NCBI RefSeq assembly: GCF_003967035.1
Contig: NZ_AP018560.1
Location: forward strand, 2,131,001-2,195,000
Direction: 5' to 3'
Length of the DNA: 64,000 bases
Origin: Aerosticca soli
GTDB taxonomy: Bacteria; Pseudomonadota; Gammaproteobacteria; Xanthomonadales; Rhodanobacteraceae
The position numbers and the translations under genes are program-made. Under the pieces are notes generated by a model that worked only from the letters and a program-made list of their open reading frames with translations, searched no databases and was not told the DNA's origin. Below, one piece after another: positions 1-64,000 of the stretch (position 1 is the first letter of the stretch; each line of letters opens with the position of its first letter).

Positions 1-323
1 AGGGCATCGACGCGGCGCTGGCCAAGGATCACCTCGACGCGCTGCTCGCGCCCTCCTGGGGCCCGGCCTTCGTCACCGACCTCGTGCTCGGCGATCACGT
101 GGTCAGCGGCGATCCCACCGTGGGCGGCGCCTCGCAGCCGGCGGCCATGGCCGGCTATCCGTCGATCACCGTGCCGGCCGGCTTCGCGCACGGCCTGCCG
201 GTCGGCATCGTGCTGTTCGGCACGGCATGGAGCGAACCCACGCTGATCGCCATGGCCTACGGTTTCGAGCAGCATGCACACGCCTGGCGGCCGCCTCGCT
301 TCCTGGACGCCGCCGAACGCTGA
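1..323 (+). CDS. Amidase (amidase-signature family), C-terminal fragment
   Basis: Open frame entering from the left edge (frame starting at base 3) and ending at TGA 321-323. About 106 residues are visible. The sequence GGASQPAAMAGYPSITVPAG followed by GLPVGIVLFG is the C-terminal signature of amidase-signature (GatA-like) hydrolases, which cleave amide bonds using a Ser-Ser-Lys triad. The triad lies upstream of the window, so substrate and activity cannot be judged. The ending ...EPTLIAMAYGFEQ is also typical of stand-alone amidases rather than GatA. The gene converges with the DAHP synthase gene, with 24 bp between the stop codons and no clear terminator. Confidence 0.8.
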   Translation, partial: GIDAALAKDHLDALLAPSWGPAFVTDLVLGDHVVSGDPTVGGASQPAAMAGYPSITVPAGFAHGLPVGIVLFGTAWSEPTLIAMAYGFEQHAHAWRPPRFLDAAER

Positions 324-347
324 AGACGACGCCTGGCCAGGCAGGAC

Positions 348-1718
348 TCAGCCGAGTGTCGCCGCCGACTTACGCACGATCAGCATGGCGAGCTCCAGCG
401 ATTGCTCGTAATTGAGCCGCGGGTCGACGGCGGACTTGTACGCGCGCTCGAGATCGGCCTCGGAGAGGTCGCGCGCACCGCCCAGGCATTCGGTGACGTT
501 CTCGCCGGTCAGCTCCAGATGCACGCCGCCCAGGCGGGTGCCGGCGGCGGCGTGGATGTCGAAAGCCTGGTCCAGCTCACCGCGGATGTTGTCGAAGCGA
601 CGCGTCTTGTAGCCGTTGGACGTGCTCTCGGTATTGCCGTGCATCGGATCGGCGACCCACAGCACGCGCCGGCCGGCGCGCTTCACCGCATCGAGCAGGG
701 GCGGCAGCTTGGCGGCGATCTGCGCATGGCCCATGCGATGGATCAGGGTAAGCCGGCCAGGCTCGTTCTCCGGATCGAGCACGTCGATCAGCGCCAGCAG
801 CGCGTCCGGCGTCACCGACGGGCCGACCTTGACCGCGATCGGGTTGCGGATGCCACGGAAATATTCCACGTGCGCGCCATCGAGCGCCGCCGTGCGCATG
901 CCGATCCAGGGGAAATGCGTGGACAGATTGAACCAGCCGGGATGGCGCGGCACCTGCCGGGTCAGCGCCTGTTCGTAGTGCAGTACCAGCGCTTCGTGGG
1001 AAGTGAAGAAATCCACCCGCGAGAAGCCGGCGACCGGCCCGGCGAGGGTTTCCATGAAGCGCAGCGAATCGCCGATCGCCGCCACCATGCGCCGGTACTC
1101 GGCGGCGAGCGGCGCGTGTTCCACCCAGGCCAGATCCCAGTATTCGGGGTGGTGCAGATCGGCAAAGCCGCCGTCGATCAGCGCCCGCACGAAGTTCATC
1201 GTCAGCGCCGAATGCGCATGCGCCTGCAGCAGCCGCTGCGGATCGGCGCGCCGTGCCGCCGCGGTGAATGCCGGTCCGTTGACGATGTCGCCGCGAAAAC
1301 TCGGCAAGGTCACGCCCTCGCGCGTCTCGGTGTCGGCCGAGCGCGGCTTGGCGTATTGACCGGCGAAACGGCCGACGCGCAGCACCGGCTGCTTGAGGCC
1401 ATGCACCAGGACCAGGCTCATCTGCAACAGCACCTTGAGCCGATTGGAGATGATCGGGCTGGTGCAGTCGGCGAAACTTTCCGCGCAATCGCCGCCCTGC
1501 AAGAGGAAGCGCTTGCCCTCCTGCGCCTCGGCCAATGCCCGCTTGAGCGCAAGCACCTCCCATGAGGTCACCAGTGGCGGCAGTCTGGCCAGCTCGTCGA
1601 GCACGCGGGCCAGCTCGGCCGGATCCTCGTAATGCGGCTGCTGCAGTGCCGTGCGCCGCTGCCAGGAGTCCGGCAGCCAGCCATCGGCTTCGTGGAAAGG
1701 CATGGAGGCGACGTTCAT
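348..1718 (-). CDS. Class II (plant-type) DAHP synthase
   Basis: 456 residues. 3-deoxy-7-phosphoheptulonate synthase condenses phosphoenolpyruvate with erythrose 4-phosphate, the first step of the shikimate pathway. The sequence is of the class II type: QGGDCAESFADC near residue 70 (metal-binding Cys), a KPRS motif, DPMHGNT and GGVHLELTGENVTEC in the C-terminal half. Length matches the family (about 450-470). The ATG at 1716-1718 was chosen because it overlaps the dsbB stop as ATGA (1715-1718), suggesting translational coupling; the open frame continues upstream only through dsbB in another frame. No AroG-type regulatory features are visible. The cytosolic enzyme is followed by a convergent amidase gene. 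Confidence 0.95.
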   Translation of the reverse strand: MNVASMPFHEADGWLPDSWQRRTALQQPHYEDPAELARVLDELARLPPLVTSWEVLALKRALAEAQEGKRFLLQGGDCAESFADCTSPIISNRLKVLLQMSLVLVHGLKQPVLRVGRFAGQYAKPRSADTETREGVTLPSFRGDIVNGPAFTAAARRADPQRLLQAHAHSALTMNFVRALIDGGFADLHHPEYWDLAWVEHAPLAAEYRRMVAAIGDSLRFMETLAGPVAGFSRVDFFTSHEALVLHYEQALTRQVPRHPGWFNLSTHFPWIGMRTAALDGAHVEYFRGIRNPIAVKVGPSVTPDALLALIDVLDPENEPGRLTLIHRMGHAQIAAKLPPLLDAVKRAGRRVLWVADPMHGNTESTSNGYKTRRFDNIRGELDQAFDIHAAAGTRLGGVHLELTGENVTECLGGARDLSEADLERAYKSAVDPRLNYEQSLELAMLIVRKSAATLG

Positions 1719-2248
1719 GGCTTGGTATCCGGAAGAGATGAGGGCGAGCGTGTCATACGCACCTGCCATGCGGCGCGGACTGCCCACGCGGCGAGCAGCA
1801 CGTACCACAGCAGCGTCCACGCCGGCATCGGCAGGCCGAGCACCTTCTCGACCTTGGCGCATTCCCCCGATCCGTTGAAGACCATGCGCAGGACCTTGGA
1901 CAAGGGGAAGGCGCTGAACATGTAGTCCAGCGGCGGCCCGCACGAGGGCACCTGGTCGGCCGGCAGCGATTGGATCCACAGGTGCCGCGCGGCTACCGCA
2001 ACGCCACCCAACGCCCCCAGCAACACGCCACCGGCGTAGACCCAACGCCCGCCAGCGCGGGGCGCATGCAACGCGCCCAGCAGGAAACCCAATGCCATCA
2101 CGATGAAGGCGATGCGCTGGAAGATGCACAAGGGACAGGGGATCAGCCCCCAGGCGCGTTCGGTATAAAGCGCAAAGCCCAACAGTGCCAGGCAGACCGC
2201 GAAACCGGCGAGGTAGCTGACACGGAACGACCAACGAAGAGGATTCAT
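1715..2248 (-). CDS. dsbB: Disulfide bond formation protein B
   Basis: 177 residues, about four hydrophobic segments. DsbB is the inner-membrane enzyme that reoxidises periplasmic DsbA and passes electrons to quinone. The first redox pair is CPLC at residues 38-41, followed by an Arg (FQR) typical of the quinone-site loop. The second periplasmic pair is C103 and C130. All four essential cysteines are present and the length matches the family. It lies upstream of and overlaps the DAHP synthase by 4 nt. That pairing has no obvious functional logic and may only reflect co-transcription. Confidence 0.95.
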   Translation of the reverse strand: MNPLRWSFRVSYLAGFAVCLALLGFALYTERAWGLIPCPLCIFQRIAFIVMALGFLLGALHAPRAGGRWVYAGGVLLGALGGVAVAARHLWIQSLPADQVPSCGPPLDYMFSAFPLSKVLRMVFNGSGECAKVEKVLGLPMPAWTLLWYVLLAAWAVRAAWQVRMTRSPSSLPDTKP

Positions 2249-2369
2249 GGCTTCGTGCTGCGTTGCGGAGCGCCGACATTACCCGCTCGCAGGCATGCTG
2301 TCAGCCAGCCTCGGCGTTTGGACTTCCAAACGGGGACATGCCCCTTCCGCGATGGATCAAGGCCCCACA

Positions 2370-2411
2370 CCAAAAAACAAAAACCCCGGCAGGTCGCCCG
2401 GCCGGGGTTTT
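2370..2411 (-). terminator. Intrinsic terminator after rplQ
   Basis: An 11-bp perfect stem (arms 2380-2390 and 2401-2411, AAAACCCCGGC/GCCGGGGTTTT) with a 10-nt loop. In the minus direction it is followed by GTTTTTTGG, a clear U-tract. It lies just after the rplQ stop and closes the S10-spc-alpha superoperon before dsbB. Confidence 0.85.
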
Positions 2412-2428
2412 GTTGCCTGCGCCAAGAC

Positions 2429-2812
2429 TTATTCGGCCTCGGCAGATGCGGCACGCGGCCGGTCGACCAGCTCGACATAGGCCATCGGCGCATTGTCGCC
2501 CGGGCGGAAGCCGCACTTGAGGATACGCAGATAACCGCCGGGACGCTCGCGGTAGCGCGGCCCGAGCTCGACGAACAGCTTGCCGACCGCCTGCTTGTCG
2601 CGCAGGCGCGCAAAGGCGAGGCGACGGTTGGCGACGCCGTCGGTCTTGGCCAAGGTGATCAGCGGCTCGGCGACGCGGCGAAGTTCCTTCGCCTTGGGCA
2701 GGGTGGTGCGGATCAGCTCGTGCTTGATCAGCGATGCGACCATGTTCTTGAACATGGCTTCGCGATGGCTGCTGGTCCGGTTGAGCTTGCGTCCGGATTT
2801 CATGTGGCGCAT
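2429..2812 (-). CDS. rplQ: 50S ribosomal protein L17
   Basis: 127 residues. L17 is a large-subunit protein near the peptide exit tunnel. The N-terminus [17 protein letters not shown] is the invariant L17 start, and the core [20 protein letters not shown] matches the family. Length is usual for gammaproteobacteria. It is the last gene of the alpha operon, 297 nt downstream of rpoA, with a GAGAG ribosome-binding site before the ATG. The unusually long spacer contains two copies of the palindromic hairpin module described separately. The terminator at 2370-2411 follows. Confidence 0.98.
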
Positions 2813-2917
2813 GGCAATACTCTCGACTGGTCTGTTGTTATGAGAATCCGGCGCCTGTGTCCGGCTTCCCGCGGTTACCCGCTATCTGAGCCTTGTGAAA
2901 AAGGCTTTTTTAAGCAT

Positions 2918-2935
2918 GCGGCGATGGATGGCCGC
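2918..2935 (-). repeat. GCGGC palindrome (repeat family, copy 1)
   Basis: Inverted repeat GCGGC(ATGGATG-type loop)GCCGC. On the transcribed strand it reads GCGGCCATCCATCGCCGC. Member of the intergenic hairpin family seen across the ribosomal cluster. Confidence 0.65.
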
Positions 2936-2983
2936 TTACGCAATCGGCGGAACGTCGAAACCCGACGCTCGCCGGCTTTCTCG

Positions 2984-3004
2984 GCGATCTTAAGGATCGA
3001 TCGC
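2984..3004 (-). repeat. GCGATC/GATCGC hairpin (copy 1)
   Basis: Inverted repeat with arms GCGATC and GATCGC and a short loop. The same hairpin type recurs at 3084-3100, 5274-5289 and 18251-18269. Those three copies lie just after stop codons; this one is in mid-spacer. Confidence 0.6.
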
Positions 3005-3015
3005 AAAACAATCAC

Positions 3016-3033
3016 ATCGGCCGTGGATGGCCG
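3016..3033 (-). repeat. GCGGCC palindrome (repeat family, copy 2)
   Basis: Transcribed strand GCGGCCATCCACGGCCGA, preceded by AAA as in other copies of the family. Confidence 0.65.
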
Positions 3034-3083
3034 CTTTCGACCTAAGCGATACGCGCACCTCGGTCGAGCTTTAGCGACAAACA

Positions 3084-3100
3084 GCGATCAAAAAGATCGC
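3084..3100 (-). repeat. GCGATC-T5-GATCGC hairpin after rpoA
   Basis: Perfect 6-bp stem with a TTTTT loop on the transcribed strand, 9 nt after the rpoA stop codon. It has no downstream U-tract, so mRNA 3'-end protection or processing is more likely than termination. Confidence 0.6.
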
Positions 3101-3109
3101 AGCCGTGGC

Positions 3110-4108
3110 TCAACCCAGCTGCATGCCGTGCGAGAGACCCGGTGGCGGCCAGTTCTCCAGCTTCATGCCCAAGGAGAGACCGCGCGAACCCAAGACGTCC
3201 TTGATCTCGGTGAGCGACTTCTTGCCGAGATTCGGTGTCTTGAGCAGCTCGACCTCGGTCTTTTGCACCAGATCGCCGATGTAGTAGATGCTTTCGGCCT
3301 TGAGGCAATTGGCCGAACGCACGGTGAGCTCGAGATCGTCGATCGGACGCAGCAGCAATGGATCGAAACCGCCCTTCTCGCTCTTGTCCGCAGCACCCTC
3401 GCGACGGCTGAAGTCGCCGAACACCGACAACTGGTCGTTGAGGATCTCGGCGGCCTTGCGCACCGCATCTTCGGCGCCGATGGTACCGTTGGTCTCGATG
3501 TCGAGCACCAGCTTGTCCAGGTTGGTACGCTGTTCGACGCGCGCCGCATCGACCTCGTAAGCGACCCGCAACACCGGCGCGAAGGACGCATCGAGCTGCA
3601 GGCGACCGATCGGCCGCGTCTCGTCGTCCGGATGCTGCCTGGCGCTGGCCGGCTGGTAACCCACCCCGCGACGCACCTTGAGGCGCATGTTGAGGGTGAT
3701 GTCCTTGGTGAGGTGGCAGATCACGTGATCGGGGTTGACGATCTCGACCGAGTGATCGACGGCGATGTCGCCGGCGGTGACGACACCCTTGCCCTTCTTG
3801 GACAGGGTCAGGATCACCTCGTCGCCGCTATGCTGGCGAATGGCCACATCCTTGAGGTTGAGCAGGACTTCGATGATGTCCTCCTGCAGGCCCTCGAGGG
3901 TGGTGTATTCGTGCAGCACGCCATCGATTTCCACTTCGACGATGGCACTGCCGGGAATCGAGGAGAGCAGCACGCGACGCAGCGCGTTGCCCAGGGTATG
4001 CCCGAAACCGCGCTCCAAGGGCTCGACGACGACCTTTGCGCGATTTGGTCCGAGCTGCTCGATGCTGAGGCCGCGTGGCCGCAGCACGCTCGTTGACGTA
4101 ACTGCCAT
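3110..4108 (-). CDS. rpoA: RNA polymerase subunit alpha
   Basis: 332 residues. Alpha nucleates core polymerase assembly, and its C-terminal domain contacts UP elements and activators. The N-terminal domain has [16 protein letters not shown] near residues 35-50. The C-terminal domain has [20 protein letters not shown] near residues 275-295, the UP-element-binding fold. Length is standard. A CGGAG ribosome-binding site precedes ATG. The gene sits between rpsD (17 nt) and rplQ, as in the alpha operon of gammaproteobacteria. Confidence 0.99.
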
Positions 4109-4125
4109 GCAAGGCTCCGGATGAA

Positions 4126-4752
4126 TTACTTCGAATAAAGCTCGACGATCAGCGCTTCGTTGATGTCCGAGGGCAGATCGCTGCGATCCGGCGCCGACTT
4201 GAAGGTACCGGTGAACTTCTTGGTGTCCACTTCGACCCAGCCGGGGCGCAGATCCATGGTGTCGAAAACGCTGGCGGCTTCCTGCACCCGCAGCTGGCTG
4301 CGGGCACGCTCGGTCAAGGCCACCTCGTCACCGGGCTTGACCTGGTAGGAGGGGATGTTGACCTTCTTGCCATTGACCAGCACGGCCTTGTGACTCACCA
4401 GCTGACGCGCCTGGGCGCGTGTGACCGCGAAACCCATGCGGTACACGACGTTGTCGAGCCGGCTTTCCAGCAGACGCAGCAGGTTCTCGCCGGTGTTGCC
4501 CTTGAGGGTGGAAGCCTTGGCGTAGTAATTGCTGAACTGGCGCTCGAGTACGCCGTAGATGCGCTTGACCTTCTGCTTCTCGCGCAGCTGGACGGCATAG
4601 TCGGACATGCGCATGCGCTTGTTGGCGCCATGCTGTCCGGGCTTGTTCTCCAGCTTGCACTTGGAGTCCAGCGCACGCGCCGGGCTTTTCAATCCAAGGT
4701 CGGCGCCTTCGCGCCGCGCCAGCTTGCAGGTGGCTCCACGATAACGTGCCAT
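4126..4752 (-). CDS. rpsD: 30S ribosomal protein S4
   Basis: 208 residues. S4 is a primary 16S rRNA binder that starts 30S assembly and in enterobacteria represses the alpha operon. The start [16 protein letters not shown] is the family start; an in-frame TTG two codons upstream was rejected. The S4 RNA-binding domain covers roughly residues 95-160 ([15 protein letters not shown]). Only two N-terminal cysteines (C9, C31) are present, so a full four-Cys zinc site is absent. A strong palindrome (4774-4794) and an AGAGAG ribosome-binding site lie just upstream. Confidence 0.98.
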
Positions 4753-4773
4753 GAGCAATTTCTCTCTTGAAAA

Positions 4774-4794
4774 GGCCGGTCATGCATGACCGGT
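4774..4794 (-). repeat. CCGGTCATGCATGACCGG palindrome before rpsD
   Basis: Perfect 18-bp palindrome followed on the transcribed strand by GCCTTTTCAAGAGAG and then the rpsD start about 22 nt on. It is the variant with the best-paired stem in the intergenic hairpin family. The short U-tract gives it a terminator-like or attenuator-like look. Confidence 0.65.
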
Positions 4795-4828
4795 TTTGTC
4801 TCGAAGGCGGCCGATGCGGCCGACAGAA

Positions 4829-5215
4829 TCAGACCCGGCGCTTCTTCGGCGGACGGCAGCCGTTGTGCGGAATGGGCGTGACGTCGATGATGTTCATCAC
4901 CTTGTAGCCCAGCGCATTCAACGAGCGAACGGCGGACTCGCGCCCAGGCCCCGGACCCTTGATCCGCACCTCGAGCGTCTTGACGCCGTAGTCACCGGCC
5001 GCACGCCCCGCCTTTTCGGCGGCCACCTGGGCGGCAAAAGGCGTGGACTTGCGCGAACCGCGGAAACCCGCGCCACCCGCCGTCGCCCAGGACAAGGCGT
5101 TGCCCTGGCGATCGGTGATGGTCACGATGGTGTTGTTGAAGGAGGCCTGCACGTGCGCCACGGCATCCGTGACGACGCGCTTGGTCTTCTTCTTCGTTTT
5201 AACCGGCTTGGCCAT
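4829..5215 (-). CDS. rpsK: 30S ribosomal protein S11
   Basis: 128 residues. S11 lies on the 30S platform near the E-site mRNA path. The start [10 protein letters not shown] was chosen over an upstream extension because the family begins with a short basic tail. Signature stretches [39 protein letters not shown] and the tail [16 protein letters not shown]-type (here [17 protein letters not shown]) are present. Order rpsM-rpsK-rpsD-rpoA is the standard alpha operon. Confidence 0.98.
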
Positions 5216-5241
5216 GATTTGAAGGCTCTTTTCCAATGGAC

Positions 5242-5258
5242 GCGGCACGGGCGGCCGC
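5242..5258 (-). repeat. GCGGC palindrome between rpsM and rpsK
   Basis: Arms GCGGC and GCCGC. On the transcribed strand it is preceded by AAAAG and followed downstream by GGAAAAGAGCC, matching the context of other family members. Confidence 0.6.
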
Positions 5259-5273
5259 CTTTTCGATCTTCAC

Positions 5274-5289
5274 GCGATCAGGAGATCGC
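5274..5289 (-). repeat. GCGATC-N4-GATCGC hairpin after rpsM
   Basis: Perfect 6-bp inverted repeat with a 4-nt loop, 15 nt after the rpsM stop and immediately upstream of the palindrome at 5242-5258. The two-hairpin arrangement matches that downstream of rpoA and fusA. Confidence 0.6.
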
Positions 5290-5304
5290 ACCAGCAAACG
5301 CGGA

Positions 5305-5661
5305 CTACTTCTTGATCGCGCGACGCGGGCCCTTGCGGGTGCGCGCATTGGTGCGCGTACGCTGACCGCGGACCGGCAGACCGCGACGATGCCGCAGACC
5401 GCGGTAGCAACCCAGGTCCATCAGACGCTTGATGGCCATACCCACCTCGCGCCTAAGATCGCCCTCGACCACGTACTTGCCGATCTCGGCACGCAGCTTC
5501 TCCACTTCACCCTCGCTCAGCGAGCGGACGGGCTTGGTGGGATCCACGCCGGCGTCCGCACAGACTTTGCGGGACCGGCTGCGGCCAATGCCATAGATGC
5601 TCTGCAGGGCGACCCAAGTGTGCTTGTGGGCCGGCAGATTGACACCTGCGATACGCGCCAT
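5305..5661 (-). CDS. rpsM: 30S ribosomal protein S13
   Basis: 118 residues. S13 forms inter-subunit bridges and contacts P-site tRNA through its basic tail. The start [10 protein letters not shown] and the helix-two-turns-helix region [20 protein letters not shown] are family signatures. The tail [17 protein letters not shown] is the tRNA-contacting extension. It begins the alpha operon 114 nt downstream of secY. That gap, where rpmJ lies in E. coli, has no L36-like frame. GGAGA ribosome-binding site precedes the ATG. Confidence 0.98.
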
Positions 5662-5775
5662 GATGCTCTTTCTCCAATGTTTCGAGCGCGATCAAACGCG
5701 CAATTATAACGACAACTGTGCACTGATGGAAGCCTCCGGCCCTGGGGCCGGGAGCTACGGTCCGCCACAACCGGA

Positions 5776-7101
5776 TCAGTTGCGGCGCAGGTTGGCTTTC
5801 TTGAGCAGGCTTTCATACTGGTGACTGACCAGATGCGCCTGCACTTGAGCGGTGAAATCCATCACGACGACCACGACGATGAGCAACGACGTGCCGCCGA
5901 AATAAAAGGGTACGTGCCAGAACTTCTGCATGAACGACGGCACCAGGCAGACCAGCACCAGGTAGAGCGCACCCACGCCCGTCAACCGGGTCATGACGCT
6001 GTCGATGTACTCCGCCGTGGCCTTGCCCGGACGAATGCCCGGAATCAGCGCACCCGAACGCTTCAGGTTGTCGGCCGTTTCCTGCGCATTGAAAACGATC
6101 GCCGTATAGAAAAAGGCGAAGGTAATCACCAGCACCGCGAACACGATGTCGTACAGAGGCTCGCCCGGCGTCAGAGCCTGGGTCAACTCCTGCAGCCAGC
6201 GTGCCTGGTGGCCGGCGCCGAACCAGCTCGCCGCCGTCGCCGGGAACATCAGCAGGCTGGAGGCGAAGATGGGCGGAATCACGCCGGCCATGTTGATCTT
6301 GAGCGGCAGGTGCGAGGTCTGGTTCATGTAGGCCCGCTGCCCGCCGCTGCGTCGCGCGTAGTTCACCGTGATCCGCCGCTGCGCGCGCTCCATCATGACC
6401 ACGAAGGCGGTCACCGCCAGAATCACCGCGACGACGACGATGAGCCGCAGCACGGAAAGTTCGCCGTTGCTCGTCATGCTCAAGGTCTGCGCCAGGGCGC
6501 GGGGCAGGCCCGCCACGATGCCGGCAAAGATGAGCAGGGAAATGCCGTTGCCAATCCCGCGCTCGGTGATCTGCTCGCCCAGCCACATGAGGAACATGGT
6601 GCCCGCCGTCAGACCCACGACGGCGGAAAGCACGAAACCCGTGCCCGGCGTATAGACCACCGGCGCACCGCCCTGCGCCACCTGCTTCTGCAGGGCCATG
6701 GCGATGCCGAAAGCCTGGAATGCCGCCAGCGCCACCGTGCCGAAGCGCGTGTACATGGTCATCTTGCGCCGGCCGGCCTCGCCTTCCTTGCGCAGGTTCT
6801 GCCAGCTCGGCACCACCGAACCCATCATCTGCACCACAATGGAGGCGGAGATGTAGGGCACCACGCCAAGTGCGAACACCGAGAAGCGCGACAAGGAGCC
6901 GCCCGAAAACATGTTGAACATGTTGAGCAGCCCGCCACCCTGTTCGATGAGGCGGGTCATGGCTTCGGGGTTTACGCCCGGCACCGGGATGAACGAACCG
7001 AGACGAAAGACGATCAGCGCACCGATGACGAAAAAGATGCGTTGCCGCAGCTCGGTCAGCTTGCCCAGCGAGCCGAGCGCATTGCTCTTGGCTGCAGCCA
7101 C
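5776..7101 (-). CDS. secY: Preprotein translocase subunit SecY
   Basis: 441 residues if started at GTG 7099-7101. SecY forms the protein-conducting channel with SecE and SecG. About ten membrane segments are visible. [17 protein letters not shown] near residues 35-50 is the TM1/plug-proximal signature. [14 protein letters not shown] and [12 protein letters not shown] are also conserved. The start was chosen because GGAGTGA, overlapping the rplO stop, lies 8 nt upstream; the longer open frame runs antisense-like through rplO and is not family sequence. Last gene of the spc operon here. Confidence 0.97.
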
Positions 7102-7108
7102 TATGCGA

Positions 7109-7540
7109 TCACTCCACGCTGCCGCCGGCAGCCTCGATCGCCGCCTTGGCACCCGCGGTGGCCAGCACGCCCGAAAGCTTGACCGGCCGGTTGATTTCGC
7201 CCTTGGCAACGACCTTCACCCGACGCGCACGCCCGTCGATGAGGCCCGCCTTGTGCAGCGCCACCACGTCGATCACCTCATCCTTCAGCTTGGCCAGCTG
7301 GTAAAGGAACACCTGCTGGCTTTCCGCCTTCTTCATGGAGCGGAAACCGACCTTGGGCAAACGACGCTGCAGCGGCATCTGGCCGCCCTCGAAGCCGAGC
7401 GTGTGGCTGCCGCCCGCGCGCGCATGTTGACCCTTGTGGCCACGGCCGGCCGTCTTGCCGAGCCCAGAGCCGATACCGCGACCGACGCGCAGACGCGACT
7501 TGCGCGATCCCTCGGCCGGCTTGATGTCATTCAGACGCAT
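7109..7540 (-). CDS. rplO: 50S ribosomal protein L15
   Basis: 143 residues. L15 is a late-assembling 23S rRNA-binding protein. The glycine-rich N-terminus [18 protein letters not shown] and [15 protein letters not shown] are diagnostic. It is followed at 7 nt by secY, whose ribosome-binding site overlaps the rplO stop codon, so the two are probably translationally coupled. AGAGGATC precedes its ATG. Confidence 0.98.
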
Positions 7541-7606
7541 GATGATGATCCTCTAGTCAGGCTTCCCGCCTGAAAACCCTGACCGTCCGTGGCCGGATTG
7601 TTCGAT

Positions 7607-7795
7607 TCAATCGACGACCTGCACCAGGTAGGAGACCGTTTGGATCAGGCCGCGCACCTGGGGGCTGTCCTTGAGCTCACGGACATCGTTGGTTTTGTTG
7701 AGACCGAGTGCCTTCACGCTCAGACGATGGCGCGCCTGCACGCCGCGCAAGCCCTTCACCAGACGCACCTTGATGGTTTTTGCGTTGTCAGCCAT
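7607..7795 (-). CDS. rpmD: 50S ribosomal protein L30
   Basis: 62 residues. Small 23S rRNA-binding protein. The start [15 protein letters not shown] gives the normal family length, and the core [21 protein letters not shown] is diagnostic. The ATG overlaps the end of rpsE by 8 nt (ATGGCTGA), indicating coupling. Order rpsE-rpmD-rplO is that of the spc operon. Confidence 0.97.
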
Positions 7796-8297
7796 TGCCG
7801 AGCACCTCTTCGACGGTCTTGCCGCGCTTGGCGGCAATGCGCTTGGGCGAGGCGATCGCCTGCAGCCCCTTGATGGTGGCGCGCACCAGATTGATCGGGT
7901 TGCGCGAGCCGACCGCCTTGGCCAGCACGTTCTTGACACCGACCACTTCGAGCACCGCGCGCATGGCGCCGCCGGCGATCACGCCGGTACCCTCGGCCGC
8001 CGGCTGCATGTAGACACGGGCGGCACCGTGGTTAGCCTTGATCGCGTACCACAGGGTGCCGTTGTTGAGATCGATCGAAACCATGTTGCGACGTGCGCGG
8101 TCCATGGCCTTGGAGATGGCCACCGGCACTTCGCGTGCCTTGCCATAGCCGAAGCCCACCTTGCCCTCGCCGTCGCCGACCACGGTCAGCGCGGTGAAAC
8201 TCATCTGGCGGCCACCCTTGACGGTCTTGGCCACGCGGTTGACGGCAATCAGCTTTTCGAGCAGGCCGTCGGAATTTTCGCGATCGCTGGAAGACAT
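7788..8297 (-). CDS. rpsE: 30S ribosomal protein S5
   Basis: 169 residues. S5 supports decoding fidelity and mRNA unwinding at the entry pore. It has the double-stranded RNA-binding-like domain [20 protein letters not shown] near residues 20-40 and [11 protein letters not shown] just after. The C-terminal domain includes [15 protein letters not shown]. Length is standard. A CCCGG/CCGGG hairpin and GGAAAAG lie upstream of the ATG in the 140-nt gap to rplR. Confidence 0.98.
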
Positions 8298-8437
8298 GTT
8301 GTGCTTTTCCGTATGCCCGGAACATCCGGGTCGTTGCTTACGGCCGCAGCCGCTTGGAGTTGTCTATGCGCTTGAGGGAGAACACCGGGCGCGGCAGACA
8401 GGCAAAGATCGCCCTGCCACCTACCCTTCTTACATCA
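8298..8437 (-). other. rplR-rpsE spacer
   Basis: 140 nt without a coding frame. It holds a small CCCGG-N5-CCGGG hairpin (about 8316-8330) just upstream of the rpsE ribosome-binding region. Nothing else stands out. Confidence 0.5.
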
Positions 8438-8788
8438 TCAGAACTTCAGGCCGGCTTCGCGGGCGGCATCGGCCAGCGCCTTGATGCGACCGTGGTAGCG
8501 AAAACCGGAGCGGTCGAACGCCACCGACTCGACACCCGCGGCGCGGGCCCGCTCGGCCACGACGCGGCCCACGGCGGCCGCCGCAGCCAGATTCTTGGTG
8601 CCCTGCAGGCCCTCGGCGACCGACCTCTGCAGCGTGGAGGCGGCAGCCAGCACCTTGCCCGCAGGATCGAAAACCTGCGCATAGATGTGCTGCCCACTGC
8701 GGTGCACCGACAGTCGCGGCACGGCAAGTCGCTGGATGTGCGCACGCGTGGACTTCGCGCGACGCAGACGGGCTTCTTTCTTGTTCAT
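8438..8788 (-). CDS. rplR: 50S ribosomal protein L18
   Basis: 116 residues. L18 binds and delivers 5S rRNA to the large subunit. The start [18 protein letters not shown] is the family start. Two consecutive ATG codons occur (8789-8791 and 8786-8788). The second gives better spacing (7 nt) from GAGGAA and was chosen, though the first is possible. The core [23 protein letters not shown] is diagnostic. A longer upstream extension would cross the palindrome at 8852-8869 and is not family sequence. Confidence 0.96.
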
Positions 8789-8851
8789 CATCGTATTCCT
8801 CGAAAGCGGATCGGCTTGTATGAGTGGACTACCCTGCTCTTTTGAGGAGTG

Positions 8852-8869
8852 CGGCCATGGCTGGCCGCT
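8852..8869 (-). repeat. GCGGCCA-TGGC-TGGCCGC palindrome between rplF and rplR
   Basis: Perfect 7-bp stem, 4-nt loop. On the transcribed strand it is followed by CTCCTCAAAAGAG, the same downstream context as the copies before rpsN, rpsD and tuf. Confidence 0.65.
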
Positions 8870-8900
8870 TTCCACACGCAGGGAGAGCGTACTAACTCAT

Positions 8901-9428
8901 TTACGCCTTCTTGGCTTCCTTGAGGGTGATCTTCTCACCGGCATAGCGGACGCCCTTGCCTTTGTAAGGCTCCGGCGGACGGAAACTGCGGATCTTGGCC
9001 GCCACTTCGCCCACGCGCTGCTTGTCGGTACCCTTGATCAGGATCTCAGTCTGCGACGGGGTTTCCAGGGTGATGCCGTTGGGCGCCTCGAACACCACCG
9101 GATGGGAAAACCCGAGACTGAGGTTGAGCGCCTTTCCGGCCATGGATGCACGGTAGCCGACGCCCACCAGCTCGAGCTTGCGCTCATATCCTTCGGAGAC
9201 GCCCTTGATCAGATTGGCGAGCAAAGCACGGGCAGTGCCGGCAAACTTGTCGTCGGCTTCATCGGCAGGAGTGACGAGGACCTGACCATTTTCGATGCGC
9301 ACGGACACATCCGGCAGCGCCGGCATGCTCAGGGAACCCTTAGGCCCCTTGACCGTGATGCCGTTCTCGGCCACGGTCAGCTCCACACCCTTGGGCAGCG
9401 GAATCGGTTTCTTAGCAACGCGGGACAT
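8901..9428 (-). CDS. rplF: 50S ribosomal protein L6
   Basis: 175 residues. L6 binds helix 97 of 23S rRNA near the factor-binding site and comprises two duplicated RNA-binding domains. [17 protein letters not shown] is the family start. The C-terminal signature [16 protein letters not shown] is intact. It follows rpsH by 10 nt in the spc operon. Confidence 0.98.
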
Positions 9429-9438
9429 ACGAAACTCC

Positions 9439-9834
9439 TTACGCCACCTGACCGATCACTTCACCGCCGATACCCCGGGCGCGTGCCTGGGCATCGGTCA
9501 GCAGACCGGCTGAAGTCGAAATGATCGAAATGCCCATGCCGCCCAGCACCTTGGGCAGCTCATCCTTGCCGCGATAGACGCGCAACCCGGAGCGGGAAAC
9601 GCGGCTGATGCGCTCGATGGCCGGACGACCTTCGAAATACTTGAGCCTGATCTCGAGCAGCGGTTTGCCATCTTGGTCGATGGCCTTGGCGTCGAGAATG
9701 TAGCCCTCGTTCTTGAGGAGGTTGGCAATGGCCAACTTCAGTTTGGACGACGGCATGCTTACGCTCTGCTTGCCCATCAACTGGGCGTTGCGGATGCGGG
9801 TAAACATGTCGGCGATGGGATCAGTCATGCTCAT
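9439..9834 (-). CDS. rpsH: 30S ribosomal protein S8
   Basis: 131 residues. S8 is a primary 16S rRNA-binding protein and, in E. coli, the translational repressor of the spc operon. [18 protein letters not shown] is the family start; the second Met would shorten it by two residues. The C-terminal [20 protein letters not shown] contains the RNA-contacting STS(A/K)G motif. An AAGGA ribosome-binding site precedes it. Confidence 0.98.
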
Positions 9835-9975
9835 GAAAAGTCCTTCAAGCGTGCACCGATATCCGACGAGCCGGAGATCAATTGTGTTTTGAAGCCGTCG
9901 AAACGGCCATTGCCCTGACAGACGGACGACTATAGCATCATCCGCCCAAGCAGGAAACGAAGCCTGCCTGGGGAT

Positions 9976-10281
9976 TTACCAGCTGGCCTTGCGCAGACCG
10001 GGAACATCCCCGCGCATGGTGGCCTCGCGCAGTTTGTTGCGGCCGAGGCCGAACTTCCTGTAGACGCCGCGCGGACGGCCGGAAAGCTCGCAACGATTGC
10101 GCACGCGGATCGGGCTGGCATCACGGGGCAGCTTCTGCAGCTTGCCCTGGGCGTCCATCTTCTCCTCGTACGAGGCCGTGGGGCTCAGTACGATCGCCTT
10201 GAGCGCCTCGCGCTTGGCGGCGTATTTCTTTGCCAACCGGGCCCGCTTGAGGTTGCGGTTGATCATCGATGTCTTGGCCAT
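9976..10281 (-). CDS. rpsN: 30S ribosomal protein S14 (zinc-independent type)
   Basis: 101 residues, the longer type lacking the CxxC-x-CxxC zinc ribbon; only one Cys is present. S14 assembles late in the 30S head. [20 protein letters not shown] and the tail [11 protein letters not shown]-like segment ([20 protein letters not shown]) identify it. A hairpin at 10308-10325 lies right before its ribosome-binding site, and a 141-nt gap separates it from rpsH. Confidence 0.98.
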
Positions 10282-10307
10282 GGATTAAATGCTCTCTTTG
10301 AAAAAGT

Positions 10308-10325
10308 CCGGCCATGGCTGGCCGG
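10308..10325 (-). repeat. CCGGCCA-TGGC-TGGCCGG palindrome before rpsN
   Basis: Perfect 7-bp stem followed on the transcribed strand by ACTTTTTCAAAGAGAG and then the rpsN ATG. A stem plus five U residues makes it look like an intrinsic terminator placed inside the operon; it may be a partial attenuator. Confidence 0.65.
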
Positions 10326-10351
10326 TTTTTCCGATCACGCAATGCAAGGTT

Positions 10352-10891
10352 TCAATTGCGGAAGGGGAAGTTGAAGGCTTCCAGCAATGCCTTGGCCTCT
10401 TCATCGGTGCCGGCGGTCGTGGTGATGGCGATGTCCATGCCACGCAAGGCATCGATCGCATCGAAATCGATCTCCGGAAAGATGATCTGTTCCTTGATGC
10501 CGAAATTGAAATTGCCACGGCCGTCGAACGCCCGGCCGGAAACGCCGCGGAAGTCGCGCACGCGGGGCAGGGAGACGTTGATCAGGCGATCGAGGAACTC
10601 CCACATGCGCGCACGGCGCAGGGTGACCTTGCAGCCGATCGGCCAGCCGTCGCGGATTTTGAAGGAGGCCACCGAGACCCGCGCCTTGGTTGCCACGGGC
10701 TTCTGACCGGCGATCTTGGCCATGTCGGCCATGGCATTCTCGAGCACCTTCTTGTTGCTCGCTGCCTCGCCTACGCCCATGTTCAGCGTAATCTTGGTGA
10801 TGCGCGGTACCTGCATCACGTTCTTGTAGCCGAAGCGCTCAGTGAGCTTCGGCACTACTTGTTCTTTGTAGATCTTTTCAAGGCGCGTCAT
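10352..10891 (-). CDS. rplE: 50S ribosomal protein L5
   Basis: 179 residues. L5 binds 5S rRNA and contacts P-site t[21 protein letters not shown] near residues 26-43 is the family signature, and [18 protein letters not shown] is conserved in the C-terminal half. It follows rplX by 10 nt in the spc operon. Confidence 0.98.
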
Positions 10892-10901
10892 GACCGGTTC
10901 C

Positions 10902-11216
10902 TTACGCGTCCACCACTTCGCCCGTGGAACGGAAAACGCGCACCTTGCGCTCGTCCGAGAGCGTCTTGGTTCCTACGCGTTCACCCTTGCCCGTGGCGGG
11001 ATTGAACAGCTGTACGTTGGAGATATGGATCGAGGCTTCGCGTTCCACAATGCCGCCCGGCTGGTTGGCCTGCGGATTGGGTTTGGTGTGCCGCTTGACG
11101 AGGTTGACATTGGCGACGACCACGCGATCGCCCTCCACGCGCAGCACGTCGCCGCGCTGACCTTTGTTCTTGCCGGCGATCACGATGACATGGTCGCCTT
11201 TGCGGATACGGTTCAT
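10902..11216 (-). CDS. rplX: 50S ribosomal protein L24
   Basis: 104 residues. L24 initiates 50S assembly near the tunnel exit. The KOW motif [20 protein letters not shown] opens the protein, followed by [11 protein letters not shown]. Lies between rplN and rplE. Confidence 0.98.
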
Positions 11217-11234
11217 GGCTTCAAGGCCTCTGCA

Positions 11235-11603
11235 TCAAAGTACTTCGGGCGCAAGCGAGACGATCTTCATGAACTTCTCGCCGCGCAGCTCGCGCGTCAC
11301 CGGCCCGAAGATGCGCGTGCCGATCGGCTCGAGCTTGTTGTTGAGGAGCACCGCGGCATTGCCGTCGAAACGGATCAACGATCCGTCCGGACGACGCACG
11401 CCCTTGGCGGTCCGCACGACGACGGCGTTGTACACCTCGCCCTTCTTGACCTTGCCGCGCGGGATGGCGTCCTTGACGGTCACCTTGATCACATCGCCGA
11501 TGGCCGCATAGCGGCGCTTGGAGCCGCCAAGCACCTTGATGCACATCAGTTCCTTCGCGCCGCTGTTGTCCGCCGCGGCAAGCGTGCTCTGCATCTGGAT
11601 CAT
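11235..11603 (-). CDS. rplN: 50S ribosomal protein L14
   Basis: 122 residues, the normal length. L14 forms an inter-subunit bridge and contacts L19 and L3. [20 protein letters not shown] is the family start. The conserved [19 protein letters not shown] segment is present. It starts the spc operon 14 nt after rpsQ, with no visible terminator between, so S10 and spc genes are likely read together. Confidence 0.98.
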
Positions 11604-11617
11604 GTCTGCAGTCTCCG

Positions 11618-11878
11618 TTAGGCGTCAGCGCGCGAGACGATTTCGACCACGCGGTGATGCTTGGTCTTGGAGAGCGGACGGCACTCGGCGATGCGGACCA
11701 GATCACCCTCGTTCGCGCCCAGGTCGTCCTGGGCATGCAGCTTGGTCGAACGGCGGACGATCTTGCCGATCAGCGGGTGCTGGGCCTGGCGCTCGATCAG
11801 CACCGTCACCGTCTTGTGCATCTTGTTGCTGATGACGCGCCCCTCGAGGGTACGCGCGGTCTTGTTGTTGTCGCTCAT
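11618..11878 (-). CDS. rpsQ: 30S ribosomal protein S17
   Basis: 86 residues. Primary 16S rRNA-binding protein of the 30S body. [19 protein letters not shown] and [17 protein letters not shown] are the family signatures. Last gene of the S10 operon block. Confidence 0.97.
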
Positions 11879-11890
11879 GTCGGCCGCTCC

Positions 11891-12076
11891 TTACTTCTTG
11901 CCGCCAAGCACGAATTTCGCGCGGGCGATGTCGCGCCGCACGCGGCGCAGCTGATGCGGCTGGGTGAGCTGACCGCTGCCCTTCTGCATGCGCAGATTGA
12001 ACTGCTCGCGGCGCAACTCGAGGATGTGCTGCTTGAGCTCCTCGGCCGACTTGGAAATGAGATCGTTGATGGCCAT
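11891..12076 (-). CDS. rpmC: 50S ribosomal protein L29
   Basis: 61 residues. L29 sits at the tunnel exit and helps dock trigger factor and SRP. The two-helix hairpin sequence LKQHILELRREQFNLRMQKG and IARAKFVLGGKK are typical. It begins 1 nt after the rplP stop, suggesting coupling. Confidence 0.97.
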   Translation of the reverse strand: MAINDLISKSAEELKQHILELRREQFNLRMQKGSGQLTQPHQLRRVRRDIARAKFVLGGKK

Positions 12077-12077
12077 G

Positions 12078-12491
12078 TCACATCACCGCGCGCGTTACGA
12101 ATTGGGTCTGGACGGAGAGCTTTGCGGCGGCCAGGCGGAACGCCTCGCGTGCCGTGGTCTCATCGACGCCCTCGATTTCATAGAGCATGCGGCCGGGCTG
12201 GACCGGGGCGACCCAGAACTCCACGTTGCCCTTGCCGGCGCCCATGCGGACCTCGATGGGCTTCTTGGTGATCGGCTTGTCCGGAAAGACGCGGATCCAC
12301 AGCTTGCCGCCGCGCTTGACGAAGCGGGTGATGCACCGACGCGCGGCCTCGATCTGGCGGGCGGTCAACTGCCCATGGGTCGTGGCCTTCAGGCCGTATT
12401 CGCCGAAGCTGACCTGGTTGGCACTGAACGCCAGGCCGTCGTTACGGCCCTTGAATTGCTTGCGGAACTTGGTTCGCTTGGGTTGCAACAT
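12078..12491 (-). CDS. rplP: 50S ribosomal protein L16
   Basis: 137 residues. L16 contacts the peptidyl-transferase and 5S regions. [17 protein letters not shown] is the family start. The segment [20 protein letters not shown] includes the Arg region (R81 in E. coli) that is hydroxylated in some bacteria. It follows rpsC by 12 nt. Confidence 0.98.
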
Positions 12492-12503
12492 GGCAACACT
12501 CCC

Positions 12504-13250
12504 TTACTTCGCAGCGCGCTCGCGACGGCCCTCGCCGTCACGCCGCACCTCGCGCCGACCCTCGCCACCATCGCGGCGCGAAGGTGACGGCTGCTCTTCC
12601 TTCTCCTGGCCAGCCTGGGCCAGGTCGAAGATCTCGCCCTTGTAGATCCACACCTTGACGCCGATCACACCGTAAGTCGTGTGCGCTTCGGCAAAGCCGT
12701 AGTCGATGTCGGCACGCAGGGTGTGCAGCGGCACACGGCCTTCGCGGCTCCACTCGGAGCGCGCGATTTCCGCGCCGTTCAAACGGCCGGAAACATTGAC
12801 CTTGACGCCGAGCGCGCCCAGCCGCATGGCGTTGCCCACGGCACGCTTCATCGCGCGCCGGAACATGATGCGGCGCTCGAGCTGCTGCGCGATCGATTCG
12901 GCGACCAGCTGGGCGTCGAGTTCGGGCTTGCGCACCTCGTTGACGTTGATGTGCGCCGGCACGCCCATCAGGTCGGAGACCTCCTTGCGCAGCTTCTCGA
13001 TGTCCTCGCCCTTCTTGCCGATCACCACGCCCGGACGGGCGGTGTGGATGGTAACCCTTGCCGTCTTGGCCGGACGCTCGATCTGGATCTTGGAGATGCC
13101 GGCTGCCGCCAGTTTTCGGCGCAGCATGTCGCGCACCTTGAGGTCGGCCGCCAGGTATTGCGCGTATTCGCCCTTGTTGGCGAACCACTTGGAATTCCAA
13201 TCCTTGGCGATGCCGAGGCGGATACCGGTGGGATGAACTTTATGACCCAT
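12504..13250 (-). CDS. rpsC: 30S ribosomal protein S3
   Basis: 248 residues. S3 lines the mRNA entry channel and has helicase activity with S4 and S5. [20 protein letters not shown] is the family start, and the KH domain motif [20 protein letters not shown] lies near residues 70-90. The protein is longer than the E. coli S3 (233) because of a charged, repetitive Arg/Glu/Gly tail from about residue 218, encoded by a repetitive CGAAGGTGACGG-type sequence. Such tails are variable in this family. Confidence 0.98.
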
Positions 13251-13267
13251 CGTTCTAGATCCTCAAA

Positions 13268-13603
13268 TCATTCGCCAACGACGACAGTGATGTGACTGGT
13301 GCGCTTCAGGATGCGCGAACCGCGCCCCTTGGCCCGCGCATACATGCGCTTCATCGCCGGGCCCTCGTCCACGAAGATCCGCGACACCTTGAGTTCGTCG
13401 ACGTCCGCGCCGAGGTTGTTCTCGGCATTGGCAACCGCCGACAGCAGGACCTTGCGGACCAGATGCGCGGCCTTCTTGTTGGTGAAAGCCAGCACATCGC
13501 TGGCGCGCGCGACAGGCATGCCGCGCACGAGATCGGCCACGAGGCGGGCTTTTTGCGCCGAGATACGGGCGCCGCGCAGAATCGCTTTGGCTTCGGTACT
13601 CAT
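13268..13603 (-). CDS. rplV: 50S ribosomal protein L22
   Basis: 111 residues. L22's beta hairpin lines the nascent-peptide tunnel, where macrolide-resistance changes arise. The start [20 protein letters not shown] gives the usual length and lies 1 nt after the rpsS stop. The hairpin sequence [20 protein letters not shown] appears intact. Confidence 0.97.
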
Positions 13604-13604
13604 C

Positions 13605-13877
13605 TCATTTGCCCTTCTTGTCGCCACCGTGGCCCTTGAAGGTACGGGTCACCGCAAACTCGCCGAGCTTGTGCCCGACCATGTTCTCGTTGACCAGCAC
13701 CGGCACGTGCTGACGCCCGTTGTGGATGGCGATGGTGAGGCCCACCATTTCGGGCAGGATCATCGAACGACGCGACCAGGTCTTGATCGGGCGCTTGTTG
13801 TGGGTGGAAACCGCGGTTTCCACCTTCTTCATGAGGTGCAGGTCGACGAAGGGACCTTTCTTCAGAGAACGCGGCAT
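13605..13877 (-). CDS. rpsS: 30S ribosomal protein S19
   Basis: 90 residues. S19 sits in the 30S head with S13 and contacts the A-site finger. [18 protein letters not shown] is the family start and [20 protein letters not shown] the conserved end. Spacing to rplB is 12 nt. Confidence 0.98.
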
Positions 13878-13889
13878 GACGGCTTCCTG

Positions 13890-14711
13890 TTACTTGCGAC
13901 GGCGCACGATGAACTGCTGCGTGCGCTTGTTGTTGCGGGTCTTGTAACCCTTGGTCGGCGTACCCCACGGGCTGACCGGATGACGGCCGCCGGAGGTCTT
14001 GCCCTCGCCACCGCCGTGCGGATGGTCGACCGGATTCATCGCCACGCCGCGCACGGTGGGACGGATGCCGAGCCAACGCTTGGCGCCGGCCTTGCCGAGC
14101 TTCTTGAGGTTGTGCTCGCTGTTGCCGACCTCACCGATGGTGGCGCGGCAATCGACCGGCACCTTGCGCATTTCGCCGGAACGCAGACGCAAGGTCGCAT
14201 AGCCGGACTCACGCGCGATGAGCTGCACCGAAGCGCCCGCCGAGCGCGCCAGCTGCGCACCCTTGCCCGGACGCATCTCCACGCAATGCACCGTGGAGCC
14301 GACCGGAATGTTGCGCAGGGGCAGGCTGTTGCCCGGCTTGATCGGCGCGTCGCGGCCGGAAACCAGCCGGTCGCCCACCGCCACGCCAGCAGGCGCGATG
14401 ATGTAGCGGCGCTCGCCGTCGGCGTAGCACAGCAGCGCGATGTGCGCGGTGCGGTTCGGGTCGTATTCCAGACGCTCGACGCGGGCGGCGATGCCTTCCT
14501 TGTCGCGCTTGAAATCGATGATGCGGTAGTGCTGCTTGTGACCGCCACCACGATGACGCGTGGTGATGCGACCAAAGTGATTGCGGCCACCCGTCTTGGC
14601 CTGCGGCTCGGTCAGCGCCGCATGCGGCGCGCCCTTGTGCAGCCCCTCGGTGCGCACGCTCACCGCATCGCGGCGTCCTGCGGAGGTCGGCTTGTGCGTG
14701 ATCAGTGCCAT
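13890..14711 (-). CDS. rplB: 50S ribosomal protein L2
   Basis: 273 residues. L2 is needed for subunit association and peptidyl-transferase activity. The signature [21 protein letters not shown] contains the conserved His near residue 229. The N-terminal [15 protein letters not shown] differs slightly from E. coli but is normal for xanthomonads. Located between rplW and rpsS. Confidence 0.99.
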
Positions 14712-14731
14712 CTCGAATTCAACTCCCGGCT

Positions 14732-15025
14732 TTAGGCCTTGGCCGCGACATCGATGGTCTGGCCTTCGGCAAGGCGGACATAAGCCTTGCGCTTGCCCTG
14801 GCGGCTACCCGGGCGGAAACGGAAGGACTTGACCTTACCCTTGACGTTGACGAGGTTGACACCCTCGACCTTGACGTCGAACAGCTGCTCGACGGCGGCG
14901 CGGATATCCGCCTTGGTCGCCTCGGGCGTCACGACGAAAACGTACTGGTTGTGCTCGGCGAGCCGCGCCGACTTTTCCGAAATGTAGGGCGCACGCAAGG
15001 CGCTGAAGATGCGTTCGTTGCTCAT
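14732..15025 (-). CDS. rplW: 50S ribosomal protein L23
   Basis: 97 residues. L23 is the docking site for trigger factor and SRP at the tunnel exit. The start [19 protein letters not shown] was chosen because its ATG overlaps the rplD stop as ATGA (15022-15025). The core [20 protein letters not shown] is diagnostic. Confidence 0.97.
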
Positions 15026-15633
15026 GCCAACCACTCCTCGATCTTCTTGACCGCCTCGACCGTCAGCACCACATGATCGGCACCCACCAGATTCACCGGG
15101 TTGAGCGCCATGACATCGAGCACGTGGAGATAGGGGATGTTGCGCGCCGCCAGATAGAGCGCCTCGGAGGCATCCTCGGACACCAACAGCACACGTCCCG
15201 CGACCTCGAGCTCCTTGAGCTTGGCCACCATGGCCTTGGTCTTGGGCGCCTCGATGCCAAAATTCTCGACGACCTTGAGCCGCCCCTGGCGATTGAGTTC
15301 GGCCAGGATCGAACGGATGGCCGCGCGATAGGCCTTGCGATTGACCTTCTGCGCAAAACTGCGTGGCTTGGCCGCGAAGGTGACGCCGCCACCGACGAAG
15401 ATCGGCGCACGGTAATCGCCGTGGCGTGCACCGCCGCCCTTCTGCTTCTTGAATTTCTTGGTGGTGCCGGACATCTCGCCGCGCGACAGCTGCGCCTTGG
15501 TGCCCGCACGCCCCGCGGCCTGGTAGGCCACGACGACCTGATGGACCAGCGCCTGCCGGAACTCGCTACCGAAGACGAGGTCGGAGACCTCGACCGAGGA
15601 TGCGGAAGGCGCACCGATGACTTGCAATTGCAT
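15022..15633 (-). CDS. rplD: 50S ribosomal protein L4
   Basis: 203 residues. L4 lines the exit tunnel and in E. coli represses its own S10 operon through the leader RNA. The tunnel loop motif [20 protein letters not shown] lies near residues 60-80. The start [16 protein letters not shown] was chosen; the 5-codon upstream extension has no family support. It follows rplC by 11 nt. Confidence 0.97.
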
Positions 15634-15644
15634 GGCCTCTCTCC

Positions 15645-16286
15645 TCAACCCTTGGTCGTCGGCCGGATCACGACATCGCCACCCGTGGCGCCAGGAACGG
15701 CGCCCTTGACGGCGATCACATGCCGCTCGGCATCCACACGGACCACCTCGAGCCCCTGCTGGGTGCGATTGACCGCGCCCATGTGACCTGCCATCCGCTT
15801 GCCCGGAAACACACGGCCAGGCGTCTGGCGCTGACCAATCGAACCCGGCGCACGATGCGACAGCGAATTGCCGTGAGTGGCATCACCCATGGTGAAGTGG
15901 TGCCGCTTGATGGTGCCCTGGAAACCCTTGCCCTTGGAAACGCCGGCCACATCGACGATCTGGCCGACCTTGAACAGATCCTCAGCCTTGATTTCGGCAC
16001 CCGGCGCGTACTTGCCCGCCTCGTCGGCGGCGACACGGAACTCCCACAGGCCACGACCCGGCTCGACCTTGGCCTTGGCGTAGTGACCCTTCAGCGGATT
16101 CGTCAACAGGCTCGCCCGCTTGACGCCGGCGGTGACCTGGATGGCGCTGTAACCGTCGGTCTCGTCGGTCTTCACCTGGGTGACGCGGTTGGGTGTCGCC
16201 TCGATCAGCGTCACCGGGATCGCGCGGCCGTCGTCGGTGAAGACGCGGCTCATGCCGCACTTGCGGCCTACCAGTCCGATGCTCAT
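15645..16286 (-). CDS. rplC: 50S ribosomal protein L3
   Basis: 213 residues. L3 reaches towards the peptidyl-transferase centre. [16 protein letters not shown] is the family start, chosen over an 8-codon upstream extension. [20 protein letters not shown] followed by [20 protein letters not shown] holds the Gln residue (GQ) methylated by PrmB in other bacteria. Second gene of the S10 operon. Confidence 0.98.
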
Positions 16287-16306
16287 GTCTTGGTTCCTGT
16301 CACTGC

Positions 16307-16618
16307 TCAACCGAGCTTGATCTGCACGTCGACGCCGGCGGCAAGATCGAGCTTCATGAGCGCGTCCACGGTTTTGTCATTCGGATCGACGATGTCCAGC
16401 ACGCGCTTGTGGGTGCGGGTTTCGTACTGATCGCGCGCATCCTTGTCGACATGCGGCGACACCAGGATGGTGTATCGCTCGATCTTGGTCGGCAGCGGAA
16501 TGGGCCCGAGCACGGTAGCGCCGGTGCGCTTGGCCGTCTCGACGATCTCGCTGGCCGAACGGTCGATCAGGCGATGATCGAAGGCCTTGAGCCGAATGCG
16601 AATCTTCTGGTTCGCCAT
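16307..16618 (-). CDS. rpsJ: 30S ribosomal protein S10 (NusE)
   Basis: 103 residues, standard length. S10 is a 30S head protein and, as NusE, an antitermination partner of NusB and Nus[18 protein letters not shown] near the start and the tRNA-binding-loop region [21 protein letters not shown] are diagnostic. First gene of the S10 operon; its 308-nt leader is described separately. Confidence 0.99.
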
Positions 16619-16926
16619 AAAACCGTGTCCTGTTATCGAAAGAACGGATGTTCACTAGGCAAGGCAGCGTCTCGCCGCCGCTATGGATACACACCACCCA
16701 ACTACCGCCCGGTAAAAGACGAGGCAGGCCGACTGTCATCGGCCCGCCTGCGTATCTGAGTGCCGGGAAGGCTCTGCCTTACCCAACAAGCCCGAACCAT
16801 GGGCTGCGAACTCGAGGAGCTTCCTGCGCCTCATTTCGCGGTAGCTGCGATACCACTTGGGCGGTATCGAGCTTTAAAAGTATAGCTTGCTCCGACGAAC
16901 GGAGCAAGCCTTTTACGACATCTTTT
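16619..16926 (-). promoter_or_regulatory. S10 operon leader with internal hairpin
   Basis: The gap between tuf copy 1 and rpsJ has no coding frame. It begins with a hairpin/promoter (16879-16909). A second hairpin at about 16722-16751 has an 11-bp stem (one G-U pair), loop TGACAG, followed by CGTCTTTTACC, which resembles an attenuator. In E. coli the S10 leader is controlled by L4; no attempt was made to match that fold and the sequence is not obviously the same. Confidence 0.6.
16879..16909 (-). promoter_or_regulatory. Candidate sigma70 promoter of the S10 operon, inside a hairpin
   Basis: On the minus strand: TTGCTC (16902-16907), 17 nt, TATACT (16879-16884). The spacer and -35 form a perfect 10-bp inverted repeat (arms 16885-16894 and 16900-16909, loop TTCGT). 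The hairpin lies 17 nt after the tuf stop, so the same bases could serve as a weak tuf terminator (TATACTTTT follows) and as the S10 promoter. Confidence 0.6.
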
Positions 16927-18117
<1,191 letters not shown>

Positions 18118-18216
18118 GACTTGAAACCTCTGGATAGAACTGTTCGTCAGTGCGGCATCGGCCGCGTCGTGTCGATATCGCGCGGCCCTTCGACCGCACT
18201 GCTCGCTTTCAAGAGT

Positions 18217-18233
18217 GCGGCACGGATGGCCGC
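18217..18233 (-). repeat. GCGGC palindrome between fusA and tuf
   Basis: Transcribed strand AAAAAGCGGCCATCCGTGCCGCACTCTTGAAAG (given here as context in two parts: palindrome GCGGCCATCCGTGCCGC, then ACTCTTGAAAG). Same family as the copies in the S10-spc-alpha region. Confidence 0.65.
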
Positions 18234-18250
18234 TTTTTGCGCCTGCCCTC

Positions 18251-18269
18251 GCGATCGGCGATTGATCGC
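18251..18269 (-). repeat. GCGATC/GATCGC hairpin after fusA
   Basis: Inverted repeat with a 7-nt loop, 5 nt after the fusA stop codon and followed by the palindrome at 18217-18233. Same two-hairpin order as after rpsM and rpoA. Confidence 0.6.
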
Positions 18270-18274
18270 ACCCG

Positions 18275-20392
<2,118 letters not shown>

Positions 20393-20430
20393 GAATATCG
20401 TCCGTTGCGGGCCGGAGGCCCTAACTCAAA

Positions 20431-20447
20431 GCGGCCGCTATGGCCGC
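20431..20447 (-). repeat. GCGGCC palindrome between rpsG and fusA
   Basis: Arms GCGGCC and GGCCGC. A second hairpin GCCGGC-ATCGC-GCCGGC followed by TTTTC lies just upstream in the transcript (about 20456-20472). The latter resembles a weak intrinsic terminator inside the str operon. Confidence 0.55.
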
Positions 20448-20526
20448 CGATGAAAAGCCGGCGCGATGCCGGCATGGGGAATGCCACGCCTCCAGGGCGC
20501 GGCATTCGATCAAGGCCTAAAGAGCC

Positions 20527-20994
20527 TTACCAGCGGTAGTGCGAGAAGGCCTTGTTGGCCTCGGCCATGCGATGGGTTTCCTCGCGCTTCTTGATCGCAC
20601 CACCACGGTTTTCCGCAGCCTCGACCAGCTCGGCGGCCAGCTTGCGCGGCATCGAGGTCTCGCCACGCTTGCGCGCAGCCTCGATCACCCAGCGCATGGC
20701 CAGCGCCATGCGGCGACCGGGACGCACCTCGACCGGCACTTGATAGGTGGCACCGCCCACGCGGCGGGACTTCACCTCGACGGCCGGCGCCACATTGCCG
20801 AGCGCCTTCTCGACCAGCGCCACGGGCTCGGCATGCTTTTCGCCCAGATGATCGAGCGCGCCATACACGATGCCTTCGGCGACGGACTTCTTACCGCTCT
20901 TCATCACCATGTTGATGAAGCGGGCAATCAGCTGGCTGCCATGCTTGGGATCGGGCAGCACGGTACGGGCGGGATGGGAGCCTTTGCGCGACAT
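20527..20994 (-). CDS. rpsG: 30S ribosomal protein S7
   Basis: 155 residues. S7 organises the 3' major domain of 16S rRNA and in E. coli represses the str operon. [20 protein letters not shown] is the family start with a minor N-terminal variation. [20 protein letters not shown] is the central signature, and [15 protein letters not shown] the C-terminus. Lies 84 nt downstream of rpsL. Confidence 0.98.
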
Positions 20995-21078
20995 GAAAAA
21001 TACCTGTGTATTTGCGTGCTATCTGCAGAGCGCAGCCATGCAAGGCCGCATGTGTTGATGAAACGTGCGCCGACTCAA

Positions 21079-21453
21079 TCAGGACTTCGGACGCTTGGCG
21101 CCGTACTTGGATCGACCCTGACGGCGCTTGGCCACACCGGCGCAATCCAGGCTTCCGCGCACCGTGTGATAGCGCACGCCGGGAAGATCCTTGACGCGGC
21201 CGCCGCGGATCAGCACCACCGAATGCTCCTGCAGGTTGTGCCCCTCACCGCCGATGTAGCTGATGACCTCGTAGCCGTTCGTCAGGCGCACCTTGGCCAC
21301 CTTGCGCAGGGCCGAATTGGGCTTTTTCGGGGTCGTCGTATACACGCGCGTGCATACGCCGCGGCGCTGCGGACTGCCCTGCAGGGCAGGCGAGGCACTC
21401 TTGTAGCTCTTGGGGCTGCGCGCCTTACGCACCAGCTGATTGACTGTCGTCAT
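21079..21453 (-). CDS. rpsL: 30S ribosomal protein S12
   Basis: 124 residues. S12 is a decoding-centre fidelity protein. The start [19 protein letters not shown] was chosen over a 40-codon upstream frame that runs through the promoter. Both streptomycin-relevant positions look wild type: Lys43 in [13 protein letters not shown] and Lys in [18 protein letters not shown]. It heads the str operon with its own promoter candidate upstream. Confidence 0.98.
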
Positions 21454-21478
21454 GCGTACGTATCCTGGATAACGAAGA

Positions 21479-21500
21479 GCAGGCCGGTCGACCGGCCTGC
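21479..21500 (-). repeat. 22-bp perfect palindrome in the rpsL leader
   Basis: Arms GCAGGCCGGTC/GACCGGCCTGC form an 11-bp perfect inverted repeat without a loop. It lies about 13 nt downstream of the predicted -10 and 26 nt before the rpsL ATG, so it would be at the 5' end of the str mRNA. It may stabilise the transcript or be a target for control. Confidence 0.6.
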
Positions 21501-21512
21501 ACAGAAGCGGGA

Positions 21513-21541
21513 ATTTAACACGACCGAACCACCCTTGACAA
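21513..21541 (-). promoter_or_regulatory. Candidate str operon promoter
   Basis: On the minus strand TTGTCA (21536-21541), 17 nt, TTAAAT (21513-21518). Spacing is ideal, five of six -35 bases and four of six -10 bases match. It is 60 nt upstream of the rpsL ATG and directly after the rpoC 3' hairpin. Confidence 0.65.
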
Positions 21542-21558
21542 GGGCGATCGGCCTCGAC

Positions 21559-21588
21559 GCCGCGAGGCGCCATTCGGCACCTCGCGGC
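21559..21588 (-). terminator. Hairpin after rpoC
   Basis: 13-bp GC-rich stem (one G-U pair) with a GAAT loop, 25 nt after the rpoC stop. No U-tract follows, so it is a stable mRNA 3' structure or a weak terminator between the rpoBC and str operons. Confidence 0.55.
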
Positions 21589-21612
21589 TGCATCGGCAAC
21601 GAACGAACGGGA

Positions 21613-25821
<4,209 letters not shown>

Positions 25822-25937
25822 GGATGTCTCCGAAGATCGGGAATGGGCAAGGAGAATCGGGCGATGACGGGCGTCGAGCCTGGGAAGGGGGACCTTCAGC
25901 CCCGCTTCCCCGCACTCAACGCCCGCTCAAGACCCAC

Positions 25938-30098
<4,161 letters not shown>

Positions 30099-30198
30099 GG
30101 TCGGTGACGCCTCGGATCGCAGTGACGCCGGTGTTCACACACGCGGCAAACATGGAAAGGGGATGGAAGACCGCGCCGTACACGACGCGACAGCCAAA

Positions 30199-30236
30199 AG
30201 ACAGGAATCAAGCCGCGGAACGCTTCATTGCTGTCT
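30199..30236 (-). ncRNA. Bulged stem-loop between rplL and rpoB (possible RNase III site)
   Basis: Arms AGACAG-x-AAT-x-AAGC and GCTT-x-ATT-x-CTGTCT pair with two symmetric single mismatches around an 8-9-nt loop, about 13 bp in all; TTTTGG follows on the transcribed strand. E. coli has an RNase III processing stem at the same place between rplL and rpoB. The functional equivalence is inferred from position and shape. Confidence 0.55.
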
Positions 30237-30297
30237 TCTGAAAAGGTCGGGTGATCCAGAATGGAAACAGACAAAGGTGCATATCATCACAACAGGC

Positions 30298-30325
30298 AAA
30301 GCCCGGGGGCTCACACCCCCAGGCT
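30298..30325 (-). terminator. rplL-rpoB attenuator hairpin
   Basis: 11-bp stem with one G-U pair (AAGCCTGGGGG / CCCCCGGGCTT), loop TGTGAG, 42 nt after the rplL stop. The following U-run is short (TTTGCCTGTT), as expected for a partial terminator that lowers rpoBC expression relative to L7/L12. Confidence 0.7.
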
Positions 30326-30366
30326 TGCATCGCACGTGATCGAACTGCGGCGCGCAAGGGCGCCAA

Positions 30367-30741
<375 letters not shown>

Positions 30742-30776
30742 TGTTGTTTACCTTTGAATGCGGTCGAGTGGAAAAC

Positions 30777-31310
30777 TCAAGCTTCGGCTTCGGCCGGCGC
30801 CGCGGCAGCAGGCGCCTCGCCGGCACCCTGCTTGTCGGCCACGGCCTTGATGGCGCGCGCCAGCATGGCGGCGGGCTCAGCCAACACACGGGCCAGCATC
30901 GCCAGGGCCTGTTCGCGGGTCGGCAACGCGGCCAGCACGTCCACGTGCGCGGCCGGCAGCAGCTTGCCTTCCATCGAAACGACCTTGGGTTTCAGCTTGT
31001 CGTTGGTCTTGGCGAATTCCTTGATCAGGCGTCCGGCGGCACCGGGCTCCTCCAGCGAAAATGCGTAGAGCAAGGGTCCGGTCAGGGCGTCCTTGACGAC
31101 CTCGAATCCGGTTCCCGAGACGGCCCGCGCCGCCAGCGTGTTCTTGACGACTTTCAGGAACACGCCGGACTCGCGCGCCTTCTTGCGCATCGCGGTCATC
31201 TGTTCGACCGTGGTGCCCGCATACTCGGCTGCGACCAAGGAGTGCGCCTGCGCGGCGATCTTCGCCAGCTCGGCGACGACCTCTTGCTTCTGTGAGAGAT
31301 TAAGAGCCAT
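30777..31310 (-). CDS. rplJ: 50S ribosomal protein L10
   Basis: 177 residues. L10 anchors L7/L12 to the ribosome and, with L12, represses translation through the leader [22 protein letters not shown] is the family start, preceded by GGAGGAG. The C-terminal helix region that binds L12 dimers ends in an Ala/Glu-rich tail. The L10 leader motif lies 135-230 nt upstream. Confidence 0.98.
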
Positions 31311-31444
31311 GGCACTCCTCCAAATGATATTCCGCGCCGGCTCCTGCCGTTTAGCGGTCCCGAGGCGACGTCATCCTTGACATCGGGAACGCCCGGCGGG
31401 CGTTCCGTCTGGTGTGCCTGACCAGAAACAGCGATTCCGGCGGG

Positions 31445-31540
31445 GCGGCACCATCTGCGCAGGCGGGCCGATGCCTTATTAAGCAGCGCGGGATGGCGGG
31501 TAAGCCCCATACCACCCTGGCTGCGCCTGCGGTCTTTGAC
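31445..31540 (-). ncRNA. L10 leader (autoregulatory mRNA structure)
   Basis: The transcribed strand has GACCGCAGGCG (complement of 31524-31534), an internal CTTAAT, and CGCCTGCGCAGATGGTG (31449-31465). These match the E. coli L10-binding site, which has GACCGCAGG ... CTTAAT ... CCTGCGTAGACGGTGAC. GCAGGCG pairs with CGCCTGC, and the CAGATGG side forms the kink-turn-like bulge region. Binding of L10(L12)4 represses rplJL translation in E. coli; the same role is inferred. Confidence 0.8.
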
Positions 31541-31577
31541 GGCGGTCCCGGGATGAACCGGAACTACCCTCAAACTT

Positions 31578-31604
31578 GCCCGCATGACCTGAAGTCACGC
31601 GGGC
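31578..31604 (-). terminator. Hairpin after rplA
   Basis: 11-bp stem (GCCCGCGTGAC/GGTCATGCGGGC, one G-U) with a TTCA-type loop, about 10 nt after the rplA stop. The downstream sequence AAGTTTGAGG has only a short U-run, so partial termination or 3'-end protection is more likely than complete termination. Confidence 0.5.
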
Positions 31605-31613
31605 TCAAAACCC

Positions 31614-32324
31614 TTACTTGGCCGCGGCCGCCTGCAAGGTCGAGGTATCGACCGGCACGCCCACGCCCATGGTGCTGGACAGCGCGACCTTCTGCAGGTA
31701 TTGGCCCTTGGCAGCCGCGGGCTTGGCCTTCATGAGATCGGCGATCAGCGCGTTGAGATTGTCGGCAAGCTGCTCCGGGGCGAAATCGGCCTTGCCGATG
31801 CTGGCATGGACGATGCCCGCCTTGTCGTTGCGGAACTTGACCTGGCCCGCCTTGGCGTTCTTCACCGCGGTGACCACGTCGGCGGTGACCGAGCCATCCT
31901 TCGGATTGGGCATCAGGCCGCGCGGCCCGAGCAGCTGGCCGAGGCGACCGACCACGCGCATCGCATCGGGCGTGGCGATCACACGACCGAAATCGAGCTC
32001 GCCGGCCTGCATGCGCTCGGCCAGATCCTCCATGCCGACCGCATCGGCACCCGCCGCCTTGGCAGCCTCGGCCTTCTCGCCGGGCGGGCAGAACACTGCC
32101 ACCTTGACCGTCTTGCCGGTACCGTGGGGCAGCAACGAGGAACCGCGCACGCCCTGGTCGGACTTCTTGGCATCGATGCCGAGGCGCACCGCCACGTCTA
32201 CCGATTCGACGAATTTGGCCGTGGCCGTCTGCTTGACGACCTTGATCGCCTCCTCGAGCGGATAGACCTTGCCCGGCTGCACTGCGGCCCTGGCCGCACG
32301 TAGACGCTTGGAAAGCTTTGCCAT
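31614..32324 (-). CDS. rplA: 50S ribosomal protein L1
   Basis: 236 residues. L1 forms the mobile stalk that releases deacylated tRNA and represses the L11 operon in E. coli. [19 protein letters not shown] is the family start. [19 protein letters not shown] near residue 130 is the L1 signature. It begins 3 nt after the rplK stop. Confidence 0.98.
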
Positions 32325-32327
32325 GTC

Positions 32328-32756
32328 TTATCCCTCCACCACCAGACCCATGCTGCGCGCGCTGCCGGCGATGGTACGCACGGCCGCATCCAGACTCGCC
32401 GCCGTCAGGTCGGGCTCCTTCTGCTTGGCGATGTCTTCCAGCTGCTTGCGGGTGATCTTGCCCACCTTATCGGTATTGGGCTTGGAAGATCCCTTGGCGA
32501 CGCCCACGGCCTTCTTGATCAGCACGGTGGCCGGCGGGGTCTTGGTGACGAAGGTGAAGCTGCGGTCGGAGTAGGCCGTGATGATGACCGGAATCGGCAA
32601 CCCCGGCTCCATCTTCTGCGTGGCGGCGTTGAACGCCTTGCAGAATTCCATGATGTTGAGACCGCGCTGGCCGAGCGCGGGACCCACCGGCGGGGAAGGA
32701 TTGGCCTGCCCGGCCTTGACCTGCAGCTTGATGTAGCCTACGACTTTCTTTGCCAT
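32328..32756 (-). CDS. rplK: 50S ribosomal protein L11
   Basis: 142 residues. L11 lies in the GTPase-associated centre and is needed for RelA activation by stalled ribosomes. The N-terminal [20 protein letters not shown] contains the proline-rich thiostrepton-contact segment. C-terminal RNA-binding domain follows [14 protein letters not shown]. First gene of its own promoter unit. Confidence 0.98.
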
Positions 32757-32857
32757 GAAAATGCACCTCGCGAGTACAGGCGCCGGTTAGGCTCCTCGCC
32801 CTGCGTCGCTCCGTGACGGTGACGGACGCGCCTCCTGCGCCTCCGAAAAGCCTGCTC

Positions 32858-32876
32858 GCTCGCCAATGGCGAGCGG
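32858..32876 (-). other. Perfect hairpin at the 5' end of the rplK mRNA
   Basis: CGCTCGCC-ATT-GGCGAGCG, an 8-bp perfect stem, about 11 nt downstream of the predicted -10, followed on the transcribed strand by AGCAGGCTTTTCGG. It could protect the 5' end or be part of the L1-regulated leader. The L1 target itself was not identified. Confidence 0.55.
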
Positions 32877-32886
32877 TGAACTGCGT

Positions 32887-32915
32887 AGTTTACGCGCGTG
32901 CGAGCGCCCATGCAA
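32887..32915 (-). promoter_or_regulatory. Candidate rplK (L11 operon) promoter
   Basis: Minus strand TTGCAT (32910-32915), 17 nt, TAAACT (32887-32892), 131 nt upstream of the rplK ATG. Placed between nusG and rplK, matching the PL11 promoter position of E. coli. Confidence 0.65.
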
Positions 32916-32978
32916 GGCGCATGCCGCTGCGATGACTTCAAGACCGGCGGCCGGGCGATCAGGCCCAGCCGTGCCTCA

Positions 32979-33539
32979 TCAAGCCTTCTCGACCTGCCCG
33001 AACTCGAGTTCGACCGGCGTGGAGCGCCCGAAGATCAACACCGCGACGCGCAGGCGGCTCTTTTCATAATTGACCTCCTCCACGACGCCATTGAAGTCGT
33101 TGAAGGGGCCGTCGATGACGCGCACCATTTCGCCCGGCTCGAACAGCACCTTCGGCTTGGGCTTCTCGACGCCCTCGCGCACGCGGTTGAGGATGGCCTC
33201 GGCCTCGCTGTCCTTGATCGGCAGGGGCCGGTCAGCCGTACCGCCGATGAAACCCATCACCTTGGGCGTTTCCTTGACCAGATGCCAGCACTCATCGTCG
33301 ATGCGCGGCGCCTTGCCCTCGGTATTGGTCTCGATCTGCACCAGCACGTAGCCGGGAAAGAACTTGCGGTCGCTGCGGCGCTTCTGGCCGCCGCGCATCT
33401 CGATCACTTCCTCGGTCGGCACCAGCACTTCACCGAACTTGTCCTGCATGCCCGCGCGCGCGATGCGCTCCTGGAGCGACCGCTTGACCGCGTTCTCGAA
33501 ACCCGAATAGGCGTGCACCACGTACCAACGCTTGCTCAT
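32979..33539 (-). CDS. nusG: Transcription termination/antitermination factor NusG
   Basis: 186 residues. NusG binds RNA polymerase and couples it to Rho or to ribosomal S10. N-terminal NGN domain [20 protein letters not shown]. The C-terminal KOW domain [20 protein letters not shown] carries the Rho/S10 interface. Length is slightly above E. coli (181). It follows secE by 10 nt. Confidence 0.99.
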
Positions 33540-33549
33540 GGTCTTGTCC

Positions 33550-33939
33550 TCACAACTTGAGCAGCCAATCGAGCACGACCGCCTTCAGGACCAAATCGAT
33601 GAGTCCGAGCAGCAGCGACAGGATGACGACCACGACGATGATCACGCCGGTGGTCTTCAAGGTTTCCTCGCGCGTGGGCCAGACGACCTTGCGCAGCTCG
33701 TACTGCGATTCGATCAGAAATCCGCGCACGCGGCGCCCGACCGCGGTAAAGGCCGCGATGCCCAGCGAGGCGACCAGCGCCACCAGCACGATGAGCATGC
33801 GCACGGCAGGCGACAGCCGGTCACCGCTGCCCAGCCAGGAATAGGCGAAAATGCCGGCAGCGAGGACCAGGAACGCGAGGACCAGCTTGGCGGTATCGGC
33901 GCCGCCGGCGCCCTTGGGTTGTTCTGCCTTGGTATTCAT
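33550..33939 (-). CDS. secE: Preprotein translocase subunit SecE
   Basis: 129 residues, the three-segment gammaproteobacterial type. Two N-terminal membrane helices ([19 protein letters not shown] and the next [16 protein letters not shown]) precede the essential amphipathic region [20 protein letters not shown] and the third helix. SecE clamps SecY. The ATG at 33937-33939 was chosen because the open frame upstream runs into tRNA-Trp. Order tRNA-Trp, secE, nusG is conserved in gammaproteobacteria. Confidence 0.97.
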
Positions 33940-34008
33940 GCACGCTGGACTGGCATGGCAGCGACCTTGGGTATCGGCGCTGCCGGTGCCGCTGACTTCC
34001 TCGCGAAT

Positions 34009-34084
<76 letters not shown>

Positions 34085-34118
34085 ATGAAAGTGTTCCGGA
34101 GAAGGGTAAAAGCCAAGG

Positions 34119-34165
34119 CATGGTGAACCGGAAAGCCGATGTTTGGCCGTTTCCCGTTCACCATT
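34119..34165 (-). terminator. Long hairpin between tuf copy 2 and tRNA-Trp
   Basis: A stem of about 20 bp (arms ATGGTGAAC... and ...GTTCACCAT, with a few mismatches) and a 6-nt loop, about 24 nt after the tuf stop. The downstream GGCTTTTACC has a 4-nt U-run. It probably separates tuf mRNA from the downstream tRNA-Trp/secE/nusG RNA by processing or partial termination. Confidence 0.6.
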
Positions 34166-34188
34166 CCCCGCTGCCGATGCTCCAAGCC

Positions 34189-35379
<1,191 letters not shown>

Positions 35380-35449
35380 GAGCGTAAAACCCCGATGGAG
35401 TCTGTGAAGGAAGTTGGAGGAAACGAGCCGGCCTGGCGACCCTTGCGAG

Positions 35450-35525
<76 letters not shown>

Positions 35526-35655
35526 TTGTGTTTTCGGCCATCCATCCTTGATGGCGTAGATCAGACCGACCTCCATGCCGGACTTTCAAAACCGGAACGC
35601 CAGCGGCCGATGACATCCTGCTGGCGTCAACAATGCTGTCAGCGGCAAGCAGTCA

Positions 35656-35729
<74 letters not shown>

Positions 35730-35937
35730 AAGATGCGGCATTACCTCATGACAGGGAAACGCCGCGATCCGCCGGCTTCCCGACCCTGCCTCCGGGCCGC
35801 GCCGCTTTCGCGTCGCGCATCGACATCGCCTCCTGCGAGGTCGTCGAACCATCATTCCCGTGTCGGTGGCTCGAATCCACGTCCACGGGCTCGATGCAGG
35901 CATTCCGCATTCCGCCAGCCGTCTTGCCGGACCGGAA
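35730..35937 (-). other. Spacer between tRNA-Tyr and tRNA-Gly, with a T-arm-like hairpin
   Basis: 208 nt, much longer than the usual tRNA spacers. A stem-loop at 35857-35889 has outer arms CCCGTG/CACGGG and an inner GTGG-ATTCGAG-CCAC, which resembles a tRNA T arm. No complete cloverleaf fits around it, so it may be a tRNA remnant or coincidence. Confidence 0.45.
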
Positions 35938-36023
35938 TGGTGGAGGGAGGTGGATTCGAACCACCGAAGGCGTAAGCCAGCAGATTTACAGTCTGCCCCC
36001 GTTGGCCGCTTGGGTATCCCTCC
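35938..36023 (-). tRNA. tRNA-Tyr (GTA)
   Basis: 86 nt, class II with a long variable arm. Acceptor stem GGAGGGA/TCCCTCC, anticodon loop CTGTAAA (anticodon GTA), T loop GGTTCGAATCC, encoded CCA. First gene of the tRNA/tuf operon, 15 nt downstream of the -10. Confidence 0.97.
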
Positions 36024-36037
36024 AACAAAGAACGGTT

Positions 36038-36066
36038 ATTGTGTGATTCGCACCAGGAGCTGTCAA
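36038..36066 (-). promoter_or_regulatory. Promoter of the tRNA-Tyr/Gly/Thr/tuf/secE/nusG operon
   Basis: Minus strand TTGACA (36061-36066), 17 nt, CACAAT (36038-36043). The -35 is a perfect consensus and spacing is ideal; predicted start about 7 nt before the tRNA-Tyr 5' end. Nothing else occupies the 66 nt before the next gene. Confidence 0.8.
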
Positions 36067-36089
36067 CACCCGGGAAGTGGACCCGATCC

Positions 36090-38081
36090 TCACGGCGCGG
36101 GCGACGGCAGGGCGAGGGCGTCCTGCGCGTAGATCGCCACGTGCGGCACGCCGTCGCTGCCGATCCAGCCGCGATACATGCCTTCGGTGTTGAACGGCAT
36201 CGCCACTTCGCCGTCGGCTCCCAACACGATCGCGCCGCCGTCGCCGCCGAGCGACGGGATCTCGTCCTCGATCACCGCTTGGCCCGCAATGGCAGCGGAC
36301 TCGCCCAGCAGGCTCATGCGCAGGCAGATGTCGCGCGCGGCGGCAACGCGCAGGTAATACTCGCCCCAGCCGGTGCCCGATACCGCGCAATCGGCGTTGG
36401 CATAGGTGCCGGCGCCGATGATCGGCGAATCACCCACGCGCCCCCAGCGCTTGTCGGTCATGCCGCCGGTGGAGGTGGCGGCGGCGAGCCGTCCCTGGCT
36501 GTCGCGCGCGACCGCGCCGACGGTGCCGAAATGCCGCAGCGTGGCCATGCCCGTGGCGGCCCGCTTGCCTGCGGCATCCTCCTTCAGGGCCTTCTGCAGC
36601 TGTTGCCAGCGTTCCTCGGTACGGAAATAGGAAGGATCGACCAGCGCGATGCCCTGTTCGGCGGCGAACTGTTCGGCGCCATCGCCGAACAGCAGCACGT
36701 GGGGCGATTTTTCCATCACCGCGCGCGCCAGCAGCACCGGGTTTTTCACCCGGTGCACGTTGGCCACCGCGCCGGCGGCCAGGCTGGGACCGTCCATGAT
36801 CGAGGCGTCCAGCTCGTTGCGTCCGTCGTGGGTGAACACAGCGCCACGGCCGGCGTTGAAGAGCGGGTCGTCCTCCAGCACCACGATGGCCGCACTCACC
36901 GCATCCAGCGCCGAATCGCCGGCCTGCAGCCTCGCGTAGCCGCGGCGCAACGCCAGCGCGAGCGCATCCCGGGCCCTGGCTTCGCGCTCGGGCGTCATCT
37001 CGGCGCGCTCGACGCCGGCGCCGCCATGGATGACGAGCAGCGGCTGCACTTGGCCGCGCAGCGACCAGGTGCCTGCGCCGGCATCGGCCAGCGCGCGGAA
37101 GGCAGGCTTGCGCACGCGCAGGTCGCGCATGTCGATGTGGCTTTGCGGGCCGATCCCGGTGACACGCCACCCTTTCACCTGCAAGGGCTCGCCGGCAACG
37201 AGCGGCGCCGGTGGCTGCGTGGGCTGCACCAGCCACACGTAACCGTTGCGCGCGGTGAACACCCGGCCGCTGCCATCGGCCTCGATGCACAGCGCAGTGC
37301 GCTCGTCCACGCCCAGGCCGACGACATCCGTCGCGCCTTGGTATTGCAGGCGGGCCAGGAAGGCGATCAACCGCCCGAGCCGCTGGCGCGCGTCGAAATG
37401 GGTGTCGGTGATGACGTACTGCAGATACGGCAGGTGCAGGAAATCCTCCACCAGCGTGACGCCCGGCCCGAGAGGATCGCGCAGGGCTTCGTGCGAGCGC
37501 AGGCTGCCGCCGTCGAGCGCGCCGTAGACGTGGCCGCCCAACACCGCCAGGCCGGCGCTGCTGCCGCCGATCGGCTTGCCCGCACGCACGTGGGCATCGA
37601 GCAAGGCGCTGAGCGGCGTGTCTTTCCAGTAGCGCACGTAGTTGGACTGGTCGCCGCCGGCGAGGAAGATGCCGTCGGCATGACGAACGATGTCGAGCAC
37701 GGCCGGATCGCTGGCCGCCTCGCGCGCGTGGAACACTAGCGTCTCGACCGAAACCACACCGCCGATGTGGTGGTACATCTCCTGCTGCAATTCGTCGCCG
37801 CCGGATGCGCGCAGGATCAGGAAATGGCCGTGCCCGCTCTTGGCCGCGAGCCAGCTGAAGGCCTTGCCGACCCAGTCGCCGCCGCCCATCAGCATCAGGC
37901 CGGTCGAGGTCTTGCCGGGCGTGGGCGCATGCACGTCACCGATCGCGTAGTAGTCGTACGTCTTGACGCGCGGCGAATCGGCGTGAGCGTCGAAGGAAAG
38001 GACGGCACCGCAAAGCATCAGCCACGGCAGCAATGCGCGCAGAGAACGCCGCACGCGTGGCCAAACCGGTTCTGCAAACAT
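36090..38081 (-). CDS. Exported cyanophycinase / isoaspartyl peptidase (L-asparaginase) fusion
   Basis: 663 residues in two catalytic units. Residues 1-34 look like a signal peptide (Arg-rich start, LLPWLMLCGAVLSF, cleavage near AHA-D). Residues 35-310 are a peptidase S51 / cyanophycinase: GGDQ at 142-145, nucleophile elbow GGSSAGL (Ser175) and DTHFDARQRLGRL with His228. Residues 345-655 are a plant-type asparaginase / isoaspartyl aminopeptidase (Ntn hydrolase): IHGGAG at 351-356, DPLFNAGRGAVF, and the autocleavage Thr520 in HFGTVGAVARD, then GDSPIIGAGTYAN. Cyanophycinase yields beta-Asp-Arg dipeptides, which isoaspartyl peptidases split, so the fusion could complete breakdown outside the cytoplasm. 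The substrate is inferred; other isoaspartyl or asparagine peptides are possible. The gene follows no visible operon and diverges from the sigma factor. Confidence 0.9.
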   Translation of the reverse strand: MFAEPVWPRVRRSLRALLPWLMLCGAVLSFDAHADSPRVKTYDYYAIGDVHAPTPGKTSTGLMLMGGGDWVGKAFSWLAAKSGHGHFLILRASGGDELQQEMYHHIGGVVSVETLVFHAREAASDPAVLDIVRHADGIFLAGGDQSNYVRYWKDTPLSALLDAHVRAGKPIGGSSAGLAVLGGHVYGALDGGSLRSHEALRDPLGPGVTLVEDFLHLPYLQYVITDTHFDARQRLGRLIAFLARLQYQGATDVVGLGVDERTALCIEADGSGRVFTARNGYVWLVQPTQPPAPLVAGEPLQVKGWRVTGIGPQSHIDMRDLRVRKPAFRALADAGAGTWSLRGQVQPLLVIHGGAGVERAEMTPEREARARDALALALRRGYARLQAGDSALDAVSAAIVVLEDDPLFNAGRGAVFTHDGRNELDASIMDGPSLAAGAVANVHRVKNPVLLARAVMEKSPHVLLFGDGAEQFAAEQGIALVDPSYFRTEERWQQLQKALKEDAAGKRAATGMATLRHFGTVGAVARDSQGRLAAATSTGGMTDKRWGRVGDSPIIGAGTYANADCAVSGTGWGEYYLRVAAARDICLRMSLLGESAAIAGQAVIEDEIPSLGGDGGAIVLGADGEVAMPFNTEGMYRGWIGSDGVPHVAIYAQDALALPSPAP

Positions 38082-38202
38082 CCCGCCCTCCTGGAAACGC
38101 AGGACCGCGGACGCGGCCCCATCCTTTGACGATCCGCGCCGCGATATCCCCCACGGCTGACCGCCCCCGAGCCGGCGCCTCGAAACGCGCTAAGGTGCGG
38201 TC

Positions 38203-38769
38203 ATGGGCGATCTGGACCATTGGTTCATTCATGAGATCCTGGTGCATGAGGGCGCGCTCTTGCGTTTTCTGCAGCGCGCCTGGCACGACCGTGGCGAAAT
38301 CCACGATCTGCGCCAGGAGATTTATGTGCGCGTCTACGAGGCGGCCGGCAAGACGCGCCCTGCGCAGCCCAAGGCCTTTTTGTTCGCCACCGCACGGCAC
38401 CTCATCACCGACCGCCTGCGCCGCAGCCGGGTGGTTTCGATCGACGCCGTGGGTGATCTGGACGCGTTGAACGTCTTGATCGACGAGATTTCCCCGGAGC
38501 GACGCCTCGACGCACGACAGATCCTGAAGCGACTGGCCGATGCCTTCGACCGTCTGCCCGCCCGTTGCCGCGAGGTGGTCTGGTTGCGCAAGGTGGAGGA
38601 ACTGCCGCAAAAGGCGGTGGCGGCCCGTCTGGGCATCACCGAGAAGACCGTCGAGAAACAGGTCGCCAAGGGCATCCGACTGATCGCGGATCATTTTTAC
38701 GGCAGCGACAGGACGCAGCCTTCGGCAATGGACAGGCAGCATGAACCCGGACAGCAGCAGGCAGATTGA
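38203..38769 (+). CDS. ECF sigma factor, FecI-like
   Basis: 188 residues. ECF sigma factors of this group direct transcription of a partner receptor when released by FecR. Region 2 is seen near residues 20-85 (HDLRQEIYVRVYEAAG, KAFLFATARHLITDRLRRSR), region 4 near 110-165 (LPARCREVVWLRKVEELPQK then KTVEKQVAKGIRLIADHF). The order sigma factor, FecR, TonB receptor is the standard cell-surface signalling cassette. The C-terminal end overlaps fecR by 29 nt. AAGG lies upstream of the ATG; no clear promoter was seen in the 121-nt divergent gap. Confidence 0.93.
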   Translation: MGDLDHWFIHEILVHEGALLRFLQRAWHDRGEIHDLRQEIYVRVYEAAGKTRPAQPKAFLFATARHLITDRLRRSRVVSIDAVGDLDALNVLIDEISPERRLDARQILKRLADAFDRLPARCREVVWLRKVEELPQKAVAARLGITEKTVEKQVAKGIRLIADHFYGSDRTQPSAMDRQHEPGQQQAD

Positions 38770-39763
38770 ACGCACCGCGGCGCAGTGGCTGGCGCGCCGG
38801 GACGGCGACCACTGGAGCGCGCGCGACCAAACCGAGCTCGAGGCCTGGCTGGCCGCGGCCACCGCGCACAAGGTGGCCTATCTGCGCCTCGAAGCGGCGT
38901 GGAGTGAGAGCGGCAGGCTGCGCGCACTCGGCGCGGGACGATCCGGGACGCTTGCCGCGGGGGCATGGCCGGCCCGGCCGAGGCGACCGGCGGCCACGGC
39001 AAGGACGTACCCGTCGCGCCGCCGTCCTGGCCGCCTGCTGCGTCGGTTTGGAATGCTCGCTGCCGCCGCCGTGCTGCTCGCCATCGGGATCGGGCTTGGC
39101 TGGCGCCATCAGGCGGTGCAGCGGGCCAGCTACGCCACCGCGGTCGGCAGCCTGGCCGAAGTCACCCTGGCCGACGGCTCGCGCGCCACGCTGAGCAGCG
39201 ACACCCGCATCGCGGTGTCGCTGTCGCGCAGTGAACGGCATATCGAGCTGCAACAGGGCGAGGCGTATTTCACGGTGCGCAAGGACCCGGCCCGGCCATT
39301 CGTGGTCGAAGCCGCCGAACACGGCGTGGTGGCCGTCGGCACCCGCTTCGCCGTGCGTCGCGACGGCAGTCACCTGCGGGTGGTGGTGACCGAAGGCGTG
39401 GTGCGGCTGGAATCCCACGCCGACGAGGCGCCGCCGGCCACCCTGCTGCCGGCCGGCAGCCTGGCGCTGGTGAGCGACGGCGGCACCGTGGTACGCAGCT
39501 TCCCGCTCGAGGAGGCCGACCGCTACCTCGGCTGGCGCCAGGGGTACGTCAGCTTCCACCACACGCCGCTCGCCGCGGCGGTGGCGGAGCTCAATCGCTA
39601 CAGCACGCGCAAACTCGTCATCGCCGACGCGTCCATCGCCTCGCTGCCTCTGGGCGGCAACTTCCGCTGGACCAACACCGAAGCCTTCGTGCGGCTCCTC
39701 GAACAGGGCTTTCCGGTGCGCGCGGAGCGTCACGGCGAAGTCATCGAGCTCCACGCGCGCTGA
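38741..39763 (+). CDS. FecR-like anti-sigma factor
   Basis: 340 residues. Inner-membrane protein that holds the sigma factor and receives the signal from the receptor. The N-terminal DUF4880-type segment (RTAAQWLARRDGDHWSARDQ, EAWLAAATAHKVAYLRLE) is the cytoplasmic sigma-binding part. A single membrane helix lies near residues 105-123 (GMLAAAAVLLAIGIGLGW). The periplasmic FecR domain (VGSLAEVTLADGSRATLSSD, EAYFTVRKDPARPFVVEA) and a C-terminal STN-like fold follow. The start overlaps the sigma gene by 29 nt, suggesting coupling. Between it and the receptor are 88 nt. Confidence 0.93.
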   Translation: MNPDSSRQIERTAAQWLARRDGDHWSARDQTELEAWLAAATAHKVAYLRLEAAWSESGRLRALGAGRSGTLAAGAWPARPRRPAATARTYPSRRRPGRLLRRFGMLAAAAVLLAIGIGLGWRHQAVQRASYATAVGSLAEVTLADGSRATLSSDTRIAVSLSRSERHIELQQGEAYFTVRKDPARPFVVEAAEHGVVAVGTRFAVRRDGSHLRVVVTEGVVRLESHADEAPPATLLPAGSLALVSDGGTVVRSFPLEEADRYLGWRQGYVSFHHTPLAAAVAELNRYSTRKLVIADASIASLPLGGNFRWTNTEAFVRLLEQGFPVRAERHGEVIELHAR

Positions 39764-39851
39764 CCGCACTGCGCGGACGAGGGGGGATTTGCCGCGCCCG
39801 TTCGTCTTGCGCAGATGCACGGCAAACGTGTGAACCGCCACGGGGGAGGCC

Positions 39852-42800
39852 ATGGGTTCGTTACGTATCGCGCTGTCCGTTCTGGCCGGCGCATGGGCGT
39901 TGTCGCTCCATGCGCAGGATGCAACCAAACGCATCGACGTCCCCGCCGGGGACCTGGTGCAGGCTCTGGACACGCTGGCACGCCAGTCCGGCGCCCAGTT
40001 CATCTATCGCGCCGACCAGTTGCAGGGGCTCACCACGCCGGGCGTCCACGGCACGCTGTCGGCACCGGAGGCTCTGGAACGGTTGCTGCAGGGAACCGGC
40101 TTTACCGTGCACCGCGAGGCTTCCGGCGAGGTGGTCATCGTCAAGTCCGCCCAGGGCGCCGCACGCACCAAGCCGGCGCCCGTCACCGCCCCGCCGCAGT
40201 CGGAGACCGATCGCGCCACGCGCCTGGAAGGCGTGACCGTGACCGGCTCGCGCATCGCCCGCGCCCAGATCGAAGGCCCGGCGCCGGTGGTGATGATCAC
40301 CGCCGAGGACATCAAGGCGAACGGCTTCGTCAGCGTGCCGGACGTGCTGCGCGCGATGACCCAGAACGGCGGCGAGACGCAGAGTCCGCAATCGGCCAGC
40401 GGCGCCGACTTTTCGCCCGGCGCGCAGCAGGTGGATCTGCGCGGACTCGGCCCCAATCACACCCTGGTGCTGGTCAATGGCCGGCGCATCGCCGATTTCC
40501 CGCTGCCGTTCAAGGGCCGCAGCAACTTCACCGACATCTCCAACATTCCGCTCGGCATGGTCGAGCGCATCGAGATCCTGACCGGCAGCGCCTCGGCGGT
40601 GTATGGCTCCGACGCCATCGCCGGCGTGGTCAACATCATCCTCAAGGACAAGGCCGACGGCACCACCGTGGATTACCGCTACGGCGACACTACCCGCGGT
40701 GGCGGCCAGTCGCAGCGGCTCAGCCTGTCCTCGGGTTTTTCCAACGAGCGCTTCACCCTGCTCGGCGGACTCGAGCTCAACGACGACAAGCCGCTGTGGG
40801 CCTACGACCGCAGCATCCAGGATTCCACCCAGGATGCGCCGACGGCAGGCGCGCGCATCGCCCGGCGCACCTTTCTGCGCACCGACTACTACGACACCTA
40901 TCTCGATCCGGGCACGGACACCTGCGCGAAGCTGAGCTATCTCAATCGCGGCAGCACCTACCGCGCCTCGCGTCCGGGTTATGGCGACTATGACCCGGCC
41001 ATCGACGATTACGGCCCTGGCTACTACTGCGGCAGCGACAAGTCGATCGGCTACGGCACCATCCTCAGCAAGAACCGCGGCGCCAACGGCTACCTGTCGA
41101 CGCACTACGATTTCGGCAACGGCACGCAGTGGTTCGCCGATCTGCAAGTGGGCTACCACAAGGTGCAACTGTTCCGCGACGTCGAACAGTGGAGCTACAT
41201 GGCGCCCGACGGCAACGAGGAGGGCTACTCCTACAACCAGGCCACCGGCCAGGTGGAGTATTGGCAGCGCCAGTTCACGCCGGAGGAGATGGGCGGTCTC
41301 AACAACGGCATGATCACCGACATCCAGCGCACGCTGAGCGTGGCCACCGGCTTCAAGGGCACGCTGGGACAGGACTGGGACTACGAGGCCTCGGTCTCGC
41401 ACTCGCAGTATCACGCCACCGTGAGCTGGCCGCAGACGATCGCCGGCAAGGCCAATGCGCTGTTCCTCGGCCCGCAGCTGGGCGTCGATGACGATTCGGG
41501 TTATCCCATCTTCAACGCCGACCCGAGCCGCCTGTACACGCCACTGACCCGGTCCGAGTACGACGCCATCACCAAGGACACCGTCTACCACCCCAAGACG
41601 CGCAACGACACGCTGGCCTTCACGCTCACCGACGCCAGCCTGTTCGAGCTGCCGGGCGGCCCGGCGGGTTTCGCCGCGGTGGCCGAATACGGCTCGCAAA
41701 GCTATGCCATCAACCCTGACCCGCTGGCCACGCAGTACTACTACTACAGCTGGCGCGATTCCGACGGCCACGGCAGCCGTACGCGCTGGGCGCTCGGCAG
41801 CGAATTGCGCCTGCCGCTGCTGCAGACGCTGAACCTGAGCCTGGCCGGCCGTTACGACCGCTACCGCTTCGCCGGCGAGCAGCCGGGCAAGTTCACCTGG
41901 AGCAGCGGCGTGGAATGGCGGCCGGTGGACAGCCTGCTGCTGCGCGGCTCCTACGGCACCGCCTTCCGCGCCCCGGATCTGCACTACGTGTTCGCCGGCG
42001 AGGGCAACGACGAGACCGCCGGCGTGGACTACTACCGCTGTCGCAGCGAGGAATCGGGCACCGCCATCGCCGACTGCGATTACAACGACGAGAACGTCAT
42101 CCGCACCCGCAAGGGCAATCGCAAGCTCAAGCCCGAGACCAGCACGTCCTGGACGGCCGGTGTGTTGTGGTCGCCCAGCGATCGCTTCGACATTTCGGCC
42201 GACTACTTCAGCATCCGCATGCGCAACCAGGTGCAGGATCTGGACACCGACACGCTGCTGCAGGACGAAGCCAACTGCCGCCTGGGCAGCAAAGCCGACG
42301 GCACGCCGGTGGACATCAACTCGCCCACCTGCCGGGATGCGCTGGCCCGCGTGGTGCGCACCAGCAGCGGCAAGCTCTACGGCGTCTACGTCAACCCGAT
42401 CAACGTCGCGCGCGAGGAGACCAGCGGCGTCGACATCACCACCCATGCGCGCTGGGACACCCGCATCGGCATCCTGCGCTTCGTCGGCAACCATACCTGG
42501 GTGCGCAAGCACGACATCCAGCAGTACCCAGGTGATCCGACCATCAACGAGTTCGCGGTCAACAGCGGCTACGACATCCCGCGCACCAAGACCAGTGCCT
42601 CGCTGTCGTGGGAACGCAAGGCCTGGACGACCACCCTGCATGGCGAGCGGCTGGGAAGGCTGCCCACCTACCTGTCCTATGCGCAGCAGGCAGACCGGTC
42701 GAAGGGTGATCCGGTCTGGGTCGGCGCCACCTACCGTTTCAACGCCTCGGTGCAATACAAGTTCAACGACCACGCCGAGCTCGCCCTGCTGGTGGACAAC

Positions 42801-42932
42801 CTGCAAGACCGCATGCCGCCGCGCGATCGCACCTACACGCCCTATCCCTATTACGACGTGTCCTGGTTCGATTCGGTGGGACGCAGCTATTACCTGCAGT
42901 TCACCTGGAAGTTCGGCGGCACGCCGCTGTAA
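39852..42932 (+). CDS. TonB-dependent transducer-receptor with STN domain
   Basis: 1026 residues, the outer-membrane part of the cassette. Signal peptide about residues 1-23 (LSVLAGAWALSLHA). STN (secretin/TonB short N-terminal) domain at about 25-100, which contacts FecR. TonB box-like VTVTGSRI near residue 128, plug domain to about 270 (LVLVNGRRIADFPL, GSASAVYGSDAIAGVVNIIL), then the barrel ending ...YLQFTWKFGGTPL. FecA-like proteins respond to a siderophore or other ligand. The substrate is unknown; the two glucan enzymes downstream allow an oligosaccharide ligand, but this is only context. The barrel carries three Cys pairs with short spacing, common in xanthomonad receptors. Confidence 0.93.
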   Translation: MGSLRIALSVLAGAWALSLHAQDATKRIDVPAGDLVQALDTLARQSGAQFIYRADQLQGLTTPGVHGTLSAPEALERLLQGTGFTVHREASGEVVIVKSAQGAARTKPAPVTAPPQSETDRATRLEGVTVTGSRIARAQIEGPAPVVMITAEDIKANGFVSVPDVLRAMTQNGGETQSPQSASGADFSPGAQQVDLRGLGPNHTLVLVNGRRIADFPLPFKGRSNFTDISNIPLGMVERIEILTGSASAVYGSDAIAGVVNIILKDKADGTTVDYRYGDTTRGGGQSQRLSLSSGFSNERFTLLGGLELNDDKPLWAYDRSIQDSTQDAPTAGARIARRTFLRTDYYDTYLDPGTDTCAKLSYLNRGSTYRASRPGYGDYDPAIDDYGPGYYCGSDKSIGYGTILSKNRGANGYLSTHYDFGNGTQWFADLQVGYHKVQLFRDVEQWSYMAPDGNEEGYSYNQATGQVEYWQRQFTPEEMGGLNNGMITDIQRTLSVATGFKGTLGQDWDYEASVSHSQYHATVSWPQTIAGKANALFLGPQLGVDDDSGYPIFNADPSRLYTPLTRSEYDAITKDTVYHPKTRNDTLAFTLTDASLFELPGGPAGFAAVAEYGSQSYAINPDPLATQYYYYSWRDSDGHGSRTRWALGSELRLPLLQTLNLSLAGRYDRYRFAGEQPGKFTWSSGVEWRPVDSLLLRGSYGTAFRAPDLHYVFAGEGNDETAGVDYYRCRSEESGTAIADCDYNDENVIRTRKGNRKLKPETSTSWTAGVLWSPSDRFDISADYFSIRMRNQVQDLDTDTLLQDEANCRLGSKADGTPVDINSPTCRDALARVVRTSSGKLYGVYVNPINVAREETSGVDITTHARWDTRIGILRFVGNHTWVRKHDIQQYPGDPTINEFAVNSGYDIPRTKTSASLSWERKAWTTTLHGERLGRLPTYLSYAQQADRSKGDPVWVGATYRFNASVQYKFNDHAELALLVDNLQDRMPPRDRTYTPYPYYDVSWFDSVGRSYYLQFTWKFGGTPL

Positions 42933-42950
42933 GCGCTGCAAGCACCCGTC

Positions 42951-42975
42951 GGCCCCGGCTCGAACGCGGGGCCGG
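42951..42975 (+). terminator. Weak hairpin after the TonB receptor
   Basis: CGGCCCCG/CGGGGCCG stem (about 8 bp) with a loop of 9 nt, 20 nt after the receptor stop. No U-tract, so termination is uncertain. Confidence 0.4.
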
Positions 42976-43088
42976 CTTGCGGCATCATCGACCGCCACCC
43001 GGGCAACTCGCCAGCGACCCGGTGTTGCACCTGACGCCTTGGCAAAGCCATGCCACACTGACCACCCGTCAGCCGGAGCTGGTTTGCG

Positions 43089-44780
43089 ATGAGCACGCTC
43101 GATGCCTTCCTGGCCCGCACGCGGGTGGCGTATTTCTCGATGGAAATCGCCCTGCGTGCGGAAATGCACACCTATTCGGGCGGGCTCGGCGTGCTGGCCG
43201 GCGACACCGCCCGCTCCTGCGCCGACCTGCGCCTGCCGGTGGTGTTCGTCACCCTGGCCAGCCACGAGGGCTACCTGCGCCAGGAAATCGCCGCCGACGG
43301 CAGCCAGATCGACCATCCCGATCCCTGGCGGGTGGCCGACTGGGCCACCCCGCTCGATGCCATGGTCGGCGTCGCCGTCGAGGGCCGCACGGTGTGGATC
43401 CGGCCCTGGCTCTATCGGCTGGCGGCGGCCGACGGCTATGAGATTCCGGTGCTGCTGCTCGACACCCGGCTCGAGCACAACGATCCGCGCGACCGCGGCC
43501 TCACCGACCGGCTCTACGGCGGCGACGATGCGTATCGACTGGGCCAGGAGATCGTGCTCGGCATCGGCGGCGAACGGCTGCTGCGCGCGCTCGGTTTCGA
43601 GGTCGGCATCTATCACCTCAACGAAGGCCACGCCGCGCTGCTCACCGCTGCGCTGCTCAAGCGCCACCCGCATCCGCTGGAAGTGCCCGCCGAGGGCCAG
43701 CTGCGCTACGACACCGAATGGGTGCGCGAGCATTGCGTGTTCACCACGCACACGCCGGTCGAGGCCGGTCACGACCGCTTCGACTATGCGATGGCGATGC
43801 GCCTGCTCGGCGATTTTCTGCCCGAAGACCAGCTCAAGCCGCTGGCCGGTGAGGACCGCCTCAACATGACCCGGCTCGCGCTCAACCTGAGCGGCTACGT
43901 CAACGGCGTCGCCGAGCGGCATGCCGAGACCGCGCGAAAAATGTTTCCGGGCTACGTGGTGCGCGCCATCACCAACGGCGTCCATGCGCACAGCTGGGTG
44001 CATCCGGCCTTTGCCAATCTGTTCCAGAGCCTGGCCGCGGACTGGGCCCACGAGCCCGAGGAACTGGTGCGTGCCGACCAGCTCACCGACACCGAACTGT
44101 GGTCGGCGCACGATGCGGCCAAGCAGGACCTGATCGACACCGTCGCCCGGCTCGGTGGCGTCAAGCTGCGCATGGACCTGCCGATCCTGGCCTTCGCCCG
44201 CCGCATCACCGGCTACAAACGCCCGGACCTCCTGTTCAGCGACCTGGCACGCCTGCGCGCGCTCAATGCCCGTCATCCATTCCAGCTGGTGATCGCCGGC
44301 AAGGCGCATCCGCACGACGAGCCCGGCAAGGCGCTCGTGCACGCCCTCCATGCGCATCTGCGCGAGCTGGCCGGCGAGATCCCCGGCGCCTTCCTGCCCG
44401 ACTACGGACTCGACCTGGCCCGGGTGATGGTCGCCGGCGCCGACGTCTGGCTCAACACGCCGCAGCCGCCGCTCGAGGCTTCCGGCACCAGCGGCATGAA
44501 GGCCGCGCTCAACGGCGTGCTCAATCTCAGCGTGCTCGACGGCTGGTGGTGGGAGGGCTGGATCGAGGACGTCACCGGCTGGGGCATCGGCGCCAGCGGG
44601 CCGGCAAGCGACCATGCGAACGAGCTGTACGACACCCTAGAGCACAAAGTGCTGCCGCGCTACTACCAGGACCGTGCACGCTGGCTTGGCATGATGCGCG
44701 CCAGCATCAGCAAGACCGCGCCGCGCTTCAACAGCCAGCGCATGATGCGCCGCTACGCGGCCGAGGCCTATCTGCGCTGA
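43089..44780 (+). CDS. Alpha-glucan phosphorylase (GT35 family, short form)
   Basis: 563 residues, shorter than GlgP (about 800) but typical of the alpha-glucan phosphorylase subgroup. It releases glucose 1-phosphate from glycogen, starch or maltodextrins by phosphorolysis. [20 protein letters not shown] at the N-terminus holds the substrate-binding motif. [13 protein letters not shown] and [18 protein letters not shown] are conserved, and Lys471 in the latter is the expected pyridoxal-phosphate attachment residue. No signal peptide, so cytosolic. It lies 156 nt after the TonB receptor and 66 nt before the GH15 gene; an operon with GH15 is likely. Confidence 0.9.
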
Positions 44781-44846
44781 CGGCCCAAACAGCCGTTCGA
44801 CCGCGGCGTCCCGGCGCGTCTTCCATCAAAAGCCTTTTGGAATTCC

Positions 44847-46667
44847 ATGAGCAAACCGATCGAGGACTACGGCTACATCGGCAACACCCTGACCGGCGCC
44901 CTGGTGGCGCGCGACGGCTCCATCGACTGGCTCTGCCTGCCGCACTACGACGATGGCGCCTGCTTCGCGGCCCTGCTCGGCGGTCCCGAGCACGGCCACT
45001 GGCAACTCGCGCCGGCCGGCCCCGTCCTGCGCAGCAGCCGCCGTTACGTGCCCGGCACGGCGGTGCTGGAAACCACCCACGAGACCGCCGACGGTCGCGT
45101 CACCGTGATCGACTTCATGCCCTTCGGCGAGGAGGAGGATCACGTCGAGCTGATTCGCGTGGTGCGTGGCGAGGCCGGCCACGTGCGCATGCGCATGCAG
45201 CTCACCATCCGCTTCGACTACGGTCACATCATGCCGTGGGTGCGGCGCATCGAGGACGTCCTGGTGGCGATGGCCGGACCCGACGCGCTGCGGCTCTACA
45301 CGCCCGCGACGCTGCACGGGCGGGGGCTGCACACGGTGGCCGAATTCAGCGTCGGCGCCGGCGCCTACGTGCCCTTCGTGCTCGCCTACGATCCCTCGCA
45401 CCGCCCGGCGCGGATACCGCGCGACTGGGACATCCAGCTCAAGGAGACACTCGCGCGCTGGCGCGACTGGTCCGGACGCTGCCGTTTCGACCGTCCTGAG
45501 GGCGATCCCTGGCGCGAGGCGGTGCTGCGCTCGCTGATCACGCTCAAGGCGCTGACCTTCTCGCCGACCGGTGGCATCGTCGCCGCGCCCACCACCTCGC
45601 TGCCCGAGGAACCCGGCGGCGTGCGCAACTGGGACTACCGCTACTGCTGGCTGCGCGATGCCACCTTGACCCTGTATGCCCTGCTCGGCGCCGGCTATCG
45701 CGACGAGGCCGCCGCCTGGAGCGAATGGCTGATGCGCGCGGCCGGCGGCGATCCCGGGCAATTGCAGGTGCTCTATGGCCTGGCCGGCGAGCGGCGACTG
45801 ACCGAGCTGGAACTGCCCTGGCTGCCCGGTTATGCCGACAGCCGTCCGGTGCGCGTGGGCAATGCCGCCTATGCGCAGCGCCAGCTCGACGTCGCCGGCG
45901 AGCTGATGGACGCCTTCCACGCCGCGCGCAAGCAGGGTCTCCAGCACGGCGACGGCTGGGGCTTCCAGCTCGCCCTGCTGGAGCGGCTGGAAAAGGTCTG
46001 GCGGGAACCGGACGAGGGCATCTGGGAAGTGCGCGGCGGCGCGCGGCATTTCACCTTCTCGCGGGTGATGTGCTGGGTGGCCTTCGATCGTGGCGTGCGG
46101 GCGGTCGAGGATTTCGGCCGCGAAGGCCCCGTCGCGCACTGGCGGCGCATCCGCAAGGAAATCGCCGACGACGTGCATCGGCATGGCTGGAACGAGCGCC
46201 GCCAGGCCTTCGTGCAGTCCTATGGCAGCGACACCCTGGACGCCTCGCTGCTGCTGCTGGCGCAGGTCGGTTTCCTGCCCGCCGACGACCCGCGCTACGT
46301 CTCCACCGTCGAGGCGATCGAGCGCGAGCTGATGGTCGATGGACTGGTGCGCCGCTACCGGCCCGAGCGCGCCGACGATGGCCTGCCCGGCGGCGAAGGC
46401 ATGTTTCTCGCCTGCAGCTTCTGGCTGGCCGATGCCTACGTGCTGCTCGGGCGGCGCGACGATGCAGTGGCCCTGTTCGAGCGCCTGCTCGCCCTGCGCA
46501 ACGATCTCGGCCTGCTCGCCGAGGAATACGACCCGCGCGGCGGCCGCCAGCTCGGCAACTTCCCGCAGGCCTTCTCGCACATCGCGCTGATCAACACCGC
46601 CTACAACCTGGCGAGCGCCTTCGGTCCGGCGGAGCAGCGCGCCGACGGCGACGGCAAGCGGCGCTGA
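44847..46667 (+). CDS. Glycoside hydrolase family 15 (glucoamylase/trehalase-like)
   Basis: 606 residues. Opens with [20 protein letters not shown] and [11 protein letters not shown], the N-terminal beta domain of bacterial GH15. The catalytic (alpha/alpha)6 domain has [20 protein letters not shown] and [20 protein letters not shown], whose Glu is a likely catalytic residue. The C-terminal [20 protein letters not shown] is typical. Members hydrolyse alpha-1,4-glucans or trehalose; which applies is not clear. No signal peptide. It follows the glucan phosphorylase, suggesting cytosolic glucan or trehalose breakdown, and converges with kup with only 16 nt between. Confidence 0.88.
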
Positions 46668-46683
46668 GCCGGCACCTGTCCGC

Positions 46684-48585
46684 TCAAATCTCCACCTGCG
46701 CGCCGAGTTCGATCAGCCGGTTGCCGGGGATCTGGAAAAACGCCGTGGCCGGCATCGCGTTGCGGGCGAGGAAGGCGAACAGCTTGTCGCGCCACAGCGC
46801 CATGCCCGGCCGGCGGGCATTGGCGACGATGGTCTCGCGCGAGAGGAAGAACGTGGTGTCCATCATGTCGAACGTGAGGCCGACACGCGCGCACTGCGTC
46901 ATCGCCAGCGGAATGTTCGGATCCTCGGCAAAACCGAAACGCAGTTCGAGACCATAGAAACCGTTGCCGAGCGGCGTCAGGGTGATGCGCTCCTCGGCCT
47001 CGGCCACCGGCGTCTCCAGCACCTCGACGGTCAACAGCACGTTGCGTTCGTGCAGCACCTTGTTGTGCTTGAGGTTGTGCAGCAACGCATGCGGCACCGC
47101 GCTCTGGTTGGCGGTGAGGAACACCGCCGTGCCCGGCACGCGCAGCGGCGGATGCTCGGTGATGCTGGCGATGAAGGGGGCGAGCGCCACGCCACCCTGC
47201 TTGATCTCGCGCATCACCAGTTCGCGGCCGCGACGCCAGGTGGTCATCACCGCGAACGCCACCACGCCGAGCACCAGCGGGAACCAGCCGCCATGGGCGA
47301 TCTTGAGCACGTTGGCACCGAAATAGGCCAGATCCAGCGCCAGCATCAACAGTCCGACCGGCACCAGCACCAGCCAGTGCCAATGCCACAATCGCCGCGC
47401 CACCACCAGCGCGAGCAGGGTGGTGACGGTCATCGTGCCGGTCACCGCGATGCCATAGGCGGCGCCCAGGTTTTCCGAGCTGCGAAACCCGATCACCGCG
47501 CCGAACACCAGCAGCATCAGCATGCGGTTCACGCCGGGCACGAAGATCTGCCCGGACATCTCGCGCGAGGTGTGCACCACCATCATGCGCGGCGAATAGC
47601 CCAGCGACATCGCCTCGCGGGTCATCGAGAAGGCGCCCGAGATCACCGCCTGCGAGGCGATCACCGCCGCCGCGGTGGCCAGCACCACCATCGGATAAAG
47701 CAGGCTCTCGGGCACCAGCAAGTAGAACGGGCTCTCGATCGCCTGCGGATTGCGCAGCAGCAGCGCACCCTGGCCGAAGTAATTGAGCAGCAGCGCGGGC
47801 AGCACGAAGCAGAACCAGGCCCGCCGGATCGGCTGCTTGCCGAAGTGGCCCATGTCCGCATACAGCGCCTCGGCGCCGGTCAGCGACAGCACCACGCCGC
47901 CCAGGGCGATGAACGAAGCAAGCCCGTGATTGGCGAAGAAGTGCACCGCATGCAGCGGATTGACCGCATACAACGCCTGCGGATGGGTGAGGATCTGGCG
48001 CAAGCCCAGCAGCGCGATCACCACGAACCAGAGGCTCATCACCGGCGCGAACGCCTTGCCCACCACGTGCGTGCCGTGGCGCTGCAGGGCGAACATGCCG
48101 GCCAGAATGATGAGCGCGATCACCACCACGTAGCGGTCCAGCCCCTGCGCGGCAACCTCCAGGCCTTCGACCGCGCCCAGCACCGAGATCGCCGGGGTGA
48201 TCACGCCGTCGCCGTAGAACAGGGCGGCGCCGAAGATGCCGAGGATGCCGATCAACCAGCGCATGCGCGCGGCGCGGCCGACCGAGCGTTGCGCCAACGC
48301 CATCAACGCCATGATGCCGCCCTCGCCCTTGTTGTCGGCACGCATCACGAAAATAACGTACTTGAGCGAGACCACGATGATCAGCGACCACAGGATCAGC
48401 GAGAGCACGCCGAGCACGGCCGCCGGCGTCGGTGTCATGCCGTGCGTGCCCAGGGTTTCCTTCATGGTGTAGAGCGGGCTGGTGCCGATGTCGCCGAACA
48501 CCACGCCAATGGCGCCGAGCGCCAGCCTGAACAGCCGGCGGCGGGCGTCGCTGCCGCCCTCCACGGGCGTGCCTGTCTGCTCCAT
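46684..48585 (-). CDS. kup: Low-affinity potassium transporter Kup
   Basis: 633 residues, about 12 membrane segments. Proton-coupled potassium uptake. GAIGVVFGDIGTSPLYTMKE near residue 24 is the Kup signature, and DGVITPAISVLGAVEGLEV and LTGAEALYADMGHFG are also conserved. Length is standard. It begins only 3 nt after the ruvA stop, so it probably is transcribed with ruvCA. Inner membrane. The start ATG gives MEQTGTPVEGG, with a hydrophilic N-terminus before the first helix. Confidence 0.95.
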   Translation of the reverse strand: MEQTGTPVEGGSDARRRLFRLALGAIGVVFGDIGTSPLYTMKETLGTHGMTPTPAAVLGVLSLILWSLIIVVSLKYVIFVMRADNKGEGGIMALMALAQRSVGRAARMRWLIGILGIFGAALFYGDGVITPAISVLGAVEGLEVAAQGLDRYVVVIALIILAGMFALQRHGTHVVGKAFAPVMSLWFVVIALLGLRQILTHPQALYAVNPLHAVHFFANHGLASFIALGGVVLSLTGAEALYADMGHFGKQPIRRAWFCFVLPALLLNYFGQGALLLRNPQAIESPFYLLVPESLLYPMVVLATAAAVIASQAVISGAFSMTREAMSLGYSPRMMVVHTSREMSGQIFVPGVNRMLMLLVFGAVIGFRSSENLGAAYGIAVTGTMTVTTLLALVVARRLWHWHWLVLVPVGLLMLALDLAYFGANVLKIAHGGWFPLVLGVVAFAVMTTWRRGRELVMREIKQGGVALAPFIASITEHPPLRVPGTAVFLTANQSAVPHALLHNLKHNKVLHERNVLLTVEVLETPVAEAEERITLTPLGNGFYGLELRFGFAEDPNIPLAMTQCARVGLTFDMMDTTFFLSRETIVANARRPGMALWRDKLFAFLARNAMPATAFFQIPGNRLIELGAQVEI

Positions 48586-48588
48586 CGT

Positions 48589-49185
48589 TCAACCTCCCAG
48601 CGCGGCGCGCAGCGCCTTGCGAATGATGGCCTCCGCATCGTCGCCTTCGGCGGCGACCTGCTGGATCAGCCGGGCCGCCTCGGCCGGCTTGTAGCCGAGC
48701 TGCTGCAGCGCCGCGCCGGCCTCGCCGGCAGGATCGGCCGGACGGACGGCGCCGGTGCCCGGCAGGCGCACGGCCACCGCCTCGCCGCCCAGGCGGTCGC
48801 GCAGCTCGACCACGATGCGTTCGGCGGTCTTCTTGCCGATACCGGGAATACGCGTCAGCGCGGCGATGTCGCCGGCCTGCACCAGCCGCGCGAAATCGTC
48901 GGTGGAGACGCCCGAGAGCACCGCCAGCGCGATGCGCGCACCGATGCCGCTGACCTTCTGCAGGTTGCGGAACAGCGCACGCTCGGCTTCGCGCAGGAAG
49001 CCGTACAGCGCCACGCTGTCCTCCTTGACCGCATGATGGGTGAGCAGCACCACTTCCTGGCCGGGCGGCGGCAGGTCGTAAATGGTCGACATCGGCGCCT
49101 CCAGCTCGTAGCCGACGCCGCCGACGTCGATGAGCAGCCAGGGCGGCTGCCGCCAGACCAGGGTGCCGCGCAGCCGGCCGATCAT
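48589..49185 (-). CDS. ruvA: Holliday junction helicase subunit RuvA
   Basis: 198 residues. RuvA binds four-way junctions and loads Ruv[21 protein letters not shown] is the family start; the ATG overlaps the ruvC stop as ATGA. Two helix-hairpin-helix motifs are present ([17 protein letters not shown] and [20 protein letters not shown]). The C-terminal domain III that touches RuvB ends in [14 protein letters not shown]. Its usual partner ruvB is not next to it; kup is. Confidence 0.97.
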
Positions 49186-49700
49186 CGGCGCCTCCAGGCA
49201 CTGCGCGCGACGCCCACGCGCTCGAGGCTCGAGCGGGTGTGCGCGTGCGCCACGGCGATGGCGAGCGCATCGGCGGCATCGGCCTGCAGCGGCCCCTTGA
49301 GCCCGAGCAGCACGCCGACCATGTGCTGGACTTGCGTCTTGTCGCCGCGGCCGCTGCCGACCACGGCCTGTTTGACTTCCGTCGCTGCGTATTCGTGCAC
49401 GGCCATCCCCCGACTCACCGCCGCGCAGATCGCGGCACCCCTGGCCTGTCCAAGCTTGAGCGCCGAATCGGCGTTGCGTGCCATGAACACCCGCTCGACC
49501 GCGCATTCGGTCGGCCGATAGTCGGCGATGATGGCGTTCAGATCGTCGAAAATGCGCTTGAGCCTGGCGGGAAAGTCCGCCTCGCCCGCCACCATCAGCG
49601 CGGCATGGAAATGGTGCGTCAGACGCCCCGCGCCATCCACCTCGATGACCCCCACGCCGGTGCGCTGGCTGCCCGGATCGATGCCGAGTATGCGGGTCAT
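49182..49700 (-). CDS. ruvC: Crossover junction endodeoxyribonuclease RuvC
   Basis: 172 residues. RuvC resolves Holliday junctions. [20 protein letters not shown] holds the first catalytic Asp, [20 protein letters not shown] a Glu, and the C-terminal [14 protein letters not shown] the Asp pair. All acidic residues appear intact. Overlaps ruvA by 4 nt and follows the YebC gene by 24 nt. Confidence 0.97.
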
Positions 49701-49724
49701 GGCGAGCGGCGCCCAAGGCGCGGA

Positions 49725-50459
49725 CTAGGCACGGTTTTCTTCGGGCGGCTCGGCGTTGTGGTAGACCACGCTGACGTCATCCAGCGCCTCCAGCCGTTCG
49801 AGCAGCTCGGCCAGTTCCTCCTGCGCCTCGGCGGACACCGCCACGCGGTTGTTCGGCCGCATCACCACGCCGGCATGCTGGGCGACGAGCCCGGCTTCGG
49901 CCATGGCCTGCTGCACCGCCTCGAAACGTTCCGGCGCGCACAGCACGACGCTCTCGCCGTGCTCGTTGACGACGTCGTCGGCGCCGGCGTCCAGCGCCGC
50001 CTCCAGCACCTTTTCCTCGCGCGCGGCATCGCCGCCGGTGGGAAACACCAGCTCGCCGCAGCGAGTGAACTGGAACGCCACCGAGCCGGAGGTGCCGAGA
50101 TTGCCGCCGTGCTTGGTGAGCGCATGGCGCACGTCGGCCACGGTACGTACCGGGTTGTCGGTGAAGCACTCGATGATCAGCGCCACCCCGCCGGGACCAT
50201 AGCCCTCGTAGCGCAATTCCTCCATCTTGGCGCCGCCATCGGCGCCGGAGCCGCGCTTGATCGCGCGCTCGATGGTGTCCTTGCTCATGTTCGCCGCCAG
50301 CGCCTTGTCCACTGCGGAACGCAGACGCGGATTGAGCGCAGGATCAGGCACGCCGGCGCGGGTGGCGACGGTGATCTCGCGGATCAGCTTGGTGAACACC
50401 TTGGCGCGCTTGGCGTCCTCGGCATTCTTGCGGCCTTCGATGGAAGGGCCTCTACCCAT
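49725..50459 (-). CDS. yebC: YebC/PmpR family regulator
   Basis: 244 residues. TACO1/YebC proteins act in translation of difficult sequences or as transcriptional regulators. The start [20 protein letters not shown] was chosen over a 6-codon upstream extension. [15 protein letters not shown] and [19 protein letters not shown] are the family signatures. Placement upstream of ruvC matches E. coli. The family start is usually MAGHSKW; here it is [11 protein letters not shown], as in the second subgroup, with otherwise normal length. Confidence 0.95.
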
Positions 50460-50524
50460 GGCGTCATCATCCAGCAAACGTGGGACAAGCCGGTGATTTT
50501 AGCGCAAGCGCCCGATCCCGCGGG

Positions 50525-51163
50525 TCAGCCCTCGCCGGGCGCCGCAGCGAAGCGACCGTGACGCAGGAAACGGGTGGCGAGCATGGCTGCCTCCTGCGAG
50601 AACAACAGGCCCAGATGGCTGGCCTCGACCACGACGTGATCGGTGATGCCGGGCAGACGGGTCTCGGCCACGGCCACGGTGCCGTCGTGCTCGCCCTCGA
50701 GCTGGCCGACCATCGCGCCCAGACCGAGCGGCACGCGGCCGGCGATGACGCCGACCTCGCGCACCCCGTCCCAGCGCTCGAAGCCGCGCTCGAGCAGATC
50801 GCGATTGCCGCCGAGCAGCGCCTCGCCCGCGCGGCCCAGGCGGGCGAAGGCGCGCGCCGCGGCGCTGCCCTTGAGCGGGGAGCCGAGACAGACGATGCGA
50901 CCGGGCGGCAGCCCCGGCGTGTCCTGGCAGGCGCGCAGGGCGAGCAGCCCGCCCAGGCTGTGGCCGACCAGGTGCACCGGACCCGGTGCGAGCGCACGCA
51001 TCCGGACATGCAGCCGGCCGAGGATGTCCGCCTGCGGCATCGCCACGCTCAGGTAGTCGAAACGGTGCACGCGGTAGCCTTCGGCCATCAGCCGCCGGTG
51101 CAGCAGGCCGAGCGCGAAACCACGCATCCACAAGCCATGCAGCAGGATGACGTGCTCGCTCAT
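50525..51163 (-). CDS. Alpha/beta hydrolase (esterase/lipase-like)
   Basis: 212 residues. The oxyanion motif HGLWMRG is at residues 9-15, the nucleophile elbow GHSLGG near residue 69, then an Asp in GEHDGTVAVAE and a His in VVEASHLGLLF. The catalytic triad is therefore complete. Resembles small PGAP1-like/YqjL-type esterases with no signal peptide. Substrate unknown. It lies 106 nt downstream of aspS and upstream of yebC, in the place of nudB in E. coli, with no functional link visible. Confidence 0.88.
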   Translation of the reverse strand: MSEHVILLHGLWMRGFALGLLHRRLMAEGYRVHRFDYLSVAMPQADILGRLHVRMRALAPGPVHLVGHSLGGLLALRACQDTPGLPPGRIVCLGSPLKGSAAARAFARLGRAGEALLGGNRDLLERGFERWDGVREVGVIAGRVPLGLGAMVGQLEGEHDGTVAVAETRLPGITDHVVVEASHLGLLFSQEAAMLATRFLRHGRFAAAPGEG

Positions 51164-51269
51164 GGCCGCGCAGCCAAGTCAGGCGGCACCGCCCGCGGAG
51201 AGGGTGCGCGCGGCATCGATACGGACAGCCGCCCGGCCGCCGCCCCGCGGCCGCACGTCACCGGCCGGC

Positions 51270-53033
51270 TCACTCCGGCGCGGCCGTCACCGCCACGTGC
51301 AGTTCCTTGAGCTGCGCCGCGCCGACCGGCGAGGGGGCGTCGGTCATGAGGTCTTGCGCGCTGGTGGTCTTGGGGAAGGCGATCACGTCGCGGATCGACT
51401 CGGTGCCGGCGATCAGCGCGGCGATGCGGTCGATGCCGAAGGCGATGCCGCCGTGCGGCGGTGCGCCGAACTTGAGCGCCTTGAGCAGGAAGCCGAACTT
51501 CTGCTCGGCCTCCTCGGCGCCGATGCCGAGCAGCTCGAACACCGCGCGCTGCATCTCCGGGCGATGGATGCGGATCGAGCCACCGCCGATCTCGTTGCCG
51601 TTGAGCACCATGTCGTAACCGCGGCTCACCGCGATCGCCGCATTGGCATTGAGCTCGTCGATATCATCGACCTTGGGCGCGGTGAACGGGTGATGCAGGG
51701 CGACGAAGCGACGCTCCGCCTCGTCGTACTCGAACATCGGAAAATCGGTGACCCACAGCGGCTTCCAGGCATGCTCGACGAGGCCACGGTCCCTGCCGAC
51801 CTTGAGCCGCAGCGCGCCCATGGATTCGGTGACCGTCTTCCACTTGCCGGCACCGAGGAAGACGATGTCGCCCGCGCACGCGCCGGTGGCCTCGAGCAGC
51901 GCCGACAGAGCGGCATCGTCGAGGAATTTCGCCACCGGCGAGGTGACGCCCTCGCGGCCCTTAGCCGGATCGTCCACCTTGATCCAGGCCAGCCCCTTGG
52001 CGCCGTAGCGGCCGACGTACTCGGCGAGCGTGTCGAGCTCCTTGCGGCTCATGCCGGCGCCGTCCGGCACGCGCAGCGCGGCGACACGGCCGTTCGCATC
52101 ATGGGCGGCCTGCGCGAACACCTTGAACTCGACGGCCTTCAACGCGTGGGCGACATCGACCAGTTCCAGCGCGATGCGCAGGTCGGGCTTGTCCGAGCCG
52201 TAGCGGCGCATCGCCTCGGCCCAGGTCATGCGCGGGAACGGATCGTCCAGCGCGATGCCGGCCACCTCCTTCAGCACCTCGCGGATCATGGTCTCGACGA
52301 AGTCCTGCACGTCGCGTTCCTCGACGAAGGCGAACTCCATGTCGAGCTGGGTGAACTCCGGCTGGCGATCGGCACGCAGGTCCTCGTCGCGGAAGCAGCG
52401 CGCGATCTGGTAGTAACGGTCGAAGCCGGCCATCATCAGAAGCTGCTTGAACAGCTGCGGCGACTGCGGCAGCGCGTAGAACTTGCCCGGATGCACGCGG
52501 CTCGGCACCAGGTAGTCGCGCGCGCCCTCGGGCGTGGCCTTGGTCAGGATCGGCGTCTCGATGTCCTGGAAGCCGCGCGCGTCGAGGTAACGCCGCAACG
52601 CCTGCACCAGGCGGATGCGGGTGCGGATCATGCGCTGCATCTCCGGCCGCCGCAGGTCGAGGTAGCGGTAGGTCATGCGCAGATCCTCGTTCGGCTGCTC
52701 GTGCAACGCGAAAGGAAGATCACGCGCGGCGTTCAGCACCTCGACGGTGTCGGCCAGCAGCTCGACGGTGCCGGTGCGCAGCTTCTCGTTGATCGACAAC
52801 CGCCGGCGCACGGTACCGGTGACGCGCAGGCAGTCCTCGTAGCCCAGATCGGCGGCCAGTTTGAAAGCCTCGGCGTGATCGCGCTCGATCACCACCTGGG
52901 CGATGCCTTCGTGATCGCGAAGGTCGATGAAGGCGACGTGGCTTTGCAGGCGTAGCGTATCGACCCAACCGCAGAGGACGACGGTCTGACCGATCAGCGA
53001 CTCGTCGATGAGGCCGCAGTAGTGCGTGCGCAT
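51270..53033 (-). CDS. aspS: Aspartyl-tRNA synthetase
   Basis: 587 residues, class II synthetase. [20 protein letters not shown] opens the OB-fold anticodon domain. Motif 2 [20 protein letters not shown] and motif 3 [15 protein letters not shown] are intact; the bacterial GAD insertion lies between. The 34-codon upstream frame was rejected for lack of family match. Context: fmdB-like gene upstream and an alpha/beta hydrolase downstream. Whether it is discriminating (Asp-tRNA only) cannot be told from what I can see. Confidence 0.98.
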
Positions 53034-53144
53034 GGGATGACCCGGACGGCAGAAGAAAGCGCGCAAGTCTAGCATCGCGCCCTCTCCCAGGCCGCCCGGA
53101 CAGGCTCCCCTCAACTGCTCACCGCGCAGCCGCACGGTCCCTCA

Positions 53145-53465
53145 TCAGGCGCTGTCGGCCGCCTTGGCGCCACCCGATTTGGCCTCGCCCGCCGGCGCGG
53201 CGGGTGCCGGCGCGGGGGCGGGCGTCGCTGCCGGCTTGGCCTCGGCGGCGGGACTTTCGGCGAGATTGCGCTTCTTGTCGCCGTCCTTCTTGAAATCGGT
53301 TTCGTACCAGCCGCTGCCGGCCAGCCGGAACGCGGCCGCGCTGACCCGTCGCCGCACGCGCGGCGCGCCGCACTGCGGGCAGCATTCGGGATCGGGGTCG
53401 GCCATCTTCTGCAGACGATCGAAACGATGGCCGCAGGCGGTGCATTCGAACTCGTAGATCGGCAT
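53145..53465 (-). CDS. FmdB-family zinc-ribbon protein
   Basis: 106 residues. MPIYEFECTACGHRFDRLQK with ECCPQCG gives two CxxC-type pairs, the FmdB zinc ribbon. A long Ala/Pro/Lys-rich low-complexity tail starts near residue 70. Function unknown; the family was linked to putative regulation of formamidase. It is commonly found before aspS in gammaproteobacteria, as here (111 nt). Confidence 0.9.
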   Translation of the reverse strand: MPIYEFECTACGHRFDRLQKMADPDPECCPQCGAPRVRRRVSAAAFRLAGSGWYETDFKKDGDKKRNLAESPAAEAKPAATPAPAPAPAAPAGEAKSGGAKAADSA

Positions 53466-53574
53466 GGGAAGGCTCCAAAGCAAGGCGCCGGACACGGGCC
53501 GGCAACGACGCCGCGATTATTGGTGCGTGGCTTGGAAATTCAATCCGCGCCGGCTGACCATTCGCCTCGTCTTG

Positions 53575-53598
53575 AGGCATTTGGATGTCCAGACGTCT
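53575..53598 (+). promoter_or_regulatory. Three tandem MetJ-like operator 8-mers
   Basis: Contiguous 8-mers AGGCATTT, GGATGTCC, AGACGTCT end 1 nt before the -35 of the next promoter. The third matches the MetJ half-site consensus AGACGTCT exactly; the first two match five of eight. The tandem layout resembles the E. coli metA operator. That MetJ or another regulator binds here is inferred. Confidence 0.55.
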
Positions 53599-53599
53599 A

Positions 53600-53628
53600 T
53601 TGACCGCAGGGCAGGCAGGTCCTAGGCT
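53600..53628 (+). promoter_or_regulatory. Candidate promoter of the TonB receptor gene at 53672
   Basis: TTGACC (53600-53605), 17 nt, TAGGCT (53623-53628). The -35 matches five of six. The -10 is weaker (three of six). It directly follows the MetJ-like boxes and lies about 44 nt before the ATG. Confidence 0.6.
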
Positions 53629-53671
53629 GCGGCACAAGCGCGCAACTGTCTGCGCCAAGGGGAATGATCTC

Positions 53672-56125
53672 ATGTCTTCGCATACCGCCCGCCATCGTCG
53701 CGTACTCGTGCCCACGGCCCTGTGCCTGGCCCTGGGGTCCGCCCTGGCCCAGGCCCAGGATGCCGGCCAGACGAACACCACCGCCACGCCCGAGAAGGCC
53801 AAGGAACTCAGCACGGTGATCGTCACCGGCACGCGCACCGCCAACCGCACGGTTGACAGCTCGCTGACGCCGATCGACGTGGTCTCCGGCAAGGATCTGC
53901 AGCAGATGGGCACCAGCGAGCTGCCCACCGCGCTGGCGCGCCTGATTCCCTCGCTCAATTTCCCGCGCCCTTCGGTGGCGGACACCGCCGACTCGCAGCG
54001 GCCGGCCCAGCTGCGCGGTCTGTCGCCCGACCAGGTGCTCGTGCTGGTCAACGGCAAGCGCTGGCACCCGGGCGCGCTGCTCCTGACCAACGGCGTGCTC
54101 GGCCGCGGCTCGCAGGCGGTGGACCTCAACACCATCCCGATCGCGGCCGTCGACCACATCGAGGTGCTGCGCGACGGCGCCTCCGCGCAATACGGTTCCG
54201 ATGCGATCGCCGGCGTGATCAACATCATCCTGAAGCAGGGCGCCAAGCAGGGCGACGTCGAGGTCACCGGCGGTCAGTACACCCACGGTGATGGCCGGCA
54301 GTGGCAGGGCTCGGCCAATTTCGGCATCCCCTTGAATGGCGACAAGGGCTGGCTGCGCTTCACCCTGCAAAGCGGCAACCAGGACCACACCAACCATGCC
54401 GGCGTTGACAGTCGCCCGGCCTACAGCAGCTATGGCGTGCGCTACCGGCAGGGCGATCCGGACGTGCATGACAACAACCTGCTGCTCAACGCGCAGTACG
54501 ACTTCACCCCGGACGTGCAGTTCTACGCCTTCGGCCATTTCGGTCGTCGCCAGAGCACCTCCCCAGCCTTCTTCCGCTACGGCAACAGCAGTCCGCTGAT
54601 CGCGAACATCTACCCTGACGGCTATCTGCCGCTCGAGCATGGCGATTCCACCGACCGCTCACTGGTGCTCGGCCTGCGCGGCACCTGGGACGGCTGGCGC
54701 TGGGACGTGAGCGGCAACTACGGCGGCAACCGGGTGTCCTACGAAACCCGCAACAGCGTCAACCTGGCCTGGCTCAAGGACTTCGGCTCGAGTCCGCGCA
54801 GATTTGACGATGGCATCCTGCACGACGATCAGGAAGCCTTCGACGTGGATCTGGCCAAGGATTTCACGCCGAACTGGCTGCCCAGCCCGCTCACCGTGGC
54901 CTTCGGCGCCGAATACCTGCGCCAGAGCTACGGCATCGATGCCGGCGAGCCGGCGTCCTGGTATGTCGGCACTTCCGGTACGGCCGGCGGCGCACAGGGT
55001 TTTGCCGGCTGGCAGCCGATCAGCGCCGGTTCCTGGTCACGGCACGACGTGGCCGAGTACGTGAGCCTCGAGACCAACCTCACCGACCGTCTCGGCGTCT
55101 CGCTGGCCGGCCGGCACGAGGATTACACCGACTTCGGCACCACCACCTCGGGCGCGCTGGCCGGGCGCTTCGACTTCACCTCGCGCTTTGCCCTGCGTGC
55201 CAGCGCCTCCACCGGTTTCCGCGCGCCCTCCCTCGCCCAGCAGCACTATTCGTCGGTGTCGTCCTACTACTACGGTGCCGGCAATTCCCTGGGCCTGCCG
55301 GCGGGTATCTACAATTCCGGCCTCCAGCCGGTGGACAACCAAGTTGCCCGCCTGCTCGGCGCGCAGCCGCTCAAACCGGAGAAGTCGCACAACTACACCG
55401 TGGGCATGGTGTGGAACCCGACCGACCCGCTCACCCTGAGCGTCGATCTCTACAAGATCACCATCGGCAACCGCATCGTACTGTCGAGTTCGCTGCCTAC
55501 CACCAACCCCGCGGTGCGCTCCTATCTCGCCGCCAACGGCATCGACAACCTCAACTACAGCGGCATCTCCTATTTCACCAATGCCGCCGACACGCGTACC
55601 CGCGGCATCGACATCGTCGCGACCTATCTCAGCGACTTCGGCAATGCCGGCACGCTGCAGACCACCTTCAGCGCGAACTACAACAAGAACGAGGTGACCA
55701 AGGTCAAGCCCAATCCGGCCGTACTCGATGCGCTCGGTGTCAACTTCAAGCGTCTGGACCGGCGCGATATCAAGGGCCTGCTCGCCGACAGCGCGCCGCG
55801 CATGAAGCTGATCCTCAACGAGCAGTACACCGTCGGTCGCTGGAACCTGTCGGGCACCCTGACCCGCTATGGCCGCTACACCTCCTACAGCCAGACCAAC
55901 CCGCTCTACGACCAGGTGTTCAGCCCCAAATGGGTGCTCGATCTGGCCGCCAATTACAACGTCGACCGTTGGACCTTCACCTTGGGTGTGGACAACGCGA
56001 CCGACACCTACCCGGACAAGAACATCCCCGCCAACAGAAACAACGGCACCCTGCCCTATTCCACGTTCTCGCCCTTCGGCTACAACGGCGCCTATGTGTA
56101 CGGCAAGGTTCGCTACAGCTGGTGA
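53672..56125 (+). CDS. TonB-dependent outer-membrane receptor
   Basis: 817 residues. Signal peptide about 1-29 (VLVPTALCLALGSALAQAQ). TonB box-like STVIVTGTRT near residue 47. Plug domain includes LRGLSPDQVLVLVNGKRWHP and DGASAQYGSDAIAGVINIIL. Barrel ends YGKVRYSW with the terminal aromatic required for outer-membrane insertion. Start chosen at ATG 53672 with AAGGGG upstream. Substrate not readable. The MetJ-like operator upstream and the btuB gene converging from the other side suggest methionine, cobalamin or a metal complex as candidates. No STN domain, so it is a transporter rather than a transducer. Confidence 0.92.
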   Translation: MSSHTARHRRVLVPTALCLALGSALAQAQDAGQTNTTATPEKAKELSTVIVTGTRTANRTVDSSLTPIDVVSGKDLQQMGTSELPTALARLIPSLNFPRPSVADTADSQRPAQLRGLSPDQVLVLVNGKRWHPGALLLTNGVLGRGSQAVDLNTIPIAAVDHIEVLRDGASAQYGSDAIAGVINIILKQGAKQGDVEVTGGQYTHGDGRQWQGSANFGIPLNGDKGWLRFTLQSGNQDHTNHAGVDSRPAYSSYGVRYRQGDPDVHDNNLLLNAQYDFTPDVQFYAFGHFGRRQSTSPAFFRYGNSSPLIANIYPDGYLPLEHGDSTDRSLVLGLRGTWDGWRWDVSGNYGGNRVSYETRNSVNLAWLKDFGSSPRRFDDGILHDDQEAFDVDLAKDFTPNWLPSPLTVAFGAEYLRQSYGIDAGEPASWYVGTSGTAGGAQGFAGWQPISAGSWSRHDVAEYVSLETNLTDRLGVSLAGRHEDYTDFGTTTSGALAGRFDFTSRFALRASASTGFRAPSLAQQHYSSVSSYYYGAGNSLGLPAGIYNSGLQPVDNQVARLLGAQPLKPEKSHNYTVGMVWNPTDPLTLSVDLYKITIGNRIVLSSSLPTTNPAVRSYLAANGIDNLNYSGISYFTNAADTRTRGIDIVATYLSDFGNAGTLQTTFSANYNKNEVTKVKPNPAVLDALGVNFKRLDRRDIKGLLADSAPRMKLILNEQYTVGRWNLSGTLTRYGRYTSYSQTNPLYDQVFSPKWVLDLAANYNVDRWTFTLGVDNATDTYPDKNIPANRNNGTLPYSTFSPFGYNGAYVYGKVRYSW

Positions 56126-56147
56126 GTCTGCCGGGTGGCTGGAAAGC

Positions 56148-56180
56148 ACGCGGGCGGCTCAGCCGCCCGCGTCGTTTTAG
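56148..56180. terminator. Bidirectional terminator between two receptor genes
   Basis: 11-bp perfect stem ACGCGGGCGGC/GCCGCCCGCGT, loop TCA, followed by CGTTTTAGG on the plus strand. The minus strand ends in a weaker CTTTCC. It lies between convergent TonB receptor and btuB genes. Confidence 0.8.
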
Positions 56181-56195
56181 GTCATCGCCCGGCAT

Positions 56196-58115
56196 TCAAC
56201 GGGCCGGCTGCCAGCGCAGGCTGAGCATGAAGTTGCGGCCCGGCTGGTTGTAGTACCAGGCCGTCTCGTAGCGCTTGTCGAAGACGTTGTTGAGAGCAAG
56301 CTGCAGCTTCCAGTCCCGATCGACCATCCAGGCCAGCCGCAGGTCGGTGAGCGCATAGCCGCCGAGCCGATGCAGGTTGGCGGCATCGTCGTAACGGTAG
56401 CCGGAGACGAACCAGCTGGCACCCGCACTGAAGGCGCCGAACGGGCGATCGAGATCCAGCCGGGCGGTCTGCCGTGCACGGCGCGGCAGCAGGTTGCCGT
56501 CCTCGCCCGTATGCGAGCGATCGCGCGGATCGAGCCAGCTGGCGCTGGCGTTGACCGTCCAGCCGGCGATGCGCGTGCCCACGGTCGCCTCGGCGCCGCG
56601 GATGCGCGCGCGATCGATGTTGTTCGGCCCGCCATAGGGATGTTCTGCGTCGACCAGCGCGGTGTCGTAGGCGATTAGATCGCTCACCACGTTGCGGTAG
56701 ATGTTGACCGACCACCAGCCCCAGCCGGGCGTACCGCGCACGCCGAATTCGAGGTTGCGCGAGCGCTCGGGCTTCAGGCGGGCATTGCCGTAATAGGGGT
56801 AGTAGAGCTCGTTGAAGCTCGGCGCCCTGAAGGCGCTGCCGTAGCTGGCGGTCACCCGCAGGTCGCGAACGATATCCCATCCCCACAGCAGGCTGCCGGT
56901 GTTCTTGCCGCCGAACTGGCCGTCCTCGTCGCGGCGCACACTGGCCTGCAGCGACTGCGTGCCGAAGCGTTGCTGCCACTGCGCAAACAGGCCGCGGTCG
57001 ATGCGGCGATCCACGGCGAAATCGCTGCTGCTGGCCAACTTGTCGCGCTGCCAGTCGAAACCGGCGCTGTAGAGGCCTTCGCCCAGCGAAAGATCGGCCT
57101 GCACGGTGCCGAGCGTGCGCCGGGTATCGAAATGGTCGACCGGACGGCCATCGAGGTAGTCCTCGGCCAGGTCCATGGTTTCACCCAAACCCAGGCTCAC
57201 ATCCAGGTTGGACAGGGCCTGCCAGCGCAGCTTGCCGCCGGCCACCTGCGAGGTATCGTCCGCCGCATTGGCCACGCTGCCGTCGTATTCGTTGTGGCCC
57301 TCGGCACGGAAAAACTGCACGTCGCCATCCAGCGTGGGCGTGAAGCGGTAACCGCCGCGCAGGGTGATCGCGTTGTTGCGATAGCCGTCGCGGTCCGGCT
57401 GATCGACATAACAGCCGGCGAAAGCTTCCGCTGCGCCGAGTCGGCAGGCATTGATGCCATGCGTGTTGTCGTGGCTGGCTTCCAGCGCGTACCAGCCGTC
57501 GCCGACCTTGCCGCCCACTCCCGCCGAGGCGGCCGCGTGATGATCGCTGCCGAAGCCCAGCATCAGATTGGGATTGAAATCGCCCTGCGGCTGGCGGGTG
57601 AAGATCTGCACCACGCCGCCGATCGCCTCCGAACCATACAGACTGGAAAATGGCCCGCGCACGATCTCGATGCGCTCGATCTGCTCGAGCGGAATGTCCT
57701 GGATGGCCGCGGCGCCGTTGGTGGCCGCGCCGAGTTTGAATCCATCGACCAGCACCAGCACGTGGTCGGAAGCCGTGCCGCGCAGGAACATCGAGGTCAG
57801 TTTGCCGGGGCCGCCGTTGTTGGCCAGCTGCATGCCGGGAGTGCCGCGCAGGAGGTCCATCAACGAGGCCGGCTGCAGACGCTCGATGTCCGCGCGGTCG
57901 ATCACGGTGACGGCGGCCAGGGTCTGGTCCTGGGTCTGCGCCGTGCGCGTGGCGGTGACCACGACGCCGGTTAGATCGGTGGCGTCGTCCGAGGTCGCGG
58001 CCGTGGCGTCGTCCGAGGTCGCGGCCCACGCGCCGCCTGAAAACGAAGCCGCAAGCGCACCCGTCAGGGCGGCGGTCAAGGCGCGGCGATGCAACGATTT
58101 TCCATTCACGAGCAT
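56196..58115 (-). CDS. btuB: Vitamin B12 outer-membrane transporter BtuB
   Basis: 639 residues. TonB-dependent importer of cobalamin. Signal peptide about 1-31 (ALTGALAASFSGGAWA). TonB box TGVVVTATRT near residue 50, plug with LVLVDGFKLGAATNGA and ERIEIVRGPFSSLYGSEAIG, barrel ending NFMLSLRWQPAR. An extended MLVNGK start has GGGAG 12 nt upstream. The cobalamin riboswitch upstream fixes the substrate class. Near the mature N-terminus the motif ATSDDATA occurs twice (see tandem repeat). Confidence 0.93.
   Translation of the reverse strand: MLVNGKSLHRRALTAALTGALAASFSGGAWAATSDDATAATSDDATDLTGVVVTATRTAQTQDQTLAAVTVIDRADIERLQPASLMDLLRGTPGMQLANNGGPGKLTSMFLRGTASDHVLVLVDGFKLGAATNGAAAIQDIPLEQIERIEIVRGPFSSLYGSEAIGGVVQIFTRQPQGDFNPNLMLGFGSDHHAAASAGVGGKVGDGWYALEASHDNTHGINACRLGAAEAFAGCYVDQPDRDGYRNNAITLRGGYRFTPTLDGDVQFFRAEGHNEYDGSVANAADDTSQVAGGKLRWQALSNLDVSLGLGETMDLAEDYLDGRPVDHFDTRRTLGTVQADLSLGEGLYSAGFDWQRDKLASSSDFAVDRRIDRGLFAQWQQRFGTQSLQASVRRDEDGQFGGKNTGSLLWGWDIVRDLRVTASYGSAFRAPSFNELYYPYYGNARLKPERSRNLEFGVRGTPGWGWWSVNIYRNVVSDLIAYDTALVDAEHPYGGPNNIDRARIRGAEATVGTRIAGWTVNASASWLDPRDRSHTGEDGNLLPRRARQTARLDLDRPFGAFSAGASWFVSGYRYDDAANLHRLGGYALTDLRLAWMVDRDWKLQLALNNVFDKRYETAWYYNQPGRNFMLSLRWQPAR
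57979..58026 (-). repeat. 24-bp tandem duplication in btuB
   Basis: Two perfect direct copies of a 24-bp unit (57979-58002 and 58003-58026) encode two ATSDDATA-like blocks in the linker between signal peptide and TonB box. The in-frame length of 24 avoids a frameshift. It looks like replication slippage in an unstructured region. Confidence 0.85.
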
Positions 58116-58224
58116 GTTCGATACTCCCGGTCCCGCGCCTGCCCGCGCGGTCCGCAACGGTGAGATAGACATGCGGAAAGGAAGGTGCCGGCCGACCGGC
58201 CGTCCCCATGGCATCGCCCTCCGC
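58116..58224 (-). other. btuB leader between riboswitch and start codon
   Basis: 109 nt without a frame. It contains a GGCC-GGTC-GGCC hairpin near 58190-58203, a plausible expression platform, then the region leading to the GGGAG ribosome-binding site. Confidence 0.5.
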
Positions 58225-58415
58225 ATGCCGGGTCTTGCCGCGGGGCCGGTCTCCGGGCTCGCGAGCGAGGTTCCATCGAACCTCCCGATCCGCGCCTTCC
58301 CATGCCAAAGCACAGTGGCCTGATGCGGAACGTCTGCTCGCCTACCGTTGCGGGGGCAGCTCCGGCATGGCCTGCGCAAGGGCAGGCGGCACCGGATTCC
58401 CGTTTCAACCGCACC
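58225..58415 (-). ncRNA. Cobalamin (B12) riboswitch
   Basis: In the minus direction are the class I landmarks: a GGTTGAAACGGGAATCCGGTGC start, GCCCCCGCAACGGTA, GCCACTG, and the B12 box GAGCCCGGAGACCGGCC. Their order and spacing match the AdoCbl riboswitch aptamer. It controls btuB, lowering its expression when cobalamin is abundant. Confidence 0.93.
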
Positions 58416-58506
58416 GACGAACGTCGGCGCGGTCACCTCGAGGCGCGCGCAGTGTAGCAGGCCGTCTTGCCGTGCGGCGCCGCAAAAAACGGCTCCGCAC
58501 GGGGCT

Positions 58507-58540
58507 GAAAAACGACGAGGCCGGCAAGAGCCGGCCTCGC
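58507..58540 (-). terminator. Intrinsic terminator after clpB
   Basis: 9-bp stem GAGGCCGGC/GCCGGCCTC with a CTCT-like loop, followed in the minus direction by GTCGTTTTTCAG. Ends the clpB transcript 20 nt after its stop. Confidence 0.85.
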
Positions 58541-58559
58541 AACGGGACGGGAAAGGCGA

Positions 58560-61148
58560 TCAACCGCGCCGGAACACCAGCTGGCCGTTCTCGGCATCCA
58601 CCTTGACGATCGAACCCGGCGGGAAGCGGCCTTCCAGGATCTCGCGGGCCAGCGGGTTTTCCAGCTGGTGCTGGATCGCACGCTTGAGCGGCCGCGCGCC
58701 GTAGACCGGATCGAAGCCGATATTGCCGAGCAGATCGAGCGCCTTGTCGCTGATCTCGAGCTTGAGCTGGCGCTCGGCCAGGCGCTTCTCCAGATAGCCA
58801 ATCTGGATGCGCGCGATGGCCCGGATCTGCGCCTTGTCCAACGGACGGAACACCACGATCTCGTCCAGGCGGTTGATGAACTCCGGCCGGAAATGCGCCT
58901 GCACCACGCCCATCACCGCGGCCTTCATCTTGGTGTAGGACTCCTCGCTGTTGTCGCCTTCGAGCTCCTGGATCAGCTGCGAACCCAGGTTAGAGGTCAT
59001 CACGATGACGGTGTTGCGGAAGTCCACCGTGTGACCCTGGCCATCGGTGAGCCGGCCATCGTCGAGCACCTGCAGCAGGATGTTGAAGACATCCGGATGG
59101 GCCTTCTCCACCTCATCGAGCAGGATCACGCTGTACGGACGCCGGCGCACCGCCTCGGTGAGATAGCCGCCTTCCTCGTAGCCCACGTAGCCGGGCGGCG
59201 CACCGATGAGCCGCGCCACCGAGTGTTTCTCCATGAACTCGCTCATGTCGATGCGGATCATGGCGTCCTGGGTATCGAACAGGAACTCGGCCAGCGCCTT
59301 GCAGAGCTCGGTCTTGCCGACGCCGGTGGGACCCAGGAACAGGAACGAACCGTTCGGCCGGTTGGGATCGGAAAGCCCGGCGCGGGCACGGCGGATGGCA
59401 TCGGCGACCGCGCGCACCGCCTCGTCCTGGCCGACCACGCGCTTGTGCAGTTCCTCCTCCATGTGCAGGAGTTTCTCGCGCTCGCCCTCGAGCATCTTGG
59501 ACACCGGGATGCCGGTCCAGCGGCTGACGACCTCGGCGATCTCCTCGGCGGTCACCTTGTCCTGCACCAGCTTGAATTCACCCTTCTGCTCGGCGGCCTG
59601 CGCGGCGGCGAGCTGTTTTTCCAGCTCCGGCAGCACGCCGTACTGGATCTCGCTCATCTTGGCGTAGTCCTGCCGGCGCTGCGCGGCCTCGAGTTCCAGC
59701 CGTGCCTGCTCGATCTGTTCCTTGATCTTGGTCACGCCCTGCAACGCGGCCTTTTCCGCCTTCCACACCTCGTTGAGGTCGGAAAACTCGCGCTCGGCCT
59801 TGGCGATCTCGGCCTCGAGGTCGGCCAGCCGCTTCCTGGAGGCCTCGTCGGTCTCCTTCTTCAGCATCTCGCGCTGGATCTTGAGCTGGATCAGCCGCCG
59901 CTCCAGACGGTCCAGCTCCTCCGGCTTGGAGTCGATCTCCATGCGGATGCGCGCGGCCGCCTCGTCGATCAGGTCGATGGCCTTGTCCGGCAACTTGCGA
60001 TCGGTGATGTAGCGATGCGAGAGCGTGGCCGCGGCGACGATCGCCGGGTCGGTGATCTCCACGCCGTGGTGCACGGCGTAGCGCTCCTTGAGGCCGCGCA
60101 GGATGGCGATGGTGTCCTCGACCGAGGGCTCGCCGACGTAGACCTTCTGGAAGCGCCGCTCCAGCGCGGCGTCCTTTTCGATGTACTGGCGGTATTCGTC
60201 CAGCGTGGTCGCGCCGATGCAGTGCAACTCACCACGCGCGAGTGCGGGCTTGAGCATGTTGCCGGCATCCATCGCGCCCTCGGCCTTGCCGGCGCCGACC
60301 ATGGTGTGGATTTCGTCGATGAACAGGATGATCTGGCCCTCGCTCTTGGCCAGGTCGTTGAGCACGGCTTTCAGGCGTTCCTCGAACTCGCCGCGGTACT
60401 TGGCGCCGGCGATCAGCGCGCCCATGTCGAGCGCGAGCACGCGCTTGTCGCGCAGTCCTTCGGGTACCTCGCCCTTGACGATGCGCTGGGCCAGGCCCTC
60501 CACGATCGCGGTCTTGCCCACGCCTGGATCACCGATCAGCACCGGGTTGTTCTTGGTGCGCCGCTGCAGCACCTGGATCACGCGGCGGATTTCCTCGTCG
60601 CGGCCGATCACCGGATCGAGCTTGCCCTGCTCGGCACGTTCGGTGAGATCGATGCAGTACTTCTGCAGCGCCTGGCGCTGGTCTTCCGCATTCTCGCTTT
60701 GCACCTTCTCTCCTCCGCGCAGTTTGTCGATTGCAGCCTCGATATTGGCCTTGGTCGCGCCGGCCGCCTTGAGCGCGTTGCCGAGTTCACCCTTGTCCTC
60801 GAGGGCGGCGAGCACGAACAGCTCGCTGGCGATGAACTGGTCGCCGCGCTGCTGGGCCAGCTTGTCGGTGAGGTTGAGCAGACGATTGAGATCGTTGCTG
60901 ACGTGGATGTTGCCCTCCTGACCACTGACCTTCGGCAGCCGCTCCAGGAGTTCAGCCAAACGCTGACGCAGGGCGGGCACGTTGACCTTGGCCTGGGTCA
61001 GCAGCGGCGTGACCGAGCCGCCCTGCTGGTCGAGCAGGGCCAGCATGACGTGCACCGGCTCGAGCATGTTGTGGTCACGGCCGACCGCGAGCGATTGCGC
61101 ATCGGCCAGCGCCTGCTGGAAGCGCGAGGTGAGTTTGTCCATACGCAT
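58560..61148 (-). CDS. clpB: ATP-dependent chaperone ClpB
   Basis: 862 residues. Hexameric disaggregase working with DnaK. N domain [20 protein letters not shown], first Walker [18 protein letters not shown] near residue 205, coiled-coil middle domain about 410-530, second Walker [21 protein letters not shown] near residue 605. Length and motif order match ClpB. Cytosolic. A sigma32-type promoter lies 50 nt upstream and a terminator follows, so it is a single-gene heat-shock unit. Confidence 0.98.
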
Positions 61149-61171
61149 GGTGGGTTTCTCCCCAGGAAAAT

Positions 61172-61202
61172 GTTTGGCGAACGCTCGCCACTGCCGCCAA
61201 AC
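61172..61202 (-). other. 8-bp inverted repeat in the clpB leader
   Basis: GTTTGGCG-N15-CGCCAAAC, perfect arms. It begins at the end of the predicted -10, so it would sit at the 5' end of the clpB mRNA. Not a CIRCE element. Possibly a stability hairpin. Confidence 0.45.
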
Positions 61203-61228
61203 ATGCGGACGGGATGTGCCGATTCAAG
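61201..61228 (-). promoter_or_regulatory. Sigma32-type heat-shock promoter of clpB
   Basis: Minus strand CTTGAA (61223-61228), 14 nt, CCGCATGT (61201-61208). The -35 is perfect for sigma32 and the -10 matches CCCCATNT in seven of eight positions. Confidence 0.8.
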
Positions 61229-61301
61229 CGGCGGCGGCGCGCTTTGCATGGGGCGGGAAGACGCAGCATGCTGACCACCCCATCCAGCGGACCTCAAGCC
61301 C

Positions 61302-62108
61302 ATGACCGCCCGTGCATGCCCGGCCTTTCCAGCGCAGCCTCATGCCGGCAGCTTGCATGGCTTGGGCCGGCAGGGCCGTCCATACCGGCGCGCCGCACGG
61401 GTCGCGGTCTGGACGATGGTGCTGGTGCGCACGTTCCTGGGTGTCAACGTCCAGGCGGCGGTGGTGCCGCCCATCTCGCCCGCGCGCACCGCCACGGCGG
61501 CGGGGCTCATCGACGTGCGAAGCCGTGTCCCCGACCTCGCCCTGGACATCCAATACGCCGGCAGCGACAACTTCCTGGGCCGCCCGGCGAAAGGCTATCT
61601 CGCGCCGAAGTGCCTGCTGCTGCCAACGGCCGCCGATGCCCTGGCACGCGCCGAGCGTGCCTTGCGGGCCCAGGGCTATCGACTGCTGATCTGGGATTGC
61701 TACCGGCCGGTCCGCGCCGTGGATGATTTCGTGCGTTGGGCACACGCGCCCGCGGAGGATGAGCGTGGCAAGGCCGCGCATTACCCGCGCCTGGCCAAAA
61801 GCCAGTTGCTGGGCGACTACATCGCGCCCGTCTCGGGCCACAGCCAAGGGGCGACGGTGGACCTCACCCTCCTGCGCTGCGTCGACGGACGGACATGCGC
61901 GCCGCTGGACATGGGGACCGGCTTCGACTACTTCGATCCGCTCGCCCATACCGACGCGCCGGGGCTGACTGCCGACCAGCGCGCCAACCGCGCCCGGCTG
62001 CGCGCGGCGATGGAAGAGGCGGGTTTTCGCAATTACCCGCTCGAATGGTGGCACTACACCTTCGACGGCGCGGCCGCGAACCTGCGTTACGACGTGCCGG
62101 TGGAGTGA
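61302..62108 (+). CDS. D-Ala-D-Ala dipeptidase (VanX/DdpX, M15D family)
   Basis: 268 residues if started at ATG 61302. Zinc metallopeptidase cleaving D-Ala-D-Ala. SGHSQGATVDLTL (the SxHxxGxAxD zinc site) and EWWHYTF (second His and Glu) are intact. The segment AGSDNFLGRPAKGYLAPKCL is also family. A hydrophobic stretch (VWTMVLVRTFLGVNVQA) near residues 34-55 looks like a signal peptide h-region, so the true start may be GTG near 61401 or ATG 61416, giving a periplasmic enzyme. No van genes are nearby; a role in wall turnover or peptide scavenging is likely. Confidence 0.88.
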   Translation: MTARACPAFPAQPHAGSLHGLGRQGRPYRRAARVAVWTMVLVRTFLGVNVQAAVVPPISPARTATAAGLIDVRSRVPDLALDIQYAGSDNFLGRPAKGYLAPKCLLLPTAADALARAERALRAQGYRLLIWDCYRPVRAVDDFVRWAHAPAEDERGKAAHYPRLAKSQLLGDYIAPVSGHSQGATVDLTLLRCVDGRTCAPLDMGTGFDYFDPLAHTDAPGLTADQRANRARLRAAMEEAGFRNYPLEWWHYTFDGAAANLRYDVPVE

Positions 62109-63229
62109 GCCGGATCGGGCGAATGCGGCGCCCGGGCGAGCCGGATCGGAATGCGGCGCGCCCCAAATTGCCCAGGCATGGGCTCGAACACGCCGGGGAT
62201 GACCGTGCCGCAGCCGGCGCAGGCGCCACGGGCATCGAGCCCCCAGTGTCCGATCTCGTACCCCAGCCGTTCGATCAGCAGCGCGCCGCACGTCGGGCAC
62301 CAGGTGCTGGCGCCTTCCGGGTCGATCACGTTGCCGGTATAGGCGAACTGCACGCCATTGCGCAGCGCGATCTGCCGCGCCCGGGTCAGCGTAGCGGGCG
62401 GCGTCGGCGGCGTGTCGCGCATTTTCCAGTCCGGATGGAAAGCGGTGAAATGCATCGGCACGTCGGGACCGAGCTCACGGACCACCCATTGCGTCATCCG
62501 GTCGATCTCCTCGTCCGAATCGTTCTGGCCGGGAATCAGCAAGGTGGTGAGCTCGAACCAGACCCGGGTGTGGTGCTTGAGATAGACCAGCGTGTCCAGC
62601 ACCGGCTGCAGCTGCGCGCCACACACCTCGCGGTAGAAACGCTCGGTGAAGGCTTTGAGGTCGACGTTCGCCGCGTCCATGTGACGGAAGAACTCCTCGC
62701 GTGCCGCCTCGGTGATGTAGCCGGCGGTCACCGCCACCGTCTTGATGCCGCGCTCGTGGCAGGCCTTGGCGGTATCCACCGCATATTCGAGGAAGATCAC
62801 CGGGTCGTTGTAGGTGAAGGCGACGCTGCGGCAGCCGGTCTGCTCGGCCACGCGGGCCAGGTCCTCCGGCATCGCCCGGTCCTGCAGGGTGTCCATCTCG
62901 CGCGATTTGGACATGTCCCAGTTCTGGCAGAACTTGCAGGCCAGGTTGCAACCGGCAGTCCCGAAAGAAAGCACCGGCGTGCCGGGCAGGAAATGGTTGA
63001 GGGGTTTTTTCTCGATCGGGTCGATGCAAAAACCACTCGAGCGGCCATAGCTGTACAGCTTCATCTGCCCGTGTTCATAGCCGCGCACGTAGCACAGACC
63101 GCGCTGCCCCTCGTGCAGCTTGCAAAACCGCGGGCACAGATCGCACTGCGCGCGGCCGTCGTCGAGCAGATGCCAATAACGTGCCGGCACGACGGTATCG
63201 TGCGCCGGAACGGATTCAGGAGTGTTCAT
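62087..63229 (-). CDS. AmmeMemoRadiSam-system radical SAM enzyme
   Basis: 380 residues. The 4Fe-4S motif is C94-x3-C98-x2-C101 (GTAGCNLACKFCQNWDMS). An N-terminal cysteine cluster (C29, C32, C36, C46) and a C-terminal CxxC-x22-CxxC zinc ribbon (C311, C314, C337, C340) flank the barrel. The partner MEMO1-like gene is divergent and the family (radical SAM, MEMO, AMMECR1) has no agreed reaction. The 3' end overlaps the VanX-type gene by 22 nt in convergent orientation. Confidence 0.9.
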   Translation of the reverse strand: MNTPESVPAHDTVVPARYWHLLDDGRAQCDLCPRFCKLHEGQRGLCYVRGYEHGQMKLYSYGRSSGFCIDPIEKKPLNHFLPGTPVLSFGTAGCNLACKFCQNWDMSKSREMDTLQDRAMPEDLARVAEQTGCRSVAFTYNDPVIFLEYAVDTAKACHERGIKTVAVTAGYITEAAREEFFRHMDAANVDLKAFTERFYREVCGAQLQPVLDTLVYLKHHTRVWFELTTLLIPGQNDSDEEIDRMTQWVVRELGPDVPMHFTAFHPDWKMRDTPPTPPATLTRARQIALRNGVQFAYTGNVIDPEGASTWCPTCGALLIERLGYEIGHWGLDARGACAGCGTVIPGVFEPMPGQFGARRIPIRLARAPHSPDPAHSTGTS

Positions 63230-63387
63230 CGAAGACCTCTTGCGGCGTCTTGAAGCGGGCGTGCCGCGTGCCCATGTTGTTGGACGGCGCGCCTATCGCC
63301 GCGCACCGCGTCAGGCCGTGTGGCCTTGAACCTTCTCTGCAGATGGGCGCGGGCGGCGGCCAAATCAATGTCGCGCCGGAGCGCACC
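63230..63387. other. Divergent gap of the radical SAM/MEMO pair
   Basis: 158 nt between divergent start codons. No clear promoter hexamers, repeats or operator were seen on either strand. Confidence 0.4.
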
Positions 63388-64000
63388 ATGATGTCGAACA
63401 CTCTCCGCCCCCCGGCCGTCGCCGGCCTGTTCTATCCAGAAAACCCTGCGGAACTGCGCGCCTGGGTCCGCGCGGCACTGGCCGAGGCGCCGGCCCACCC
63501 GCCAGCGCGCTATCTGATCGCGCCCCATGCCGGCTGGATCTACAGCGGCGAGGTCGCGGCGGCCGCCTACCGCTGCATTCCTCCCGGCATCCGGCGCGTG
63601 CTGCTGATGGGCCCGGTCCACCGGGTCTGGACGCCGGGTCTGGCACTACCCACCGTGGATGCCTTCCTGACCCCGCTCGGGCCGGTAGTCCTCGATCGCG
63701 CCGCCATCGCGGCGCTCGCCACCCTGCCCGGGGTGACCCTCGATGACCTGCCGCACCGCGATGAACACTGCATCGAGGTGCATCTGCCCTTCCTGCAGTC
63801 GGTGATCGGCGATTTCACGCTGATCCCGGCCGTCGTCGGTGGCGCCTCGCCGGCCATGGTGGCCAACGTCATCGAGGCCTGCGACGACGGCCGCACGCTG
63901 ATTCTGGTGAGCTCGGATCTCTCCCATTACCACGACTACGACACCGCAAAGCGCTTGGATGCGCAGACCGCGCGCCACATCCTGAGTTTGGACGACCATC
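63388..64000 (+). CDS. MEMO1-family protein (AmmeMemoRadiSam system B), partial
   Basis: About 204 residues, truncated at the right edge and not closed by a stop. RPPAVAGLFYPENPAELRAW opens as MEMO proteins do. The His of LIAPHAGWIYSGEVAAAAY, HRDEHCIEVHLPFLQ and SSDLSHYHDYDTAKRLD correspond to the metal-site region of human MEMO1. Two consecutive ATG codons (63388, 63391) follow GGAG. The family resembles extradiol dioxygenases, but no dioxygenase reaction has been shown. AMMECR1, the third partner, would be expected just beyond the window. Confidence 0.9.
   Translation, partial: MMSNTLRPPAVAGLFYPENPAELRAWVRAALAEAPAHPPARYLIAPHAGWIYSGEVAAAAYRCIPPGIRRVLLMGPVHRVWTPGLALPTVDAFLTPLGPVVLDRAAIAALATLPGVTLDDLPHRDEHCIEVHLPFLQSVIGDFTLIPAVVGGASPAMVANVIEACDDGRTLILVSSDLSHYHDYDTAKRLDAQTARHILSLDDH

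Follow-up and report, generated by a model that had tools for sequence, protein, structure and literature searches.

Background

The closest described relatives of the arrangement considered here come from two surveys of MetJ regulons. According to the available text of Augustus and Spicer 2011 (PMC3228920), MetJ homologs are confined to five orders, and btuB was newly listed as a MetJ target; in that text, the only mention of TonB concerns btuB orthologs. The MetJ-controlled btuB of Yersinia, as presented in the accessible part of that survey (PMC3228920), resembles the present case in having met boxes on a gene for a TonB-dependent receptor but differs from it in that the receptor studied here is of another family, is without a riboswitch and belongs to a host outside the five orders. 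The position of the boxes differs as well: they lie at the transcription start in the MetJ-controlled btuB described in the available text (PMC3228920), whereas in our case they abut the -35 hexamer. The second survey, Leyn 2014 (PMC4239095), dealt with six gammaproteobacterial groups; for the 4 Xanthomonadales genomes studied, its accessible portion reports SamR and not MetJ. As far as that portion goes, the MetJ regulon delineated there shares with the present one the core targets metB and metJ, metX (in Pasteurellales) and the tandem 8-bp boxes; the word TonB is absent from the main text of that paper, whereas here a receptor appears as a predicted MetJ target.

In the available parts of these two surveys (PMC3228920, PMC4239095), MetJ is unreported in Rhodanobacteraceae. 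It has already been named in print in this family, since a 2025 paper on a Rhodanobacter community (PMC12146267) refers, in its accessible text, to the MetJ of member R12 as a putative methionine-synthesis repressor. Prediction of the nutrient of a receptor from its regulon membership has a precedent in the HutC and HypR amino-acid regulons (PMC5343134, accessible text), from which the present case differs in both regulator and nutrient; the TonB content of the available text of that paper concerns HypR, HutC and NagR. In the literature as searched, mostly outside subscription papers, we found no report of a MetJ-controlled TonB receptor of the present type and no paper on a predicted uptake of methionine by a TonB-dependent route through the outer membrane. 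To our knowledge, no TonB receptor for sulfur amino acids has been established.

Another kind of system to be kept in mind is the polycysteine leader ORF of mycobacteria, where a Cys cluster ends a short ORF located before a gene. Short ORFs with a Cys cluster are likewise found upstream of Luteibacter-branch homologs of our receptor, with the difference that here they occur only in homologs outside the window (the whole 64-kb stretch of DNA analysed) and are combined with MetJ boxes.

The receptor gene and its promoter region

The relevant features of the window are, by position and strand:

53145..53465, minus strand: divergent FmdB-type zinc-ribbon gene (PF09723)
53575..53582, plus strand: possible weak third box AGGCATTT, doubtful and unconserved
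53583..53598, plus strand: predicted MetJ operator of two adjacent met boxes, GGATGTCC (53583-53590) and AGACGTCT (53591-53598); 13/16 to consensus, position kept in orthologs
53600..53628, plus strand: promoter TTGACC (53600-53605)-N17-TAGGCT (53623-53628), assigned from the sequence; layout common to orthologs and metX promoters
53672..56125, plus strand: TonB-dependent outer-membrane receptor, 817 aa; Pfam PF07715 (Plug) and PF00593 (barrel)
56196..58115, minus strand: btuB, the convergent neighbour of the receptor gene (TIGR01779, 711 bits)
58227..58455, minus strand: cobalamin riboswitch of btuB (RF00174, 97.7 bits)

The receptor carries both the Plug and the beta-barrel domain that define TonB-dependent receptors, and no NCBIfam model scores above its cut-off on it; in particular, it reaches 92.9 bits with the BtuB model TIGR01779, against a cut-off of 599.7, and is not a BtuB by this measure. 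Its nearest named relatives are receptors of Fulvimonas soli (81% identity) and Dyella (71-73%), which is our ground for assigning the family to Rhodanobacteraceae. The AlphaFold model of the protein is poor, with a mean pLDDT of 54.5.

The sequence-only reading had placed three contiguous 8-mers one base before the promoter TTGACC-N17-TAGGCT. Two of these boxes and the promoter proved to be correctly placed, a single A (53599) separating the operator from the -35 hexamer TTGACC. The supposed third box, AGGCATTT, is weak and was rejected, the 8-mer at this position being unconserved in the orthologs; its score level is reached by 1.8% of the 8-mers of the window on our own box score, which was fixed after the first sites in the same genome had been seen. 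When up to 3 mismatches are allowed, the operator site itself is the single match of AGACGTCTAGACGTCT in the 64 kb; it departs from the consensus at 3 of 16 positions. Such a pair is expected 0.11 times in the window and turned up at least once in 10 of 100 shuffles; on the window alone, chance suffices to account for it, and these numbers are what a fortuitous match without function would have in its favour.

The promoter is absent from the list returned by a scan for the sigma-70 consensus (TAGGCT agrees with TATAAT at 3 of 6 positions); we accept it because it is conserved in the orthologs and not on account of that scan. With transcription expected to start at about 53635 and the ATG at 53672, the leader would be some 37 nt long, which is too short for a riboswitch.

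MetJ and its predicted targets

The assignment to MetJ requires, first of all, that the genome encodes this protein, and absence of metJ had been named beforehand as a finding that would speak against it. The gene is present: the 2.87 Mb one-contig genome contains a single MetJ match, at G000:C1:239391-239645, which scores 132 bits with PF01340 (cut-off 25) and 134.3 with the NCBIfam MetJ model (cut-off 110). The protein aligns with Escherichia coli MetJ (1cma) across 77 residues and has kept both DERTRRQVNNLRHATNS and ITVSIP, which we take to be the DNA-binding strand. All 37 genomes searched within the family encode MetJ, as do 2 of the 24 genomes from the rest of the order; of these 39 genes, 30 were read. 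In all 30 loci (L024:2880-3389 in G000:C1, and L066-L094), the E. coli-like core is followed by a C-terminal, histone-H1-like tail rich in Lys and Ala; the K+A fraction of the tail is 0.63-0.83 in 29 loci, and L092, considered separately, is also tailed.

A box pair, GGACGTCTAGACGTCC, is located 175 nt upstream of metJ itself. Among the 29 family loci that could be parsed, the best pair within 350 nt upstream of metJ lies at -166 to -183 in 28 (in L085, it is at -126) and scores at least 27 in 21. Within the genome as a whole, 22 sites were obtained with up to 3 mismatches, as compared to 6 for the control. Those that could be tied to a downstream gene precede metX-metB, metJ, a gene for an aspartate kinase/diaminopimelate decarboxylase fusion, purH and the receptor of the window, so that recurrence of the motif before met genes, the second expectation attached to the original proposal, is borne out at metX-metB and metJ. 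Many of the 22 sites fall within coding sequence or between convergent genes and were excluded as targets; these, and a site between same-direction serC-pheA-like genes, may be due to chance. The site at 829667 was wrongly taken for a metL operator, the gene being the aspartate kinase/diaminopimelate decarboxylase fusion. No box was detected at metH (in an operon that starts with an ArsR-type gene), at btuB or at the receptor paralogs of this genome (864287 and 1385237). The pair at purH, GGACGTCCAGACGTCT, is about 70 nt upstream of the gene (G000:C1:144633; L026:2134). A box precedes a metQ-like gene (215.2 bits, cut-off 228.9) in G007, which we take to be F. soli.

Across genomes, the 16-mer with up to 2 mismatches yielded 139 matches, against 18 for a reversed control, in the 37 metJ-bearing genomes of the family, whereas in 22 metJ-less genomes there were 2 matches against 23. 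Two metJ-bearing genomes of another family (f12) gave 32 matches against 3; this family was dropped as clean support because in one of them, G047, several of the 16 sites adjoin transposase-type genes and repeats. In the same genome, metB- and metY-like genes, so named from their sequence and not from a model, are also boxed. The occurrence of Met-box-like sequences close to genes of transposase type in this second metJ-bearing family (G047: L216, L219, L221), which belongs to the same order, is recorded here in its own right, as is a MetJ-box pair that lies, in three genera, between small lipoprotein-like genes and convergent genes next to an apparent terminator hairpin (L148, L159 and L239, in G002, G021 and G020, respectively).

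These data bear on the identity of the regulator. MetJ binding at the receptor is deduced from sequence, and the motif might in principle be used by a different protein; we consider this very improbable, given that the motif tracks metJ across genomes and precedes metX-metB and metJ, and that the ITVSIP segment of MetJ is kept.

The receptor and metX share the geometry of the promoter region. The strict layout ACGTCT-R-TTGAC-N17/18-TA occurs at 48 sites in 147 genomes of the family, against 4 for the reversed control, and these sites are distributed over 47 of the 147 genomes. The 30 sites for which the loci were read comprise 27 metX genes with a SAM-I-like leader, 2 receptors of the window type (the present one and that of G007) and 1 unnamed locus. 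In 17 SAM-I-like (metX) promoters, which were mostly fetched through the box pattern itself, the best pair is 1 nt upstream of TTGAC in 13 and 9 nt upstream, with one extra box in between, in 4. The metX-metB operon of the present genome (G000:C1:270470-270634; L027:1971-2135) combines MetJ boxes with a SAM-I riboswitch (77.8 bits), i.e. two SAM sensors in series.

Conservation of the predicted operator at receptor orthologs

A box pair is present 1-4 nt upstream of TTGAC in 11 of 14 receptor orthologs (the present one included), counted as the best match per genome at no less than 59% identity. The gap between box and TTGAC is 1 nt in 8 of the 11 boxed orthologs, 2 nt in 2 and 4 nt in 1. This count leaves aside second copies (L164, L165, L179), L100, which is cut by a contig end, and L095, which has the same box as L037 and was taken as the same genome. 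The boxed orthologs other than our own are 64-81% identical to it in protein, and their surrounding sequence differs. The unboxed orthologs of the clade, L046 and L047 (of the same genus) and L049, come from genomes in which metJ is present; in the second copies, also at least 59% identical, a clear pair is lacking at the promoter. A degenerate pair, GGACGTCTATACCGCT, occupies the same place in four named Dyella loci. The box stays with the receptor also in loci that yielded no divergent FmdB start, namely, L048 and, with a weak pair, Dyella L096 and L098.

In a quick receptor tree of 42 rows, a branch with support 98 sets off 28 rows, among them all that were scored as boxed; 25 of the 28 are boxed or weakly boxed. 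The tree omits L112 (16 stops in the frame taken), L095, L100, L109-L111 and L113, as well as L164-L183, represented by upstream pieces only, and one stop in L052 was entered as X. Outside the tree, a pair of borderline score (27.5) was noted 158 nt upstream of the match in L168 (52% identity).

The chance match raised by the statistics of the window can be reconsidered in this light. It would have to account for boxes in 11 of 14 orthologs at a near-constant distance from the promoter, within differing flanks and before proteins that have diverged to 64-81% identity, and we find it hardly credible. Those hallmarks of a MetJ regulon that can be read from sequence are present together: MetJ is encoded, adjacent 8-bp boxes lie near the promoter, operators precede metX-metB and metJ, and the arrangement is conserved in relatives. 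Hence the proposal of MetJ-type control of the receptor gains support from the presence of metJ and from the motif before met genes, and, on the strength of sequence comparison, the site at the receptor gene is very probably a MetJ-SAM operator and a part of the Rhodanobacteraceae MetJ regulon.

Cys-cluster leader ORFs in the Luteibacter branch

More distant homologs of the receptor, at about 51-55% identity, are found in the Luteibacter branch. As judged by eye, their boxes are located just 3' of a TTGACA-type promoter; they are 226-399 nt upstream of the receptor match. In 9 of 9 loci of this branch (L050, L052, L101-L107), a short leader ORF comes after the boxes and ends in a Cys cluster, defined as 3 or more Cys within 4 codons. 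The clusters vary (CCC, CCCC, CCCCC, CLCC, CCRC), with TGT and TGC codons mixed. When each region was subjected to 300 simple shuffles, 4 to 11 of these matched the cluster, and among 47 other upstream regions, an in-frame CCC is found in 2 (L166, a paralog in G032, and L183). A Cys-cluster leader ORF is also present in L051, a locus that stands apart in the tree and has its box before the promoter; there, the leader ORF is followed by a strong hairpin (-21.7 kcal/mol) and a T run, a combination seen in this locus only. A Cys-responsive attenuator would be expected to pair such an ORF with an alternative terminator. A terminator scan of L051 and L104 returned none on the strand of the receptor gene. 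In L166, the Cys-cluster leader ORF occurs without MetJ boxes. In L. yeojuensis, some 1.4 kb separate the receptor from an ArsR-type gene, after which comes metH.

The candidate cargo

MetJ control by itself is compatible with several kinds of cargo. We favour a sulfur or methionine-type compound because the receptor appears to belong to the MetJ regulon and because the sister branch has Cys leaders; we would give this assignment an even chance of being right.

Another reading, along the lines of the sequence-only proposal, accepts MetJ control but has the receptor supply MetH with a corrinoid (a compound of the B12 type) or with cobalt. The genome encodes MetH (419 bits), and no MetE was found in it with the domain model PF01717, so that methionine synthesis is probably B12-dependent; moreover, tests in other bacteria, e.g. 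Yersinia, have identified btuB as a target of MetJ, according to the available text of PMC3228920, and in the window it adjoins the receptor gene. The sequence-only reading had regarded this neighbourhood as fitting a theme that links B12 and methionine. The neighbour is there, with its riboswitch; the adjacency is not kept, F. soli and four Dyella loci having no btuB next to the receptor. The next gene in convergent orientation encodes, in F. soli, a siderophore-type receptor (243.4 bits, cut-off 223.5); the receptor of Dyella L096 is followed by a DksA-like gene. Among the five loci L095-L099, no Rfam family reaches its threshold, the cobalamin riboswitch included. We have, accordingly, discounted the B12 link through btuB. 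The score far under the BtuB cut-off, the fact that the genome already has a btuB with a riboswitch of its own, and the Cys-rich leaders of the Luteibacter branch, which have no obvious corrinoid link and for which a sulfur nutrient is the more natural counterpart, likewise weigh against a corrinoid, and we regard this cargo as unlikely.

Slightly less probable still, in our estimate, is that the receptor takes up a metal (zinc, copper) or a chelate, its MetJ control being coupled to metal-dependent enzymes of methionine synthesis and the Cys leaders serving as metal sensors. Metals are a frequent cargo of TonB receptors, the best-scoring solved relatives of our receptor by sequence are siderophore receptors, Cys clusters are capable of binding metals, and upstream ORFs of copper-controlled genes reportedly act as metal sensors. 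However, the variable make-up of the Cys clusters suits a response to codon supply at least as well, and the expected leader of the receptor gene in the window is too small for a leader ORF.

A possible mechanism and its implications

With a sulfur or methionine-related cargo as the favoured reading, the following mechanism can be envisaged. When SAM is plentiful, SAM-bound MetJ dimers would sit side by side on both boxes, at approximately -52 to -37 relative to where transcription is expected to begin; placed directly against the -35 hexamer, MetJ would keep RNA polymerase off the promoter. When methionine and SAM are low, the receptor would be made in step with MetX-MetB and would import a sulfur or methionine-related compound. 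We infer the binding of MetJ, the SAM signal in vivo, the cargo and the sign of the response, repression rather than activation; the repressive step, in particular, is modelled on the known mechanism of MetJ, and activators, too, sit upstream of -35 hexamers.

A more far-reaching possibility, which we put forward tentatively and hold to be somewhat less probable than the assignment of the cargo class, is that the whole receptor clade consists of dedicated TonB importers of methionine or other organosulfur compounds, which would be switched by SAM through the tailed MetJ in one branch and by MetJ together with a Cys-reading leader in another. If this is true, the gate in the outer membrane would be equipped with a double sensor of sulfur supply. 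Apart from this possibility, MetJ control provides an orphan clade of TonB receptors with a testable physiological signal and a cargo class; the MetJ regulon gains a predicted target of this kind, a host family outside the five orders of the 2011 survey and a form of MetJ with a tail in all 30 loci read.
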